From: Oceanicaulis alexandrii DSM 11625
GTDB taxonomy: Bacteria; Pseudomonadota; Alphaproteobacteria; Caulobacterales; Maricaulaceae
Direction: 5' to 3'
Assembly (NCBI RefSeq): GCF_000420265.1
Contig: NZ_ATUP01000002.1
Span: 126,501-190,500 of the forward strand
DNA: 64,000 bases
Shown here: positions 1-64,000 of the stretch, one piece after another
Layout: each line of letters opens with the position of its first letter
Position numbering within the stretch: position 1 is the stretch's first letter
The notes under the pieces: model-generated
Databases searched by the model: none
What the model was told of the DNA's origin: nothing
What the model saw: only the letters and a program-made list of their open reading frames with translations
Position numbers and translations under genes: made by a program

Positions 1-1
1 T

Positions 2-130
2 TATGTCGTGATCAATGACGACTTCTCGCGCGCGCTCGAAAAGCTCAGCCAGATCCTGCACGCCGAACGCCTGAAACGCTCCCGCCACCTCTGGCTTGAA
101 GGCTTTGTCGACGCGCTGATGGAGGAATAG
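2..130 (+). CDS. gmk: Guanylate kinase, C-terminal end (partial)
   Basis: Only the last 42 codons are present; the gene enters from the left edge. The tail begins YVVINDDFSRAL and continues to HAERLKR, matching the C-terminal helix region of guanylate kinases, which phosphorylate GMP to GDP with ATP in the cytoplasm. The stop is TAG at 128-130. In many alphaproteobacteria gmk lies next to rsmA in convergent orientation. Here two extra genes separate them. The N-terminal P-loop is outside the window, so the call rests on the tail and the context. Confidence 0.8.
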   Translation, partial: YVVINDDFSRALEKLSQILHAERLKRSRHLWLEGFVDALMEE

Positions 131-153
131 GGAACCGGACGCGCAGTTCAGGC

Positions 154-185
154 GTTTCTGCTTATTGAAAGTTTCTGCGCAGAAA
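154..185 (+). promoter_or_regulatory. Perfect 14-bp palindrome plus direct half-repeat upstream of the DUF2254 gene
   Basis: TTTCTGCGCAGAAA at 172-185 is a perfect palindrome ending 8 bases before the ATG at 194. The octamer GTTTCTGC occurs at 154-161 and again at 171-178. The arrangement looks like an operator for a dimeric regulator, but no regulator gene lies beside it. The downstream gene has only a weak purine-rich ribosome site (AGAAAG) inside this element, so a bound protein would compete with expression. Function is inference. Confidence 0.4.
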
Positions 186-193
186 GACCCTTC

Positions 194-1474
194 ATGCTCT
201 CCAGGGCCGAGTTTCTCGTCAATCGCGTGCTTCGGTCCATCTGGTTGCGTCCCGCCGCTTATGCGGCTGGCGCGGCGCTGGTCGTGCTGATCACGCCGCT
301 GATCGACCCCTTCCTGCCATTTGAGTGGAAAGAGCTGGTCTCGACTGAGACCAACGAAGCGGTGCTCACCATTCTCGCCTCCAGCCTTCTGGCGGTGGCG
401 ATTTTCTCGCTCTCCACCATGGTGGCGGCGTTGCGCTCCGCCTCCAGCTCGGCAACGCCGCGCGCCCGCGCCTTGTTGGTCGAAGACGCCGCGGCGCAGA
501 ACGCCATCTCCACTTTTATCGGCGCGTTCCTGTTCAGCCTGCTTGGGGTGATCGGCAGCTTGCTGGGGCTGTATTCCGGATCCGGGCGCGTGATCCTGTT
601 CGCCCTGACCGTGCTGCTGGTGCTGATCGTTGTGGCGACTTTGATCCGCTGGCTCGACCGATTGTCAAAGCTGGGCGACGTCACCGAAGCCATCCGCCGG
701 GTGGAGGCTGTGGCCCAGACGGCCTTTGATCATGCGCCCGTGGCGCGCGATGTGGATGAAGCGCCAACCTTTGAAAGCGGCGTGGATTTACATCCCAAGG
801 CGCCGGGCTTTGTGCAGAATGTGGCGCTCGAAAATCTCAGGGCGCTATGTGACCGTCTGGACTTGCAACTGGTCGTCAAAGCGCCGCCCGGCGCGTTTAC
901 AGACGCTGGCGCGCCCTTGGCCCGTTTGTCGAAACCGGTCGAGGCCGCTGACGAGGACGCGCTGTGCGCCTGCTTCAATCTGGGTTCCGATCGCGATTTC
1001 CGTTCTGATCCGTGCTTTGGGCTGATTGTCCTGTCGGAGATTGCGTCCAAGGCGCTCTCGCCGGGCGTGAATGACCCCGGCACCGCCATTCACACCATTC
1101 GCGCGATCCAGCGCGTGCTGCACAAATGGTCAGTCACCTTGGCTGAAAAGGCCGATGAGGACACAGACCCAAAGGATCAGACGCAGCGCGTTTTCTTGCC
1201 CGGCATCTCAGTGCGGCACGCGCTGGAATGCGGCTTTGACCCAATCTCGTTTGACGGCGCCAACCGGCCCGTCATCACCCGCACCTTGCTCAGCGCCCTG
1301 TCCGGCCTGAAAGCGCAGGATGAGGCGCTGTTCAGCGCTCAGGCGGATGAGTTGGCGCAGGCCATGCTCGCGAGGGCCCGGTCTGCGATCCCCCATGACG
1401 CCGACAAGCAGGCGCTGGTTGCGGCCGCCGAGCGGCTGGGGTTCGGACCTGAGGACGCCGGCGAGAGCCTTTAG
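194..1474 (+). CDS. DUF2254 family membrane protein
   Basis: A 426-residue protein with four predicted membrane helices near residues 20-37, 58-80, 105-127 and 132-151. A soluble C-terminal half of about 270 residues follows. The motif SLSTMVAALRSASSSATPRA after the second helix is typical of the DUF2254 family of predicted inner-membrane proteins, whose function is unknown. The soluble part contains the SPGVNDPGTA motif, also characteristic of the family. The gene follows gmk by 63 bases and lies codirectional with the S9 peptidase gene. A perfect palindrome sits just upstream. Family assignment is confident; no biochemical role can be read from the sequence. Confidence 0.8.
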   Translation: MLSRAEFLVNRVLRSIWLRPAAYAAGAALVVLITPLIDPFLPFEWKELVSTETNEAVLTILASSLLAVAIFSLSTMVAALRSASSSATPRARALLVEDAAAQNAISTFIGAFLFSLLGVIGSLLGLYSGSGRVILFALTVLLVLIVVATLIRWLDRLSKLGDVTEAIRRVEAVAQTAFDHAPVARDVDEAPTFESGVDLHPKAPGFVQNVALENLRALCDRLDLQLVVKAPPGAFTDAGAPLARLSKPVEAADEDALCACFNLGSDRDFRSDPCFGLIVLSEIASKALSPGVNDPGTAIHTIRAIQRVLHKWSVTLAEKADEDTDPKDQTQRVFLPGISVRHALECGFDPISFDGANRPVITRTLLSALSGLKAQDEALFSAQADELAQAMLARARSAIPHDADKQALVAAAERLGFGPEDAGESL

Positions 1475-1544
1475 GTTGGGGCGCTTCGCCTAAGTGTTGA
1501 CGCGTGTTAACCTCTCTCCCGATGAAACCCAGGGGAGGGAATCC

Positions 1545-3533
1545 ATGACCTTTAAAACCAGCCTGCTGATTGTCTCGAGCCTGTGTGTGCTAGCCGCCTG
1601 CGGTCCGGCCTCCACCGGCCCCGTCACCGTCAGCGCCTCTGAAGCGACCACCGCCACGGCGGTCTCTGTTCAGTCAGAGCCGGAGCTGGGCCATTCGGCC
1701 GAAGTGTTCTTCAACACCACCTCTTACGGCATGGGCGCGAGCTCAGGATACGCCTTCTCCAGCGAGACGGGCGAAATCCTGATTTCGTCTGATGAAACCG
1801 GGGTGATCAACGCCTATGCGCTTGACCCTGAGAGCGGCGATAAACGTGCGCTGACGGCGTCAGACACCAACGCCACCTATGCGCTGTCCTGGTTTCCCGA
1901 AGATGACCGCATCCTGGTGACCGCTGATGGCGGCGGGGACGAGCTCAATCATATTTATGTGCGTGAAGCCGATGGCGCCCTGCGCGACCTGACGCCGGGT
2001 GAGAACGTCAAGGCGAGCTTTATGGGCTGGTCCGCGGACGGCTCGCAGATCTGGATCAGCACCAATGAGCGCGATCCGGCCGCGTTCGACCTTTATGCCT
2101 ATGACGCGGAGACCTACGAACGCAGCCTTGTCTTTGAGAATGCCGATGCCTTGTCCATGTCGGCGATCAGTCCGGACGGGCGCTGGCTGGCGCTGGACCG
2201 GCCACGCACCTCGGCGGACAGCGATATCTTGCTGGCGGATCTGACCTCGGATGAAGCGCCTGTTCTGATCACCGAGCACGAAGGCAATATCGCCTATGGC
2301 GCCTATGACTTCACCGCGGATTCCACCGCTTTGGTCTACGCGACCAACGAGTATGGCGAGTGGAACCAGGCCTGGACCTATGATCTGGCCACCGGCGATC
2401 GCGCCCCGCTTATCGAAGCGGACTGGGACGTGATGTATGTGGGCTATTCGCCCAGCGGCCAGTACCGGGTCAGCGCCGTCAATAATGACGGCTTCACCGA
2501 TGTGACCGTGCTCGACACGGCGACCGGCGAGACGGTCAGCCTGCCTGACAGCGTGCCTGCCGGTGATCTGGCCGGCGTCCGCTTCAATGAAGATGAAACC
2601 CAGATGGCGTTTGGCGTGACCTCATCGGTGGCGCCCAACAATATCCACTGGGTTGATCTTCAGACCGGAACGCATCGCCAGCTCACCGAAGCGCTCAACC
2701 CCGAGCTGAAGCCCGAAGACCTGGTGGAAGCCGAGGTCGTCCGCTTTGACAGTTTTGACGGCGTGACCGTGCCCGGCATCATGTACCGCCCGCACAATGC
2801 CAGCGCGGATAGGCCTGTGCCGGCGCTGGTCTGGGTGCATGGCGGGCCGGGCGGGCAAAGCCGGGCCGGCTATAGCGCCGCGATCCAGCACCTCGTGAAC
2901 AATGGCTACGCCGTCTACGCCGCCAATAATCGCGGCTCTTCGGGCTATGGCAAAACCTTCTTCCATATGGATGACCGTCGTCATGGCGAGGAAGACCTGC
3001 AGGACATCGTGGCGGCGGGCGATTATCTGCGCTCGCTCGACTGGGTGCGCGATGACGCCGTGGGCGTGATCGGCGGTTCTTATGGCGGCTATATCACTGC
3101 CGCCGCTTTGACCTTCCACCCGGAAGCTTTTGACGTGGGCATCAATATTTTCGGCGTCACCAACTGGGTGCGGACGCTGGAATCCATCCCGCCCTGGTGG
3201 GAAAGCTTCCGCGAAGCGCTGTACGACGAGATGGGCGATCCGGCGACGGACGCCGAGCGTCACCGGGCGATCTCTCCGCTTTTCCACGCCGACCAGATCG
3301 TCAAACCCATGCTGGTGATCCAGGGCGCCAATGATCCGCGGGTGCTGCAGGTGGAAAGCGATGAGCTGGTCGCCGCGGCCCGCGAGAACGGCGCCATTGT
3401 GGAGTATGTGCTCTTCCCCGATGAAGGGCATGGGTTCCGCCGCCGCGAAAACCGCATCACGGCGTCAGACGCCTATCTGAACTTCCTGGGTGAGTATCTG
3501 GCGGGTGAAACGCCGGAAGGCGACAGCGAGTAA
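1545..3533 (+). CDS. S9 family (prolyl oligopeptidase-type) serine peptidase, lipoprotein
   Basis: The ATG at 1545 is preceded by GGGAGGG and gives a lipoprotein signal ending in the lipobox LAAC, so this start is preferred over an in-frame upstream GTG at 1494. Residues of about 60-400 form WD/beta-propeller-like repeats (TolB/DPP-IV type). Residues of about 410-650 form an alpha/beta-hydrolase. The catalytic triad is visible: Ser512 in GGSYGGY, Asp597 in GANDPR and His629 in DEGHGF. WVHGGPGG supplies the oxyanion region. S9C-type enzymes cleave short peptides or acylated N-termini. A lipid anchor suggests action at the periplasmic face. It lies convergent to rsmA, with 24 bases between the stops. 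Substrate is unknown. Confidence 0.88.
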   Translation: MTFKTSLLIVSSLCVLAACGPASTGPVTVSASEATTATAVSVQSEPELGHSAEVFFNTTSYGMGASSGYAFSSETGEILISSDETGVINAYALDPESGDKRALTASDTNATYALSWFPEDDRILVTADGGGDELNHIYVREADGALRDLTPGENVKASFMGWSADGSQIWISTNERDPAAFDLYAYDAETYERSLVFENADALSMSAISPDGRWLALDRPRTSADSDILLADLTSDEAPVLITEHEGNIAYGAYDFTADSTALVYATNEYGEWNQAWTYDLATGDRAPLIEADWDVMYVGYSPSGQYRVSAVNNDGFTDVTVLDTATGETVSLPDSVPAGDLAGVRFNEDETQMAFGVTSSVAPNNIHWVDLQTGTHRQLTEALNPELKPEDLVEAEVVRFDSFDGVTVPGIMYRPHNASADRPVPALVWVHGGPGGQSRAGYSAAIQHLVNNGYAVYAANNRGSSGYGKTFFHMDDRRHGEEDLQDIVAAGDYLRSLDWVRDDAVGVIGGSYGGYITAAALTFHPEAFDVGINIFGVTNWVRTLESIPPWWESFREALYDEMGDPATDAERHRAISPLFHADQIVKPMLVIQGANDPRVLQVESDELVAAARENGAIVEYVLFPDEGHGFRRRENRITASDAYLNFLGEYLAGETPEGDSE

Positions 3534-3557
3534 AACGCCCAGTCGTGCGGCCTGGGC

Positions 3558-4412
3558 CTAGCCCCGGGCCGCGCGCCAGGCTTTGGCAAGCTTGAAAAAG
3601 CCTTCGGGCGGAATGGTTTCCGCGCGCGCGCCGGGGTCTATCCCGGCGTCCTCGAGCAGCGCCTCTGCGCTTTTGCCCGTCTGGCTCGCCGCCGGGCCGA
3701 GTGATTTGCGCAAGGTCTTGCGGCGTTGGCCGAAAGCGCTTTCCGTTACGGTTGAGAGCGCCTTGAGGTCTGAAAAACGCTGATCCTCGGGCAGGGGCTC
3801 AAGCACTACGACCGCGCTGTCCACCTTGGGCGGCGGGGTGAAGGCGCGGGCCGGAACGGTGAAGGCATGGCGAGATTTGGCCACGGCGGCGGTCAGAATG
3901 GCGAGCCGCCCGTATTGCTTGTCGCTGGCTGTGGCGACCACGCGTTCGGCCACTTCCTTTTGAAACATCAAGACAAGCCGCGTCCACCAGATCGGATCGG
4001 CCTGCAGCCATTTGATCAACAGAGCTGTCCCCACATTATAGGGCAGGTTGGACGCCAGAATCCGCTCGCCTTCAAAGGGCAGGGCGGCTTCATCCACTTT
4101 CAGCGCATCCGCTTCAATGATGGAGAAGCAGCCCGGCGCAGCTTCGCCGATTTGTTCCAGCGCCGGCACGAAGCGGCGGTCCTTTTCGATCACCGTCACG
4201 CGCGCGGCGCCTTCGCTGAACAGCGCGCGCGTCAGCCCGCCGGGACCGGGGCCGACTTCCATGACGGTGGCGCCGCTCATATCCCCGCACAGCCGGGCGA
4301 TCTTGGCGGTCAGATTGAGATCGAGCAGGTAATGCTGGCCGAAGCGCTTGTCCGCGTTGAGCCCGTGTTCGGCGATCACCGCGCGCAGCGGCGGCAACTG
4401 ATCCATGCTCAT
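3558..4412 (-). CDS. rsmA: 16S rRNA (adenine1518/1519-N6)-dimethyltransferase
   Basis: A 284-residue KsgA/RsmA protein that dimethylates two adenines in the 3' hairpin of 16S rRNA using SAM, late in 30S assembly. The N-terminus carries the family signature KRFGQHYLLD. SAM-binding EVGPGPGGLTRAL follows, then the catalytic NLPYN motif. Length is normal for the family (about 270-290 residues). The start codon overlaps the pdxA stop as ATGA, indicating translational coupling. It is the last gene of the long minus-strand operon lptF-lptG-lptD-surA-pdxA-rsmA, an arrangement common in alphaproteobacteria. Confidence 0.97.
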   Translation of the reverse strand: MSMDQLPPLRAVIAEHGLNADKRFGQHYLLDLNLTAKIARLCGDMSGATVMEVGPGPGGLTRALFSEGAARVTVIEKDRRFVPALEQIGEAAPGCFSIIEADALKVDEAALPFEGERILASNLPYNVGTALLIKWLQADPIWWTRLVLMFQKEVAERVVATASDKQYGRLAILTAAVAKSRHAFTVPARAFTPPPKVDSAVVVLEPLPEDQRFSDLKALSTVTESAFGQRRKTLRKSLGPAASQTGKSAEALLEDAGIDPGARAETIPPEGFFKLAKAWRAARG

Positions 4413-5398
4413 GACGCAGCCTCTCGGTTGCGCGTCATCAGATCCGCCTGACGCAGGGCGGCGATCAGGCTGTCAGGCCGCGCCACGCCCTGTCCGGCGA
4501 TGTCAAAGGCGGTGCCGTGATCGGGGCTGGTGCGGATGACCGGAAGCCCCAGCGTGATATTCACGCCGCCATGAAAATCGAGGGTTTTCACCGGGATCAG
4601 CCCCTGATCATGATACAGGCAGATCGCGGCGTCATAGCCTGCGCGCGCCTCTTCATGAAACATGGTGTCTGGCGGCAAGGGGCCGACGATATCCACGCCG
4701 TCACCGTGCAGTTGATCCAGAGCGGGGGCGAGGATGTCGATCTCCTCACGCCCCAGGGCGCCGTTTTCGCCTGCATGGGGGTTCAATCCAGCGAGCGCCA
4801 GACGAGGTTCGGCGAGCGCGAAATCGCGCTTCAGCGCATCGCGCACCACATGTGCGGTCTTCACCACAGCCTCAGCCGTCAATGTCTGGATCGCTGTCAG
4901 AAGCGGCGTGTGGATTGAGACGAGCGCCGTGCGCAGGCCGCCGCCTGACAGCATCATCACCGGGCCGCGCGCGCCGTGCATCGGCAGGTCTTCAGTGAGG
5001 TGTGCGATAAACTCGGTATGGCCGGGAAACTTGAACCCGATCTCATACAGCCGCGCCTTGGAGACAGGATTGGTGACGATAGCGCTCGCTTCGCCTGAGC
5101 GGACAGCGTCTACCGCCGCCTCTATGGAGCGCACGGCGGCTTCAGCCTCGGTCTCAGACGCTTCAAGTGCGATCACCGGCAGGAAGTTCGAGAACACCTT
5201 GCGCGCTTCGTCCGCGTCCGAGACACGCTCAGGACGGGGCAGGTCAAGCAGCTCCGCAGCCGCCAGCAGGGGCGCCGGGTCGCCATAGACCACAAAGCAC
5301 GCATCTTCATCGCGCAGGGCGCGCCAGGCTTTCAGGCAAAGTTCAGGGCCGACCCCTGCAGGATCCCCAAGGGTCAGAGCCAGAGGCGCGCGGATCAC
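4409..5398 (-). CDS. pdxA: 4-hydroxythreonine-4-phosphate dehydrogenase
   Basis: PdxA oxidises 4-phosphohydroxy-L-threonine in the DXP-dependent pathway to pyridoxal 5'-phosphate. The 329-residue length fits the family. Visible signatures are TLGDPAGVGPELCLKAW at the N-terminus and three metal-ligand regions, PGHTEFIAHL, GLNPHAGE and YHDQGLIPVK. The start is GTG at 5398, overlapping the surA stop as GTGA, and the end overlaps rsmA by four bases. The gene is therefore tightly coupled on both sides. Linkage of pdxA to surA and rsmA is widespread in proteobacteria and supports the assignment. Confidence 0.97.
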   Translation of the reverse strand: MIRAPLALTLGDPAGVGPELCLKAWRALRDEDACFVVYGDPAPLLAAAELLDLPRPERVSDADEARKVFSNFLPVIALEASETEAEAAVRSIEAAVDAVRSGEASAIVTNPVSKARLYEIGFKFPGHTEFIAHLTEDLPMHGARGPVMMLSGGGLRTALVSIHTPLLTAIQTLTAEAVVKTAHVVRDALKRDFALAEPRLALAGLNPHAGENGALGREEIDILAPALDQLHGDGVDIVGPLPPDTMFHEEARAGYDAAICLYHDQGLIPVKTLDFHGGVNITLGLPVIRTSPDHGTAFDIAGQGVARPDSLIAALRQADLMTRNREAAS

Positions 5399-6630
5399 CG
5401 GATTTCGATGGTGGCGTCACGGCGCAGATCGCGCAGCCAGCGGCGCGACAGCAGGGACAATTGCTGATTGACCAGCTGGTTTTCGATCTGCTCCGGGCTC
5501 GGCACGCCCGGACCGGTCAGCGCCTTGTCGCACAGCACGAACACCTGAGCGCCCGCCGCCGTGTCCAGCACTGGCGTGGCGGAAACCGGCTCAAGCCCGC
5601 TCAAAGCGTCACGAATGGTCGGCACAAGCGCGTTTGCGCCCACATCGCCCAGATTGGTGACAAAAACGCCGTCGATGCCGCTGACAGCCTCTTCGAGCGC
5701 GTCGCAGCTATTGATTGCGCTCGCCGCCTCAGACAGCGCTGCGCGCTTCTCATCGGTCAGCTGAGAGCGGGGCAGGGTGATCTGGGTCAGGGTCAGCTGT
5801 TCGACCACCTGGCCATCGCGGCTGTCGATCAGGGCGACCATCTGGAAGCCGCCAGGCACGCGGATCGGATTGGAAATTTGACCTGGCTGCATCTGTTCCA
5901 CGACTTCAGCCACTTGGGGACGCAGACCCGACAGGGGCAGATAGCCCGTATCGCCGCCTGCGCTGGCGCTGGCCGCGTCAGAGAATTGCTGGGCGACCGC
6001 CTGGAAAGGCGCGCCCTGACGCAGCTGGTCATAAATGGTCTGAACGACGCCGACCGCCCGCTCTTCGCCGCCATCGGGGGTGATCTGCACGAAAATCTCG
6101 CCCAGACGATATTGCGGTTGGGAGGCGGACTGAATGAACCGGTCCAGCGCTGTCTCGATCTGCTGATCGGAGATTCGAATGCGCGAGCGATAGCGGCCGC
6201 TGACCAGAATTTGCCAGGCGATTTCCGCTTTCACCTGCTGGCGCAGCGTATTGATGTCGATGCCGCTGGCGGTGAGGTCGGCTTCCACCTCTTCAACGGT
6301 TGCGCCGGAGCGCGCCGCGATGTCGCCGATGGCGTCATCCACTTCCGCTTCGTCCACTTCGAGTTCGAACTCGCGCGCCTGTTGAAGCTGAAGCGTTTCA
6401 TCCACCAGACCGCGGATGGCCTGATCCTGGATGCGCGCCAGCATCTCTTCAGTGGGCTGGACGCCCGCCGAGGAAATGATCAGCCGCATGCGATCGCGCA
6501 CATCCAGCGTGGTGATCGGCTGGTCGTTGACGACAGCTGCAATGCCTTCCACCTGCTGGGCGGAGGCTGTGGGCGCAGCGGTCATCATTGCGATGCCGGC
6601 GAGGATAGTCAGCGCGAGTCGGAACGCCAT
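5395..6630 (-). CDS. surA: SurA-type periplasmic chaperone / peptidyl-prolyl isomerase
   Basis: A 411-residue exported protein with a Sec signal ending near TASAQ. A SurA N-terminal chaperone domain occupies residues of about 30-165 (GIAAVVNDQPITTLDVRDRM). A parvulin-type PPIase domain follows at about 170-275, containing GEIFVQI, AQQFSD and GGDTGYL. Only one parvulin domain is clear, whereas E. coli SurA has two; single-domain versions are common in alphaproteobacteria. SurA escorts unfolded outer-membrane proteins, including LptD, across the periplasm. It lies 81 bases downstream of lptD, and no strong ribosome site is visible before its ATG. Confidence 0.9.
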   Translation of the reverse strand: MAFRLALTILAGIAMMTAAPTASAQQVEGIAAVVNDQPITTLDVRDRMRLIISSAGVQPTEEMLARIQDQAIRGLVDETLQLQQAREFELEVDEAEVDDAIGDIAARSGATVEEVEADLTASGIDINTLRQQVKAEIAWQILVSGRYRSRIRISDQQIETALDRFIQSASQPQYRLGEIFVQITPDGGEERAVGVVQTIYDQLRQGAPFQAVAQQFSDAASASAGGDTGYLPLSGLRPQVAEVVEQMQPGQISNPIRVPGGFQMVALIDSRDGQVVEQLTLTQITLPRSQLTDEKRAALSEAASAINSCDALEEAVSGIDGVFVTNLGDVGANALVPTIRDALSGLEPVSATPVLDTAAGAQVFVLCDKALTGPGVPSPEQIENQLVNQQLSLLSRRWLRDLRRDATIEIR

Positions 6631-6711
6631 GTAAGAACCATAAGGTTAGAGGTGTTCGGGCAAGATACCGATACCACAGACTGACGCAATCGCCCGACTG
6701 CGTGTCAGACG

Positions 6712-8886
6712 TTAATCATCACTCAGGCCGCCCAGTGTGAACAGCACGATCTCAAGTTTGACGGAGTCGCTGGGGCCCAGATTGGCCACATCGATATTAT
6801 CGCGCTCCCAAAGAATACGCAGGCTGGTGCATTCATCGCGATATTGCAGTCCCGCGCGCTGGCGGCGGATTTCGTTCTCTTCAAGGTCAATCACGCCGTC
6901 ATAGACCACAGACCAGTCCTCGGTGATTGCGAAACCGGCGCTGGCCGTCACCTCCTCCAGCTGTCGGGTGGAGGCGGCGTCGGTGCGGCGGGTGTATCGC
7001 GTGTTCATCGAAACCCGCCAGGCGTCAAAACCGGCGGTCAGGTCCAGACGATTGATTTCCTGGCTTTCAGAATCGATCCGGGCGCGGGCGTCGAGGTCAA
7101 ACTGGCCCAGATCAAGCTCGATCTGCCCGATCCAGTCCGAATCATCGTCGGCCAGACCGCTGGAAGCCGGGAAGCGCTGATCGCCGTCTAGACGGAAGCT
7201 GCGGCCTGCGAACACTTCCAGCTCGCCAGGCAGGGCGCCGCGCCAGTCTGCGGCGACGGTCAGGCCCACATCCAGGCGGGCGCCGTCTTCCCACAAATCA
7301 TAGCCATTGGCGCGGGCGGCGTCGAACAACTGGCTTTGCTGAAACTCGATCGACAGGCTGTCGACATTGACCGGCGTGCTGTCGGCGTTGTCGCTGCTGG
7401 CGATGATCGCGGCCATGCGCGGCGCAATCAGCCAGTTCACGCTCTCGCCCGGCCGAACGAAGGGCAGGCTGAGATCGAGGCCCGCCGCGCCGAGTGAGCG
7501 GGTCAGATTGGTGCTGTCTATCTCGTTGCCCGACGCGTCGGTCTCATTGAAGGCATATGCGTCAGCGCGCGCCAGAGCGAACGCCTCAGCCCGCAATCCG
7601 CCGGGCAGGATGGTCGGTCGGGTCCAGTCCAGCGCCAGGCTGGCGCGCGTATAATCATCACCGGCGTTTCGCTGCAGATTGGCGGTGTTGAAGCTGAAAT
7701 CCAGATCGCCCGCCCATCTCGGCATCGGCAATTCAGCGCCGAACCGGATCAGGGGCGAAATCAGCGGCAGGGTGTCGTCATCGACGTTTTCCTGCAGCTT
7801 GTTGAAATGGATCACCGTGGCGTCGCCATGGAAATGTTCGCCATCACCGATGAAGAACACCTGGTTGAGCAGCATGCGCTGATCGCGAATCTCGAACAGG
7901 CCGTCAGCGCGGTCCGGGGATTCCTCGAATCCGTAGCGGCGCAGATACAGATCGCCGCTCACCGCCTCGACGCCAAAGCCCCATCGGAAATTCTGGTTGA
8001 AGCGGAACAGCCCGTCCGCGAACACATGGCCGCGCAGCTCTTCGTCGCCGAATTTGCCGTCCTGATCGAACTCCTGCTCATAGGTGAAGCTGGTCTGGAC
8101 GTTCATCTCGCCGGAATAGAAACGGCGGCTCCAGTCCAGCTGCAGAAGCGGGTTCACCTTGCCCATATAGCGCGGTGAAACGATCAATTCCTGGGACGGT
8201 CCAATGGCCCACAAATACGGCTGCTGATAGCTGAAGCCCAGACGATTGGAGCTGTTCAGAACCGGGAACAGAAAGCCTGACTGGCGCGCGGCGGACGGGT
8301 CGGCATGGGCGAAAACCGGAGAGTAAAGGATCGGTCGGCCCAGCACTTCCAGCCGCACATTGCGGTAATAGATCACCTTGTTCTGGGTGTCTCGCACCAC
8401 CCGGCTCGCCCGCAGGCGCCAGGTGGGTTCGTCCTCGCCGCTCTCGCACAGCTCGCAAGCGGTATAATAGGCGTTCGACAGCTCCACCGAGCCGTCCGGG
8501 CGGCGCAGGGCTGCGCCCGCAGCGGCGCGGCCATTGTTTTCAAGCAAGGTTGCAAAGCCGCGCGCCACGCCTTCGCGCAGATCATCGCTCAGCTCGACTT
8601 CCTCGGCGAATTGCGCGGGTTCGCTGCCGTCAAAGATCTGCACGCCGCCGCTGGCGACCACGCGATTGAGGGCGGGGTTGTAGATCAGTTCTTGCGCGAA
8701 CAGCACTCGCTCGCCCGATTGCAGCCGGACATCGCCCCGCGCAATATACAGGCCCTGCTGCTGATCCTGGATCAGCTCGTCCGCGTCCAGATACACTCGA
8801 TCATTGCTGACAGTCTGCGCCATCGCTGCAGGGCTTGCCGCCGCCAACAGGGCGGCCAGTGCCGCAGATCGGTACAACGCGTTCAT
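6712..8886 (-). CDS. lptD: LPS-assembly outer-membrane protein LptD
   Basis: A 724-residue protein that forms the outer-membrane translocon inserting lipopolysaccharide into the outer leaflet, together with LptE. A signal peptide ends near AAMAQ. An OstA/LptA-like jellyroll spans residues of about 30-130 (DADELIQDQQQGLYIARGDV), followed by a long beta-barrel region rich in alternating aromatic strands. Only three cysteines are present: two in ACELC in the N-terminal part and one in RDECTSL near the C-terminus. E. coli LptD has four. It lies between lptG and surA in the outer-membrane biogenesis operon. Confidence 0.94.
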   Translation of the reverse strand: MNALYRSAALAALLAAASPAAMAQTVSNDRVYLDADELIQDQQQGLYIARGDVRLQSGERVLFAQELIYNPALNRVVASGGVQIFDGSEPAQFAEEVELSDDLREGVARGFATLLENNGRAAAGAALRRPDGSVELSNAYYTACELCESGEDEPTWRLRASRVVRDTQNKVIYYRNVRLEVLGRPILYSPVFAHADPSAARQSGFLFPVLNSSNRLGFSYQQPYLWAIGPSQELIVSPRYMGKVNPLLQLDWSRRFYSGEMNVQTSFTYEQEFDQDGKFGDEELRGHVFADGLFRFNQNFRWGFGVEAVSGDLYLRRYGFEESPDRADGLFEIRDQRMLLNQVFFIGDGEHFHGDATVIHFNKLQENVDDDTLPLISPLIRFGAELPMPRWAGDLDFSFNTANLQRNAGDDYTRASLALDWTRPTILPGGLRAEAFALARADAYAFNETDASGNEIDSTNLTRSLGAAGLDLSLPFVRPGESVNWLIAPRMAAIIASSDNADSTPVNVDSLSIEFQQSQLFDAARANGYDLWEDGARLDVGLTVAADWRGALPGELEVFAGRSFRLDGDQRFPASSGLADDDSDWIGQIELDLGQFDLDARARIDSESQEINRLDLTAGFDAWRVSMNTRYTRRTDAASTRQLEEVTASAGFAITEDWSVVYDGVIDLEENEIRRQRAGLQYRDECTSLRILWERDNIDVANLGPSDSVKLEIVLFTLGGLSDD

Positions 8887-8956
8887 GATCAGTGTTCAGT
8901 CCCTTGGCCTATGCCCAGCTAACCCTGTATCGGATTGGGGCGCCAGCGTCCACGCA

Positions 8957-10060
8957 TCAGCCGTCTTCGGTGGCTGCGATAAAGAATAAACCGGCCAGTG
9001 AGAACAGGGCGGGTGTCGTCCAGGCGGCGGTGGGCGGGGTGATCGCCCCGGACGCCCCAAGGCCCAGCATCAGTTCCTGGCTGAAATAGAGAATGAACCC
9101 CGCTGTCGCGCCAGCCACCGCGAAGGCGGCTGCACCGCCCAGGCGATGCAGGCGCAAGGTGGCGGCGATGCCCATCAGCGCCGCCGCGACCAGCATGAGC
9201 GGCTGAGCCAGAAGCCCGTGCCAGCGCAGCTCATACGCCAGCGATGACAAACCGGCGTCACGCGCGGAATTGATGACGGCGGGCAATTGCCAGAACGACA
9301 CGGCGCCGGGCGAGCGGGCGCGTTCAAACAGAGCCTGTCGCCCCACATTGGTGGGAAGCGCCACATCGCCCAGAGCCACGGCCTGGCCGCCCGGCGCGTA
9401 CTCCACCGCGTTCAGAAGGCTCCAGAAGCCGCCATTGAGCTCGGCTTCATCGGCGGTGATGCGTCGATCCAGTGTCGGCGCGCCAGTCTCTGACAGAACA
9501 TATTGGCGAAACACCGGCTGGGTCAGCGAGGCGTCGTCCGCGCCTTGCTGCTGGGCGGTGATCATGGTGTAGCCGGTCGCCGTCGTCTCACGCAGCCAGA
9601 CCGGGCCGGACTGGTCCGCGCCGCTGGACTGGCCTTCGCCTTCAAACAGGGCTTCACGCGTGGCTTCGAACCGGGCGTTGGACGCGGCGCCCAGCGGATT
9701 GAGCGCCAGCGTGCTGACGGCCCCTGTCAGCGCCGCCAGGATCGCCACCGGCGCCAGAATGCGCCAGGCGGAATACCCTGAGGCGCGCATGACGATCAGT
9801 TCAGACCGGCGGTTGAGCCGGAAGAAGGTGAACAACACCCCGAACAGCACGATGAAGGGCAGGGTGTCCTGCACCAGCAGCGGCACTTTCAGCATCGACA
9901 GGTGCAGCGCCTGAAAGGCGGAAATGCCGACCCGCGTGCCGATATCGCGGGAGGTTTCGACAAAGTCGATCAGCATGATCACGGCGGTGATGATCAACGC
10001 TGCGCCGATCAGCCCGATCAGGGTCTGGATGAAGATATAGCGCCAGAGACGTCCGAACAT
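8957..10060 (-). CDS. lptG: LPS export ABC transporter permease LptG
   Basis: A 367-residue inner-membrane permease of the LptB2FG transporter, which extracts LPS from the inner membrane and pushes it along the Lpt bridge. The N-terminus FGRLWRYIFIQTLIG and the segment DTLPFIVLFGVLFTFFRLNRRSE are family hallmarks. Three N-terminal helices, a periplasmic beta-rich domain of about residues 120-260 and three C-terminal helices give the usual topology. The start lies two bases past the lptF stop, so translation is probably coupled. The LptG identity, rather than LptF, follows from gene order and resemblance; the two paralogues are easily exchanged. Confidence 0.92.
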   Translation of the reverse strand: MFGRLWRYIFIQTLIGLIGAALIITAVIMLIDFVETSRDIGTRVGISAFQALHLSMLKVPLLVQDTLPFIVLFGVLFTFFRLNRRSELIVMRASGYSAWRILAPVAILAALTGAVSTLALNPLGAASNARFEATREALFEGEGQSSGADQSGPVWLRETTATGYTMITAQQQGADDASLTQPVFRQYVLSETGAPTLDRRITADEAELNGGFWSLLNAVEYAPGGQAVALGDVALPTNVGRQALFERARSPGAVSFWQLPAVINSARDAGLSSLAYELRWHGLLAQPLMLVAAALMGIAATLRLHRLGGAAAFAVAGATAGFILYFSQELMLGLGASGAITPPTAAWTTPALFSLAGLFFIAATEDG

Positions 10061-10062
10061 GC

Positions 10063-11187
10063 TCAGGCCTCCGCCAGTGTGGCCGGCGAAGGCGCGGGCC
10101 GGGGCGCCCGGCGACGCGGGCGCCCGATGATTGCGATCGCAACCGCAATGCCCAGGAGCGGCACGAGGTATTGCACGGCGTTCATGCCGTCATCGGATTC
10201 CGCCGCCGCCTGTACGCCAAAGCCCACAAGGCGCAAGATCACGGCGCTCGCGCCGGCGATGATCAGATTGCGCCCATAGCCGATCCGGCGATGTTCGCCG
10301 GACATGTAGGCCGCTAGCGCGATCAGCGCGAAGGCCAGGCTGTAAAGCGGAGCGGAGAGCCGGTAATGCCCTTCGGCCAGCAGCCGGTCCTTGCCGCCGG
10401 CGCGGGCGATGTCCGCAGGGGTGGGGCGCAACAGCTCGGAGAGGAATTTGTCGCTCTCCTTGAAGAACAGCGAGGCCGTGTTGTCCACGAACACGGTGAG
10501 CTCGACCTTGGTGCTGTCAAAACTGAGATTGGTCAGAACGCCCGACTGGTCGATCTGGGTGCGCACCCCGTCTTCGAGCAGCATGACCGGGCCGCGTTCT
10601 GTCGCGGCGATCCGGCCGCGCCGGGCGGCGTAGGCGGCGGACTGGCCGGTGCGCCGGTCGACGATGAAGACGTCATTGAGCACGCTGTCATCACTGATCT
10701 CGCGCACATAAAAGGTCACCTGATCGCCCAGCGGCACAAACTCGCCCTCGCGCATAAAGCTGGCGGCGAGGTCGGTGCGAATCTCGAACAATTGCTGGCG
10801 CATCTCGCGAAAGCTCGCCGGCTGGACGAACAGATTGATCACCAGATTGACCAGGACCACATAGATGGCGAGGCGCAGGAAGGGGCTGACGCGCTGGAAC
10901 CGGCTCATGCCCGCCGCCGCCGCGACCGTCAGTTCAGAATCGCTCGTTAGCCGGTTGAGAGAAATCGCCACGGCCAGAAACACCGCGATCGGCAGCAGGA
11001 GCGCGATCACCTGCGGCATGGCCAGCACGGTGATGTAGATCAGAACCAGCGCCGTTTCACCGCGTTCCGCCATCAGATCGAGATTGGAAAGCGACTGGGT
11101 CAGGACCGCCAGACCGGTCAGCGCCGCCATGGCGCCCAGGAAGGGCCAGAGCGCCTGTCTGAAAGTATAGCGTTGAAACAGGGTCAT
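10063..11187 (-). CDS. lptF: LPS export ABC transporter permease LptF
   Basis: Partner of LptG in the LptB2FG LPS exporter. The chosen ATG at 11187 begins MTLFQRYTFRQALWPF, where family similarity starts. An in-frame upstream start at 11238 would add 17 unconserved residues. The resulting 374-residue protein has the three-plus-three helix layout around a periplasmic domain, and AMPQVIALLLPIAVFLAVAI marks helices 2-3. It is the first gene of the six-gene minus-strand operon. It is divergent from pepA, with 156 bases between the starts that must hold both promoters. Confidence 0.92.
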   Translation of the reverse strand: MTLFQRYTFRQALWPFLGAMAALTGLAVLTQSLSNLDLMAERGETALVLIYITVLAMPQVIALLLPIAVFLAVAISLNRLTSDSELTVAAAAGMSRFQRVSPFLRLAIYVVLVNLVINLFVQPASFREMRQQLFEIRTDLAASFMREGEFVPLGDQVTFYVREISDDSVLNDVFIVDRRTGQSAAYAARRGRIAATERGPVMLLEDGVRTQIDQSGVLTNLSFDSTKVELTVFVDNTASLFFKESDKFLSELLRPTPADIARAGGKDRLLAEGHYRLSAPLYSLAFALIALAAYMSGEHRRIGYGRNLIIAGASAVILRLVGFGVQAAAESDDGMNAVQYLVPLLGIAVAIAIIGRPRRRAPRPAPSPATLAEA

Positions 11188-11343
11188 TCGGCGCCAATGT
11201 GTGAACGGACGAGCAGTCAGTATCCATGAAGACCGCATCTTCTAACGCGGGTTGGGATGCGATACCACTGCCCGCATGGAGTTCTCCAACGGGCCGCGCG
11301 GTCCTCGCGCGCCGTAATCTTGCAGATACTAGAAAGGCTTGCC

Positions 11344-12813
11344 ATGAAAATCCTGTTTGCCGCCTCAGCGTCTGGCGATGCAGTTGCAGCGCCGGTTTAC
11401 GCCGACCGCAAATTGTCGGACGCCGCGAAGGCGCTTGATTCGGCGACCTCCGGCGCAGTGACCCGCGCGATTGAAGCGTCTCGTTTCAAGGGCGGCGCCG
11501 GCGATCTTCTGGAAATTGCAGCGCCGGCGGGCGTGGATGCGACTCGCATCGTGCTGTTCGGTCTGGGCGAGAAATCCAAGCTCGACGGCAATGGCGCCGA
11601 GAAAGCCGTGGCGGGCGTGATCAAGTCGGTCCTGACGTCTGGCGCCAAGGCGGTGTCCGTGCATCTGGACGGCGACGCTGATCAGCTGTGCCGCGGCGCG
11701 CTGGGCGCGACCCTGGCGAGCTACCGGTTCGACACCTATCGCACCAAGCTGTCAGAGGACAAAAAGCCCTCCGTCACCAGCGTCGAGATGGTGTCCAGCC
11801 ACGCCTCCGCAGCTGAAAAGCTCTGGGCTCAATGGGGTCCGGTCGCCGACGGCGTGACCCTGGCGCGTGACCTCGTCAACGAAACCCCGAACGCGCTCTA
11901 TCCCGAAAGCTATGCCGAGAAGGTCAAGGAACTCAGCAAGCTGGGCCTTGAAATTGAAGTCTTCGGTGAAGAGGAGATGGAGAAATACGGCATGCACGCC
12001 CTGCTGGGTGTGGGCCAGGGTTCGGTGCGCGAATCCAAAATGGTCGTGATGAAGTGGAATGGCGGCAAGTCCGGCGACAAGCCGCTCGCCTTCATCGGCA
12101 AGGGCGTCACCTTTGACTCCGGCGGCATCTCGCTGAAGCCGGGCCAGGGCATGGACGAAATGAAGGGCGATATGGGCGGCTCCGCCGCTGTGGTCGGCCT
12201 GATGGCCGCGCTCGCCGGTCGTAAAGCCAAGGCGAACGTCATCGGCGTGATCGGCCTGGTCGAGAACATGCCGGACGGCAACGCCCAGCGTCCGGGCGAC
12301 ATCGTCAAATCCATGTCCGGCCAGACCATCGAGATCCACAACACCGACGCCGAGGGCCGCCTCGTTCTGGGCGATGTGCTGTGGTACACCCAAGACCGTT
12401 TTGATCCGAAATTCATGATCAACCTCGCAACCCTGACCGGCGCCATCCTGATTGCGCTGGGCCATGAGCATGCGGGCGTGTTCTCCAATGACGACGACCT
12501 GGTCGCCAAGCTGGAGAAAGCGGGCAAGGCGTCCGACGAAACCGTGTGGCGTCTGCCGATTGGTCCGGAATACGACCGCCAGATCGACACCCCGAACGCA
12601 GATATGAAAAACGTGGGCGAGGGCCGTCTGGCCGGCTCGATCACCGCGGCGCAATTCCTCAAGCGTCACGTGAACGAGAAGCCCTGGATCCATATCGACA
12701 TCGCCGGCACCGGCATGCATGCGGGCTCCAAGGATCCGCGTCAGCCCACCTTCGGCACCGGCTATGGCGTGCGCCTGCTGGACCGTCTGGTGCGTGACAA
12801 CTTCGAGGGCTAA
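11344..12813 (+). CDS. pepA: Leucyl aminopeptidase (M17, PepA)
   Basis: A 489-residue cytosolic M17 aminopeptidase with an N-terminal macro-like domain (residues 1 to about 165) and a C-terminal catalytic domain binding two metal ions. Diagnostic motifs are KGVTFDSGGISLKPG, MKGDMGGSAAV and NTDAEGRLVLGD. The ATG at 11344 follows a weak AGAAAGG ribosome site and gives the normal length; further in-frame codons upstream lack similarity. Besides peptide turnover, PepA-type proteins can bind DNA in E. coli, but nothing here shows that. pepA followed by holC is a widely conserved pair. Confidence 0.96.
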   Translation: MKILFAASASGDAVAAPVYADRKLSDAAKALDSATSGAVTRAIEASRFKGGAGDLLEIAAPAGVDATRIVLFGLGEKSKLDGNGAEKAVAGVIKSVLTSGAKAVSVHLDGDADQLCRGALGATLASYRFDTYRTKLSEDKKPSVTSVEMVSSHASAAEKLWAQWGPVADGVTLARDLVNETPNALYPESYAEKVKELSKLGLEIEVFGEEEMEKYGMHALLGVGQGSVRESKMVVMKWNGGKSGDKPLAFIGKGVTFDSGGISLKPGQGMDEMKGDMGGSAAVVGLMAALAGRKAKANVIGVIGLVENMPDGNAQRPGDIVKSMSGQTIEIHNTDAEGRLVLGDVLWYTQDRFDPKFMINLATLTGAILIALGHEHAGVFSNDDDLVAKLEKAGKASDETVWRLPIGPEYDRQIDTPNADMKNVGEGRLAGSITAAQFLKRHVNEKPWIHIDIAGTGMHAGSKDPRQPTFGTGYGVRLLDRLVRDNFEG

Positions 12814-12827
12814 CGCCCTTTCCGCAG

Positions 12828-12852
12828 CGCCCCCGGCCTCGTGCCGGGGGCG
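12828..12852 (+). terminator. GC-rich hairpin between pepA and holC
   Basis: GCCCCCGGC at 12829-12837 pairs perfectly with GCCGGGGGC at 12843-12851, extended by one further pair, around a five-base loop. No T-tract follows, so it is not a canonical intrinsic terminator. It may act as a weak or Rho-assisted terminator or as a processing or stability element trimming pepA from holC mRNA. It ends 19 bases before the holC start. Confidence 0.4.
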
Positions 12853-12871
12853 TCGCCATTCAGGACGCAAC

Positions 12872-13321
12872 ATGGCTGAGCTGTGGTTCTATCATCTGGA
12901 AAACGCCAGCATTGACCAGGCGTTGCCGGAGCTTCTGACCAAGCTGACCGAACGCGGCGGCCGCGCTCTGGTGTGCAGCCAGGAAGAGGCGCGCCTTGAT
13001 CATCTCGATGCGCATTTGTGGACCTTCCGCGAAGACAGCTTCCTGCCTCATGGCCGCGACAGCGCGCCTCAACCCGAAGACCAGCCGATCCTGCTGTCTG
13101 ATGGGACGGATAATCTCAACAAAGCTGACATGCTGTTCTGCCTGGACGGCGCCGATCCCGGCGATGTGTCCGCCTGGGAGCGGGTGGTGGTGATGTTTGA
13201 AGCGTCCGACGAAACCAGCCTGGCGCGAGCCCGCGCGCTCTGGGCCGCCCAGAAAAAGTCTGATATTGCCATTAGCTATTGGCGGCAGAACGAAATGGGC
13301 CGCTGGGAGCGCAAAGCATGA
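12872..13321 (+). CDS. holC: DNA polymerase III chi subunit
   Basis: A 149-residue protein matching the chi subunit of the clamp-loader complex, which links the replisome to single-strand-binding protein. The opening AELWFYHLENASIDQALP, the ERGGRALVC segment and the final SYWRQNEMGRWERKA are typical. It starts at ATG 12872 with CAGGA upstream; the in-frame extension toward 12719 overlaps pepA and is not homologous. Its stop overlaps the start of the next small lipoprotein gene by four bases (ATGA), so the two are co-translated. Confidence 0.93.
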   Translation: MAELWFYHLENASIDQALPELLTKLTERGGRALVCSQEEARLDHLDAHLWTFREDSFLPHGRDSAPQPEDQPILLSDGTDNLNKADMLFCLDGADPGDVSAWERVVVMFEASDETSLARARALWAAQKKSDIAISYWRQNEMGRWERKA

Positions 13322-13620
13322 TCCGTACACTCACCCTCATCGCCGCTGGTCTGACGCTGACCGCCTGCGCCTCCATGCCGCTGGAAACCGGGCCACAATC
13401 GGAGTTCGCGCCGGAGACCGGGGACCAGATGCAACTCTGCGCCGCAGAGGCCTATCAGGTGCTGGTGGGCCAGCCCGTTGGCGGGGTGCACACTGACAGC
13501 CTGCCGCGTCCGCACCGGGTGTATGGGCAGGGCGATCCCGTGACCATGGACTACCGCCCCGACCGCCTGAACATCGTCGTCGGCGATGACGGCACGGTGG
13601 CCGAAGTGAAGTGCGGTTAG
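13318..13620 (+). CDS. I78-family peptidase-inhibitor-like lipoprotein
   Basis: A 100-residue protein with a lipoprotein signal (lipobox LTAC). The C-terminal part resembles the I78 (potato-inhibitor-I-like) family: a YQVLVGQPV segment, then DYRPDRLNIVV, then a terminal VAEVKCG with the conserved Cys-Gly end. Related proteins are thought to inhibit serine proteases in the periplasm. The second internal cysteine (QLCAAEA) could pair with the terminal one, as in the family. It overlaps holC by four bases. Translation is probably coupled, though the functions appear unrelated. Actual inhibitory activity is inference from family resemblance. Confidence 0.75.
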   Translation: MIRTLTLIAAGLTLTACASMPLETGPQSEFAPETGDQMQLCAAEAYQVLVGQPVGGVHTDSLPRPHRVYGQGDPVTMDYRPDRLNIVVGDDGTVAEVKCG

Positions 13621-13684
13621 GTTTCGTTTCCCCACATTTGATCCATTGAAGCATACACTCAGCTCATCTGAGTCGGAGGCGTTC

Positions 13685-13882
13685 ATGCTTCATACGGATG
13701 ACGAGAACGATATATGGCTCGACGCCTTTTCAGCGGTTCTTGCCGAGCCGAGTGCAGACGAAAGGTCGTTCTTTGAAGACCGCCGTCAGCAAGGCTTGGG
13801 CGTCGGCCTCGATGAGACAGGCAATTTGATGCACGCGACGAGTGGTCCTTCCACGCCCCCGAGCTTGTCCTCTGATCGCTAG
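13685..13882 (+). CDS. Small hypothetical protein
   Basis: A 65-residue acidic protein starting MLHTDDENDIWLDAF, preceded by a good GGAGG ribosome site at 13675-13679. No family is recognised. A perfect 6-bp inverted repeat, ACTCAG/CTGAGT with a five-base loop, lies at 13657-13673 just before the ribosome site and could be an operator or leader hairpin. The stop codon shares the CTAG palindrome with the stop of the convergent acyl-CoA ligase gene, so the two genes overlap by four bases. The ribosome site favours a real gene, but it could still be spurious. Confidence 0.45.
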   Translation: MLHTDDENDIWLDAFSAVLAEPSADERSFFEDRRQQGLGVGLDETGNLMHATSGPSTPPSLSSDR

Positions 13883-15504
13883 CCCATCTCCCGCGCCCGT
13901 TCGCGCAGCATGAATTTCTGGATCTTGCCGGTGGCGGTTTTGGGCAATTCGCCGAACACCACCAGACGCGGCGCCTTGAAGTGCGCCAGATGCTCGCGGG
14001 CATAGGCGATGATCGCCTCAGGCGTCACATCGCTTCCGCCCTTTAACTCAATGAAGGCGCACGGGGTTTCGCCCCATTTGGCGTCAGGTTTGGCGACCAC
14101 GGCGGCCGCCGCCACATCGGGATGGCTGTAGAGCACATCCTCCACCTCGACCGAGGAGATGTTCTCGCCGCCCGAGATGATGATGTCTTTCGACCGGTCC
14201 TTGATCTCCACATGGCCGTCGGGATGGGTGACAGCGAGATCGCCGGTGTGAAACCAGCCGCCCGCAAAGCTCTTTTGCGTGGTGGCGGGGTTCTTGAGAT
14301 ACCCTTTCATCACTGCATTGCCGCGGATCATGATCTCCCCAAGGCTTTCCCCGTCCCAGGGCAGCGGCTCCAGGGTTTCCGGGTTCGCCACCATCAGGTC
14401 TTCCTGGGTGATGTAGGGCAGGCCCTGACGCGCCTTCAGCCGCGCGCGCTCTTTCAGCGGCAGCTCATCCCATTCCGGCTTCCAGGCGCAGGCGATGGAG
14501 GGACCGTAGACTTCCGTGAGGCCGTAGGTGTGCGTCACCGTCACGCCCATCGCCTCCATCCCCGAAATCACGCTGGCGGGCGGGGAGGCGCCGGCGGTCA
14601 TCATCGCGACGGGGTGATCAAATGTGGGCCGTTCCTTTTCAGGCAGCTGGATCATCATGCTCATCACGATGGGCGCGCCACAGAGGTGTGTGACCTTGTG
14701 CTCGGCGATGGCGGACAGGATGGCGAAGGGTTCGACCTTGCGCAGGCAGACATTCACGCCCGCCTTGGCCGCTATGGTCCAGGGGAAGCACCAGCCATTG
14801 CAGTGAAACATGGGCAGCGTCCACAGATAGACAGGGAAATGGGGCAGATCCCATTCCATGGCGTTGCCGAGAGCATTGAGATAGGCGCCGCGATGATGGG
14901 TGACGACACCCTTGGGATCGCCCGTGGTGCCCGAGGTGTAATTGAGCGCAATGGCGTCCCATTCATCGGTCGGACGATGAAACTCAAAGTCCGGATCGCC
15001 CTCTTTCAGGAAGGCCTCGTACTCGATCTCCCCGATCAGATCGCCATGCTCGGCGAGGGGATCGTCGATATCGATGATCAGGGGCTTTGTCTCTAGCGCC
15101 TCGACGGCCTGAGCGATGACGGAGGAGAATTCGCGATCCACCAGGATCACCTTGGCTTCGCCATGCTTGAGGATGAAGGCGATCGCCTCTGCGTCGAGCC
15201 GGATATTGAGGGCGTTGAGCACGGCGCCGGACATGGGCACGCCGAAATGCGCGTCCACGAAGGCGGGAATGTTCGGCGCCATGACCGCGACCGTATCGCC
15301 TCTCTTTACGCCACGCTTTGACAGCGCCGAGGCCAGGCGGACCGAGCGTTCATATACCTCGCCCCAATTGCGGCGGATATCGCCATGGATCACGGCGAGT
15401 TTTTCAGGATAGGCGCGGGCGGTGCGCGTCAGAAAGCTGATCGGGCTCAGCGGCACATGGTTCGCCGCGTTGCGATCAAGATCGGTGTCGTAGATAGAGC
15501 CCAT
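13879..15504 (-). CDS. Acyl-CoA ligase (AMP-forming), AlkK/DmdB-like
   Basis: A 541-residue member of the ANL superfamily that activates a carboxylic acid to acyl-AMP and then acyl-CoA. Visible motifs in order are the P-loop YTSGTTGDPKGVV, THTYGLTEVYGP, the hinge region WFHTGDLAVTHPDG, SKDIIISGGENIS, and the C-terminal TATGKIQKF with its catalytic lysine. The N-terminus NHVPLSPISFLTRTARAYP resembles medium-chain or 3-methylmercaptopropionate CoA ligases (AlkK/DmdB group). Substrate cannot be fixed by eye. The start at 15504 has GGGGAG nine bases upstream, and that ribosome site lies within one arm of a long inverted repeat in the leader. Confidence 0.88.
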   Translation of the reverse strand: MGSIYDTDLDRNAANHVPLSPISFLTRTARAYPEKLAVIHGDIRRNWGEVYERSVRLASALSKRGVKRGDTVAVMAPNIPAFVDAHFGVPMSGAVLNALNIRLDAEAIAFILKHGEAKVILVDREFSSVIAQAVEALETKPLIIDIDDPLAEHGDLIGEIEYEAFLKEGDPDFEFHRPTDEWDAIALNYTSGTTGDPKGVVTHHRGAYLNALGNAMEWDLPHFPVYLWTLPMFHCNGWCFPWTIAAKAGVNVCLRKVEPFAILSAIAEHKVTHLCGAPIVMSMMIQLPEKERPTFDHPVAMMTAGASPPASVISGMEAMGVTVTHTYGLTEVYGPSIACAWKPEWDELPLKERARLKARQGLPYITQEDLMVANPETLEPLPWDGESLGEIMIRGNAVMKGYLKNPATTQKSFAGGWFHTGDLAVTHPDGHVEIKDRSKDIIISGGENISSVEVEDVLYSHPDVAAAAVVAKPDAKWGETPCAFIELKGGSDVTPEAIIAYAREHLAHFKAPRLVVFGELPKTATGKIQKFMLRERAREMG

Positions 15505-15510
15505 GTCAAA

Positions 15511-15568
15511 ACACTCCCCGGGATCACGTTCTCAAGACGTTTGATCCGCATTTGGACACGGGGAGTGT
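15511..15568 (-). promoter_or_regulatory. Inverted repeat in the acyl-CoA ligase leader that covers its ribosome site
   Basis: Perfect 10-base arms ACACTCCCCG (15511-15520) and CGGGGAGTGT (15559-15568) flank a 38-base spacer. Inside lies a second perfect arm pair, GGATCA (15521-15526) and TGATCC (15542-15547), then a 3-bp stem. In the minus-strand transcript the ribosome-proximal arm contains the GGGGAG site of the ligase gene, so the folded RNA would hide it. The structure could be a translation switch. Alternatively the DNA repeat could be an operator for a fatty-acid-responsive repressor. Pairing is seen; either function is inference. Confidence 0.5.
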
Positions 15569-15621
15569 CTCTGGACAAGGTGACCGCCGGTCACACGACT
15601 TTAGGCTTAGACCGTCGGGGT

Positions 15622-17511
15622 TTATCCGGCCTGCGCCGCCCGCGTCGCCGCCTCGAGCGCTTCTTCGGCTTCCAGCCACGCCATCTCCGCCTCGTCGATC
15701 AGATCCACGCATCTGGAACGTTTCTTGGTCAGCTCGGTTGCGAGGTTGGGGTCCTTCTCCCACAGGCCATCGACCGCGAGCCCGGCGTCGATCTTCTCAA
15801 GCACGCCTTTGAGGCGTTCGATCTCTTTCTCGCATTTGGCCGCTTGCGCCCTCAAGGGTTTGAGCTTTTCGCGCGCGGCTGCGGCGTCGCGCCGGTCCTG
15901 GGTCTTCTGTCCGCCTAAGGGTTTGGATTTGTCGCGGGGTTTGACTTCGCCCGCCAACAGCTCTCGGCGGTAATCATCCATATCCCCGTCATAGGGCTTT
16001 ATCGTGCCGTCCGCGGCGAGCCAGAGCCGGTCTACGCAGCTTTCGATCAGATCCCGGTCGTGGGAGATGATGATCACCGCGCCCTCGAAGGCGTTGATGG
16101 CGTTTTTCAACGCTTCACGACTGTCGATGTCGAGGTGGTTGGTCGGCTCGTCGAGGATCAGAAGATGCGCGCCGTCAAAGGTGATGAGGTTCATCAGAAG
16201 GCGCGCCTTCTCGCCCCCTGACAAATTCTTCGCCGGCGTTTCCTGACGGTTGGCGGGCAGGCCGAAGCGGGCGAGGCGGGCGCGGCGCTCGGCTTCAGTG
16301 GCGTCCTCCATGCGCTCGAGCACATGGGTGTAGGCGGAATGATTGGCCGACAGGGCGTCGATCTGATGCTGGGCGAAATGGGCGACCACGGCCTTCTTAT
16401 GCATGCGCATGGCGCCGTCGGTGACTTTCAGCGCGCCGGTCAGGAGCTTGGCGAAGGTGGATTTGCCCGCGCCATTGCGGCCCAGCAGACCAATGCGGTC
16501 ATCGGTGTCGATGCGCATGTCCATGTTGCGAAGGATCGGCTTGTCGTCTGAATACCCCGTCGCGCAGGCGTCAAAGCGCACCAGCGGATTGCCCATGCGG
16601 CGCTCGGCGTGCGGAAACTCAAACGGCGCGACCGGGTCTTCCACCATGGTGGCGACAGGTTGCATCTTCTCCAGCCGTTTGACGCGCGACTGGGCCTGTT
16701 TGGCCTTGCTCGCCTTGGCCTTGAACCGGTCGACGAAGGCTTGCAGGTGACGGCGTTCGTCTTCCTGCTTCTCCACCATCTTCATCTGCAGGCGCTGACG
16801 CTCGGCGAGCTGGCGCTGGAACTGGTCATAGCCGCCATCCCAGACCGACAGCTTGAGATCCTTGAGGTGGACGATGGAATGCACGGATGAGTTCAGAAGG
16901 TCGCGGTCGTGCGAGATGATCAGCGCGGCGCCGGGAAATTTCTGAAGGTGGGTCTCCAGCCAGACCGCGCCTTCCAGATCGAGATAGTTTGTCGGTTCAT
17001 CCAGCAGCAACAGGTCGGGCTGGGCGAACAGGGTCGCCGCCATCGCCACGCGCATGCGCCAGCCGCCGGAAAACTCGGCGCAGGCGCGCCCCTGATCGGT
17101 CGAGGTGAAGCCCAGACCATTGAGGATCGCGCCCGCGCGCGCCTCAGCCGAGTGCGCGTCAATATCGGCGAGCCGGGTCTGGATGTCCGCGATGCGATGC
17201 GGGTCCGTCGCGGTTTCCGCTTCCGCCAGCAGGGCTGTGCGCTCAAGATCAGCGGCCAGAACGAAATCCATCACCGGGGTCTGCCCCGCCGGGGCTTCCT
17301 GGGCCACCGTGCCGATACGGGCGCCGGGCTGCAGGCTTACTGAGCCGTCATCGGGGGTGGCGTCGCCCAGGATCAGCCGGAACAGCGTGGATTTGCCCGT
17401 GCCGTTGCGCCCCACCAGCCCCATGCGGGTCTTGGCGGGCAGGAACAGCGTCGCCTGGTCAAACAAGAGGCGCCCGTCGATACGGTGGGAGAGGTCATTG
17501 ATGTGCAACAT
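15622..17511 (-). CDS. ABC-F family ATPase (YheS/Uup-like)
   Basis: A 629-residue duplicated ATPase without membrane domains. The first cassette has Walker A GRNGTGKST (residues 35-42), signature FSGGWRMR and Walker B LLLLDEPTN. The second has GRNGAGKST, LSGGEKAR and LLILDEPTNHLD. The two are joined by a charged linker (residues of about 240-310) rich in Lys and Arg. A C-terminal coiled coil spans residues of about 535-629. ABC-F proteins act on ribosomes, in translation factor or antibiotic protection roles. The layout best fits the YheS/Uup housekeeping groups rather than known resistance types. It lies 117 bases upstream of the ligase gene on the same strand. Confidence 0.9.
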   Translation of the reverse strand: MLHINDLSHRIDGRLLFDQATLFLPAKTRMGLVGRNGTGKSTLFRLILGDATPDDGSVSLQPGARIGTVAQEAPAGQTPVMDFVLAADLERTALLAEAETATDPHRIADIQTRLADIDAHSAEARAGAILNGLGFTSTDQGRACAEFSGGWRMRVAMAATLFAQPDLLLLDEPTNYLDLEGAVWLETHLQKFPGAALIISHDRDLLNSSVHSIVHLKDLKLSVWDGGYDQFQRQLAERQRLQMKMVEKQEDERRHLQAFVDRFKAKASKAKQAQSRVKRLEKMQPVATMVEDPVAPFEFPHAERRMGNPLVRFDACATGYSDDKPILRNMDMRIDTDDRIGLLGRNGAGKSTFAKLLTGALKVTDGAMRMHKKAVVAHFAQHQIDALSANHSAYTHVLERMEDATEAERRARLARFGLPANRQETPAKNLSGGEKARLLMNLITFDGAHLLILDEPTNHLDIDSREALKNAINAFEGAVIIISHDRDLIESCVDRLWLAADGTIKPYDGDMDDYRRELLAGEVKPRDKSKPLGGQKTQDRRDAAAAREKLKPLRAQAAKCEKEIERLKGVLEKIDAGLAVDGLWEKDPNLATELTKKRSRCVDLIDEAEMAWLEAEEALEAATRAAQAG

Positions 17512-17668
17512 AAGGCGTGCCGGTTACATCGCCCTGACGCGGCGGGCAAGCCGATTGCGCGGAGGCGAGTGACCCTCAGGCTGTCCAACTTGTCATGGAT
17601 TGGTAATCCCAGGCCCATGACGGGAGCGTTAGTCATGACGGCATAACATTACAGAACACAGGTTGGTT

Positions 17669-18424
17669 ATGGTCAGAACACTTACGCTCGCCCTCATGCT
17701 GGGCGCTTCGGGGGGCACGATGGTCGCGCTTGCCCATCAGCCCGCCGACAGCGTGCAAAGTGCGGTTTCCGTATCGTTTGAAACAGGCTCGGAGCATGAC
17801 TTCACGGCATCAGAACGCGCGGTGATTTCACGGATTCTCACTGCGGCGCATCAAGCGACGCAGGCGGATTTTCCCGCGCTGCCTGACAGCGTCTCCGTGA
17901 CGGTCGTGCCGATTCACCGTCCCGGCGTGGACGCGCTGGGCGGGGTGACAGGCCGGGCGCAGCGCCCTGGCGAGCTGGTGATCGAGCTCTCGGTCACCTA
18001 TCCGGGCGGCGTCGAAGCGGCGGCGCAGGCAGGCCTGATGCGCACCGGGCTGCATGAGATGCACCATCTGGCGCGCGGCTGGACCATCGAAAACAACGCC
18101 TTCGGACCGGGAATCGCCATTGCGGCCGCCAATGAGGGCCTCGCCGAGATCTATGCGGAAGCTTATGAAGGACGAGAGACGGCGTATGAGCCGCTCGACG
18201 ACGACACCTTCCGCGCCTGGGCCGAGGAAATCCGGGCGCTGCCGCGCCGCGCCAATTACGGGCACTGGATGTTCGCCCATCCTGACGGCCGCGAAGCGGT
18301 CGGCTATCGCACCGGCGCCGAGCTCGTGCGGCAGGCCATGGCGAACTCGGGACTGGGCATTGTGGAGATCAGCGCACACAGCCCCGATGAAATCTGGCGC
18401 ATGGCGGGTTTTGAGGGGCTTTAG
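17669..18424 (+). CDS. Putative exported zinc protease (HExxH, DUF2268-like)
   Basis: A 251-residue protein with an N-terminal hydrophobic signal (LTLALMLGASGGTMVALA) and a gluzincin-like motif HEMHH at residues 129-133. The sequence NEGLAEIYAEAY about 25 residues later could supply the third zinc ligand. This HExxH-plus-NEGLAE layout resembles DUF2268 predicted Zn-dependent proteases. The ATG at 17669 is two codons inside an in-frame TTG and is preferred. It is divergent from the ABC-F gene and followed by ndk. The substrate is unknown and protease activity is inferred from the motif. Confidence 0.6.
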   Translation: MVRTLTLALMLGASGGTMVALAHQPADSVQSAVSVSFETGSEHDFTASERAVISRILTAAHQATQADFPALPDSVSVTVVPIHRPGVDALGGVTGRAQRPGELVIELSVTYPGGVEAAAQAGLMRTGLHEMHHLARGWTIENNAFGPGIAIAAANEGLAEIYAEAYEGRETAYEPLDDDTFRAWAEEIRALPRRANYGHWMFAHPDGREAVGYRTGAELVRQAMANSGLGIVEISAHSPDEIWRMAGFEGL

Positions 18425-18457
18425 GGCCATGAGATCAGCGCCAATGGCGGACACGGG

Positions 18458-18486
18458 TTTTCATACCCGTCCGGCATGGCTATAAG
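18458..18486 (+). promoter_or_regulatory. Candidate housekeeping promoter of ndk
   Basis: TTTTCA at 18458-18463 and TATAAG at 18481-18486 are separated by 17 bases. They match the -35 consensus at four positions of six and the -10 consensus at five of six. The predicted start near 18493 gives a leader of about 50 bases before the ndk ATG. A short CGGGT/ACCCG hairpin overlaps the -35 region and may be an operator. Confidence 0.45.
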
Positions 18487-18543
18487 CCGCGGCAAATCCA
18501 TTCCCCTCTCAATCCTTGAGAGGCCAGACAGGGACTCCGTCAC

Positions 18544-18966
18544 ATGGCGATCCAGCGCACCTTCTCCATCATCAAACCCGACGCCACCGCGCGTAACCTC
18601 ACCGGCGCCATCAACGCCAAGATCGAGGAAGCCGGCCTGCGCATCATCGCTCAGAAGCGCATCCGTCTGAGCAAGGATCAGGCTGAAGGCTTTTACGCCG
18701 TGCACAAAGAGCGTCCGTTCTTCGGCGATCTCGTGAGCTTCATGATCTCCGGCCCGGTGGTCGTGCAGGTTCTGGAAGGTGAAGACGCCATCGCGAAATA
18801 CCGCGAAGTCATGGGCGCCACCAACCCGGAAGACGCTGCGCCCGGCACCATCCGCAAGGAGTTCGCAGAATCCATCGAAGCCAACTCCGTGCACGGGTCT
18901 GACGCGCCGGAAACCGCCGCTCAGGAAATCCCGTTCTTCTTCTCCGACGACGAAATCGTCGGCTAA
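18544..18966 (+). CDS. ndk: Nucleoside diphosphate kinase
   Basis: A 140-residue Ndk that balances nucleoside triphosphate pools by ping-pong phosphate transfer from ATP to NDPs. The opening [15 protein letters not shown] and the active-site segment NSVHGSD, with phospho-accepting His117, are diagnostic. Length is exactly typical of bacterial enzymes. An AGGGA ribosome site lies before the ATG. A plausible promoter sits upstream and a very strong intrinsic terminator follows 24 bases after the stop, so ndk appears to be a single-gene transcription unit. Confidence 0.98.
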
Positions 18967-18990
18967 TCTGCGCCAGCAGAGCTGAACGCA

Positions 18991-19024
18991 AAACCCCGGC
19001 GGAGCGATCCGCCGGGGTTTTTTG
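18991..19024 (+). terminator. Strong intrinsic terminator of ndk
   Basis: A perfect 13-bp stem, AAACCCCGGCGGA (18991-19003) against TCCGCCGGGGTTT (19008-19020), with loop GCGA and a T-run through 19023. The A-run on the other side makes it usable in both directions. It therefore probably also ends the convergent S41 peptidase transcript, whose stop lies at 19027. Confidence 0.92.
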
Positions 19025-19026
19025 TG

Positions 19027-20478
19027 TCAGCGCCCCTGACGCTCGATATGAGCGATCGCAGCGTCCAGCATCACATCGCCCTGATCGCCCAGCCTCGGGC
19101 CGGGCAAGCGAACATCCGGCTCCAGCGGGTGGGTGTGTGTGTCGCCATTGGGGCGGATGATCAGCGCCTTGGGATAGCCCGCAACAAGGCCAGAATGGGG
19201 CAGGGTGAACTGCTCCATGGCGCCCAGCGTGGTGGTCATGTCGGTGCTGGCTTCGCCGATCACAGCGCCAAAGCCATAATCTTGCACAATCGCGCCCACC
19301 GAGACGGCGTTGGAAAAACTGCGCCGGTCAACGAGCGCATAAACCGCGCCCTCAAACCGCCGTCCGTCGCGGGGATGGGCGTAGGGCAGCTCAAAGCTCA
19401 CCGTTTCGCCATTGGGCGCGCTGTCATAAAGGTCAGCGAGCGTCTGGGAGATGCTGGAAACGCCTTCAGACGTGGTGTCGATCCGCGCCTGATTGGAAGC
19501 TGTCGTTTGTTCACTGACGCGAATGCGGAACTCTGAGGCGAAGCGGAACGGGCGGTCGGCGAACCAGGAGATAACCGGATCTGACCAGGAATTGTCCCCG
19601 CCCGGATTGTCCCGAACATCGAGGATCAGCGCCTGCGCGCCGTGATCGATGAAGCGCTCAAAGGCGTCGTCGATGAAAGCTGTGTAGGCGGCCAGCGCCT
19701 CGGGGTCATAGGCCTCTTGCGGGGTCTGGGCGGCCGTATTGTAAAACGGACCGGGACGCAGATACGCGATGTCGCCTGTCAGCATGCGGGCGTCGCGGCC
19801 GGACAGATCAATGCGCTCAACGCCCTCGCGGTCAGACAGCGCCGCCATGGGAACGGCGTCGAGCTCGACCTGACGTCTGACGCCCGCCGCGTCTTCAAGC
19901 TCGAGCGTGAAGCGCGGGCGCGGGCCGTATTCCAGCCAGATATAATACAGCTCCATGCCCTGCATCTGGCTGTAGGCGAGGGCGGGCGTATCCGCGGAGA
20001 TGTTGCGGGTCAGGCGCGCCAGCCAGTCCGCATTGGACGCGCCTTCCAGCATCATGATCCGGTCGCCGGGGCGCACGCTGGAACCAGTCGGCGCCTGGGT
20101 GACGATCACCTCGCCCTCGCGCACCTCAAAGCCCAAGGGAAAGACCAGAGCTTCATCAGACATATAGTCGAGAAAGCCCGGATTGAATCCCTCAATGCGC
20201 GTATGGGCGATTTGGGCATGGGCGGCGAAGCGCTGCAGGGCGCTGTGAAAGGCGACCGGGCTGATCGGACCGTCCTCGAGCCTGTCTTGCAGCTCCTGGT
20301 AATACTGGTCAAAGACCGGCTTGGGCGTGTTGACGTAAAGATCGAAATGCGCCGCTTGCAGCCCTTCATAAAGCGCCTGCGCATCTGCTTGCGCGTCGCT
20401 GGTGGAGATCATCTCCTGCGCCTGACAGGTGGGCAGCAAGGCGGCGGCGAGCGCGCCGAGCAAAAGGGACCGAAGCAT
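19027..20478 (-). CDS. S41 family (C-terminal processing type) peptidase, exported
   Basis: A 483-residue exported protein beginning MLRSLLLGALAAALLP. The ATG at 20478 is chosen because AGGAAG lies five bases upstream. A degenerate PDZ-like region (APTGSSVRPGDRIMMLEG) precedes the S41 catalytic core. The core contains LILDVRDNPGGDNSWSDPV and the probable nucleophile region VDRRSFSNAVSVGAIVQ, followed by GAVIGEAS. S41 peptidases degrade or process proteins in the periplasm. The gene faces away from the CadC-like regulator gene across 131 bases, so regulation by that protein is plausible but unproven. Confidence 0.82.
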   Translation of the reverse strand: MLRSLLLGALAAALLPTCQAQEMISTSDAQADAQALYEGLQAAHFDLYVNTPKPVFDQYYQELQDRLEDGPISPVAFHSALQRFAAHAQIAHTRIEGFNPGFLDYMSDEALVFPLGFEVREGEVIVTQAPTGSSVRPGDRIMMLEGASNADWLARLTRNISADTPALAYSQMQGMELYYIWLEYGPRPRFTLELEDAAGVRRQVELDAVPMAALSDREGVERIDLSGRDARMLTGDIAYLRPGPFYNTAAQTPQEAYDPEALAAYTAFIDDAFERFIDHGAQALILDVRDNPGGDNSWSDPVISWFADRPFRFASEFRIRVSEQTTASNQARIDTTSEGVSSISQTLADLYDSAPNGETVSFELPYAHPRDGRRFEGAVYALVDRRSFSNAVSVGAIVQDYGFGAVIGEASTDMTTTLGAMEQFTLPHSGLVAGYPKALIIRPNGDTHTHPLEPDVRLPGPRLGDQGDVMLDAAIAHIERQGR

Positions 20479-20609
20479 GTGTGTCTTCCTGAACTGTGTG
20501 GCGCCCCGAACTGGACGCTCATTCACACAAGATCGACGGGTGCGAGATTGCCATGACCATCGCTTCCTGATTGTCTGACCTTTCCTCCTTTTACCGCGTC
20601 AGGACTGAA

Positions 20610-21845
20610 ATGAGAGCTGAAACCGCGTTCCGGATGGGAGCCTGGCGAGTCGATCCGGTGCAGAACCAGCTCACGGGACCTGAAGGCGTCGTGGAGCTGG
20701 AGCCGCAGGTGATGGATCTGCTGGTCTATCTGGCTGAAGCGAACGGCGCGGTGCGCTCGAAAGACGAGATCGCCGCTGCGCTCTGGCCAGGCGCCAGCGT
20801 CAATGACGACGCTTTGTCGCGTACGGTCTGGAAGCTGCGTCAGGCGCTGGGAGATGACGCGAAATCCCCGCGCTATGTGCAGACAGTGTCCCGGCGCGGC
20901 TATCGCCTGCTTGAACCGGTCGAGCCGGTCAAAGACTCGCCCCAGACGCCCCTGGGCAAGGTGGGCGCGCCGGTTCTGGCGGCGTCGGCGGCGGTGTTGA
21001 TGATCATTCTGGTCGGGGCGAGCCTTTTGTCTCGAAGCGGGGAGGCGCCGCGTCCGGAGCCTTCTATCCAGACAAACGATGAGACCTCGGCGCTGCTTGA
21101 TCGCGCGGACGGCTTTTACGCCCAGTATACGCGCTCGGACAATGAAGCGGCCTTGCGGCTTTATGAGCGGGTGCTGGCGCAAGATCCGGGCAATGCGGCG
21201 GCGCTTGCGGGGCAGGCGAACGCCCTGACCCAGCGGGTGATCCGCTGGGGGCTTGAGGGCGAAGCGAACCGAACCACGCTGACCGAGGCGCTTCAGTCCG
21301 GCGAAATGCAGACGCCGCGCGCGCAAGCGGCGCTCTTGCGCGCTGAAGCGCTGGCGCAAGAGGCGACCGAGCTTGACCCCGGACACGCTCGCGCCTGGCG
21401 AGCGCTGGGGCTCATCAAGGCGGCGCAATCAGACTTTGACGCCGCACGACGCGCCTATGACCGGGCGCTGGTGATCGACCCTGAGAACTGGGGCGCGATG
21501 ATCAATTTGTCAGAGCTTGAAGAGCTGACAGGCCATCCCGAGCGGCAGGCGGAGCTTCTGGCGCGCAGTTTTGAAGCCATGTCACGTGATTACGCCGCCA
21601 ATCCCGTCGCCATCCGGCCCTGGCAAAGCGCCGTGGGCCTGTCGGTGGCGCGCTTGCGGGCCGAGGCAGGCGCGCCGCAACAGGCCGAGCTGTGGTATCG
21701 CCGCGTTCTGGCGCTGGATCCGCTGAACGCTGACGCTGTGACTGGTCTTGCTGCAGTATTGCGGGCGGGCGGGGATGTGGCGGGCGCCGACTCGCTGTGC
21801 CGCGAGCTGGAAGCGGCGGGCGGAGGGCGCTGTTCAGTTTATTAA
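20610..21845 (+). CDS. CadC/ToxR-like membrane-anchored winged-helix regulator with TPR domain
   Basis: A 411-residue one-component regulator. Residues of about 1-102 form an OmpR-type winged helix (LEPQVMDLLVYLAEANG, then SRTVWKLRQALGDD and YVQTVSRRGYRLLEP). One membrane helix at about 119-140 follows. The remainder is a periplasmic part rich in TPR-like repeats (ARAWRALGLIKAAQSDFDAA and others). This is the CadC/ToxR architecture, in which an extracytoplasmic sensor controls a DNA-binding head through the membrane. The ATG at 20610 has AGGA upstream; an in-frame TTG at 20571 is less likely. The obvious target is the divergent S41 peptidase gene. The signal is unknown. Confidence 0.8.
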   Translation: MRAETAFRMGAWRVDPVQNQLTGPEGVVELEPQVMDLLVYLAEANGAVRSKDEIAAALWPGASVNDDALSRTVWKLRQALGDDAKSPRYVQTVSRRGYRLLEPVEPVKDSPQTPLGKVGAPVLAASAAVLMIILVGASLLSRSGEAPRPEPSIQTNDETSALLDRADGFYAQYTRSDNEAALRLYERVLAQDPGNAAALAGQANALTQRVIRWGLEGEANRTTLTEALQSGEMQTPRAQAALLRAEALAQEATELDPGHARAWRALGLIKAAQSDFDAARRAYDRALVIDPENWGAMINLSELEELTGHPERQAELLARSFEAMSRDYAANPVAIRPWQSAVGLSVARLRAEAGAPQQAELWYRRVLALDPLNADAVTGLAAVLRAGGDVAGADSLCRELEAAGGGRCSVY

Positions 21846-21973
21846 TAAGAGTGCGCCAGTAATTCACTCCCTGGGAGCAAGGCGCTTGCCTAAAAGGGGA
21901 ATCCTGTGAAAGTTTGTCTAGACGTTGAGGGCTTCCCGGATGAGTTCGGATGCCAGCTGCCTCGGAGACAAAA

Positions 21974-22768
21974 ATGCAAGATGGATGGAAGCTGAAATAT
22001 GATGGTGATCTCTCGAGTAAGGGGCTCATGGACCTTTCTCTAGCGGGTGAGTCTCTATCAGGTTTTGGAATCAGTTTTAATAGAGTTATTTATTATTTAG
22101 AGCATCAAAAGGTTAGATATAAGGGGCCTTACTCAGAGCAGAATAAAGTTCTGATATCGGCACCTCATAAGGGTAGTGTTGAGTATGATCTAGCTGTCTT
22201 GCTAAGTGGGCCGGCTGCGGGTTTAGGGTATAACCTTACATCTAGTTTTGTTTATGATTTCATAAAATCTGTTTTTAGAAGGGCTACTGGGCAAGATTCG
22301 CCTGATGAAGTGAAGTCTTGGGAAAGGGTGGCGACAAAAGGGACATTTGACGCTGTCGCTGACTCAGTTGTTGATCCGCTAAAGAGAGCTCATGCACCCA
22401 TTGGTTATTCTGCGAATAATATTTATATATTTAATGGTCCAGCTTCGGTTCAATTTAATGGCGATACAAAATCCTTTTTAGAGGAAGAGGTTTTTGATCC
22501 TGTTTCATTCGAAGATATTGCTGTGGTGAATTCGATGAATGGAAACAATAGGTCTGGAAGGGTTTATCTTTCAGAGGAGGAAAGAGGTGTTTCGTATATT
22601 TTAGGAGAGGAGGTAAGCGATCAGACTATTGATGCATTGCTTTGGAGTCATTCGCAATACTATCGCAGAAGGGATGCGAATATTGCTATTTCTTATCGGG
22701 CATTTCGTCGACCGGATGGGAAGGTGAAGAGGGTTATTGTGGATGCGGCTGCAATGATTGAGGATTAG
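21974..22768 (+). CDS. AT-rich gene of unknown function, probable horizontal acquisition
   Basis: A 264-residue protein starting MQDGWKLKYDGDL, with GGAGA six bases before the ATG. Base and codon use differ sharply from all neighbours: bases 22081-22140 contain only 20 G+C, and A/T third positions dominate. The N-terminal half (SLAGESLSGFGISFNRVIYY, then a YDFIKSVFRRATG segment) recalls a loosely defined family of accessory hypothetical proteins. I think this family is named DUF7946, with a C-terminal small beta domain, but this is memory and not a search. The C-terminal segment SGRVYLSEEERGVSYI could be that beta domain. There is no signal peptide, clear membrane helix or catalytic motif. 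Confidence 0.75.
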   Translation: MQDGWKLKYDGDLSSKGLMDLSLAGESLSGFGISFNRVIYYLEHQKVRYKGPYSEQNKVLISAPHKGSVEYDLAVLLSGPAAGLGYNLTSSFVYDFIKSVFRRATGQDSPDEVKSWERVATKGTFDAVADSVVDPLKRAHAPIGYSANNIYIFNGPASVQFNGDTKSFLEEEVFDPVSFEDIAVVNSMNGNNRSGRVYLSEEERGVSYILGEEVSDQTIDALLWSHSQYYRRRDANIAISYRAFRRPDGKVKRVIVDAAAMIED

Positions 22769-22802
22769 TTTTTCCTTTTATTGCTGTTGCGTGTAAGCCC
22801 CT

Positions 22803-23216
22803 CTAATCCATTCTTGGTTTCTGACGCATCGCCTTGGTCTGGCTCTTCTTCGCCTTCTTGTCTTTCTGGCGCTTGATCGAGCTGAGCGAGGGGCGGGATT
22901 TGATGCGCGGCTTGGGCTTGCGGCTCGCCTGTTCGATCAGGCGTTTGAGACGGGTGCGCGCCTCGGCGCGATTGCGCTCCTGAGAGCGGTGGTCTTCTAC
23001 ATGCAAGATCAACACGCCGTCCTGGGTCATCCGCGTGCCGGCGAGGCGCACCAGGCGCTGCTTGATCGCGGCGGGCAGGTCGCTGGCGCTGACGTCAAAG
23101 CGCAGCTGCACCGCGCTCTCGGTCTTGTTCACATGCTGTCCGCCCGGCCCGGAGGATCGCACGAAGCGCTCGGTGATCAGGCTTTCATCAATGCTGAGAT
23201 CGTCGGTGATGCGCAT
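22803..23216 (-). CDS. arfB: Alternative ribosome-rescue peptidyl-tRNA hydrolase ArfB
   Basis: A 137-residue release-factor-like protein lacking codon-recognition domains. The catalytic GGQ lies in VRSSGPGGQHVNKTES. The basic tail (KRQKDKKAKKSQTKAMRQK) is the part that enters the empty mRNA channel of stalled ribosomes. ArfB/YaeJ hydrolyses peptidyl-tRNA on non-stop complexes. It is the last gene of a minus-strand group; its start lies one base from the MFS transporter stop, so the two are probably cotranscribed. It is convergent with the AT-rich gene. Confidence 0.94.
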   Translation of the reverse strand: MRITDDLSIDESLITERFVRSSGPGGQHVNKTESAVQLRFDVSASDLPAAIKQRLVRLAGTRMTQDGVLILHVEDHRSQERNRAEARTRLKRLIEQASRKPKPRIKSRPSLSSIKRQKDKKAKKSQTKAMRQKPRMD

Positions 23217-23217
23217 A

Positions 23218-24534
23218 TCAGCCAGAAACGGGTTTGAGCGAAACGGCGAGCCCTGCGCCGGCCAGGGCGCTGACGGCCAGTCCGATCATGACCCAGGGAC
23301 CGCTCAGTTGATAGAGCCCGCCCATGATCAGCCCATAGACCAGCAACAAGACGCCGATCAGGGTGTTGGAGACGGCGGTGTAGCTGGCGCGCGTGTCTTC
23401 ATCGGCCAGGTCGACCAGATAGGTGGACCGGCCCAGCCGCACGCCCTGATGCCCGAAGGCGAGCACGAACAGAACGCCCGCGTGAAAGAGCATCAGCTCG
23501 GACCAGGGCGCAGCCAGCAGAAGGCTCGCCCCGCTTGCCAGGCACGCTGCAGCGCCCGCCAGCCCGCCGGCGGCGAGCACCCAGCGGCTGGATTTGTCCG
23601 CCAGTCGCCCCCACGCCCAGCCGCTGACAAAGCCGGCGCTGGCGGACGCCACCAGAAACCCGCCAAGGCCCGCAAGCTCCGCCCCGGTCCGGTTCTGTGC
23701 GGCGGACACCAGGAAGGGCGGGGCGATGGAGGTGGCGATCATCAAGGTTCGTGCGGCGACGAACTGACCAAAATCGCGATCCGTCCAGAGCAGACGGATC
23801 TGCTTGATCGCCTCAGGAAAGGCGTTCGCGCCGCCCTCGGTCGAACCGGGCGCTTCAGCGAGCTGCAGGTAGATGAAGGCCGCAGTCACCCACAATGCGG
23901 CGCCGAGAAACAGGAGGCCCGCAATCACCGGCGCGCCTGTGTCGGGCGAGACCACGAGAAGCGCCCCGAAGACCAGCGCGACCAGGCCGGAAACCGTGGT
24001 GGCGTAGCCGCTGACCGCGCCGCGGCGGGTTTTGGAGACGGTCTTGCCCAGCACGTCCTTGTGACTGACCGAGCACAGGCTGCGCGCCACTGCGAACAGA
24101 GCGACCATGGCGATCAGCAGCCAACCGGCCAGCGCGCCGTCGAGCGTCAGCGCGATCACGCCCATGATCACCAGCGCCAGCGCCTGACCCAGCGAGCCCG
24201 CCGCCCATATATATTTGCGTTTTTCGCGCTGGCGTATCGCGGAGGCGATAAAAAGCTGAGGCAGGAGGGCGCCCGCCTCGCGCGCTGGGGCGAGAAGCCC
24301 GACCAGAAAGGCGGGGGCGCCCAAGGCGCCCAGCAGCCAGGTCAGGGTGAGTTTGGGATCGACCAGCGCATCGCCGGTCTTGGTCAGGCTCAGTGAAAGG
24401 GTGGAGAAGACCCAGTTGCGCGGCTGATGCTGACAGGCGCTTTCCGGCACGTCCTTGCAGACCCGCGCTTCGTCATCATCGTACAGCGCGGAGTAGACAG
24501 TCTCTGAAAGGGTGTCTGCCGGCGTCTCGTTCAT
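23218..24534 (-). CDS. Major facilitator superfamily transporter
   Basis: A 438-residue polytopic membrane protein with about twelve hydrophobic segments and MFS-like features. These include the loop RQREKRKYIWAAGSLGQA after helix 2 and HQGVRLGRSTYLVDLADED in the second half. The cytoplasmic N-terminus has two cysteines (KDVPESACQHQ). No substrate can be assigned. Purine nucleotide genes lie upstream and arfB downstream, but neither suggests a cargo. It lies 35 bases downstream of purN on the same strand and may belong to a purM-purN-MFS-arfB transcript. Confidence 0.75.
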   Translation of the reverse strand: MNETPADTLSETVYSALYDDDEARVCKDVPESACQHQPRNWVFSTLSLSLTKTGDALVDPKLTLTWLLGALGAPAFLVGLLAPAREAGALLPQLFIASAIRQREKRKYIWAAGSLGQALALVIMGVIALTLDGALAGWLLIAMVALFAVARSLCSVSHKDVLGKTVSKTRRGAVSGYATTVSGLVALVFGALLVVSPDTGAPVIAGLLFLGAALWVTAAFIYLQLAEAPGSTEGGANAFPEAIKQIRLLWTDRDFGQFVAARTLMIATSIAPPFLVSAAQNRTGAELAGLGGFLVASASAGFVSGWAWGRLADKSSRWVLAAGGLAGAAACLASGASLLLAAPWSELMLFHAGVLFVLAFGHQGVRLGRSTYLVDLADEDTRASYTAVSNTLIGVLLLVYGLIMGGLYQLSGPWVMIGLAVSALAGAGLAVSLKPVSG

Positions 24535-24569
24535 CGGTGTCTCCTGTCACGGCCATGCGTGAACGTGAG

Positions 24570-25226
24570 CTAGACCGCCGGATTGATCAAAACAGTTTCG
24601 CTGTCGGGCTCGCTGCCTTCGGAAATGCGGACGCTTTCCGCCGAGACGCGCGCCTTGCCCTCCGCCACCAGTTTCAGGCAGGCGGGGTAGAGCTTGTGTT
24701 CCGCTTCCAGCACTCTCGCCGACAGGGCGTCAGGCGTGTCGCCTGCTATCACCGGCACCACGGCCTGACCGATGATCGGGCCGTCATCCATCTCAGCGCG
24801 CACGAAATGCACCGTGCAGCCATGCACGCGCACGCCTTTTTCAAGCGCGCGCTCATGGGTGTGCACGCCCTTGAAAGCGGGCAGCAACGAGGGATGAATA
24901 TTCAAGAGACGGTCGCGCCATTTCTCGACGAACCAGGGTGTGAGAATGCGCATGAATCCAGCCAGGCACACGATCTGGACGCCGGCCTCACGGAGTTTCG
25001 CGTCGAGGTCTTTTTCAAAGTCCTCGCGGTCGTCATAGAGGGTGTGGTCGATAAAGCCTGTGGGTACATCCACCTTGCGGGCGCGCTCAAGCCCTTGCGC
25101 GCCAGCCTTGTTGGACAGAACAAGCACGACCTCGGCAGGGAAGTCCGGATCCTGGGCCGCGTCGAGCAAGGCCTGAAGGTTTGATCCCCGGCCAGAGACC
25201 AAAACGCCGACTTTGGTTTTCGCCAT
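24570..25226 (-). CDS. purN: Phosphoribosylglycinamide formyltransferase
   Basis: A 218-residue PurN that transfers a formyl group from 10-formyl-THF to GAR in step 3 of purine synthesis. The substrate loop VLVSGRGSNLQALLDA opens the protein. The catalytic Asn and His lie in LLNIHPSLLPAFKG and VHGCTVHFV, and the catalytic Asp in MDDGPIIGQAVVPV. It lies three bases after the purM stop; purM-purN is the usual bacterial order. Length is normal. Confidence 0.96.
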   Translation of the reverse strand: MAKTKVGVLVSGRGSNLQALLDAAQDPDFPAEVVLVLSNKAGAQGLERARKVDVPTGFIDHTLYDDREDFEKDLDAKLREAGVQIVCLAGFMRILTPWFVEKWRDRLLNIHPSLLPAFKGVHTHERALEKGVRVHGCTVHFVRAEMDDGPIIGQAVVPVIAGDTPDALSARVLEAEHKLYPACLKLVAEGKARVSAESVRISEGSEPDSETVLINPAV

Positions 25227-25229
25227 TCT

Positions 25230-26267
25230 CTAGTTCGCCTTCAACGCGCCGATAACACTGGCGTTCTCGCCTGCTGCGTTTAATACCTCGCAAACCGAGT
25301 GCGCCTCGCTGGCGTCGACCGCCAGGATCATGCCGACGCCGCAATTGAAAGTGCGGCGCATTTCGCTCTCGGCCACATCGCCCGCTTCCGCCAGCCATTT
25401 GAACACGGCGGGGCGCTCAAAGCTGTCATAATCCACTTCGAACGTCAGATGATCGGGCAGCATGCGCGGCGTGTTTTCCGTGATCCCGCCGCCGGTGATG
25501 TGGGCCAGGCCCTTGATGCGGCCGGCGCGGATCAGGGGCATCAGCGCTTTGACATAAATGCGTGTCGGCTCCAGCAGGGCTTCCGCCAGCTTGCGACCCG
25601 GCGCAAAGGGCGCGTCGCTATCAAAATCGAGCCCTGCATGGTCGATGATCCGGCGGATCAGGGAATAGCCGTTTGAATGCGGGCCGGAAGAGGCGAGGCC
25701 GATCAACGCATCGCCTTCCTTCATCAGGTCATGGCGCGGCAAGAGCGCCCCACGCTCGGCGGCGCCGACCACAAAGCCGGCCAGGTCAAAATCATCGCCT
25801 GTGTACATGCCCGGCATTTCAGCGGTTTCGCCGCCGATCAGCGCGCAGCCCGATTGGCGGCAGCCTTCGGCGATGCCCTCGACGACGGCGGCGCCGCGCG
25901 TCGGGTCGAGTTTGCCGGTGGCGAAATAATCGAGGAAGTACAAGGGCTCGGCGCCCTGGGCCAGGATGTCGTTGACGCACATGGCCACCAGATCAATCCC
26001 GACCGTGTTGACGATGCCGGAGTTGATGGCGAGCTTGAGCTTGGTGCCCACGCCGTCCGTGCCGGACACCAGAACCGGGTCTTGAAAGCCTGCGGCCTTG
26101 AGATCGAACGCGCCGCCAAAGCCGCCCAGTCCGGTGTCTGCGCCGGGGCGGGCGGTAGATTTGGCCAGCGGTTTGATGGCCTGCACCAAGGCGTCGCCTG
26201 CATCAATGCTGACGCCGGCGTCAGCGTAGGTCAGTCCGGATTTCGGGCTCGGGTCGGAGTGTGACAC
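25230..26267 (-). CDS. purM: Phosphoribosylformylglycinamidine cyclo-ligase
   Basis: A 345-residue PurM that closes the imidazole ring of AIR using ATP. Signatures are [49 protein letters not shown] and [11 protein letters not shown]. The start is GTG at 26267, preceded by AAGGGA. The in-frame region further upstream lacks similarity and has no ribosome site. It leads the minus-strand purine group and is divergent from the DUF2066 gene, with 147 bases between the starts. No PurR-box-like palindrome was noticed. Confidence 0.97.
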
Positions 26268-26354
26268 GTGCGGCTCCCTTGGCCATATCGTCAGTTCAGG
26301 CGTGCATAGCGTGCAATTATCAAAAGTGCGAGAGGGCGGGGCGCCGCAACAGGC

Positions 26355-26382
26355 TTCACCGCAGCGCGCATCCGCGTATAGT
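26355..26382 (+). promoter_or_regulatory. Candidate promoter of the DUF2066-hdaA unit
   Basis: TTCACC at 26355-26360 and TATAGT at 26377-26382 are 16 bases apart. The -10 matches the consensus at five of six positions. A start near 26390 would give a leader of about 25 bases before the ATG at 26415. It probably drives DUF2066-hdaA and perhaps ppk-ppx. Confidence 0.45.
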
Positions 26383-26414
26383 CGCGAACAGAAATGACGC
26401 ATCAGGGGATCACC

Positions 26415-27467
26415 ATGCAAGCGATCAGGCAGGCAGTGCAATGGGCTTTTGCGGGGCTGGCGGCTGGCGTTATGACCGCCTCGGCCCTGGCGGACGGGCC
26501 CTTCACCATCGACGGCGTCGCCATTGATGCCCGTGCGGACACAGCCTACGACGCCCAGCGCACGGCCATGGAAGAGGGCCAGACCCAGGGCGCCTTGAGG
26601 CTGATCGAGCGCCTGACGCTGCCTGAAGACCGGATGCAATCAGACCTGTTGCTGATCTCGGCGGAGGACGCGGCGTCTCTAATCGCGGGCCTGCAGATTT
26701 CTGATGAACAGCGCTCGGCCACCCGTTATCGCGGCGTGCTAAGCCTTGATTTTGATCCCCGCGCCGTGCGCCGCTATCTGTCAGGTCTGGGCGTTCCCTT
26801 CGTCGAATCCCAAGCGGCGCCCATGGCCGTCATTCCGGTGACAGAGCTTGGCTCGGGTGAGCGGGTCTTGGGTGGAGACTGGCTGGAGGTCTGGCGAAAC
26901 AACGGTTTCGAGCATGCGCTGACTCCGGTTCTCGCGGTCGAAGACGATGCGATCTCGGCGAGCGCTGTCGTGTCTTTGAATGTGTCCGCGCTTCGCTCCC
27001 TGCTTGATGAGATGGGTCTTGAGCGGGCCATGGTGCTGGTCGCGCGCCAGGAGCCAGGTTCAGTGCGCGCGGGCGGCGTGATCATCAGCTTTGACGGCGA
27101 GGGCGGCCTGCAACGTGAAACCGTGGCTCCGATCAGCCTTTCGGGCGGATTCGAGGATGCGGCGCGCGCCATTGTGGAGCGTCGCGAGCAGGACTGGAAA
27201 CGCGCCAGCGTGGTGCGCGACACGACCGTGGCCGAGCTCGATCTGAGCATTCTTTTTGACAATCTCGCCGAATGGCGAGAGCTGCAACAGGCGGTGACCG
27301 GCGCGTCCTTGATCCAGAATGCGCGCCTGGACGCCGTTTCGCGCACGGGCGCCGCGATGACGATCACCCATCGGGGCGCGCGCGAACAGGTCATGGCCGA
27401 ACTCAGCGCCCGCGGCGCGGTTCTGGCCGAGGATGAAGCTCTGGGGTGGACGGTACGCAGCCGCTAA
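26415..27467 (+). CDS. DUF2066 domain protein, exported
   Basis: A 350-residue protein with a signal peptide ending near ASALA. The DUF2066 pattern follows: [27 protein letters not shown], then RLIERL and a [18 protein letters not shown] segment. The family is found in alpha- and gammaproteobacteria and has no established biochemical role. The ATG at 26415 has AGGGGA upstream. Its stop overlaps the hdaA start by one base (TAATG). A DUF2066 gene directly before the DnaA-like hda gene is a recurring alphaproteobacterial arrangement. Confidence 0.8.
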
Positions 27468-28135
27468 TGAAGCCAGGACAACTTGCGCTCGATCTGGTGC
27501 TTGAGCCCGATTACCGGGCCGAAGCCTTTGCGGTCAGTGAAGCCAACGCCGCCGCCCTGGCGCTCGTCAATCGCTGGCCACGCTGGCGGCAGGGCCATCT
27601 CTTGCTGGTCGGACCGGCGGGCAGCGGCAAGACCCATCTGTCTCACATGTGGACCGCACGGACGCGCGCCATGCAACTTGACGCCTCTGATCTGACCAAA
27701 GGTCTGAAGAGTGTCGGGCGCGGGGCGGCGGTCCTGGTCGAGGATTGCGACAAGGGCGTGGATGAGAACGCCCTGTTTCACCTGTTGAACCGGGCGGCTG
27801 GCGATGCCGGCGTGACCGTGTTGATGACGGCGGGCAAAGCGCCGGCGGAATGGCCGGTCTCGTTGCCCGATCTGGCGTCGCGCCTGATCGCGACGGAGAC
27901 CGCGGTGCTGCATGAGCCTGATGACGCCTTGCTGCGTCAGGTGATGGAAAAACTTTTCCGTGACAAACGCACGCCGCTCTCCCCAGGCGTTCTTGAGTAT
28001 CTCCTTGACCGCATGGAACGATCTGTGGATTACGCGCGGCGTTTGACGGCCTGGCTCGACCGCGAAGCACTGGCGCGTAAAGGCCCTGTCACTCGCACTC
28101 TTGCGCGCGAGGGGCTGTCAGTCCTATCCAGTTGA
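27467..28135 (+). CDS. hdaA: DnaA-inactivating AAA+ protein HdaA
   Basis: A 222-residue DnaA-related AAA+ protein without the DNA-binding domain IV. The N-terminus carries QLALDL, matching the beta-clamp-binding motif of Hda proteins. The P-loop is [14 protein letters not shown], and VLVEDCDKG supplies a Walker-B-like segment. Hda bound to the clamp stimulates ATP hydrolysis by DnaA and so prevents re-initiation; in Caulobacter HdaA has this role. The start overlaps the previous stop, so expression is coupled to the DUF2066 gene. ppk begins 34 bases downstream. Confidence 0.9.
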
Positions 28136-28169
28136 CCCGACGCGCCCTTCGCCTGTTTGGAGCCCCGTG

Positions 28170-30362
28170 ATGACCGACGCCGCGCCTTCATCCTCCGGAT
28201 CCCCGACCGATGTAGAGGCGCTGATGGCGTCTCCGGATCGGTTCCTCAATCGAGAGCTCTCCTGGCTGCAGTTCAACTGGCGGGTCATCGAGGAAGCGCG
28301 CAACCCCCATCATCCTGTGCTGGAGCGCTTGCGCTTCCTGTCGATCTCGGCCAGCAATCTTGATGAGTTCTATATGGTGCGGGTGGCCGGCCTGCGCGCC
28401 CAGCTTCGCAACGGCATGGACCGGCCCGGCATGGATGGCTGCACGCCCGGCCAGCAGCTTGACCAGATCAATGAGGCCGCCACGGCGCTGATGTCCGCTC
28501 AGCAGGAGACCTGGCGTGAGCTTCAGGACCTTCTGGCCGAGCAGGGCGTGGAGCTGGTGGATGAGCAAAACCTGACAACGAAAGAGCGCGAATGGCTGCG
28601 CGATGATTTCCTGGCGCATACGCTGCCGGTGATCACGCCGCTGGCGATCGACCCCGCGCACCCGTTCCCGTTCATCCCCAATCTGGGGTTCGCCCTGATG
28701 CTCAAGCTCCGGCGCCAGCGCGACGGCCGGATCATGAATGCGCTTCTGCCCATGCCGGCCGGGGTGAAGCGCTTCATCGAGATCCCCACAGAGCGGGTGG
28801 ATGAGCAGGGCCGTCCGGTCAAACGCTTCATCGCGCTTGAGACCATCCTCATCCTGTTCATGGATGCGCTGTTTCCCGGTTTTGATCTGGTGGGCAAGGG
28901 CGCGTTCCGGATCATTCGCGACAGCGATATCGAGATCGAGGAAGAAGCCGAAGATCTGGTGCGCGAGTTTGAAGCGCTGCTCAAACAACGCCGCCGCGGC
29001 GTGCTGGTGCGCCTGAAGATCGAAGCGGGCATGCCCGAAGAGTTGCGCCGTTTCATCACCCAGCAATTGCATGCCGAAAAACAGGATGTGCAGCTGGTGG
29101 ACGGGCTTCTGGGCATGGCGCAGCTGAGCCAGATGATCCCAGACGAGCGGCCCGAGTTGAAATTTGATCCCTATGAGCCGCGCTTCCCCGAGCGCATCAA
29201 GGATCATGGCGGGGACGTGTTCGCGGCCATTCGGGCGAAAGACCTGATCGTCCATCACCCCTATGAAAGTTTTGACGTGGTGGTGGAGTTCCTGCGTCAG
29301 GCGGCGCGTGATCCCGATGTCATCACCATCAAACAGACGCTGTATCGCACCTCCAAGGATTCGCCGATCATTGCGGCTCTGATCGAGGCGGCGGAAGCGG
29401 GCAAGAACGTGACCGCGCTGGTCGAGCTCAAGGCGCGTTTTGACGAAGAAGCCAATCTGCGCTGGGCGCGCGATCTGGAACGCGCCGGCGTGCAGGTCGT
29501 CTATGGCTTCATCGAGTACAAGACCCACGCCAAGATATCGCTGGTGGTGCGCCGTGAAGGCGCGGACCTGCGCAGCTACGCCCATTTCGGCACCGGCAAT
29601 TACCACCCGATCACGGCGCGCATTTACACCGATCTGTCGCTCTTTACCGCCGACCCCGCCTTTGGCCGGGATGCGGGCCGGATCTTCAACTACGTCACCG
29701 GCTATGCCCGGCCGCAGCAGCTGGAAAAGCTGGTGATCAGCCCGATCGGCATGCTCGAATTCATCTGTGAGAAGATTGATCGCGAGATCGAGAACGCCAA
29801 GGCGGGCAAGCCCGCCGGCGTCTGGGCGAAGATGAATTCGCTGGTCCATCCGCGCGTCATCGACAAGCTGTATGAAGCCAGCCAGGCCGGGGTCAGGTGC
29901 GAGCTGATCATGCGCGGCATCTGCTGCCTGAAACCCGGGGTTCCGGGGTTGTCAGAGAATATCCGCGTCAAATCCATTGTCGGACGCTTCCTGGAGCATT
30001 CGCGAATCGCCTGTTTCGCCAATGGCGCGCCCATGCCCAGCCCGCAGGCGGAGATCTATATCTCGTCGGCCGACTGGATGCCGCGCAATCTGGACCGGCG
30101 GATCGAGACCCTGTGCCCCATCGAGAACCCGACTGTGCACCGGCAGGTGCTCGATCAGATCATGGTCGCCAATCTCAACGACGAAACCCAGAGCTGGTAC
30201 ATGAACGCCGACGGCTCCTATACGCGCTTTGATACAGAGGGCGTGGACGAGCCGTTCTCGGCGCACGCCTATTTCATGACCAACCCCTCCCTGTCGGGCC
30301 GGGGCGAAGCGCTGAAACAGGATCAGCCGCCCGCCTTTCCCCATGTGGGTCCGCGCGACTGA
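28170..30362 (+). CDS. ppk: Polyphosphate kinase 1
   Basis: A 730-residue PPK1 that polymerises the gamma phosphate of ATP into polyphosphate. It has an N-terminal helical domain ([19 protein letters not shown]), a head domain with FPFIPNL, and two PLD-like C-terminal domains. These contain the autophosphorylated-histidine region [16 protein letters not shown] and the [20 protein letters not shown] motif. The ATG at 28170 has GGAG upstream and removes an unconserved 23-residue extension. The stop overlaps the ppx start by one base (TGATG). Polyphosphate synthesis and degradation are therefore encoded in one coupled unit. Confidence 0.97.
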
Positions 30363-31885
30363 TGGGCGTCCGTGACATTTTCGGCTTCGGCAGCGCCGAG
30401 CCTCAGCTCAAAGGCCGCGATGTTGCGGTGATTGATGTGGGTTCGAACTCGGTCCGTCTGGTGCAATACCGGGTCGAGGGCCGGATGCTCTGGCCCGTGT
30501 TCAATGAAAAGACCATGGCGGGGCTTGGCAGCGGCGCGGCGGAGACGGGACGGCTGAACCCCGAAGGCGTTGAGGCCGCCCTGCGCACGCTCAAGCGCTT
30601 CACCCAGCTTCTGGACGCCAAGGGCGTCAGCACGCGCGGCGCCGTGGCGACCGCTGCTGTGCGTGAATGCGAGGACGGGCCGGAGTTCGTCCAGAGGGTT
30701 CGTAACGAAACCGGACTGATCATTGACGTGCTCAGTGGTGAGGAAGAAGGACGCTATTCCGCACTGGGCGTGCTGGCGGGCGTGGGTGAAGCCTGGGGCG
30801 TCGCGGGCGATCTGGGCGGGTCGAGCCTGGAGCTGACCGGTCTGGACAATCGCACCACGCTGTCCGCGGTCACGCTGCCTTTGGGGCCGCTTGCGGTGAA
30901 TGCAGCGGGAGCCAAGCCGCAGGCGCTGCGCGCTCATGTGGATGAACAACTGGCCAACGCTGGCGAGGTCCTCAAGGATGCCGGCGACACCTTCTACGCC
31001 GTGGGGGGCGCCTGGCGGTCCTTCGCCAACCTCTCGATGACCTTGCGCAATTATCCGCTGCGCCTGCTGCATGAATACGAAATGACGCCAGAACAGGTGC
31101 GCAAGGCCGTCGATTTCGCCATGAGCCAGAGCGAAAGCTCGCTGGCCTCCGTGCCGGGCGTGGCCTCCAAACGGGCGGCCACATTGCCCTACGCCGCCAT
31201 GCTGCTCGACCGGGTGATGAAGGCGGGCGGATTTTCCCGCGTCGTCTTTTCCGCCAACGGCCTGCGCGAAGGCGTGGTGTGCGTCAGCGATCTGAGCCTT
31301 GTGGAGGAGGGCGATCCGCTCCTGAGCGGCGCGGAGGCGATGTCCCATTCCGCCTCGCCCGAGCCCGAATTCGGCCTCGCGCTTGCGGACTGGCTGGAGC
31401 CCGCCTTTGACGGTGAGGGGGCTGTGTTCTCAGAGGCGCGGGACAAACGCTTGCGCGCTGCGGCGGCCCGTCTGTGCGATATTGGCGCGCGCCTTCACCC
31501 CGACCACCGCGGCGACCTGGCGTTCACGCAGGTGCTGTATGCGCCAATCGGTGGGCTGAGCCATGATGAGCGTGCGTTTCTCGCGCTCTGCCTGCACCAT
31601 CGCTATGAAGGCAAATCCGCCCGCTCTGAAGACTGTGTCTCCAGCCATCTGCTCACCGAAGAACAGCGCGCAGCGGCGGTTCGGGTGGGGCTCGGTCTGC
31701 GCTTTGGCGCGGCCTTGTCAGGCCGCACCGCAAAGCTCTTGAAAGCGTTCAGCCTGTCGCGTGAAGCGGGAGAGATGCGCATTACAGCGCGTCCGGACAC
31801 TGAAGACCTGGTGGTGGAACGGGCCTGGCGGCGCTTCGAGCAGTTCTGCAACGTGATGGACCTCAAGCCGGTCCTGTCACGATAG
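30362..31885 (+). CDS. ppx: Exopolyphosphatase, Ppx/GppA family
   Basis: A 507-residue enzyme of the ASKHA fold that removes phosphates from polyphosphate ends, and in some members hydrolyses pppGpp. Signatures are AVIDVGSNSVRLVQYRV, GAVATAAVRECEDG, LSGEEEGRYSALGV and VAGDLGGSSLELT. A C-terminal HD-like helical extension follows (residues of about 310-500). It is translationally coupled to ppk, which favours the exopolyphosphatase role over the GppA role. The next gene, an ion channel, starts 63 bases later. Confidence 0.93.
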   Translation: MGVRDIFGFGSAEPQLKGRDVAVIDVGSNSVRLVQYRVEGRMLWPVFNEKTMAGLGSGAAETGRLNPEGVEAALRTLKRFTQLLDAKGVSTRGAVATAAVRECEDGPEFVQRVRNETGLIIDVLSGEEEGRYSALGVLAGVGEAWGVAGDLGGSSLELTGLDNRTTLSAVTLPLGPLAVNAAGAKPQALRAHVDEQLANAGEVLKDAGDTFYAVGGAWRSFANLSMTLRNYPLRLLHEYEMTPEQVRKAVDFAMSQSESSLASVPGVASKRAATLPYAAMLLDRVMKAGGFSRVVFSANGLREGVVCVSDLSLVEEGDPLLSGAEAMSHSASPEPEFGLALADWLEPAFDGEGAVFSEARDKRLRAAAARLCDIGARLHPDHRGDLAFTQVLYAPIGGLSHDERAFLALCLHHRYEGKSARSEDCVSSHLLTEEQRAAAVRVGLGLRFGAALSGRTAKLLKAFSLSREAGEMRITARPDTEDLVVERAWRRFEQFCNVMDLKPVLSR

Positions 31886-31948
31886 ACCCGCTAGCGGTCG
31901 AGGCGGCGGCTGGATAGGGTTGGCGATTGATCACTCAGGGGAAGAATC

Positions 31949-32461
31949 TTGGAATTGTTTTCTTTTCTCGCCCTGGCGACGGGTATGGTGGTGCTGACCA
32001 CATCCATTCACCTGGGCGGCCTGGCGGCGTTGATCGCATTGATGCGCTGGCGGGAAGGGCATTCCAACCATGTGACGTCCGCCTGGTGGCAGATGGCGCT
32101 CATCCTCGGCGTGGTGCAGGGCTTGTTCTTGCTGCACGCTGTCCAGATCTGGGTGTACGCGGCGCTGTACCGGTTTGGTGGTGTGATCGAAACCTTTGAG
32201 GAAGCTTTGTATTTCTCAACCTCGACCTTCACCACGGTGGGCTATGGCGACATTGTGCTTGAGCCGGGCTGGCGGGTGCTGGCGGGCATTGAGAGCGCGA
32301 ACGGCTTCCTGCTGCTGGGCTGGTCGACCGCCTTCCTGCTGCAGGTTGTGAGCCGGCTGCGCTCGGTGGAGTTTCGCTGGCTGGACCGTCGGGAGGACGA
32401 GGCGGAACTGTTTGAAACCCGCAAGGCCAGCCACTCGGACGACACGGATCGGAAGCCCTAG
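31949..32461 (+). CDS. Two-helix potassium channel-like protein
   Basis: A 170-residue membrane protein. The pore segment STFTTVGYGD includes the K+ selectivity filter TVGYGD at residues 96-101. It is flanked by an outer helix (residues of about 48-72) and an inner helix (about 113-134). A further hydrophobic N-terminal segment lies at 5-32. The C-terminus is short and charged, without an RCK domain. The start is TTG at 31949, supported by AGGGGAAG seven bases upstream. Such minimal channels probably assemble as tetramers in the inner membrane. The physiological role is not evident from the context. Confidence 0.85.
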   Translation: MELFSFLALATGMVVLTTSIHLGGLAALIALMRWREGHSNHVTSAWWQMALILGVVQGLFLLHAVQIWVYAALYRFGGVIETFEEALYFSTSTFTTVGYGDIVLEPGWRVLAGIESANGFLLLGWSTAFLLQVVSRLRSVEFRWLDRREDEAELFETRKASHSDDTDRKP

Positions 32462-32539
32462 CATCCCGTCCGACTTGCCCCCGTGCTCCGCAGCGCGCTA
32501 AACCATCCGCACATTTCAGAAAGTTCGACAGGACCGGGC

Positions 32540-34570
<2,031 letters not shown>

Positions 34571-34593
34571 AGTGTGCATACAGGCTGTTTCAG

Positions 34594-34630
34594 AAGGCTG
34601 CAGTTTTGAAGACTGCAGCCTTTTGTTTTT
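34594..34630 (+). terminator. Intrinsic terminator after pccA
   Basis: AAGGCTGCAGT (34594-34604) pairs with ACTGCAGCCTT (34612-34622) around a seven-base loop. The T-rich stretch TTTTGTTTTT follows. It ends the pccA transcript before the DUF805 cluster, about 90 bases ahead of its first start codon. Confidence 0.9.
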
Positions 34631-34721
34631 CAGTGTGCTTGCCCGATAACTTACCCAGACTTCATTTGACGCGAGCCGTGTGGCGCAGGCACACTCAGGG
34701 CGTAAAGAAACGGAGTCTTGG

Positions 34722-35282
34722 ATGAATCTCGGACACACCCTGTTCAGCCCCAACGGTCGCAGCACCCAGAATGAGTACTGGTTGGGCATGTTGATCGTCG
34801 TTCTTGGCAATCTGTTTCTCGCCCCTTTGCCGGTCGTCGGAGCGATCTTCTGGATCGGCTTGATCTATGTGGGCGCCGTCGTCTCCGCCAAACGGTTGCA
34901 TGACGCAGGCAAGACCGGCTGGATTCATCTTATTCCTTGGGTCATTTCGCTGTCTCTGATGGGATTTGGCGTTGTGGCTGCAGGCGGCGCCGCGCTTGCG
35001 CCTGTTCTGGACATGGTCGGAAAACCGGGGGGCTGGGAGATGCTGGAATCCGGCGATCTCACCCCGCAAGCCACGGCCCAGCTGGTCAGCGGCGGATTGC
35101 TGGCGGCGGGCGGCCTGCTGCTCTTCTGGTCGCTCTCTGCGTTGACCTGGGTGGTGTACACCATCTGGGTGGGCGTTCTGAGCCCTGATCAGGACGATAA
35201 TGTGTATGGGCCCGCGCCGCGTCAGGCTGTGTACGCCCAGGCCGCAACCCGGTCCGCCGGAGCGCCGCCGGCTGAAGGCTGA
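34722..35282 (+). CDS. DUF805 family membrane protein (copy 1)
   Basis: A 186-residue membrane protein starting MNLGHTLFSPNGRSTQNEYW. It carries the DUF805 features: an N-terminal FSPNGR segment, a first hydrophobic hairpin, and the conserved AKRLHDAGKTGW loop. Helices follow near residues 67-90 and 125-155. The ATG at 34722 has GGAG upstream. The C-terminus is a short soluble tail. Some DUF805 proteins are annotated as YhaH-like inhibitors of membrane processes, but no function is established. It is the first of four adjacent related genes. Confidence 0.85.
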   Translation: MNLGHTLFSPNGRSTQNEYWLGMLIVVLGNLFLAPLPVVGAIFWIGLIYVGAVVSAKRLHDAGKTGWIHLIPWVISLSLMGFGVVAAGGAALAPVLDMVGKPGGWEMLESGDLTPQATAQLVSGGLLAAGGLLLFWSLSALTWVVYTIWVGVLSPDQDDNVYGPAPRQAVYAQAATRSAGAPPAEG

Positions 35283-35360
35283 GCCGGTTTCTCTTGACGC
35301 GCGTCGCCGAAACACGAACGCTGGTTCACGTGCATTTCTACTTCAAAGCCTGGGGACATC

Positions 35361-35879
35361 ATGGATATTGGAAATCTGCTGTTCAATCCGAACGGTCGAA
35401 TCGGCCAGAAAGATTTCTGGATTGGCGTGGCGATCATTTTCGGCGGCAATTTGCTGCTCACCTGGATCCCGTTTCTGGGCACGCTGATCTGGTTGGCGCT
35501 GCTCTGGGTTGGCGTCGCGGTCTATGGCAAACGTCTGCATGATGCCGGCAACAGCGCCTGGTTGCATGCCGTGCCATGGGCGGTCTCGATTGTCCTTGGG
35601 GTGATTGGCTCCGTCATGTTGGGCGGTGTTTTCATCGCAGCATTGGCCGGCGAGGGCGACGTCAATGTCGGCGCGCTGATCGCTGGCGGCGGCTTGGCCA
35701 GCGTCTTCTTCCTGCTCAGCACCTTGGTCTGGATCGCCTACACGATCTGGGTAGGGGTGCTCAAAAGCGATGCAGGCGCCAACGCCTATGGTCCGGCCCC
35801 GGTGATCGATGCGACTGCGGCTCCGGTTGAGCCGGCGGCTGCGCCGACCGAGGCGAATCCGGACGAAACCAAAGACTGA
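35361..35879 (+). CDS. DUF805 family membrane protein (copy 2)
   Basis: A 172-residue paralogue of the preceding gene: MDIGNLLFNPNGRIGQKDFW, then YGKRLHDAGNSAWLHAVPW, then helices and a WIAYTIWVGVLKSD segment. This segment parallels VVYTIWVGVLSPD in copy 1 and is followed by the same YGPAP motif. The tail is rich in Ala, Pro and Glu (EPAAAPTEANPDE). It lies 78 bases after copy 1, and GGGGA precedes its ATG. Copies 1 and 2 are the most similar pair in the array by eye. Confidence 0.85.
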   Translation: MDIGNLLFNPNGRIGQKDFWIGVAIIFGGNLLLTWIPFLGTLIWLALLWVGVAVYGKRLHDAGNSAWLHAVPWAVSIVLGVIGSVMLGGVFIAALAGEGDVNVGALIAGGGLASVFFLLSTLVWIAYTIWVGVLKSDAGANAYGPAPVIDATAAPVEPAAAPTEANPDETKD

Positions 35880-35937
35880 TATGAAGGTCGGCTAGCCATT
35901 GCGGCTGGACGACAGGGGAAGTGACGGAGGGCGACCC

Positions 35938-36537
35938 GTGAGTTTGATGAGTGTTCTTTTTGCGCCGAACGGGCGCATCAATCCCAGCCAGTTCCAGACT
36001 GGCGCTCTGGTGCTGTTGGGGATCGGTTTCGTGCTGGCCCTGGTGCCGCTGACCGGCAATGGCGCGCTGATCGGCGTGCAGACGCTGGTTGGGTTGGCGA
36101 TGATTTATCCGTGGGTCGTGCTGTGGCGCAAACGCTTGCATGACAGTGGCAAAAGCGGCTGGTTCCTGCTGCTGATCGTGTTGGTCTGGTTCATCATCAG
36201 CATGATTGCCAGCCAGATCATCACCATGATGTTCGCCGGCGACATGATGCAGGCCATGGAGGATGTCACCGGTTTCTCGCAGATGATGCAGGCTCAGGCG
36301 CAGCTCGCAGAAGCGCTGGCCTTGCCCAATGCGATTTCATCCCTGGTCGTTGGACTGATCGTGGTGTTTGGCGCCAACGCTATTCTCAAGTCCGATCCGG
36401 AAGAAAACCGCTATGGCCCGCCTCCTGGCGTTGAAGGCGCTGCGGCTTCGATGGATCCGGCAACGCAAGCGCCCGCTCAAGCGCCAGCCGAGACTCCTGC
36501 TGAAGCGCCGACCGAAGATCCGGATCAGAAGACCTGA
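35938..36537 (+). CDS. DUF805 family membrane protein (copy 3)
   Basis: A 199-residue paralogue starting at GTG 35938 with GGAGGG upstream (MSLMSVLFAPNGRINPSQFQ). It keeps FAPNGR and WRKRLHDSGKSGWFLLL, then helices, YGPPPG, and a long tail of Ala-Pro-Glu repeats (QAPAQAPAETPAEAPTED). The linker between helices contains many methionines (MMFAGDMMQAMEDV), unlike the other copies. A strong hairpin terminator follows, so copies 1-3 probably form one transcription unit. Confidence 0.82.
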   Translation: MSLMSVLFAPNGRINPSQFQTGALVLLGIGFVLALVPLTGNGALIGVQTLVGLAMIYPWVVLWRKRLHDSGKSGWFLLLIVLVWFIISMIASQIITMMFAGDMMQAMEDVTGFSQMMQAQAQLAEALALPNAISSLVVGLIVVFGANAILKSDPEENRYGPPPGVEGAAASMDPATQAPAQAPAETPAEAPTEDPDQKT

Positions 36538-36575
36538 ACTTGATCGCCCTGCGACGCAGGGCGGGCTTGCCATGG

Positions 36576-36614
36576 ACGCGCGCTCCGTTTCATACCGGGG
36601 CGCGCGTTTATTTT
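36576..36614 (+). terminator. Intrinsic terminator after DUF805 copy 3
   Basis: ACGCGCGCTCCG (36576-36587) pairs with CGGGGCGCGCGT (36596-36607), with one G-U pair and an eight-base loop, followed by TTATTTT. Another perfect 8-bp hairpin, CGCCCTGC/GCAGGGCG at 36545-36563, precedes it. Together they probably separate copies 1-3 from the fourth gene, whose ribosome site begins just after the T-tract. Confidence 0.75.
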
Positions 36615-36627
36615 GTGAGGAGCCGGC

Positions 36628-37152
36628 GTGACCCAACCCAGTTTTGATCTGAAGACGGCCTTTATGCCGGTCTTTCGCTCCACCGAGGACGAATTCTGGA
36701 TCGGACTGGGGGTGATTGCGGCGCTGGACGCCTTGCGCATCAGCTTTTCTCCGGCTGCGGGCGTTCTGTCCTGGCTGGTCATCGCCTTTTTCGCCGGCAC
36801 GGTGTTCATCAACCGCTATCGCGCGCTTGGCAAACCTACGGCGCTGGCCCTGGCGGCGCTGGCTGGCGCCACCGTGATCAAGATCATCACCGGCCTGTTC
36901 GGCATGGCGATGCGCGCCTATCCGGAATTCGTCGCCTTTCTTGAAAGCCAGGGCGTGAACATGGACGATCCGGCTGCGGTGCAGGCGGCGGCCTATGACC
37001 CCGCGATCCAGCAAGCCTACCAGGAACGGCTGACCTCGGACCCGGAATTCGCCATGGCGATCCTGCATGCGGGCGCCTGGCCGTCCATGTGGGGCTTCTG
37101 GCTGGTGCTGGCGGCGGTGGGGTACTGGACCGCGCGCAGCAAGCCGCGCTGA
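36628..37152 (+). CDS. Divergent DUF805-like membrane protein (copy 4)
   Basis: A 174-residue membrane protein starting at GTG 36628 with TGAGGAG upstream. FRSTEDEFWIGLGVIAALD and FINRYRALGKPTALAL occupy the places of the NGR..FW and KRLHDAGK motifs in copies 1-3, so it is probably a diverged family member. It has about four hydrophobic segments and no long acidic tail. A soluble loop at about 100-140 includes GVNMDDPAAVQAAAYDPA. The relation to DUF805 is inferred from position and motif layout. It could instead be an unrelated four-helix protein. Confidence 0.6.
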   Translation: MTQPSFDLKTAFMPVFRSTEDEFWIGLGVIAALDALRISFSPAAGVLSWLVIAFFAGTVFINRYRALGKPTALALAALAGATVIKIITGLFGMAMRAYPEFVAFLESQGVNMDDPAAVQAAAYDPAIQQAYQERLTSDPEFAMAILHAGAWPSMWGFWLVLAAVGYWTARSKPR

Positions 37153-37233
37153 GATGTCAGGCTGAGCAAGGATCGGAATGCGCGGATGACTGTCTGACGC
37201 TATCGCTAGGCTTCTGATCACAGGAGCAAAGAC

Positions 37234-37704
37234 ATGGCATTTCAGATCACCGGGTTGAACCCTGATCTCTTCAAGCCGCTAATTGACCTCTCCGCCACCG
37301 CTCTGGCTGAACGTGGGGTGCAACGCAAAACAGTTGACGCCAAGCCCGGATATCCCTGCCGCATCACGTTGGAAGACGCGCCTGTGGGGGAAACCGTCTT
37401 GCTGCTGAACTATGAAAGCCACGCAGTTTCAACGCCGTATCGTCACGCTTTTGCGATCTATGTGCGAGAGCACGCGCACGCCGCGGCGCAGTTTGACAAC
37501 GCCTTGCCGCCTGTGATGAGCGGGCGTCCCATCGCCCTGCGGTTCTTTGATGCGGACGGCCAGCTGGTCGGCGCCGACATGTTTCTTGATGAAGCGGCCG
37601 GCGTTGAGACGATCAAGACTGCGCTCGACCGTCCGGACGTCGCCTATATCCACGCCCATAACGCCAAGCATGGCTGTTTCTCAGCTGAGATTCGTCCGCT
37701 CTAG
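37234..37704 (+). CDS. DUF1203 domain protein
   Basis: A 156-residue cytoplasmic protein with the DUF1203 pattern: [20 protein letters not shown], then [25 protein letters not shown], and a final [15 protein letters not shown]. The family has conserved Cys and His residues in these places but no established function. The ATG at 37234 has AGGAG upstream. The stop shares the CTAG palindrome with the convergent lipB stop (four-base overlap). Nothing around it suggests a pathway. Confidence 0.8.
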
Positions 37705-38381
37705 ACCGGCGGGTCTTCGCGATGGACGGCGCCGAACACGTCTTCAAAAGCGCGCTTGAGCGCCAGGTCGGCGTCATCCATCGTCACGGGCAGTCCCAGA
37801 TCCACAAGGCTCGTGACCCCGTAGCGCGGATCAGAGATGCCGCAGGGCGTGATGCCGCCAAAGTGCGACAGATCCGGCTCCACATTCAGCGCGATGCCGT
37901 GAAACGACACCCAGCGGCGCAAACGTATGCCGATGGCGGCGATCTTGTCCTCGCGTTCCGGACCGCCGGGCTGGGTGCGGTCCACCCACACGCCCACGCG
38001 CCCGCAGCGCCGCTCGCCGGTGACGTTGAAGCTGTCGAGCGTTGAGATGATCCATTGTTCCAGATCGCGGACGAATTTGCGCGCGTCCCGGCCGCGCGTC
38101 CTGAGATCCAGCATGACATAGGCCACGCGCTGGCCGGGACCGTGATAGGTGTATTCGCCGCCGCGCCCGGTCTTGTGAACAGGAAAACGCTCAGCGTCTT
38201 GCAGGTCTTCAGGCTTGGCGCTGGTGCCGGCGGTGTAAAGCGGGTCGTGTTCGAGCAGCCAGATCAGTTCGCCCGCTTCGCCCCTGGCGATTGCTTCGGC
38301 GCGAGCCTCCATGGCGGCCTCGGCGTCGGGGTAGGGGATGCGGGTCTGAGAGACCGCCCAGCCGATGGTCGCGTCTGTCAT
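37701..38381 (-). CDS. lipB: Octanoyl-[acyl carrier protein]:protein N-octanoyltransferase
   Basis: A 226-residue LipB that transfers octanoyl from ACP to lipoyl-domain lysines, the first committed step of protein lipoylation. Motifs are [36 protein letters not shown] and the catalytic regions [20 protein letters not shown] (Lys) and [11 protein letters not shown] (Cys). The ATG at 38381 is chosen because family similarity starts there; an in-frame extension to 38480 is cysteine-rich and unconserved. It is divergent from the FliN-domain gene. Confidence 0.94.
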
Positions 38382-38485
38382 GATCTTGCAGGCCTTTAAC
38401 TGTCGAGAAACCGTAGCGGAACATCGTGAGGCTGAACGCGCATGACAAGGGTTATGCGCCACAGAGCAACAGTGATGCACGTTTC

Positions 38486-38731
38486 ATGAGCCAATTAGGC
38501 GCCGTTCAGGTCGAAATCTCCGTGCTGTTGGGCCGGTCCAAGCTGCCGATTCACCAATTCCTGCGCATGGGCCGGGGCGCGGTGATTCCCCTGGACGCCG
38601 CCGAGCATGACGAAGTGTGGATTCTGGCCAATAACCATCCGATCGCACGCGGTGAAATCATCATTCAGGGCGACCGGGTGGCGGTTTCAATCACTGACGC
38701 AGCAGACGTTCACGACTATTTCGCTGCATAA
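38486..38731 (+). CDS. FliN/SpoA-domain flagellar motor switch-like protein
   Basis: An 81-residue protein consisting almost entirely of a FliN/SpoA C-terminal domain. Key segments are VQVEISVLLGRSKLPIHQFL, then MGRGAVIPLD, then NHPIARGEIIIQGDRVAVSI. FliN forms the lower C-ring of the flagellar switch. The gene stands alone, away from any flagellar cluster in this window. An alternative GTG start at 38426 would add 20 residues and has a weak GCGGA before it. The ATG at 38486 gives a domain-only protein but lacks a clear ribosome site, so the start is uncertain. It could be the true FliN or a secondary SpoA paralogue. Confidence 0.75.
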   Translation: MSQLGAVQVEISVLLGRSKLPIHQFLRMGRGAVIPLDAAEHDEVWILANNHPIARGEIIIQGDRVAVSITDAADVHDYFAA

Positions 38732-38748
38732 GCACCTCACATAAGGGC

Positions 38749-38777
38749 TTCACAAGAGGGGCCGGGCTTGGTACACG
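38749..38777 (+). promoter_or_regulatory. Candidate promoter of tRNA-Leu
   Basis: TTCACA (38749-38754) and TACACG (38772-38777) are separated by 17 bases and match the -35 consensus at five positions and the -10 consensus at three. The predicted start near 38784 lies ten bases before the mature tRNA 5' end. Confidence 0.35.
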
Positions 38778-38793
38778 CCCGCTTCCCGAATTC

Positions 38794-38880
38794 GCGGCCG
38801 TGGCGGAATTGGTAGACGCGCAGCGTTGAGGTCGCTGTGGGGTAAAACCCGTGGAAGTTCGAGTCTTCTCGGCCGCACCA
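38794..38880 (+). tRNA. tRNA-Leu (anticodon GAG)
   Basis: An 87-base class II tRNA with encoded CCA. The acceptor arm GCGGCCG (38794-38800) pairs with CGGCCGC (38870-38876). The anticodon stem CAGCG/CGCTG encloses TTGAGGT, giving anticodon GAG, which reads CUC and CUU. The extra arm (TGTGGGGTAAAACCCGTG) is long, as expected for leucine. The T-loop GTTCGAG is canonical. An intrinsic terminator follows 31 bases later. Confidence 0.96.
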
Positions 38881-38911
38881 TCTTTCGCGCTTTCTGCAAG
38901 CGCTGACAGAC

Positions 38912-38946
38912 AAGCCTGACGCTGACGCGTCAGGCTTTTTTGTTTT
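38912..38946 (+). terminator. Intrinsic terminator after tRNA-Leu
   Basis: AAGCCTGACGC (38912-38922) pairs perfectly with GCGTCAGGCTT (38927-38937) around a four-base loop, followed by a T-rich run (TTTTGTTTTTT). It ends the tRNA transcript ahead of mgtE. Confidence 0.92.
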
Positions 38947-39041
38947 TTCGCGACAACAGCACGCGCCATCTCGATTTCATCGGCGCCCGCGACTATCGTG
39001 TCTTACGCACTGCCCCCCATTCCAGAAAAACGCGAGACGCC

Positions 39042-40430
39042 ATGACGCAACCGGTTGAAGAGCTGCACCGTGACGATGTGACGACCGGTATGGATTTGCC
39101 TGAAGGGGTGCTTGTCGAATTGATCGGCGCGATCGCGGATCGCGACCCGACCCTGATCCGGCAATTGCTCGCGCCCCTTCACCCGGCGGACATTGCGGAC
39201 CTGATCGAGCAGCTCAGCTGGGATCAGCAGCGTCTGCTGGCTGAACTCGACGCGTCGCTGCTGACCGGCGAAGTGCTGGCGGAGATCGGCTACGATACGC
39301 GCGCGGGTCTGTTTGACCTGCTGGAGACCCAGCAGATCGTCGACGCGCTGGATGGTCTTGATTCCGATGACAAGACCATGGTCGTCGAGGAGCTCGAGCC
39401 GGAGGTGCGCCAAGCGGTTCTGGCCGCCGTATCCGCCGAAGACCGCGAACATCTTGAAGCCTCGCTGGCCTTTGAAGAGGAGACCGCCGGTCGCCTCATG
39501 CAGCGCGAGTTCGTCGCGGCGCCGTCATTCTGGACGGTGGGGCACACCATCGACCATATGCGGCTTGCAGGCGAGGAACTGCCGGACCTCTTCTTCGAGG
39601 TCTTCATTGTGGATGAAGGCTTCCGTCCCATCGGCGCGGTGCCTGTCAGCCGTCTGATGCGCTCGCAACGCCAGACGCCGCTGTCTGAACTGATGGAAAC
39701 GGCCAAGATCACGATCCGCCCCGAGGATGATCAGGAAGACGCGGCCTATCTGTTTGAGAAATACCATTTGATCTCGGCGCCCGTGGTTGATGATTCGGGG
39801 CGCTTGAAAGGCATGCTGACGGTCGACGACATGGTCGACGTCATCCAGGAAGAGAACAAGGAAGACCTTCTGGCGCTGGCCGGGGTGAATGAAGCCGGTC
39901 TGGCCGATACGGTCTGGGAATCGGTGAAGTCTCGCGCGCCCTGGCTGCTGGTCAATCTGGGTACGGCGGTGCTCGCCTCGCTGGTGATCGCGCTGTTTGA
40001 TCAGGCCATCGCCCAGCTCGTAGCTCTGGCGGTGCTGATGCCGATCGTCGCCTCCATGGGCGGAAACGCCGGCACGCAATCTCTGGCGGTCGCCGTGCGT
40101 GCGCTCGCGACGCGCGATCTGACCGGGGCGAACTCGCTCCGGTTCGTCTGGCGTGAAGCGGCGGCAGGCGTTGTGAACGGCGTCATTTTCGCTGTGATCA
40201 TGGGGATCATCGCCGCTGTGTGGTTCCAGGAACCGGATCTGGGCTGGGTGATCGCGGTCGCCATGGTGATCAACCTCGCCATCGCAGGCCTGGCCGGGGT
40301 GCTGGTGCCTCTGGGGCTCAAGCATTTCGGCGCCGACCCGGCTGTCGCGTCCTCGGTTTTTGTGACGACCGTGACCGATGTTGTGGGATTTGTCGTGTTT
40401 TTGGGCCTGGGCGCCCTTGTTCTGCTTTAA
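39042..40430 (+). CDS. mgtE: Magnesium transporter MgtE
   Basis: A 462-residue MgtE-type Mg2+ channel. A cytoplasmic superhelical N-domain (LLAPLHPADIADLIEQL repeats) occupies residues 20-145. A CBS pair follows at about 150-275, including YLFEKYHLISAPVVDDSGRL and MLTVDDMVDVIQEE. Five C-terminal membrane helices carry the family motif PIVASMGGNAGTQSLAVAVR. The N and CBS domains sense cytosolic Mg2+ and close the pore. The ATG at 39042 removes a 34-residue unconserved extension. The upstream 95 bases show no recognisable Mg2+ riboswitch. Confidence 0.95.
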   Translation: MTQPVEELHRDDVTTGMDLPEGVLVELIGAIADRDPTLIRQLLAPLHPADIADLIEQLSWDQQRLLAELDASLLTGEVLAEIGYDTRAGLFDLLETQQIVDALDGLDSDDKTMVVEELEPEVRQAVLAAVSAEDREHLEASLAFEEETAGRLMQREFVAAPSFWTVGHTIDHMRLAGEELPDLFFEVFIVDEGFRPIGAVPVSRLMRSQRQTPLSELMETAKITIRPEDDQEDAAYLFEKYHLISAPVVDDSGRLKGMLTVDDMVDVIQEENKEDLLALAGVNEAGLADTVWESVKSRAPWLLVNLGTAVLASLVIALFDQAIAQLVALAVLMPIVASMGGNAGTQSLAVAVRALATRDLTGANSLRFVWREAAAGVVNGVIFAVIMGIIAAVWFQEPDLGWVIAVAMVINLAIAGLAGVLVPLGLKHFGADPAVASSVFVTTVTDVVGFVVFLGLGALVLL

Positions 40431-40478
40431 TCTGATCCGACGTTGAGTCAGATGACGATCCTGAGGGAGGCCTTCGCC

Positions 40479-41468
40479 ATGAAACATGCCGCTCTGGCGC
40501 TTGTGATCGCACTTGCGGGCGCATCGCCCTTGGCCGCTCAGGATGCGGGGGGGCAAGCGCCGTCCTTTGACAGCGGGTTGCGCCTGTCAGGCCCGTGGGC
40601 GATCGGACCGCGTCTGGATCAGGCTCGGGCTGGATTGTCCGCCACGGTGCTGGACGGTCGGATTTACGCCGCTGGCGGCGCCGGCCTCGCAAACCCGCGT
40701 GACGCCCTGGAAGTCTATGACCCTGAAAGCGGCGCCTGGCGCGTGCTCAAGCCCCTGCCTGTGGGCCTGGAGCGTTTCGGCATGGCGGTTCTGCACGGCA
40801 AGATCTACGTGGCGGGCGGCTATTCGTCCGAAGCCGGCGCGGAGCCGATTGATCAGGTCTGGTCCTATGACCCCGAGACCGATGCATGGAGCGCAGAGAC
40901 GGCGCTGCCCGGCGCCAAGGCCAGCCTGTCGCTGGTTGCTGTGAATGATCAACTGTACGCTCTGGGCGGCGAGGACGGCGCGCCGGGCCTGTTTGTTTAT
41001 GATCCCGAGGCGCAGAGCTGGAACGCTGCGGAAGCGCCTGACGAGATCAATCGTCGGGGCGCGGCGGCGGTCGTGCTCGATGATGAAATCTGGCTGATCG
41101 GCGGCGCCCGCAACGGGCAGGCGACATCGCGCGTGGATGTTTACCATACACTGTCTCAAACCTGGCGCCGTGGTCCGGATTTGCCTGAACCGCGGGCCGG
41201 CCATGCCGCGGCCGCGCTGGACGGCGATCTTCATGTTTTTGGCGGACGCAGCGCTGACATGCGCCGAACTCTGGCCAGCCACATCACGCTCAGCGCCGGT
41301 TCCGAGAGCTGGAACAGCCTGTCTGACATGCCCGCCGCCCGTACGGAGGCAGGGGTGGTCAGCGTTAACGGCGCGATCTGGTTAATTGGCGGCGGATCAG
41401 GCGCAGGCTTCTTTGCGCCCTTTACCGCTCTGGACGCGGTGGACATTTTCTCAGCCTCAGAGCGCTGA
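40479..41468 (+). CDS. Exported Kelch-repeat beta-propeller protein
   Basis: A 329-residue protein with a signal peptide (MKHAALALVIALAGASPLAA) and five to six Kelch repeats of about 47 residues. Each has a paired glycine and a spaced Tyr/Trp pattern: IYAAGGAGL, IYVAGGYSSEAG, LYALGGEDG, IWLIGGARNG, LHVFGGRSAD, IWLIGGGSG. Such propellers serve as binding scaffolds, and some related proteins are NanM-like mutarotases. GGGAGG precedes the ATG. It lies between mgtE and spmX, and the candidate sigma-54 site of spmX begins one base after its stop. Ligand unknown. Confidence 0.82.
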   Translation: MKHAALALVIALAGASPLAAQDAGGQAPSFDSGLRLSGPWAIGPRLDQARAGLSATVLDGRIYAAGGAGLANPRDALEVYDPESGAWRVLKPLPVGLERFGMAVLHGKIYVAGGYSSEAGAEPIDQVWSYDPETDAWSAETALPGAKASLSLVAVNDQLYALGGEDGAPGLFVYDPEAQSWNAAEAPDEINRRGAAAVVLDDEIWLIGGARNGQATSRVDVYHTLSQTWRRGPDLPEPRAGHAAAALDGDLHVFGGRSADMRRTLASHITLSAGSESWNSLSDMPAARTEAGVVSVNGAIWLIGGGSGAGFFAPFTALDAVDIFSASER

Positions 41469-41484
41469 CGGTCCTGAGTTTGCA
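41469..41484 (+). promoter_or_regulatory. Candidate sigma-54 promoter of spmX
   Basis: The sequence CGGTCCTGAGTTTGCA has GG at 41470-41471 and GC at 41482-41483, exactly the -24/-12 spacing. It has a perfect TTGCA downstream half, but its upstream half matches TGGCACG only at GG and one C. The inferred start near 41495 would leave a 36-base leader before the ATG at 41531. In Caulobacter spmX is activated by TacA with sigma-54, which makes this placement meaningful. Confidence 0.45.
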
Positions 41485-41530
41485 TCGCGCTTCTTGACTG
41501 AAGATCCAACCGTTTCGAAACGGGACAGCG

Positions 41531-43462
41531 ATGACACCGCGTTTGAAATCGACCCGCGCCGCGCGCGACCTGATCAAGGCTCACGAGCCCTTCCTGGCGG
41601 AGGCTGAACGGCGTGGTAAACGCTGGACGGTCGGGTATGGCCATACGGCTTCCGCGAAGGAAGGCGTCACGCTGAAGCCTGAAGACGCCGACCTTCTGCT
41701 GATCTATGACGTGATGCGCGCCGAACAGGCCATCGACGCCAGCGTTGGCGCAGAGATGGCGGCGCCGATGCGCGATGCGCTGGTGTCCTTCGCCCTCTCG
41801 GTGGGCTTGCGGGCGTTCAAGGTGTCAGACGTCGCGCGTCTGGCGCGAGCCGGTCGTCATCGTGACGCCGCAGCCGCCATCGAGACCTGGGTGCGTGCGG
41901 ATCAGGATGGCCGGCTGGTCGTATCCGATCGTCTGGTCACCCGCCGCGCCGCTGAAAAGGCGCTCTATCTGTCCGGGCTGGAAGACAGCGCGGCGCATGT
42001 GGATGCGCCGTCTGTGGCTTCCGAACCTGAGCCTCAGCCTGAGCCTGAGCCTGAGCCTGCATCCGGTGCGGACTCAGAACACTCGACCGATACGCCTGCT
42101 GAAGCGCCGGTTGCTGAACCTGCGCCGTCTCAGCTGGCGGATGAACAGCCCGAGCCCGAGCCCGAGCCTGAGGCCGAGCCTCTTGCCGAAGCGGAAGCCG
42201 AATCCGGGCCTGAGCCTGAAGAGCAGGAGGCCTCGTCTGGATGGGTTGAGCTCGATATTGCTTTTGAAACGCCGGACGAGGAAGTGGCGGTTGAGAGCCT
42301 TGTAGAGCCTGACTCTGATGCGCCGGACAACGACGCGCAAGCAGACGAGCTGGACGCTGAATCCGAGGCGGTTGGGCCTGAGACGGTTGAGCCTGAGACG
42401 GTTGAGGCGGAGGCGTCAGACGCCGAACCTGTTGAAACTCAGGCGCTCAGCGAACCTGCTGAAGAATCCGAGCAGATTGATGCTGCGCCAGACGCGCCTG
42501 AGACAATGGACGCGCCTGAGGCTGATGACGCTCAGCCTGATCTGGATGCGGTGAAACAGGCGCAGGACGCCTCCATCGCCGCTGTCATGGCGCGCATGGC
42601 CCAGCAGGTTTCCGCCAGCATTGCGCCACCGGCGGCTGAGGCAACGGAGTCCGACGCCTCCGTCAAGTTGGGCTACAGTTTCCTGTCGACAGCGCATGTG
42701 GAGCTCGCCGCGCAGTCCGCGCCCCGTATCGCGCCTCAGCCTGCTCAACCCGAGACGCCACAACAAGGCGCGCCGTCAAAACCGCGCAGCCTGTTCAGCA
42801 GCCCCGCCGTGCCGATGGGGCCGTATCATGGCGCCTTGCAGGTCTCTTCCATCAAAGTGACCGCGATTGCGCCTGAAGCGCTCCCGCAGGGCTCTGACGC
42901 GGAAGACGCTGAAGCCGGCGAGGACGCGCAAAGTGTTCAGGCCGCTGCGCAATTGTCGGATTCAGATGATGTGATTTCGGTTGAAGCGCCCACTGATGAA
43001 GAGTCTTCGCCCGAAGCGCTGACAAGCTCACATGAGGCGACGAACGACGCCCAGGTCTTCTCTGCACCGCCGCATCCTGCGCTTGCGCCTGCGTCTGCAG
43101 CGGGTCTGTCCGGCGATGTCGAAGGCCCAGATCACCCTGACAAGGGTGATGAAGACCCCCATCACGACCTTCATGAAGACAGCGAAGAGCTCGATCCGAC
43201 GGTTGTGGCGGGTACGGAAGCGCCTGCGGCGCTCGAAGCCGAGCCGGCGCAGTCCAAGGGCGGGGATGTGATGTTCATCTCCTCGCTGGCTGTGGGCGGC
43301 GCCATGGTGGGGCTGGGCGGCTGGGATATAGCCGCGAACATGGACGCGTACATGGAATTGGGGCTGTCCTACTCGCCGTTGGGGCCGATCGTGTTCGGCG
43401 CCGGCGTGCTGCTGAGCGCGGCTTCGGCCTGGTTCATTATCGGTCGCCGCAACGAGAAGTAG
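41531..43462 (+). CDS. spmX: SpmX-like polarity protein (muramidase-fold domain, acidic linker, two C-terminal membrane helices)
   Basis: A 643-residue protein. Residues 1-151 form a GH24 (phage-lysozyme-like) domain with [12 protein letters not shown]-type start, WTVGYGHT and a final [13 protein letters not shown]. Residues of about 155-575 are an intrinsically disordered linker very rich in Glu, Pro, Ala and Asp with Pro-Glu repeats. Two membrane helices lie near 580-598 and 617-637. This is the domain order of Caulobacter SpmX, which localises DivJ and binds PopZ at the old pole. The lysozyme Glu is kept (Glu19), but no Asp occupies the canonical second position before Thr33. Muramidase activity is therefore doubtful, as expected for a repurposed lysozyme. 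The linker is much longer than in Caulobacter, as I recall it. Confidence 0.85.
42021..42180 (+). repeat. Hexanucleotide GAGCCT/GAGCCC runs encoding Pro-Glu repeats in spmX
   Basis: Two clusters of tandem hexamers lie in the linker coding region. One at about 42027-42059 is built of GAGCCT units, with one CAGCCT unit near its start. One at about 42146-42180 has CCCGAG units passing into CCTGAG and GCCGAG. They encode Pro-Glu dipeptide runs. Their in-frame six-base period would let the linker change length by replication slippage without a frameshift. Confidence 0.8.
42376..42405 (+). repeat. Perfect 15-bp tandem duplication in spmX
   Basis: GCCTGAGACGGTTGA occurs twice in a row at 42376-42390 and 42391-42405, encoding the repeated peptide PETVE within the acidic linker. 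The perfect identity suggests a recent in-frame duplication. Confidence 0.85.
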
Positions 43463-43497
43463 CGCAACGCGCCTGAACTGGCGAGATTTGTGCGAAC

Positions 43498-43525
43498 TTG
43501 ACGCGCCGCCCGCGCGTGGTATCTC
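43498..43525 (+). promoter_or_regulatory. Candidate promoter giving a leaderless isovaleryl-CoA dehydrogenase mRNA
   Basis: TTGACG at 43498-43503 and TATCTC at 43520-43525 are 16 bases apart. The expected start, about seven bases after the -10, falls at 43532-43533, which is the A of the ATG or one base before it. No Shine-Dalgarno sequence is visible before that ATG, which fits a leaderless message. Confidence 0.45.
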
Positions 43526-43532
43526 GCGGTCT

Positions 43533-44705
43533 ATGATTTCGAACCAGTATCCTTCGCTCGAGTTCCCTCTGGGCGACACCGCGGACATGCTGCGCGATAC
43601 CGTGCAGTCGTTCGCGTCCGATCATATCGCTCCGCGCGCCGCTGAAATTGACGCCAAGGACGAGTTTCCCGCCGACCTCTGGACCAAGATGGGTGAACTG
43701 GGCCTGCTGGGCCTGACCGTCGAGGAAGAGTATGGCGGCTCGGGCTTGGGCTATACCGAGCACTGTATCGTCATGGAGGAGATCTCACGGGCCAGCGCGT
43801 CTGTGGGCCTCAGCTATGGCGCGCACTCCAATCTGTGCGTCAACCAGATCCGGCTGAACGGGTCTGAAGCGCAAAAGCAGAAATACCTGCCCAAGCTGAT
43901 CTCCGGCGAGCATGTGGGCGCGCTGGCCATGTCTGAACCCGGCGCGGGCTCTGACGTGGTCTCCATGCGTCTGAAAGCCGTGAAAAAGGGCGATCACTAC
44001 GTCCTGAACGGCAACAAGATGTGGATCACCAACGGCCCGAGCGCGGATACCCTCGTGGTGTACGCCAAGACCGATCCCGAAGCGGGCTCCAAGGGCATCA
44101 CCGCCTTCCTGATCGAGAAGGACATGAAGGGCTTCTCTGTCGCCCAGAAGCTCGACAAGCTGGGCATGCGCGGCTCTGAAACCGGCGAGCTGGTGTTTGA
44201 AGACTGCGAAGTCCCTGAAGAGAACGTGCTGGGCCAGATCGGCGGCGGCGTGCGCGTTCTGATGAGCGGGCTCGATTATGAGCGCTCGGTGCTGGCGGCG
44301 GGCCCTGTGGGCATCATGCAGGCCTGTCTCGACGTGGTCATGCCCTATGTTCACGAGCGCAAACAGTTCGGCCAGCCCATCGGCGAGTTTCAGCTGATCC
44401 AGGGCAAAATCGCGGACATGTACACGCGCATGAACGCCAGCCGCGCCTATGTCTATGCGGTGGCCCAGGCGTGCGACGCCAAGAAGACCACCCGTCAGGA
44501 CGCAGCGGGCGCCATCCTGTTCGCCGCGGAAGCGGCGACCCAGTGCGCGCTCGACGCCATCCAGATCCTGGGCGGCAATGGCTATATCAACGAATATCCG
44601 ACGGGCCGCCTGCTGCGCGACGCCAAGCTCTACGAGATCGGCGCCGGCACCAGCGAAGTGCGCCGCATGCTGATCGGCCGCGAGCTGTTCAACGCAACCC
44701 GCTAA
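43533..44705 (+). CDS. liuA: Isovaleryl-CoA dehydrogenase
   Basis: A 390-residue FAD-dependent acyl-CoA dehydrogenase that oxidises isovaleryl-CoA to 3-methylcrotonyl-CoA in leucine catabolism. Signatures are [19 protein letters not shown] (FAD region), [19 protein letters not shown], and the late-chain motif [20 protein letters not shown]. The catalytic base is Glu250 in [14 protein letters not shown], the position specific to isovaleryl-CoA dehydrogenases rather than the common C-terminal Glu. There is no ribosome site, and the promoter seems to start at the ATG. An intrinsic terminator follows. mccB, liuC and mccA lie further right. Confidence 0.93.
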
Positions 44706-44754
44706 GGGCTGAGCTGTCTTGTCCTGCCCAGGGATACGATGCTCTGCAGTCTAT

Positions 44755-44783
44755 AAAGCCCGCGCTTCGGCGCGGGCTTTTTC
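44755..44783 (+). terminator. Intrinsic terminator after the dehydrogenase gene
   Basis: AAAGCCCGCGC (44755-44765) pairs with GCGCGGGCTTT (44770-44780) around a TTCG tetraloop, followed by a T-run. It stands 50 bases after the stop. Confidence 0.93.
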
Positions 44784-44926
44784 TGTTGAACCTGCAGGCG
44801 CGCACCGGCTCGACGCTGGATCGCCTTTTCAGTCGCCTCGCATAGGCAAATCGTCCTAGAGTGTCATGAGGTTAGGGCTGGCGGAAATGCGCAGCCGGTC
44901 GCCCAGGGGACATTAAAGGATCCGCC

Positions 44927-45397
44927 ATGCTGATTGAAATTCTCGCCCTGACGCTGGCTTTAAGCGCGCAGAAGTCTCCGCCTGTGGAAGCCTCGCCTGA
45001 CGAAGCGCGCCTGAACGCCTGTCTGGCGCAGGCGGAGTTCGCCGAGAGCTGCATCGGCGCGGTGTCCAACGCCTGTCAGGAAGATCCGGGCGGGTATACG
45101 ACCTATGGCATGATGGAATGCGAGCGTCGTGAGAACGAGCTGTGGGATCAGCGCCTGAATGCGGCGTACTCCCGGATGCGCGAGGTGATGCTGGAGCGCG
45201 AGATGCAGGCCCGGCGAGACGCCTTGCTGGCGGCGCAACGGCTTTGGTTGCAATACCGGGACGCCGAGTGTGAACAGCGTGGGCTGGCCTATGAAGGCGG
45301 CACCATGAGGGGCGTGGTTCATAATTCGTGCTTCAGCGGCTTCACGGCGCGCCGCGCTTTGGAGCTGGAAAGCCAGCTTCAAGAGCTGTCGCTCTAG
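44927..45397 (+). CDS. LprI-like (DUF1311) exported protein
   Basis: A 156-residue protein with a short hydrophobic N-terminus (MLIEILALTLALSA). The C-terminal DUF1311/LprI domain contains ENELWDQRLNAAYSRMREVM, RRDALLAAQRLWLQYRDAEC and a final CFSGFTARRALELESQL. LprI in mycobacteria inhibits host lysozyme; most family members are uncharacterised. Cysteines at regular spacing (ACLAQ, SCIGAV, ACQED, MECER, AECEQ, SCFSG) could form disulfides. AAAGGA precedes the ATG. It is bracketed by terminators on both sides, so it forms its own transcription unit. Confidence 0.82.
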   Translation: MLIEILALTLALSAQKSPPVEASPDEARLNACLAQAEFAESCIGAVSNACQEDPGGYTTYGMMECERRENELWDQRLNAAYSRMREVMLEREMQARRDALLAAQRLWLQYRDAECEQRGLAYEGGTMRGVVHNSCFSGFTARRALELESQLQELSL

Positions 45398-45401
45398 ACA
45401 C

Positions 45402-45434
45402 AAAAAACCCCGCGCGATGGGCGCGGGGTTTTTC
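45402..45434. terminator. Bidirectional intrinsic terminator
   Basis: AAAAACCCCGCGC (45402-45414) pairs with GCGCGGGGTTTTT (45420-45432) around a short loop; the A-run and T-run serve either strand. It separates the LprI-like gene from the convergent aldo/keto reductase gene. Confidence 0.92.
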
Positions 45435-45440
45435 TTGATC

Positions 45441-46268
45441 TTACTTGTCCCAGTCCGGGGCCCAGTCGGGATCGATCAGACGGCCTTTCGGGCTGCGCAG
45501 GGCGTCGATGCGCCCAGTTTCCTCTTCGCTCAGCGTGATCTCCGAGATCTTGAAATTGGACTCGATGTGCGCGTCGCTGGAGCTGCGCGGGATGGCGACG
45601 ACGCTGTCCTGGTCAACCAGCCAGCGCAAGGCGATCTGGGCGGGCGAGACGCCGTGTTTGCTGGCGATCTGCTTGATCACGTCATCCTCAAACACCTTGC
45701 CTTGCCCGATCGGGGAATAGGCGGTCATCGCTATGCCTGCGCTGCGGCAGGCGTTGAGCACGGCGCTCTGGTCGAGGAAGGGATGATATTCCACCTGATT
45801 GACCGCAAGCGGCGCCTTGGAATGCGCGCGCGCTTCATCCATCAGGTCCACGGTGAAGTTCGACACGCCGATGTGCTTGACCTGACCTGAGTCCACAACC
45901 GCGTTCATCGCCTGCATGGTCTCGATCAGCGGGACTTCCGGCACGGGCCAGTGCAGGAGCAGCAGGTCCACATAATCGGTCTTGAGCCTGTTGAGGCTGT
46001 CCCGAACCGAAGCCTGAAGGTCGCCGTCCTTGAAATGGTCGCGCCAGACCTTGGTGGTCAGGAAGATATCCTCGCGCGCCACGCCGGATTGATGAAGCCC
46101 GGCGCCGACTTCCGTCTCATTGTCATAAATCTGGGCGGTGTCGATATGCCGGTAACCGGTCTTGAGCGCATGGGCGACAGCGCGTGTGGCGTCCTCGTCT
46201 TTCAGCTGCCAGGTGCCGAAACCCAGCTTGGGAATGTCTGCGCCATGGGCTTGGGTCCGCTCGATCAT
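45441..46268 (-). CDS. Aldo/keto reductase (2,5-diketogluconate reductase-like)
   Basis: A 275-residue (alpha/beta)8-barrel NADPH-dependent reductase. The catalytic tetrad is visible: Asp in GYRHIDTAQIY, Tyr in the same segment, Lys in LTTKVW and His in LLLLHWPVP. VVAIPRSSSDAHIESNF forms the NADPH phosphate-binding loop. The ATG at 46268 follows AAGGAGC; an upstream in-frame start at 46307 is weaker. The sequence is close to the DkgA/DkgB group acting on small carbonyls, but the substrate is open. It ends at the bidirectional terminator shared with the LprI-like gene. Confidence 0.9.
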   Translation of the reverse strand: MIERTQAHGADIPKLGFGTWQLKDEDATRAVAHALKTGYRHIDTAQIYDNETEVGAGLHQSGVAREDIFLTTKVWRDHFKDGDLQASVRDSLNRLKTDYVDLLLLHWPVPEVPLIETMQAMNAVVDSGQVKHIGVSNFTVDLMDEARAHSKAPLAVNQVEYHPFLDQSAVLNACRSAGIAMTAYSPIGQGKVFEDDVIKQIASKHGVSPAQIALRWLVDQDSVVAIPRSSSDAHIESNFKISEITLSEEETGRIDALRSPKGRLIDPDWAPDWDK

Positions 46269-46367
46269 CGTGCGCTCCTTGTTTGCGTGTCCGGGGGACG
46301 TCAGCATCAGGAACGCGCAAGGAAGGGCGGAAGTTTCATTCCGGCGCCGTTGTTCGTCAGCTGAGGT

Positions 46368-48092
46368 CTAGATGAAGCGGCTGGCCAGGGCTGATGGCAT
46401 TTGCTCGAGCATCTGCTTGGCGCTCTTGTATCCGGCCTCCACCGCCTCATCGAACCGTTTCCAGTCGCGCATGTCGAGATCAAGCTCGGGCAGGACCAGA
46501 ATATCCGCCGCGCGCCGGGTGAGGGCGTGCTGCTCCAGCGTGCCGGCGGTCGCCGCGCGCATCAGCAGCGATGCGATGGGCGGTGGATCTGACAGGCCGT
46601 GGCGCGCCACCCAGCCAGCGAAATTGGGCGGGTCGCGAAAATCGTCGGCGTTGATGGCGTTATTGCGGGTGACGTCCGAGCCGACATTGACGCCCCGGTG
46701 ATAGGCTTTGAGCTCCTGGATCGGGAAATTGTTGAAGACCGCGCCGTCCACCAGCACGTCGTCGCCGTCCACAATGGGCGGCAACAGGCCCGGGATCGCG
46801 ATCGAGGCCCGCAGCGCACGCGCCAGTGAGCCGGAACGGTGAATGCACGTCGCGCCGGTCGACAGGTTTGAGGACACGCAAAAGAACGGGCGCGGCAACT
46901 CAGCGATATCCACATCGCCGAAATGCTCTTTCAGACGCCGGTCCACGCGCTTGCCGCGCGTGAGGCTGACCACCGGCATCACCCAGTCGCTGAGCGGGTT
47001 GGAGGCGACAAAGGCGCGCCGCATCCGGTCCTCCAGCTCTTCATTGTCCCAGCCCAAGGCCGCGCCTGCCGCGATAATGCCACCCATCGAGGCGCCGCCA
47101 AAGAAATCAAATTCCACGCCGGCCTCTTTGAAGGCCCGGATCGCGCCTACATGAGCATAGGCGCGTGAACCGCCGCCCGACAGGACCAGTCCCACCGATT
47201 TACCCGCCATGGTGCGCGCCATATGGCGGACATCGCTGGCGTTATGCTGGCGCCAGTGAAAACACCGGGCGGCGTCCGCCGCGCTGATCCACTCGGACGG
47301 CGCAGCGGCTTTGCGCACGCCTTCATTGTGCACCATCACCACGTCGATCAGTTTCAGTTTGGCGGCCGGCGAAGGATCGTCGGGCATGAGCGGAATGGAG
47401 GGGCGGGCGTCGGCGCGCGCCAGCATCCAGATGCGGTCCGCCCGCGCCATGGCGCGACGCGCCCAGTTGGTGTCGCCCAGCCGGGCCTGAAGGATGACGA
47501 TGTCATGCTCGGCCTCAAGAATATCGAGTTTGGGGCCGGGCCAGTCCGCGCACTCAAGCCCGCAAGCGATCGCGGATACGCCCATCTCCTTGAGCGCTGT
47601 CTTCAGAAGATCGCTGCGATATTCGAGATCAATCGTCGGCGAGGTCGAGATCAGCGCGAAGACGCGCGGCTCGGACCGGCGATAGGAATCTCCGGTCCGG
47701 ATGCGCGACAACATCATCTTGCTCAGCTCGCGCATCAGCGAGGCATGCTTGTTGGTCAGCTTGTCAAAAGCGGCCTTGGGCAGGCGCACCAGCTCTGAAT
47801 CGCGCAGGGCGTAGACGCTGGCTGAATGGGGGCGGTCCTCGACCAGCGCCATCTCGCCAATCGGCTCGCCGGCCCGGATATGCCCGACCAGTTCGGGACG
47901 GGCGTCGGCGCCGGTGCGAAAGGCGGCGAGGGCGCCGGAGCGGACCAGATAGAAGGAATCCGCGACCTCGCCCTCTTCAAACAGGGTCTGGCCGGCGGGC
48001 AGGCAGAACCATTCCACCTCCGCCTCCACAGCGGACAGCGCGGCTTTTTCAACGCGGTTGAAAAATGGAAGAAAGCGCAGTCCCAAAGCCAT
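46368..48092 (-). CDS. Patatin-like phospholipase with cyclic-nucleotide-binding domain
   Basis: A 574-residue protein. Residues of about 5-130 form a cNMP-binding fold (PAGQTLFEEGEVADSFYLVR, then GEPIGEMALVEDRPHSASV). A middle region follows, and the patatin domain spans about 295-520. Catalytic features are the oxyanion segment SGGGSRAYAHVG, the nucleophile Ser335 in GGASMGG and Asp449 in VDGAVFNNFP. This is the neuropathy-target-esterase/RssA-like layout, probably a membrane-associated lysophospholipase controlled by nucleotide binding. An upstream TTG at 48113 also has a GGAGGG site; the ATG at 48092 with AAGGA is preferred. Whether it binds cAMP, cGMP or nothing is not readable. Confidence 0.88.
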   Translation of the reverse strand: MALGLRFLPFFNRVEKAALSAVEAEVEWFCLPAGQTLFEEGEVADSFYLVRSGALAAFRTGADARPELVGHIRAGEPIGEMALVEDRPHSASVYALRDSELVRLPKAAFDKLTNKHASLMRELSKMMLSRIRTGDSYRRSEPRVFALISTSPTIDLEYRSDLLKTALKEMGVSAIACGLECADWPGPKLDILEAEHDIVILQARLGDTNWARRAMARADRIWMLARADARPSIPLMPDDPSPAAKLKLIDVVMVHNEGVRKAAAPSEWISAADAARCFHWRQHNASDVRHMARTMAGKSVGLVLSGGGSRAYAHVGAIRAFKEAGVEFDFFGGASMGGIIAAGAALGWDNEELEDRMRRAFVASNPLSDWVMPVVSLTRGKRVDRRLKEHFGDVDIAELPRPFFCVSSNLSTGATCIHRSGSLARALRASIAIPGLLPPIVDGDDVLVDGAVFNNFPIQELKAYHRGVNVGSDVTRNNAINADDFRDPPNFAGWVARHGLSDPPPIASLLMRAATAGTLEQHALTRRAADILVLPELDLDMRDWKRFDEAVEAGYKSAKQMLEQMPSALASRFI

Positions 48093-48125
48093 GGTCCGTG
48101 ATCCTTCTTTCAAGCCCTCCTAGGG

Positions 48126-48965
48126 TTAAGACTGCCCCATGCGCCTGACCGGCGTCAAAGCCTGGAACTGACCCTCACGCTTTTCACCACGGGCGGTGAT
48201 CGCCTCCATGATGTCTTCAGGACACCAGAGCGAGGCCTGAAGCGTCATGGCGTGCTCGAGGCTGTCAGCCACGGTGTGATCGCGCGCATAGAGGAAGGAG
48301 CGTTTGACGCCGGAGATCGTCAGCGGCGCCTTGCTGGCGATTTTTTCAGCCACTGCGTCCACATGGGCCTTCAGCGCTTCAGGGCTTTCAAGGACTTCAT
48401 TGTACAGCCCCAGCTTTTCAGCGCGCTCAGCGCTCAGGGTTTCACCGGTATAGGCCAGCTCCCGCGCCACGCCTTCGGGGATCAGGCCCGGCAGGCGTTG
48501 CAGCGTGCCCACATCGGCGAACATGCCGATATTGGTCTCTTCAATCCGCATCCAGGCGTCTTGCGTGCCATAGCGCATGTCCGCCGCGCAGATCATGTCG
48601 ACGCCGCCGCCCACGCACGGGCCCTGAATGGCGGCGATCACCGGAAAGCGCGCTTTTTCAAACGCCGTGAAGCTGTCTTGCAGCGCTGTCGCAGCGGTCA
48701 TGAAGGCTTCGCGCATCGAGGCTGAGTCGGTTTTCAGCGCATTGGGATCGGTGAAGACCGAGATATCCATGCCGGCGGTGAACACCGGGCCTTCCGCGTC
48801 CAGGATCAACACGCGGGTTTCGCCTGCGTCAGACAGGGCGCCCACAGCATGGGGCAGTTCCGCCCAGAAGGCGGGCGTCATGGTGTTGCGCTTGTCCGCC
48901 CGGTTCAGGGTGATGCGGGCGATCGGCCCGTCCTGTGTGACTTTGAAACTGGTGTACTCGGTCAT
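48126..48965 (-). CDS. Crotonase-family protein, delta3,5-delta2,4-dienoyl-CoA isomerase-like
   Basis: A 279-residue crotonase-fold enzyme. FTAGMDISVF and the oxyanion-hole segment IQGPCVGGGVDMICAADMRY are clear. The segment RIEETNIGMFADVGTLQRLP closely parallels ECH1-type dienoyl-CoA isomerases and keeps both acidic residues (Glu and Asp) proposed for the proton shuttle. It is therefore more likely a dienoyl-CoA isomerase for unsaturated fatty acids than a simple hydratase. It lies directly downstream of nothing obviously related: the patatin gene follows by 33 bases on the same strand, hinting at a lipid-turnover unit. Confidence 0.85.
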   Translation of the reverse strand: MTEYTSFKVTQDGPIARITLNRADKRNTMTPAFWAELPHAVGALSDAGETRVLILDAEGPVFTAGMDISVFTDPNALKTDSASMREAFMTAATALQDSFTAFEKARFPVIAAIQGPCVGGGVDMICAADMRYGTQDAWMRIEETNIGMFADVGTLQRLPGLIPEGVARELAYTGETLSAERAEKLGLYNEVLESPEALKAHVDAVAEKIASKAPLTISGVKRSFLYARDHTVADSLEHAMTLQASLWCPEDIMEAITARGEKREGQFQALTPVRRMGQS

Positions 48966-49037
48966 GGTGTCTCCTCCGTGGAGACACCATGCCGAGCCCT
49001 TAAGGCGTGAACAAGCGTTGCAGCTGCGCGCGCTTGC

Positions 49038-49841
49038 TTATTGCGGCAGCGCGTCGAGCGGGTCGACCACCCGGAAACCGGGCGCATCTTCAAAGAATTG
49101 CTCCAGAAGATGCTTGTGACCAGCGCCGTAGATCAGAAGGAGACGATCGCCGGGTTCGGCGTGACGGGCGGCGTTGGCGAAGATCGCCAGATTGCGCGTC
49201 CACCAGGTGCTCATTTCCTGAACTCCGATGGGAGCGTCCGCCGAGCCCATCTGCGCGAGTGTCAGGTAAAGCCCGTGGGAGTCATGGACGAAGGGACCAT
49301 TGGACGCCCGCAAGCGCGCGGCGACCGAGCCGCTCTCCATATGCGCCATCACGTCGGGCATGGCGGCGTTGAAATTGCCGAATTCGCCCAGCAGCCGGGT
49401 CTGGCCCGCCTCATCGGCCGCCGTCATCATGCCCTCGAAATCCATACCGGACGCCCAATCAATGGCGTACAGGCGTTCATGGCCCAGTCGAGCGGCCAGA
49501 CGCATGCCCAGTTGCTGGCGCTCGTTGACCGTCAGAGCGTGCTCGCCCGCCAGATAGGCCTGATATTCGGCGTTGAACGAGTCTTCGTAGTCAGGGGTGA
49601 GCTCGACCATCACCTTGGTCGGCGCGAATCCGGCCAGCGCCTCGATCACCTGCTCGATCTCGGCCTGGCGCTCAGGCGCCAGATGGTCGTCGACCTGGGC
49701 GTTGTGCAGGTCCTGACCGCCGCCGGTGAAGTGATAACTGCCCAGAACCATCACCTCGATGGGCGCGGCGTCAGTTTCAATCCATTCGGTCTGAACCGGG
49801 GAGGAGAGGAGGGAGAGGGCGAGTGAAAGCGTAGCAAGCAT
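49038..49841 (-). CDS. DUF5694 (TraB-like) exported protein
   Basis: A 267-residue protein with an N-terminal hydrophobic signal (MLATLSLALSLLSSP). EVMVLGSYHF, a VMVELTPDYEDSF segment and a final LLIYGAGHKHLLEQFF follow. This N- and C-terminal pairing of GxxHF and GAGH motifs resembles DUF5694, which I associate loosely with the TraB/GumN-like fold. No activity is established. The ATG at 49841 follows GGAAGG; upstream in-frame codons are unconserved. The gene is divergent from mccB, with 141 bases between the starts. Confidence 0.75.
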   Translation of the reverse strand: MLATLSLALSLLSSPVQTEWIETDAAPIEVMVLGSYHFTGGGQDLHNAQVDDHLAPERQAEIEQVIEALAGFAPTKVMVELTPDYEDSFNAEYQAYLAGEHALTVNERQQLGMRLAARLGHERLYAIDWASGMDFEGMMTAADEAGQTRLLGEFGNFNAAMPDVMAHMESGSVAARLRASNGPFVHDSHGLYLTLAQMGSADAPIGVQEMSTWWTRNLAIFANAARHAEPGDRLLLIYGAGHKHLLEQFFEDAPGFRVVDPLDALPQ

Positions 49842-49982
49842 GACAACCTTCCAGAGTTTGAAGTCTTCTAATGTCCGGATGATGCAACGGGGCGCCCGAT
49901 CGGATGCAAAGCGTTGCGCGAGGGGGGCGCGGCGCGCTAAGCAGCGCGTCAGTCTTGTTCCACCAGACGGAAAAATCGCGCC

Positions 49983-51590
49983 ATGACCGAACTTCACACC
50001 CAGCTCGACACGTCCTCAGACAGCTTCAAGGCCAACTCACAGGCCATGGACGCGCTGGTCGCCGAGTTGCGGGAGAAGACCGCCGAAGCCGCCAAGGGCG
50101 GCAATGAGCGAGCGCGCGAAAAGCATCTCAAGCGCGGCAAGCTGTTGTCTCGTGATCGGGTGCAGCGCCTGCTCGATCCCGGCTCGCCCTTCCTGGAGCT
50201 GAGCGCACTGGCCGCGCACGGCATGTATGAGGGCGATGTGCACGGCGCGGGCATGATCACCGGCATTGGCCGGGTGTCGGGCCGCGAGTGCGTGATCGTG
50301 TGTAATGACGCCACCGTGAAGGGCGGCACCTACTATCCGATGACGGTGAAGAAGCATTTGCGGGCGCAGGAGATCGCGCGCGAAAACCGCCTGCCGTGCA
50401 TCTATCTGGTGGATAGCGGCGGCGCGAACCTGCCTCATCAGGCGGAGGTGTTTCCCGACAAGGAGCATTTCGGCCGCATCTTCTTCAACCAGGCCAATCT
50501 GTCCTCTGAAGGCATCCCCCAGATCGCTGTCGTCATGGGCAGCTGCACCGCGGGCGGCGCCTATGTGCCCGCCATGTCGGATGAGAGCGTCATCGTGCGT
50601 AAACAGGGCACGATCTTCCTGGGCGGTCCGCCGCTGGTGAAGGCGGCGACGGGTGAGGTGATCTCGGCGGAAGATCTCGGCGGCGCCGACGTTCACGCGC
50701 GCGAAAGCGGCGTGGTGGATCATTACGCGGCGGATGATGACCATGCGCTGCAGATCGCGCGCCGTATCGTCGCCGGGCTCAACACCGTCAAACCCAAACA
50801 GCTTTTCCTGGAAGACCCGCGCGATCCGCGCCTTGACCCCAAAGAACTGGGCGGCGTCATTCCCGCCGACACCCGTCAGCCCTTTGACGTGCGCGAAGTG
50901 ATCGCGCGCCTGGTGGACGGTTCTGAGTTTGACGAGTTCAAGAAGCTCTATGGCGAGACGCTGGTGACCGGGTTTGCCCGGCTTCACGGCATGCCTGTGG
51001 GCATCATCGCCAATAATGGCGTGTTGTTCTCTGAAAGCGCGCTGAAGGGCGCGCACTTCATCGAGCTGTGCTGCCAGCGCAAGATCCCGCTTCTGTTCCT
51101 GCAAAACATCACCGGCTTCATGGTCGGCTCCAAATACGAGGCGGGCGGCATCGCCAAGGACGGCGCCAAGCTCGTCACGGCTGTATCCACCGCGAAAGTG
51201 CCGAAAATCACCGTGGTGATTGGCGGCTCCTATGGCGCGGGAAATTACGGCATGTGCGGCCGGGCCTTCGGTCCGCGCTTCCTGTTCATGTGGCCCAATG
51301 CCCGCATCTCGGTGATGGGCGGCGAACAGGCCGCCAGCGTGCTCGCCACCGTCAAGCGCGACGGCATGGAGCTGCGCGGGGAAGAGTGGAGCGCTGAAGC
51401 CGAGGAAAGCTTCAAGCAGCCGATCCGTGAGAAGTACGAGGAAGAGGGCTCGCCCTATTACTCCACCGCCCGCATCTGGGATGACGGCGTGATCGAACCC
51501 CAGGACACCCGCCGCGTGGTTAGCCTGGCCCTGTCCGCCGCGCTCAACGCCCCGGTCGAGGACACGAAATTCGGCGTTTTCCGGATGTAG
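49983..51590 (+). CDS. mccB: 3-methylcrotonyl-CoA carboxylase beta (carboxyltransferase) subunit
   Basis: A 535-residue carboxyltransferase with two crotonase-like lobes. It moves CO2 from carboxybiotin (on MccA) to 3-methylcrotonyl-CoA, giving 3-methylglutaconyl-CoA. Diagnostic segments are [55 protein letters not shown] and, in the second lobe, [20 protein letters not shown]. The sequence is clearly MCC-like rather than PccB. Its alpha partner is at 56.3 kb, not adjacent as usual, and a parDE pair follows immediately. Confidence 0.94.
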
Positions 51591-51591
51591 T

Positions 51592-51643
51592 TTGGCAATC
51601 TTTGCCAATTTATGGCATGCTTTGGTCAAAAGGAGCATGCCAT
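51592..51643 (+). promoter_or_regulatory. Paired palindromes upstream of parDE (probable autorepression operator)
   Basis: TTGGCA (51592-51597) and TGCCAA (51603-51608) form one inverted repeat with a five-base spacer. ATGGCATGC (51612-51620) and GCATGCCAT (51635-51643) form a second, perfect nine-base repeat with a 14-base spacer. The second spans the AAGGAG ribosome site and the parD start codon. ParD-type antitoxins repress their own operon through such sites. Confidence 0.6.
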
Positions 51644-51887
51644 GGCGACGATGAATGTCTCTCTGCCTGATGCGATGAAGGCCTGGGTCGAAGCGCAAAC
51701 CGAGGACGGGCGCTACAGCAACGCCAGTGATTATGTGCGCGACCTGATCCGTCGGGATCAGGACAGGCATACCAAGATTAATCACATGCAGACCCTGGTG
51801 ACTGAAGCGCTGGAGAGCGGGGAGGGCTCACGCACTCTCGATGAGTTGCGCGCCGCAGCCTTGAGCCAATTGAACGCTGCCGAGTAA
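51642..51887 (+). CDS. parD: ParD-family antitoxin
   Basis: An 81-residue ribbon-helix-helix protein. The N-terminal strand is MATMNVSLPDAMKAWVEAQ and the helix segment YSNASDYVRDLIRRDQ is typical of ParD. The C-terminal tail (EGSRTLDELRAAALSQLNAA) would wrap around ParE. AAGGAG precedes the ATG, and operator-like palindromes overlap the start region. The stop lies six bases before parE. It neutralises the toxin and represses the operon with it. It sits just after mccB. Confidence 0.9.
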   Translation: MATMNVSLPDAMKAWVEAQTEDGRYSNASDYVRDLIRRDQDRHTKINHMQTLVTEALESGEGSRTLDELRAAALSQLNAAE

Positions 51888-51893
51888 GGGGCG

Positions 51894-52187
51894 ATGGGCT
51901 ATCGGCTCAGCCGCGCCGCTGAAGACGACATCATCGCGCTGTATCTTGACGGCATTCGCCAGTTCGGGACTGCACAGGCTGATCGGTACCTGACTGAACT
52001 CGAACAGGCTTTTGATTTTCTGGCGGCCCATCCCTTCGCCGCCCGTGAAAGAACAGAGATCGACCCCCCTGTTAGGTGTCATGCGCATGGCGCTCACATC
52101 GTGATTTATCTTGTGGACCCGCCAGCAGAAGTCCTGATTTTGCGCCTTCGCCATGGTCGAGAGGATTGGGAAACTGCCCCCTTCTGA
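51894..52187 (+). CDS. parE: ParE-family toxin
   Basis: A 97-residue RelE/ParE-fold protein: YRLSRAAEDDIIALYLDGIR, ADRYLTELEQAFDFLAAHP, then HIVIYLVDPPAEVLILRLRH. The conserved Arg near the end (LRLRHGREDW) fits the ParE C-terminus. ParE toxins poison DNA gyrase; whether this one does cannot be read. It follows parD with an AAGGGG site between them. The length is complete, with no frameshift, so the pair looks intact. Confidence 0.9.
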   Translation: MGYRLSRAAEDDIIALYLDGIRQFGTAQADRYLTELEQAFDFLAAHPFAARERTEIDPPVRCHAHGAHIVIYLVDPPAEVLILRLRHGREDWETAPF

Positions 52188-52241
52188 TCCAGCCCGGATT
52201 GCGTCGCGTATAGAGCTCCATGACACACAAGGAGCTTCACC

Positions 52242-52862
52242 ATGCGTCTCTTCGCTTGCCTGACCGGGCTGGTTGCAGCGCTCATCGCGAGTCCCGCCAT
52301 GGCCGCTGAAGAACCCGCCTATACGCTGGTGGAGCGCGATGGCCCCATAGAGATCCGCGACTACGCGCCCCAGATCATCGCTGAAGTGGTGGTCGAGGGC
52401 GATCGCCGGCAGGCGAGCGGCCGCGGCTTCCGTCCGTTGGCCGGGTATATCTTTGGCGATAACCAGCCGCGCGAAGAGATCGCGATGACCGCGCCGGTCA
52501 CCTCCACCCGTTCGGGGCAGGAGATCGCCATGACGGCGCCGGTGACCACGGAAGCCGACGCGGAGGGGCGCTGGACAGTGGCTTTCATCATGCCGCCTGA
52601 ATGGACCATGCAGACGCTTCCCGAGCCCATGAATGATGACGTCAGCCTGCGCGAACAACCGGCGCGGCGCCTGGCCGTCTATCAGTTTTCCGGCATGATG
52701 AACGACGCCCGCGCCCAAAGGGGCCGCGAGGCGCTGGACGCGTATCTGCAAGAGCGCGGCCTTGAGCCGCTCAGTGCGCCGACCTACGCGTCTTATGATC
52801 CGCCCTGGATACCGGGACCGTTCCGGCGCAACGAGGTCTGGGTGGAAATCGCCGCGAGTTAA
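52242..52862 (+). CDS. SOUL-family heme-binding protein, exported
   Basis: A 206-residue protein with a signal peptide ending at SPAMAA. The SOUL/HBP domain begins YTLVERDGPIEIRDYAPQII and contains the repeated IAMTAPVT motif (twice), typical of the family. It ends with RNEVWVEI. Vertebrate homologues bind heme; bacterial versions are mostly untested. The AAGGAG ribosome site (52229-52234) overlaps a GGAGCT arm that can pair with AGCTCC at 52214-52219, so a small hairpin may cover it. Confidence 0.88.
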   Translation: MRLFACLTGLVAALIASPAMAAEEPAYTLVERDGPIEIRDYAPQIIAEVVVEGDRRQASGRGFRPLAGYIFGDNQPREEIAMTAPVTSTRSGQEIAMTAPVTTEADAEGRWTVAFIMPPEWTMQTLPEPMNDDVSLREQPARRLAVYQFSGMMNDARAQRGREALDAYLQERGLEPLSAPTYASYDPPWIPGPFRRNEVWVEIAAS

Positions 52863-52940
52863 GTGCTCAGACTCGGGCCCTGTGTCGCATGCAAGAGCGG
52901 AATGAATGGCGGTATTCTCTCCTTAACAGAGGAGAGAGCC

Positions 52941-53525
52941 ATGATCCGCAAAGTCTGCCTTCTCAACGCCCACCCCGATCCGTCGCCGGAGCGCTTCTGT
53001 TCGGCGCTGACAGACGCCTATGAAGAGGCGGCGCTGGAAACGGGGTGCCGGGTTTCACGCTTCAATCTGGGCGAGCTGGAGTTGCCGGCGCTCGACCGGG
53101 CGGAGGATTTTCTGACCCCGCCAGACCTGATGCTCAACCCTCTGCGGGATGCAATGCGCGACGCGGATCATGTGACGATGATCTTCCCGCTCTGGCTGGG
53201 CGGCCTGCCGGCCAAGTCGCGTACGGTGCTGGAGCATCTTGCTCGCGGCGGCTTCTTTCTCGATCAGAACAAGGAAGGCGCCGGCTGGCCGACCCAGAAG
53301 ATGAAAGGCAAGTCCGCGCGCCTGATCGTGACCATGGGCATGCCCGGAGCGGCCTATAAGCTTTTATTCGGCGCTCACTCGCTAAAGGGGCTGGAATCCG
53401 GCATGTTCAAGATCTCGGGATTCGGACCCGTCCGTCACAGTGTCTTCGGTCTGGTCGACTCCAGCCCGCAAAGACGTGAGCGCATGCTCAAAGCCGTGCG
53501 CAAGCTGGGCAGACTGGCGTCCTGA
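52941..53525 (+). CDS. Flavodoxin-like NAD(P)H oxidoreductase
   Basis: A 194-residue protein of the NQO1/KefF-like flavodoxin-2 fold. It opens KVCLLNAHPDPSPERFCSAL, has the active-site segment MIFPLWLGGLPAKSRTVLE, and continues RLIVTMGMPG. FMN- or FAD-dependent quinone reduction is expected. The ATG at 52941 follows GAGGAGAG; an upstream in-frame start at 52863 is not supported. It sits with the SOUL gene (79 bases) and a small membrane gene, with no clear common pathway. Confidence 0.82.
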   Translation: MIRKVCLLNAHPDPSPERFCSALTDAYEEAALETGCRVSRFNLGELELPALDRAEDFLTPPDLMLNPLRDAMRDADHVTMIFPLWLGGLPAKSRTVLEHLARGGFFLDQNKEGAGWPTQKMKGKSARLIVTMGMPGAAYKLLFGAHSLKGLESGMFKISGFGPVRHSVFGLVDSSPQRRERMLKAVRKLGRLAS

Positions 53526-53551
53526 AGCTCTATTCGGTCTGGGGGACGATC

Positions 53552-53869
53552 ATGGACATTCTAAACGACGTGCTGGCGTTCATGCGCGCTGGCTTTAACG
53601 AAATTAACGCGGTGCAGGGGCTGCTGATCGCTCTGATCGCGGCGTTTGTGTTGCCTGATCTCAAGCGCTTGCCTGTCATCGTTCTGGCGGCCACGGTGAT
53701 CCATCTGGCGGTGGATGTTCTGATCCCGGTGATCGCCAACGGAGCGGCCATGCGTCTGCCGCCGATCCTGGAAGGCACGTACTGGCGCTACTCCGCCGTC
53801 GTGCTGGTGGGGTATCTGGTGGTCATTTCAATCTTTGCGATCATCAAACGTCTGCTCTTCAAGCGTTAA
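53552..53869 (+). CDS. Small membrane protein of unknown function (paralogue A)
   Basis: A 105-residue protein with three hydrophobic segments (about 22-36, 41-60 and 78-98) and a basic C-terminus (KRLLFKR). GGGGGA precedes the ATG. The central part AATVIHLAVDVLIPVIANGA and the following RLPPILEGTYWRY recur in the next gene as AAIVHVIVDVVLPMVRDGA and SIPPVTDMLYWQY, so the two are paralogues. No known family is recognised. Both keep an invariant His and Asp within the second helix and an Asn/Asp-Gly-Ala turn. Confidence 0.75.
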   Translation: MDILNDVLAFMRAGFNEINAVQGLLIALIAAFVLPDLKRLPVIVLAATVIHLAVDVLIPVIANGAAMRLPPILEGTYWRYSAVVLVGYLVVISIFAIIKRLLFKR

Positions 53870-54016
53870 CCCTGTGTGCTGAAAAAACCTGAGGATTCCT
53901 GTCTGCAGTGTCGCTTTTTGGGCGCTGCAACAAGAGTTTTGCTTGATTTTTGTTAACTTCTTGGCACGCTTCACTCAGTGACGGCCTGTATCAGGCTGGC
54001 TGGCGAGGGGATGACT

Positions 54017-54391
54017 ATGGAATTTATCGATCAAATCTGGGCTTATATCGAGCCTGTCTGGGCCTGGCTGATGGCCGGCCTGCAATACTCCATTCATGGC
54101 GACGGCGGATCCATCAACTGGATCTTCCTGGGCGTTCAAATGGGGGTGATCGGGCTGGTGATGGCCCTGCTGATGCAGGAATATGCTGCAATCCTGATCT
54201 TCACGGTGATGGCGGCGATCGTGCATGTGATCGTTGATGTGGTGCTGCCCATGGTGCGCGACGGGGCCGCCTTCTCGATCCCGCCGGTGACGGACATGCT
54301 GTACTGGCAATACATCGCCTTTCTGGGCGCGGCCTATCTGGTCGGCCTGACGGTGCTGTTCATCATCAAGTCCATCGTAATGCCGCGCTAA
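54017..54391 (+). CDS. Small membrane protein of unknown function (paralogue B)
   Basis: A 124-residue paralogue of the previous gene with an extra N-terminal amphipathic part (MEFIDQIWAYIEPVWAWL). The ATG at 54017 is chosen because GAGGGG lies six bases upstream; a closer ATG at 54011 abuts that site. Shared features are the HVIVDVVLP helix, the DGAAFSIPP loop and a terminal basic KSIVMPR. A hairpin terminator follows. A TTAAC-containing AT-rich region lies upstream (53941-53960) and may hold its own promoter. Function unknown. Confidence 0.75.
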   Translation: MEFIDQIWAYIEPVWAWLMAGLQYSIHGDGGSINWIFLGVQMGVIGLVMALLMQEYAAILIFTVMAAIVHVIVDVVLPMVRDGAAFSIPPVTDMLYWQYIAFLGAAYLVGLTVLFIIKSIVMPR

Positions 54392-54414
54392 CGCGTCCGC
54401 TTTCTGCGGTCAAA

Positions 54415-54446
54415 ACAGCCCGTCGCCGGACCCGGCGGCGGGCTGT
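54415..54446 (+). terminator. Hairpin after the small membrane gene
   Basis: ACAGCCCG (54415-54422) pairs with CGGGCTGT (54439-54446) and the stem continues inward for five more pairs, one of them G-U, to a six-base loop. Only a weak T-rich tail (GTCATTT) follows, so termination may be partial. It lies 24 bases after the stop. Confidence 0.5.
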
Positions 54447-54538
54447 CGTCATTTGGACGCAGAGCTGACGGCTTGGCCCAGACCGCGCGGCGCTGTAATC
54501 AGGGAACTCCACCGGCGATAACAAAAAGGCGATGTCTG

Positions 54539-55336
54539 ATGGCTGCTGAAAATGAAGTTCTGCTCGATGTGACCCCAGGCGGCGCGGCTATCGTGACGCT
54601 GAACCGTCCTGACAAGCACAATGCGTTCAACGCTGACATCATCGCCCGCCTGTCCGACATCTTTGAAACCTTGCGCGCCAACACCGATGAAGTGCGCGTG
54701 GTGTTCCTGCGCGGCGCGGGCAAGAGCTTTTCCGCCGGCGCGGATCTGGAATGGATGAAGGCCGCGGCCGACTGGACCCATGACGACAATCAGGCCGATG
54801 CGCTGAACCTCGCGCGGATGCTCAAGCGCCTCTACGATCTGCCCCAAACCACCATTGCGCTGGTGCAGGGCGCGGCCATGGGCGGCGGCGCCGGCCTGAT
54901 GGCGGCGTGTGATGTGGCCGTGGCGGTGAAAGACGCCAAGATCCGCTTCTCTGAAGTCCGCCTGGGGCTGACGCCCGCCACGATCTCTCCGTTTGTGGTG
55001 CGCGCCATCGGTCCGCGCTATGCGCGCGCCCTTTTTGCGACCGGCGAAGGCTTTGACGGCGAATACGCGCACAAGATGGGCCTCGCCCAGTATGTGGTCG
55101 AAAGCGCGGACGAGCTTGACGACATGATGGAATACCTGGGCAAGCTGGCCTTCCAGACCGCGCCGGGCGCGGTGCGCGACGCCAAGGACCTGGTGGACAT
55201 GGTCGCCGGTCACGAGATCAACGACGATCTTCTGCGCAAGACCGCCCATCAGATCGCCGATCGCCGGGTGAGCGAGGAAGGCCGCGAAGGCCTCGCCGCC
55301 TTCCTCGAAAAGCGCAAACCCTTCTGGGCGGACTGA
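54539..55336 (+). CDS. liuC: 3-methylglutaconyl-CoA hydratase / enoyl-CoA hydratase
   Basis: A 265-residue crotonase-fold protein. Signatures are TLNRPDKHNAFNADII, RGAGKSFSAGADLEWMK, QGAAMGGGAGLMAACDVAVA and FSEVRLGLTPATISPFVVRA. The AGADLEWMK and GLTPATISPFV segments match methylglutaconyl-CoA hydratases (LiuC), which form HMG-CoA in leucine breakdown. The neighbouring mccA and the distal mccB and dehydrogenase genes support this. The ATG at 54539 has AAGG upstream and removes an unconserved extension. A role with other enoyl-CoAs is possible. Confidence 0.85.
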   Translation: MAAENEVLLDVTPGGAAIVTLNRPDKHNAFNADIIARLSDIFETLRANTDEVRVVFLRGAGKSFSAGADLEWMKAAADWTHDDNQADALNLARMLKRLYDLPQTTIALVQGAAMGGGAGLMAACDVAVAVKDAKIRFSEVRLGLTPATISPFVVRAIGPRYARALFATGEGFDGEYAHKMGLAQYVVESADELDDMMEYLGKLAFQTAPGAVRDAKDLVDMVAGHEINDDLLRKTAHQIADRRVSEEGREGLAAFLEKRKPFWAD

Positions 55337-55341
55337 CGCGC

Positions 55342-56202
55342 TTGAGCCTGCGTGAGCTTGAAGCCTGGTTTCACCGTGAGCGGGAGGCCTTGCGCGCCCG
55401 CTGGGTGAGGGGGCCATGGTCGCTCGCCGCCTTTGAGTTTCTCAGCTTCGGGATCAAGCAGGGCTGGGCCTGCCTGTTTGGCGGTCTCATGCTGGCGCTC
55501 ATCCTTGGCGTCTATCTGTTTTACCCTGATAGCGCGCCGCTGCACCGGTTTGACGTCATCACGCTGGGCGCGGTGGCCATCCAGCTGGGCATGATTGCGT
55601 TTCGTCTCGAAAGCTGGGCGGAAGTGCGCATCATCGCGGTCTTTCACGTCGTCGGCACCGCGATGGAAGTCTTCAAGGTGCATGCGGGCTCCTGGGTCTA
55701 TCCCGGGGCGGATCAGGCTTTGTTCGCCATCTGGGGCGTGCCGTTGTTTTCGGGCTTCATGTACGCCAGCGTCGGCAGCTACATGACCCGGGTCTGGCGC
55801 ATTTTCGATTTCCGCTTTGACCGGTTCCCGCCCGTCTGGGCGCAGGCGGTGCTGGCGCTCGCCATCTACATCAACTTCTTCAGCCATCATTACGTGATCG
55901 ATGTACGCTGGGCGCTGTTCGCCGCCAGCGCGCTGATCTACGGGCCGTGCGTGATCTGGTTCCGGCCGGACCGAAAGCATCGGTTCATGCCGTTATTGCT
56001 GGGGCTGGTGCTGGTGGCGCTGTTTATCTGGTTCGCCGAGAATATCGGCACCTATGCGCGCGCCTGGAGCTATCCGGGCCAGGAGCATCAGTGGACAATG
56101 GTGTCGCTGGCCAAGCTGGGCAGCTGGTTCTTGTTGATGCAAATCAGCTTTGTTCTGGTGGTGCTGACCCGGGGCGCCGAACGTCCTGATAAACAGAGCT
56201 AA
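55342..56202 (+). CDS. DUF817 family membrane protein
   Basis: A 286-residue protein with about eight hydrophobic segments, beginning at TTG 55342. Family-like segments are FEFLSFGIKQGWACLFGG, VGTAMEVFKVHAGSWVYP and FSGFMYASVGSYMTRVWR, then NFFSHHYVIDVRW. DUF817 proteins are predicted integral membrane proteins of unknown role. Several conserved His, Glu and Trp residues near membrane ends suggest ligand or metal binding, but this is inference. It lies five bases after liuC and 67 before mccA, so it may be cotranscribed with the leucine genes. Confidence 0.82.
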   Translation: MSLRELEAWFHREREALRARWVRGPWSLAAFEFLSFGIKQGWACLFGGLMLALILGVYLFYPDSAPLHRFDVITLGAVAIQLGMIAFRLESWAEVRIIAVFHVVGTAMEVFKVHAGSWVYPGADQALFAIWGVPLFSGFMYASVGSYMTRVWRIFDFRFDRFPPVWAQAVLALAIYINFFSHHYVIDVRWALFAASALIYGPCVIWFRPDRKHRFMPLLLGLVLVALFIWFAENIGTYARAWSYPGQEHQWTMVSLAKLGSWFLLMQISFVLVVLTRGAERPDKQS

Positions 56203-56269
56203 GCTTGCACACAGGCACGGCTTGCCCCAAAACCGCGCCAACAGCTTTCACCGCAATGGATGCCAGCCC

Positions 56270-58255
56270 ATGATGAAAAAGCTTCTGATCGCCAATCGGG
56301 GCGAAATCGCCTGCCGCGTGATGCGCACCGCACACAAGCTGGGCGTCGCCACTGTCGCGGTCTATTCCGAAGCCGATGCGGACGCGCCCCATGTGCGTCT
56401 GGCCGACGAAGCGGTCCTTTTGGGGCCTGCGCCGGCGCGGGAGAGCTATCTGAAAGCAGACCTGATTCTCGCCGCCGCAAAAAAGACGGGCGCTGACGCG
56501 ATTCATCCCGGCTATGGCTTTCTGTCTGAGAACGCTGACTTCGCCCGTGCCTGCGCCAAGGCGGGCGTGACCTTTGTGGGGCCGTCTCCGGAAGCCATCG
56601 AAGCGATGGGTCTGAAAGACCGCGCCAAGGCGCTGATGGAGAAGGCGGGCGTGCCAGTGACGCCGGGCTATCACGGCGCGGAGCAGGACCCCGACCATCT
56701 CAAGGCCCAGGCCGATCAGATCGGCTATCCGGTGCTGATCAAGGCGGTCGCCGGCGGCGGCGGCAAGGGCATGCGCAAAGTGGAGGCGTCGGACGCTTTC
56801 CTGGAAGCGCTGGAAAGCTGCAAACGCGAAGCGGCCTCGAGTTTTGGCGATGACCGGGTGCTGATCGAGAAATTCATCTCCAGCCCGCGCCATATCGAGG
56901 TGCAGGTGTTCGGCGATTCTCGCGGACGGGTGGTGCATTTCTTCGAGCGCGATTGCTCGCTGCAGCGCCGTCACCAGAAAGTCATCGAGGAAGCCCCTGC
57001 GCCGGGCATGACGCCGAATGTGCGTGCGGCCATGTGTTCGGCCGCGGTGCGCGCGGCTCAGGCTGTGGATTATGTCGGCGCCGGCACGGTGGAGTTCATC
57101 GTCGACGGCTCCGGTCCGCTGCGCGAAGACGGGTTCTACTTCATGGAGATGAACACCCGTCTTCAGGTCGAACACCCGGTGACCGAAGCCGTGACCGGCA
57201 CCGACCTGGTGGAGCTGCAATTGCGCGTCGCGTCAGGCGGCTCAGTGCCGGAACAGGACCAGATCCATCTCAAGGGCTGGGCGATGGAGGCGCGGCTCTA
57301 CGCCGAAGATCCCGCCACCGGTTTCCTGCCCTCCATCGGGCCGCTGGACTATCTTGATCTGCCTGACACCGATCTCGCCAATGGCGTGCGCACCGATTCC
57401 GGCGTGCGTCAGGGCGGCGAAGTCTCGCTGCATTATGATCCGATGATCGCCAAGCTGATCACCTTCGCCGACACGCGCGAGGACGCGATCGACCGTCTGG
57501 TGGATGTGCTGGATACGCAAGTGCGCGTCTATCCGGTCAAGACCAATGCCGGCTTCCTGCGCCGGGCCCTGACCCATGCCGATTTCCGCGCCGGCGAGGT
57601 GGATACCCGCTTCATCGACGCGAGACTGGAAGAGCTGGCCCCCAAATCGCCGCCGGCGTTCAGCTATATCGCCGCCGCTTTGAGCCTGACGGACGGGGCG
57701 GGCGCATTCACCTCGAACACGGACCCCTGGGCTGTCGCGGACGGTTTCCGCGCCAACTCGGACGCCGTCATCGAGCTGGGGTTTCAGGCTGATGAAACAC
57801 GTCTGCCTGTTTCGCTGTCGCCTGAGGGGGGCAGGGTGACCGCTCAGCTGGGCGAACAGCGCCATGGGCTGTCTGATCTGTGCCTGACCGATAAGCAGGT
57901 GCACGCCCGGTTGGATGGCCGGACTGTTTCGGCGCGCGTCGAGACGCGCCATCGCGGCGTGCTTGTGGCCACTCAGGGTGAAACGCATCTGATCAGCCTG
58001 TTCAACCCGGCGGCTCTGGCGGATGCGCTGGAGGCGGGCGGCGCGGTCAAGGCGCCCATGCCCGGCAAGGTCTTGTCTGTGCCGGTCAAAGCCGGAGACT
58101 CTGTCAAAAAGGGGCAAACCCTGGCCGTGCTGGAAGCGATGAAGATGGAGCACGCTCTGTCTGCGCCGCGCGATGGCGTGGTGGAAAGCGTGGACGCCGC
58201 AGAGGGCGATCAGGTCGGCGATGGCGCGATCCTGGTGACTCTCACGGACGAATAA
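56270..58255 (+). CDS. mccA: 3-methylcrotonyl-CoA carboxylase alpha (biotin carboxylase/BCCP) subunit
   Basis: A 661-residue biotin carboxylase with C-terminal BCCP. The start region MMKKLLIANRGEIACRVMRT, the ATP loop KAVAGGGGKGMRKVEA, and the biotinyl Lys625 in LEAMKMEHAL are clear. The sequence is distinct from PccA at 32.5 kb and resembles MCC alpha subunits. Two ATG codons, 56270 and 56273, are adjacent and neither has a strong ribosome site. It carboxylates biotin for MccB, which lies 4.7 kb upstream. Normally the two genes are closer, so the operon appears split here. Confidence 0.92.
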   Translation: MMKKLLIANRGEIACRVMRTAHKLGVATVAVYSEADADAPHVRLADEAVLLGPAPARESYLKADLILAAAKKTGADAIHPGYGFLSENADFARACAKAGVTFVGPSPEAIEAMGLKDRAKALMEKAGVPVTPGYHGAEQDPDHLKAQADQIGYPVLIKAVAGGGGKGMRKVEASDAFLEALESCKREAASSFGDDRVLIEKFISSPRHIEVQVFGDSRGRVVHFFERDCSLQRRHQKVIEEAPAPGMTPNVRAAMCSAAVRAAQAVDYVGAGTVEFIVDGSGPLREDGFYFMEMNTRLQVEHPVTEAVTGTDLVELQLRVASGGSVPEQDQIHLKGWAMEARLYAEDPATGFLPSIGPLDYLDLPDTDLANGVRTDSGVRQGGEVSLHYDPMIAKLITFADTREDAIDRLVDVLDTQVRVYPVKTNAGFLRRALTHADFRAGEVDTRFIDARLEELAPKSPPAFSYIAAALSLTDGAGAFTSNTDPWAVADGFRANSDAVIELGFQADETRLPVSLSPEGGRVTAQLGEQRHGLSDLCLTDKQVHARLDGRTVSARVETRHRGVLVATQGETHLISLFNPAALADALEAGGAVKAPMPGKVLSVPVKAGDSVKKGQTLAVLEAMKMEHALSAPRDGVVESVDAAEGDQVGDGAILVTLTDE

Positions 58256-58341
58256 CGCCGTCAGGTTAGGGGTTGGCCCATCTGATGCACGGCTTGTGAT
58301 CAGGGACGTCAAGGCGTCCCAGATTGCGACGGAGCCTTGTG

Positions 58342-59280
58342 ATGACCGACCCTGTTTTGATCGACTGGAATGAAGACAAGCGGAAGGATTTCCGTGCTGG
58401 CGTCGTCACTGCACGCCATCGGCTTCATATGGATCCGGCCTTCAGCGAGCTGGCGCTGGCCGCGCTTCTGAACCGTCATCCCAAAGACCTGACAGATATT
58501 TGCACCATGGGCGATGACCCGACCGACCGCGAAAGCTGGCGAGCGGGAGAGGGCGGCGATCTGAAAGGCCGTGAGCTGATTGACGCCGTCCGCGCTGGCA
58601 AGCTGTGGATCAATCTGCGCCAGGCCATGGATACGGACGCGATCTACAAGCCCATTTTCGAGGCGCTGATCGCTCAGCTCAAGCGTCTCAATCCGGGATT
58701 CAACCCGCTGCGCGCCTATGGCGGCATTCTGATTTCCAGCCCGCGCGCCCAGGTGTTTTACCATTCCGACGTCTCCGAGACCCTGCTGCTGCACGTGAAG
58801 GGTAAGAAGCGCTTCCGGATTTATCCGCCGCGCGCCCCGTTCGTGGATGAGCAGTCCATGGAGGCGATCCTTCACAAGACCCAGACCGAGGACGTGCCGT
58901 TTGATCCGTCCTGGGACGCGCAGGCCGCCCAGATCGACCTTGATCCGGGCGCATTCGTGTCCTGGCCGCTGCATTCGCCGCACCGGGTGGAGAACCTTGA
59001 AGGGCTGAACGTGTCGATCACCGTCGAGATGGTGACGCCGCAATCCACGCTTCAAAACGGCGTCTATCACGCCAATGGCGTCATGCGTCAGGCCGGCTGG
59101 ACCCCGCGTACAGCCTCGACCCGCGGCGTGCAGGCTTACGCCAAGCTGGGGCTGTCAAAAGCCTTCAAGGCGTATCAGGGCGCGTTCGGCGCCCAAGCGC
59201 GCCCGGCGCCCAAGAGCGAAACCACGTTCGACGTGGACCTGGCCCGCAAGGAAGGATTGACCGATCGCGCCCCTGCCTGA
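58342..59280 (+). CDS. Cupin/JmjC-like protein, putative Fe(II)/2-oxoglutarate oxygenase
   Basis: A 312-residue protein with a double-stranded beta-helix core. VFYHSDVSETLLLHVKGKKR supplies an HxD pair, and PLHSPHRVENLEGLNVSI supplies the distal His. The facial triad of JmjC/cupin_8 oxygenases therefore looks intact. RFRIYPPRAPFVDEQ resembles the strand and loop after the metal site in this family. The ATG at 58342 follows GGAG. Bacterial members hydroxylate peptides or small molecules. The substrate is unknown, and no partner gene stands beside it. Confidence 0.7.
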   Translation: MTDPVLIDWNEDKRKDFRAGVVTARHRLHMDPAFSELALAALLNRHPKDLTDICTMGDDPTDRESWRAGEGGDLKGRELIDAVRAGKLWINLRQAMDTDAIYKPIFEALIAQLKRLNPGFNPLRAYGGILISSPRAQVFYHSDVSETLLLHVKGKKRFRIYPPRAPFVDEQSMEAILHKTQTEDVPFDPSWDAQAAQIDLDPGAFVSWPLHSPHRVENLEGLNVSITVEMVTPQSTLQNGVYHANGVMRQAGWTPRTASTRGVQAYAKLGLSKAFKAYQGAFGAQARPAPKSETTFDVDLARKEGLTDRAPA

Positions 59281-59338
59281 CCCGGGCGCTGCGACCCGAG
59301 GCGTTTTGTCAGGTGTCCGCCCTAGTCTCGCCGCATTA

Positions 59339-59360
59339 GGAAGACGACAGTGTCGCTTCC
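59339..59360 (+). promoter_or_regulatory. Inverted repeat before the acidic exported protein gene
   Basis: GGAAG-A-CGAC (59339-59348) and GTCG-CTTCC (59352-59360) form a 9-bp inverted repeat with one bulged A and a three-base centre. It ends 24 bases before the chosen ATG at 59385. It could be an operator or an mRNA 5' stem-loop. It also makes the alternative ATG at 59364, three bases after it, unlikely. Confidence 0.4.
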
Positions 59361-59384
59361 GAGATGAGAAGAGGGTTTGCCCCC

Positions 59385-60152
59385 ATGGTTCGCAGCCTGA
59401 TGCTGGGCGCTTGCGCCGCGTTGTTTTCCGCCACGGCCTTCGCCCAATTGCCTGAGCCGCTTGAGCAGGCGCTTTCCGCGCCGATCAATGACCGTGAGGC
59501 GGCGCGCATAGATATGCGCATTGGCGTCAATAACGACCGCATCATGGTGCGTATGGTCGAATCCGAGACCGGTGACAGCGATTACACGCTGCTGGCGCCG
59601 CCGGAAGACACCCTCAATGAAGCCCAGCGGGAGCTGTGGGACGATCTTCTGGATGACGACGAAGATGAAACCGCGGACGAAGAGGGCGGCTTCAGCGCCG
59701 AGGATTTCGATCCTGAAGAGCTGCGCCGGATCATGGGCGAGGATGTCAGCCTGCTGCGTGAAGAAGACGGTCGCCTGATCTATGGCTTCGTGCCGCTCGC
59801 CATGCCGGACTCAGAGGGCGAGCCGGACCGGACCGAGCAGCGGATGCTCGAGGCGATGCAGGGTGAAGTTCACGTCAATGCGGCCAACGGCCATGTGCAG
59901 GCGTTCCATCTCAGGCTCCAAGAGAGCGTGAAGCCCAATTTCGCGGCTCGCATCGACGGCTTCCAGTTCCTGCAGGATTACGTCTTTGACGAAGCGGTGA
60001 ACGGCCCGCGGCTTGCGAGCTTGCACTTCAACATCGCCGGGTCTGCGGCGTTCCAGTCCTTTGACGAGAACATGACCATCGAGATTCTCGACATTGAATG
60101 GGCTGCGCCGGCTGCAGGCGGACCGGTTGTTGAGGCGGCGGAGTCGCACTAA
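59385..60152 (+). CDS. Exported acidic protein of unknown function
   Basis: A 255-residue protein with a signal peptide ending at SATAFA. It has a strongly acidic stretch (WDDLLDDDEDETADEEGG) at about 75-95 and a C-terminal beta-rich part that includes FQFLQDYVFDEAVNG. No family is recognised. It could be a periplasmic protein that binds divalent metals through its acidic run, but that is conjecture. The ATG at 59385 has AGAGGG ten bases upstream; an ATG at 59364 directly follows a hairpin and lacks a ribosome site. The DUF1489 gene begins nine bases after its stop, so they are probably cotranscribed. Confidence 0.7.
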   Translation: MVRSLMLGACAALFSATAFAQLPEPLEQALSAPINDREAARIDMRIGVNNDRIMVRMVESETGDSDYTLLAPPEDTLNEAQRELWDDLLDDDEDETADEEGGFSAEDFDPEELRRIMGEDVSLLREEDGRLIYGFVPLAMPDSEGEPDRTEQRMLEAMQGEVHVNAANGHVQAFHLRLQESVKPNFAARIDGFQFLQDYVFDEAVNGPRLASLHFNIAGSAAFQSFDENMTIEILDIEWAAPAAGGPVVEAAESH

Positions 60153-60161
60153 TTCGGCGGT

Positions 60162-60572
60162 ATGGCGCTGAATCTTGTCAAATTGTGCGTGGGCGTGGAC
60201 TCGGTTGAGCAGCTGCAAGGCTGGCTCGACCGTCATGACGGACAGCCCACAAAGCACACCACGCGCATGACGCCAAAACGCAAGGATGAAATCCTGGCGG
60301 GCGGGTCTCTGTACTGGGTGATCAAACGCGTGATCCAGGTGCGCCAGACCGTGCTCGATCTGGAAGAGTTCACCGATTCCGAAGGGATCAAGCGCTGCAA
60401 TATCTGGCTTGAGAACAAGCTGGTGCGTACGGCGCCGTCGCCCCGGCGCGCGTTTCAGGGCTGGCGGTATCTGAAAGCGGAAGATGCGCCTGCGGACCTG
60501 ACAGAACATGCGGGCGGCGAGGACCTGCCTGAGGATCTACGTCTCAAGCTGATCGAGCTGGGCGCCTGGTAG
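60162..60572 (+). CDS. DUF1489 family protein
   Basis: A 136-residue soluble protein with the alphaproteobacterial DUF1489 pattern. It opens LNLVKLCVGVDSVEQL and continues through HTTRMTPKR, GGSLYWVIKRVIQVRQ and CNIWLENKLVRTAPSPRRAF to a final LELGAW-like end (LIELGAW). The family is nearly confined to alphaproteobacteria and has no known role. Its conserved basic residues in the middle hint at nucleic acid or phosphate binding, which is only a guess. It lies convergent to panC, with two bases between the stops. Confidence 0.88.
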   Translation: MALNLVKLCVGVDSVEQLQGWLDRHDGQPTKHTTRMTPKRKDEILAGGSLYWVIKRVIQVRQTVLDLEEFTDSEGIKRCNIWLENKLVRTAPSPRRAFQGWRYLKAEDAPADLTEHAGGEDLPEDLRLKLIELGAW

Positions 60573-60573
60573 C

Positions 60574-61446
60574 CTACTTTTTCGGAGCTGGGCGATTGTC
60601 GATCAGGCGCGTCTTGCCCACGCGCACCGCCGCCAGCACGCGCGCATCCCGGTCAATCGGACCTGAGGGCAAGGCTTCCAGGCTGTCGGCGTCACGCGCC
60701 ACCACATAATCCACGCCGTCAAACGCCGATTGCGCCTTGAGTTGGGACTGATGCTGGGCGTCCGCCACATTCGCACCGCTCGACAACGCGTCCGCGAATT
60801 CGCGCAAGATCACATTCAGCCGCGCAGCGCGTTCGCGTTCGGTGGCGTTCAGATAGACATTGCGCGAGGAGAGGGCGAGGCCGTCGGCCTCGCGCACGGT
60901 CTCGCCGCCCTGGATCTCGACGGGCAGATTGAGGTCTGTGACCATGCGCCGGATCACCATGAGCTGCTGGTAGTCCTTCTCCCCAAACACGGCCACATCC
61001 GGCTGGACCTGGTTGAGCAGCTTGCAGACCACGGTCGCGACGCCGTTGAAGAAATGCGGGCGCGACACGCTTTCCATGCCGTGCGACGGACCGGTCAGCG
61101 AAACGCTGGTGACAAACCCCTCAGGATACATTTCACGCGCATCCGGCGCGTAGAGCAGATGGGCGCCCGTTTCCGCCAGCTTGTCCGCATCCTGTTCCAG
61201 CGTTCGCGGATAGGCGTCAAAATCCTCGCCGGGCGCAAACTGGGTCGGGTTGACGAACACGCTCGCCACAACGCGATCCGCCGAGGCCAGCGCTTGCTTT
61301 ACAAGCGCAAGATGCCCTGCATGCAAGGCGCCCATGGTCGGCACGAAACCGATGCGCAGACCGTCGGCACGCCATTGACGGACCTGGTCTCTGACAGCGG
61401 CGATGGAATAGGCGGCGGGCAGGGCGAGTTCGGGACCGTGTGTCAC
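60574..61446 (-). CDS. panC: Pantothenate synthetase (pantoate-beta-alanine ligase)
   Basis: A 290-residue PanC that joins pantoate and beta-alanine through a pantoyl-adenylate, the last step to vitamin B5 and thence CoA. The nucleotide-binding segment IGFVPTMGALHAGHLALVK contains the HxGH motif. FGEKDYQQLMVIRRMV and DGLALSSRNVYL (KMSKS-like position) follow. Length is normal. It is convergent to DUF1489 and divergent from the SPOR-like lipoprotein gene, 88 bases apart. CoA demand links it loosely to the acyl-CoA genes nearby. Confidence 0.96.
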   Translation of the reverse strand: MTHGPELALPAAYSIAAVRDQVRQWRADGLRIGFVPTMGALHAGHLALVKQALASADRVVASVFVNPTQFAPGEDFDAYPRTLEQDADKLAETGAHLLYAPDAREMYPEGFVTSVSLTGPSHGMESVSRPHFFNGVATVVCKLLNQVQPDVAVFGEKDYQQLMVIRRMVTDLNLPVEIQGGETVREADGLALSSRNVYLNATERERAARLNVILREFADALSSGANVADAQHQSQLKAQSAFDGVDYVVARDADSLEALPSGPIDRDARVLAAVRVGKTRLIDNRPAPKK

Positions 61447-61534
61447 GGCGGCCTCCTGGGCGAAAATAGCGGCTGCACGCTAGCCTTAGCCGTGGCAGTC
61501 TCGCAAGCGTGCGACTCGGTTTAGGGAATAAAGC

Positions 61535-62080
61535 ATGCGCTTGGTCTTGATCATGATAGCGACGCTGGGTCTGACGGGCTGTGTCAGCATGGGCTCTCCC
61601 TCGATCGAGGGACGCGCCCGGCCTGCGCTTGAACTGGCGCAGCTTCTGGAAGAGACAGCCGCCCGTCATCCGGACCGCGTAGAGGCAGCCAGCGCCGAAA
61701 TGGGGGCCTTGCGGGCCGCGCTGCTGACTCCTCCGCAAACCGTATCCATGACGCCCCAAACGACGACCCCGCCGATGTCTTTCGCCTCTGCGCCGGATCT
61801 TGAGGACGCGCAAAGCCTTCTGTACGCGGCGCATCTGGCGTCCTACCGGCTGTTGAGCAACGCCGAGATCGGCTGGCGACAACTGGGCGTGCAATTGCCG
61901 TCCCTGTCAGATACAGAGCCGCGCGTTGAGCGCGTGCAACTGGATCAGGGCGAGTTCCTGCGCCTGAAAGCGGGGCCCTTTGACAGCCGGTCCGAAGCAC
62001 AGGCCCTGTGTGCGCAGGCGGAAGCGGCCGGGCTTTGGTGTCAGGCCACGCACTTTACCGGTGAAGCGCTGCCCGGTTAG
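61535..62080 (+). CDS. SPOR-like lipoprotein
   Basis: A 181-residue predicted lipoprotein with lipobox LTGC at the end of MRLVLIMIATLGLTGC. A Pro/Thr-rich central linker (TPPQTVSMTPQTTTPP) follows. The C-terminal region ERVQLDQGEFLRLKAGPFDS, then RSEAQALCAQAEAAGLWC, resembles a SPOR domain. SPOR domains bind denuded peptidoglycan at division sites. AGGGA precedes the ATG. It lies 75 bases upstream of mipZ, in the same direction, which suggests a division-related role. The domain call is by pattern only. Confidence 0.68.
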   Translation: MRLVLIMIATLGLTGCVSMGSPSIEGRARPALELAQLLEETAARHPDRVEAASAEMGALRAALLTPPQTVSMTPQTTTPPMSFASAPDLEDAQSLLYAAHLASYRLLSNAEIGWRQLGVQLPSLSDTEPRVERVQLDQGEFLRLKAGPFDSRSEAQALCAQAEAAGLWCQATHFTGEALPG

Positions 62081-62155
62081 GTCCATAACAGACCTTTCGA
62101 ATATCTGCGGAGCGTGCTAGCGCCGCAGGCAATAAGGGTTTGGGGAGTCGTAACC

Positions 62156-63019
62156 GTGTCTGCTGGCGCCGTTGAGTCACCAGGTCGCGCCGCTGAGGGC
62201 GCGCATGTGATCGTGGTCGGAAATGAGAAGGGCGGCGCGGGCAAGTCCACCGTCGCTATTCATCTGGCCGTGGCTCTGATGCGCATGGGCCAAACGGTGG
62301 GCGTGATCGATCTCGACCTGCGCCAGGCCAGCCTGACCCGACATCTGGATAATCGCCGCCGGTGGGCCGATGCCCGCGGCGTCACCCTGCCCATGCCGGT
62401 CCAGGGGCGCTTGCCGATCTCTCAATCGCGCTCTCTTGATGATGTGGAATCCGAAGAACGGGCCGCCTGGGAGGAAACCCTGGGCCAGCTCAGACGCGGC
62501 TGTGACTTCATCATTGTGGATTCACCCGGCGGCGACACGCATTACGCCCGGCTCGCCCATGCCAGCGCCGACACACTGATCACGCCCATCAATGACAGCT
62601 TTGTGGACTTCGCCCTGCTGGCGGAGATTGACGGCGACAGCTTTGAAGTGGGCCGCCCCAGCGTCTATTCCGAAATGGTCTGGGAATGCCGCAAGCGCAA
62701 AGCCATGCGCGAGCGCAAATCCATAGACTGGCTGGTCATGCGCAACCGCATCTCCAATCTGGATTCCCGCAACAAGCGCCGTGTGGGCAAAGGTCTGAAA
62801 GCCCTGTCAGAGCGCGTCGGTTTCCGCCTCGCGCCGGGCTTTTCCGAGCGTGTGATCTATCGCGAGCTGTTTCCGGCCGGGTTGACCTTGCTGGATCTGA
62901 CCGAAGCGGGATCGTCCATGACCTTCACCATGAGCCATGTGGCCGCGCGCCAGGAATTGCGCGAGCTGCTGATCGTGCTCAAACTGCCCGGACTGAGCGG
63001 AAAGCCGTTTCCGTTCTGA
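62156..63019 (+). CDS. mipZ: Division-site positioning ATPase MipZ
   Basis: A 287-residue ParA-like ATPase. The deviant Walker A KGGAGKST (residues 25-32) lies in HVIVVGNEKGGAGKS, and GVIDLDLRQASLTRHL follows. DFIIVDSPGGDTHYARLAH is the switch region. The C-terminal half, with WLVMRNRISNLDSRNKRRV and GFSERVIYRELFPAG, matches MipZ specifically. MipZ dimers bind DNA, interact with ParB at the origins, and inhibit FtsZ, so the ring forms at midcell. The start is GTG at 62156 with GGGGAG eight bases upstream. An inverted repeat CTGCGG/CCGCAG (62105-62128) lies in the leader. Confidence 0.95.
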   Translation: MSAGAVESPGRAAEGAHVIVVGNEKGGAGKSTVAIHLAVALMRMGQTVGVIDLDLRQASLTRHLDNRRRWADARGVTLPMPVQGRLPISQSRSLDDVESEERAAWEETLGQLRRGCDFIIVDSPGGDTHYARLAHASADTLITPINDSFVDFALLAEIDGDSFEVGRPSVYSEMVWECRKRKAMRERKSIDWLVMRNRISNLDSRNKRRVGKGLKALSERVGFRLAPGFSERVIYRELFPAGLTLLDLTEAGSSMTFTMSHVAARQELRELLIVLKLPGLSGKPFPF

Positions 63020-63039
63020 TGGTGATCTGAGGACGATTG

Positions 63040-63489
63040 ATGATCCTTTACGGACTTTTGGCGCTGGCGGCCCTGGCGATCGTGTTCCTCGTGGTGATGA
63101 CGCGCCTGCCGTCGAAAGATGCGGCGCGGCTGCTGCGTTGGGTTCTGGGAATTGGTGGTGTTGTGCTGGGGGCCTTGCTGACCGTGCGCGGCCTGGCGGT
63201 GGCGGGCGTGCCGCTGATCGGGGCGTCCCTGGGCTTTCTGGGCGTCGCCATGCGCGGCGGGAAGCCGGGCCAGGGCGGTGGCGATGGCAACACAGGCTCC
63301 GCGCCTTCGCGAACTGGCATGAGTATGGAGGAGGCGCGCGCCATTCTGGGTGTTGGCCCCGACGCGGATGAAGCCGAAATCCGCAAGGCGCACCGCGCCA
63401 TGATGAAGAAGGTCCATCCCGATCAGGGCGGTACAGATGCGCTCGCCGCCAAGGTCCAGCAAGCGCGCGACGTTCTGTTGGACGATTAA
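63040..63489 (+). CDS. J-domain membrane protein
   Basis: A 149-residue protein with two N-terminal hydrophobic segments (about 2-20 and 33-70), a Gly-rich linker (GGKPGQGGGDGN) and a C-terminal J-domain. The J-domain has EEARAILGVGPDADEAEIRK, then HRAMMKKVHPDQGGTD with the essential HPD. This is the TIM14/DjlA-like layout, in which a membrane anchor brings DnaK to a membrane client. GAGGA precedes the ATG at 63040. It is 20 bases after mipZ, so probably cotranscribed, and overlaps the convergent SPOR gene by four bases. Confidence 0.88.
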   Translation: MILYGLLALAALAIVFLVVMTRLPSKDAARLLRWVLGIGGVVLGALLTVRGLAVAGVPLIGASLGFLGVAMRGGKPGQGGGDGNTGSAPSRTGMSMEEARAILGVGPDADEAEIRKAHRAMMKKVHPDQGGTDALAAKVQQARDVLLDD

Positions 63490-64000
63490 GCGGCCGGGGG
63501 GACGGCGAAACAGGATTCCCCGCTCGCTTCCAGGCGCTGGCAGATGGATTGCGCGCGAGAGCCGTCAAGGCCGGCATAGCGCGCCCGCCAGAGCTGGCGG
63601 CCATTGCGCTGCATCGGCTCCACACGCGCTTGCGCATCGCCCAGCAAGGTATGCAGTCCCATCATCGCAACGCTTTCAAGGCGAGCGGAGGCGGCGGCTT
63701 GTGACGTGTAGGCGCCAACTTGCACAGCCCAGCCTGAAGGCGTTTCAGGCGCGCTGAAGGTGCGCAGACCGTCGAGCGGCTCAAGCTCGACCCGCGCCGC
63801 CGGGACGCCAGGCGCGGAGCCCTGCGCCGTCTGGGCGGGTAGCGTGGTGAGTTCGGCCGTCAGAATTTCCTGCTCCCGCACGGGGTTGAGCCGCGGCATG
63901 TTCAACGCCGCCAGCATCCGGCTCTCAGAGCGGGCGTTGATAGCGGAATACGCGGCTTCGATCAGCTCGCGCGCATGGGCGTCGCGCACAGAGGCGGAGG
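63486..64000 (-). CDS. SPOR-domain protein C-terminus, probably a D-alanyl-D-alanine carboxypeptidase (partial)
   Basis: The gene enters from the right edge; its 171 visible codons are the C-terminal part. The first residues SASVRDAHARELIEAAYSAI resemble the segment after the catalytic domain of S11 (DacA-like) D,D-carboxypeptidases in this group. A linker follows, then a SPOR domain (GWAVQVGAYTSQAAASARL, then GRQLWRARYAGLDGSRAQS). The catalytic SxxK is outside the window. The product probably trims peptidoglycan stem peptides near the septum, which fits the neighbouring mipZ. The carboxypeptidase part is inference; the SPOR domain is fairly clear. Confidence 0.72.
   Translation of the reverse strand, partial: SASVRDAHARELIEAAYSAINARSESRMLAALNMPRLNPVREQEILTAELTTLPAQTAQGSAPGVPAARVELEPLDGLRTFSAPETPSGWAVQVGAYTSQAAASARLESVAMMGLHTLLGDAQARVEPMQRNGRQLWRARYAGLDGSRAQSICQRLEASGESCFAVPPAA

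Follow-up and report, generated by a model that had tools for sequence, protein, structure and literature searches.

The gene at 41531..43462 of the window (the whole 64,000-nt stretch of Oceanicaulis alexandrii DSM 11625 DNA that was analysed) is, as the best explanation of the evidence as a whole, very probably an spmX orthologue, whose product would by analogy be a scaffold at the cell pole, anchored in the membrane and without hydrolytic activity, that links PopZ with DivJ. It is an ordinary SpmX: the two oddities highlighted in a preliminary description of the locus turn out to be a norm of the family (the missing catalytic Asp) and an upper-range value (the length of the linker). What is new here is a set of conserved islands in the linkers of this group and a conserved 17-bp leader element upstream of the gene, both recognised by sequence comparison.

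The open reading frame (ORF) has an ATG start and encodes 643 amino acids (aa); like all window features described below, it lies on the + strand. Its assignment draws on Pfam, a PDB search, a tree and Foldseek. The layout claimed earlier (lysozyme-fold domain, acidic Pro-rich linker, two membrane helices) is borne out by Pfam, hydropathy and AlphaFold. The lysozyme-fold (phage lysozyme) domain covers residues 1-149 (41531..41977) and is defined by the Pfam match, the match to PDB entry 6h9d, alignments and AlphaFold; PF00959, phage lysozyme, is the one Pfam domain of the protein (residues 29-142, E 1.7e-21). The disordered acidic Pro-rich linker, residues 150-579 (41978..43267), was delimited by hydropathy and composition: its 430 aa include 105 Asp/Glu, 9 Lys/Arg and 55 Pro, with a net charge of -96. 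Residues 580-643 (43268..43459) comprise two predicted transmembrane segments (580-598 and 620-638 by hydropathy; AlphaFold helices 578-602 and 617-642) and a short tail. The AlphaFold model of the whole protein, built from an 18-row alignment, has a mean pLDDT of 60.8 and a pTM of 0.40: the lysozyme domain (pLDDT of at least 89 at residues 11-120 and 131-150, with 63 and 68 in the other two blocks) and the membrane helices are confident, and the linker is mostly below 50.

Length and conserved islands of the linker

The linker had been described as about 420 residues long, longer than that of Caulobacter, and exceptional. The first two statements hold: its length is 430 aa by hydropathy and approximately 419 aa if counted from AlphaFold helix 133-158 to helix 578-602, about twice the ~200 aa reported for the disordered region of Caulobacter SpmX (PMC8849385). 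Exceptional length is rejected, as 16/107 sampled linkers are longer (maximum 635 aa; the sample leaves out L019 and L182, which are cut by an end, and L050) and, among the matches listed, the open frame exceeds the window's 654 in 18 of the 130 matching family genomes. The window value is thus high within a wide natural spread. Linkers in its own family have a median of 307.5 aa (n=76, range 156-635), and the medians of the other families sampled are 217 aa in f2 (n=11; probably Caulobacteraceae, see below), 205.5 aa in f3 (n=12), 128 aa in f156 (n=5) and 90 aa in f157 (n=3). Family f3 is probably Hyphomonadaceae, as its rows cluster in the tree with those of a named Hirschia, a member of that family, and genus g13 is probably Maricaulis. 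Within the genus of the window gene, linkers span 264-430 aa, and of the 14 matching genus members listed the window has the longest frame. Across the whole sample (f157 included), linkers range from 83 to 635 aa, with acidic composition mostly retained.

A linker alignment of 23 close relatives (window included) reveals conserved islands. In the group of Oceanicaulis, Glycocaulis, Marinicauda and Woodsholea, up to four ordered islands are found between fast-changing acidic spacers: island A at residues 236-249 (42236..42277), island B at residues 344-364 (42560..42622), island C (LGYSFL) at residues 376-386 (42656..42688) and island D at residues 511-575 (43061..43255), each defined by alignment and pattern counts. 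The patterns of A and B each match in 18 of these 23 relatives, that of C in 13 and that of D in 20. Where two or more islands occur, the order A-B-C-D is constant while their positions shift by hundreds of residues. In the family, the pattern of island B is found in 24/76 linkers (0.8 by shuffling), that of C in 13/76 (0.0) and that of D in 20/76 (0.2), and none of the three is found in the 31 linkers from outside the family. The island A pattern is weak by itself, with 38/76 in the family against 15.6 in shuffled linkers, and 1/31 outside against approximately 3.8.

The closest named relatives fetched were Oceanicaulis sp. HTCC2633 (92-93% domain identity) and MMSF_3324 (91-92%). Identities to these two are, respectively, 64/71% for island A, 86/81% for B, 86/71% for C and 74/66% for D, figures that are inflated by relatedness; the lysozyme domain is at 93/92% and the spacers at 23-48%, with many gaps. 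Per-island dN/dS values were too noisy to carry weight. Island B coincides with the single isolated helix that AlphaFold predicts inside the linker (338-364; pLDDT 79 over 341-360), and the case for this island as a putative helical element rests on its conservation and on that predicted helix. The Caulobacter linker is described in PMC5347347 as otherwise disordered, with a predicted helix. A reading of island B as an unusually long Pro/Gly-free run was unsupported (29 vs 25.1 by shuffling, p 0.23).

A different reading of the linker is that the protein is an SpmX orthologue in which the expanded region has acquired a lineage-specific job, such as stalk placement or the recruitment of peptidoglycan-synthesis proteins. 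Its precedent is Asticcacaulis, where the intermediate region of SpmX is reported to be expanded by more than 370 aa and the expanded region or the membrane part to bear a new stalk-positioning role (PMC4460556), and the absence of islands B, C and D from the 31 linkers sampled outside the family counts in its favour. Against this, the same-genus linkers of 264-430 aa mostly have an identical island set, so length tracks no obvious new module, and the extra length sits in the quickly diverging spacers. We consider a lineage-specific job unlikely. That a long linker might alter PopZ interaction or condensate behaviour in a lineage with different stalk or polarity biology, as suggested in the preliminary description, is a conjecture; lengths already differ from 264 to 430 aa inside this one genus, and published work places PopZ binding in the lysozyme-like domain (PMC5347347). 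Under the preferred reading, an ordinary polar scaffold, the extra length over Caulobacter lies mainly in the fast-changing acidic spacers and most likely would tune reach and valence, not provide a new function.

Catalytic site of the lysozyme-fold domain

Active GH24 enzymes have the catalytic spacing Glu, 8 aa, Asp or Cys, 5 aa, Thr. In the window SpmX, Glu19 and Thr33 are both present and residues 14-51 are without any Asp; realignment therefore cannot supply the catalytic Asp, and an alignment that places one in the catalytic position is ruled out. The Glu-Asp/Cys-Thr set of an active GH24 lysozyme or phage endolysin is incomplete for want of the Asp. Alignments show the group around Oceanicaulis, Glycocaulis and Marinicauda to be one residue shorter at this site.

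The preliminary description had read these residues correctly, but the missing Asp that it highlighted is rejected as a distinguishing mark of this gene: 105/110 Caulobacterales SpmX domains, hand-picked from the matches to cover genera and not a random sample, are likewise without Asp at the site. It is also absent from 6h9d, in which a Leu is aligned there, and its loss is therefore a family trait. Glu19 is kept in 109/110 of these domains. Asp is found in L028, L121, L128, L147 and L169, a number (5 in 110) that may be no more than expected at a free site, and the complete Glu-Asp-Thr set in 2/110 (L028 and L128). Both of the latter are from genus g8 and are nested within a mostly Asp-less clade, so that a regain is possible on the sequence evidence. 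Related lysozymes of the class have Asp (11/24) or Cys (10/24) at the site, 21/24 together; these 24 controls exclude L057, an SpmX from the same genome as L169.

Hydrolysis of peptidoglycan was considered unlikely in the preliminary description. This agrees with the sequence and with PMC5347347, in which lysozyme activity of Caulobacter SpmX is reported as not detected in vitro, but it is a property of the family and not of this gene. Could the domain nevertheless be a working muramidase, with another acid replacing the Asp? Glu19 is almost always kept, the predicted fold appears intact, and Glu24 and Glu26 are close by. However, the stretch around the site is devoid of Asp and the aligned position is a deletion, no activity of Caulobacter SpmX is reported to have been detected in vitro and its Glu19 mutants to be disturbed in localisation and in assembly/oligomerisation (PMC5347347), and Randich et al. 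2019 speak of detoxification of a phage lysin in their title. A working muramidase is accordingly very improbable.

Relationship to SpmX proteins and phage lysozymes

The identification as SpmX made in the preliminary description is sustained by the 6h9d matches, the tree, the promoter and the 3' neighbouring gene. PDB entry 6h9d represents the muramidase domain of an Asticcacaulis SpmX (also given in PMC11476376). It is the best match both by sequence (8.5e-28; the next match, at 6.2e-10, is 18 orders of magnitude weaker) and in Foldseek (1.3e-11; next entry 6.5e-9). In VIA-align, 6et6 (an Acinetobacter prophage muramidase; Z 19.4) and the PHAb11 hydrolase 9kbs (19.2) rank above 6h9d, which is third (18.2), so that fold alone cannot tell SpmX and phage lysins apart. 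The tree can: a branch with 100/99 support divides 107/110 SpmX rows from 24 lysozymes and three f157 rows, and the window SpmX is located deep inside the SpmX clade, beside HTCC2633 and MMSF_3324. Row L057, labelled as a lysozyme, sits inside SpmX in this tree. A grouping of the gene with phage lysins is rejected by the same branch.

The features by which an SpmX is recognised were thus found in the protein and its locus: an N-terminal phage-lysozyme-fold domain nearest SpmX (PF00959; 6h9d by sequence and Foldseek), an acidic Pro-rich disordered intermediate region (composition, pLDDT), two predicted C-terminal transmembrane helices, a place in the tree inside SpmX and away from other lysozymes, and a context (acyl-CoA dehydrogenase, sigma54-type promoter) common to the spmX genes of other families. 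That the gene is instead a domesticated phage endolysin or transfer-agent lysin, not SpmX by descent and merely similar in layout, has a negligible probability: it matches PHROG endolysin families (phrog_7, 1.2e-25) and, below cut-off, the transfer-agent endolysin model NF058676 (55.1 of 315 bits), and control lysozymes can approach the layout (L062, 1/24, has two C-terminal membrane segments and a 43-aa linker; L058 has one membrane segment after 97 aa), but the tree, promoter and 3' gene all place it in SpmX and largely refute this origin.

The SpmX-domain alignment was matched in 290/298 Caulobacterales genomes, with one match in the genome of the window gene. The NCBIfam model NF051871 (LysLocSpmX equivalog) has a cut-off of 700 bits that the window gene does not reach (110.6 and 113 bits). 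This cut-off was passed by only 1/60 order genomes and the Caulobacter vibrioides control, and it is therefore treated as narrow; it looks like a full-length Caulobacter model, and the window gene is not filed under it. The probable assignment of f2 to Caulobacteraceae follows from the same result, as f2 contains the only passing order genome besides the control. Among the literature matches listed, no study of SpmX in Oceanicaulis or Maricaulis was found.

Two groups stand apart. The f157 proteins L186, L187 and L188 resemble SpmX and have membrane segments, but are short (323-325 aa, with a linker of 83-90 aa); they fall outside the main SpmX clade and are without the sigma54-type promoter pattern and the acyl-CoA dehydrogenase neighbour; most f157 genomes have several matches each, among the matches listed. 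Four near-complete genomes of 2.8-2.9 Mb in f2 (G595, G623, G701 and G709, genus g289) have no SpmX-domain match, and g289 members with a match are 3.1-4.9 Mb (nine among the matches listed). This absence may be an instance of the dimorphic-trait loss that PMC12700997 reports for P. immobile.

The closest known system is SpmX of Caulobacter (crescentus/vibrioides), the DivJ localisation factor, for which PMC5347347 reports the same Glu19 lysozyme-like domain, acidic Pro-rich linker and two C-terminal membrane helices. The window locus also resembles those of the Caulobacter-related f2 in its sigma54-type promoter (10/11 f2 loci) and downstream acyl-CoA dehydrogenase (8/11), with PopZ present. 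It differs from Caulobacter SpmX in its linker (~430 vs ~200 aa; PMC8849385) and in having one residue fewer at the Asp site, and islands B, C and D are absent from the 11 f2 linkers. SpmX of Asticcacaulis excentricus (6h9d) is the best sequence and Foldseek match and is likewise Asp-less, from a genus with an expanded linker (PMC4460556); however, domain identity is approximately 40%, and stalk positioning is reported for the Asticcacaulis protein. P22-type (GH24) phage lysozymes share the fold (P22 lysozyme 2anv, Z 16.4; 6et6, Z 19.4) and the catalytic Glu and Thr, whereas the window SpmX is without the catalytic Asp/Cys, is membrane-anchored behind a long linker and belongs to a separate clade.

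Upstream region, neighbouring genes and proposed role

A sigma54-type promoter pattern, GG-N8-TTGC, is located at 41470..41483, 61 nt 5' of the spmX start codon. The same pattern is found 5' of spmX in 101/108 loci (one of 109 was left out, having less than 85 nt upstream), compared with 3.4 expected from letter shuffles: 76/76 in the family of the window gene (mostly 58-65 nt before the start), 10/11 in f2, 12/12 in f3, 3/6 in f156 and 0/3 in f157. RpoN is encoded in the same genome as the window gene. In Caulobacter, spmX is reported to be regulated by TacA (PMC7010744), and sigma54-dependent genes to be under TacA control (PMC10274813). The presence of this promoter in four of five sampled families (in one of them at 3/6 loci) suggests that timed expression of spmX is ancient.

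Between promoter and start codon lies a 17-bp leader element (41511..41527) of dyad-like 6-5-6 form, found by expectation-maximisation (EM) motif and pattern searches. Its family form, ccGTctCGgAAcGGgACA, has 17.3 bits over 76 loci (log-likelihood 698.6 vs 50-58 in three shuffles), and a related form, cTGTcTCAaaacGGG, is common to f2, f3 and f156 (12.9 bits, 25 loci; log-likelihood 162.8 vs 50-53 in shuffles); shared descent inflates these scores, and EM was started more often on the real loci than on the shuffles. The window copy overlaps CCGTTTCGAAACGG, a perfect palindrome of 14 bp at 41510-41523. As a genome-wide operator it is rejected, since the strict pattern has six matches in the genome, fewer than the 13 for a reversed-pattern control. 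One of the five non-spmX matches (L218) is preceded by GG-N8-TTGC at 116 nt and followed by an ATG at 16 nt, and appears by eye to lie within a coding region; the remaining four have no such promoter. Since no further copy in the genome was convincingly tied to a promoter, no regulon was found. The element may bind an activator or a repressor, or may belong to the ribosome-binding region; that it is a TacA site is a guess, and a narrow literature search found nothing on a TacA binding motif in Caulobacter.

Just 5' of the promoter, a Kelch-repeat protein gene ends (40473-41468). This gene is found in 21 loci (19 genomes), including all 18 named upstream-flanked loci (L032-L049). Downstream, an acyl-CoA dehydrogenase gene (43533..44705) is a frequent 3' neighbour of spmX: comparison of loci identified it in 50/98 (L182 included among the named loci), in every case on the spmX strand, starting 31-118 nt after spmX in 46 loci and approximately 800-1300 nt after it in four. 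Matches occur in f1, f2 (8/11), f3 (4/12) and f156 (2/5), with 0/3 in f157. In 45/98 loci with at least 600 nt of downstream room, f157 among them, there was no acyl-CoA dehydrogenase match, and a patatin gene occupies the downstream place in some loci. L041 and L125 come from a single genome: the dehydrogenase follows 1298 nt on in L041, and L125 has no match.

Several lysozyme-related genes were observed besides spmX. The second gene 3' of spmX encodes an LprI-family lysozyme inhibitor (44927-45397; PF07007, 5.3e-22); a small protein gene in L210 (5804-6304) lies at a comparable place and looks similar by eye, with no tblastn match at 1e-6. L210:902-3736 (945 aa) and L212:2217-4163 (649 aa) encode a caspase-like domain fused to tandem phage-lysozyme domains, PF00656 being matched at 1.4e-10 in the L210 protein and falling just under cut-off in the L212 protein. 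By eye, the caspase Cys seems absent and one lysozyme domain has Glu-Asp-Thr. Large second lysozyme frames of 658-961 aa were found in at least 11 family genomes, at least five of them within approximately 11 kb of spmX. The genome of the window gene has no second match to the SpmX lysozyme domain.

The role proposed for the window protein derives from the functions of its homologues and from the presence of a PopZ gene (DUF2497, 87.9 bits) in the same genome. A TacA-like sigma54 activator would time spmX expression at the swarmer-to-stalked transition, and the two membrane helices would anchor SpmX with its lysozyme domain and linker facing the cytoplasm. By analogy, the disarmed lysozyme domain would bind the PopZ matrix at the pole, as PMC5347347 reports for the lysozyme-like domain of Caulobacter SpmX, and would not cleave peptidoglycan. 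With its multivalent acidic spacers and the predicted helix of island B, the linker may aid self-association and concentrate the DivJ kinase. Oligomerisation of Caulobacter SpmX is reported to need the Pro-rich region (PMC5347347), and its disordered region of ~200 aa to interact with DivJ and promote condensates (PMC8849385), with the lysozyme domain also contributing to DivJ binding (PMC5347347, PMC8849385). DivJ localisation is also reported to require SpmX in Hyphomonas neptunium (PMC7200025).

We tentatively advance a joint proposal that goes further and is less likely than not: that the linker in this clade is modular, with docking sites in the constant order A-B-C-D, a helix in B that drives self-assembly and acidic spacers of free length, and that across Caulobacterales spmX expression is controlled by an undescribed operator or translational element located 3' of the sigma54 promoter and 5' of the start codon. 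The single gene adds little, being the expected SpmX of its lineage, and comparison across relatives is more useful: loss of the catalytic Asp is near-universal among the sampled SpmX proteins, and the four islands are defined targets for studying how a bacterial condensate scaffold may recruit its clients.
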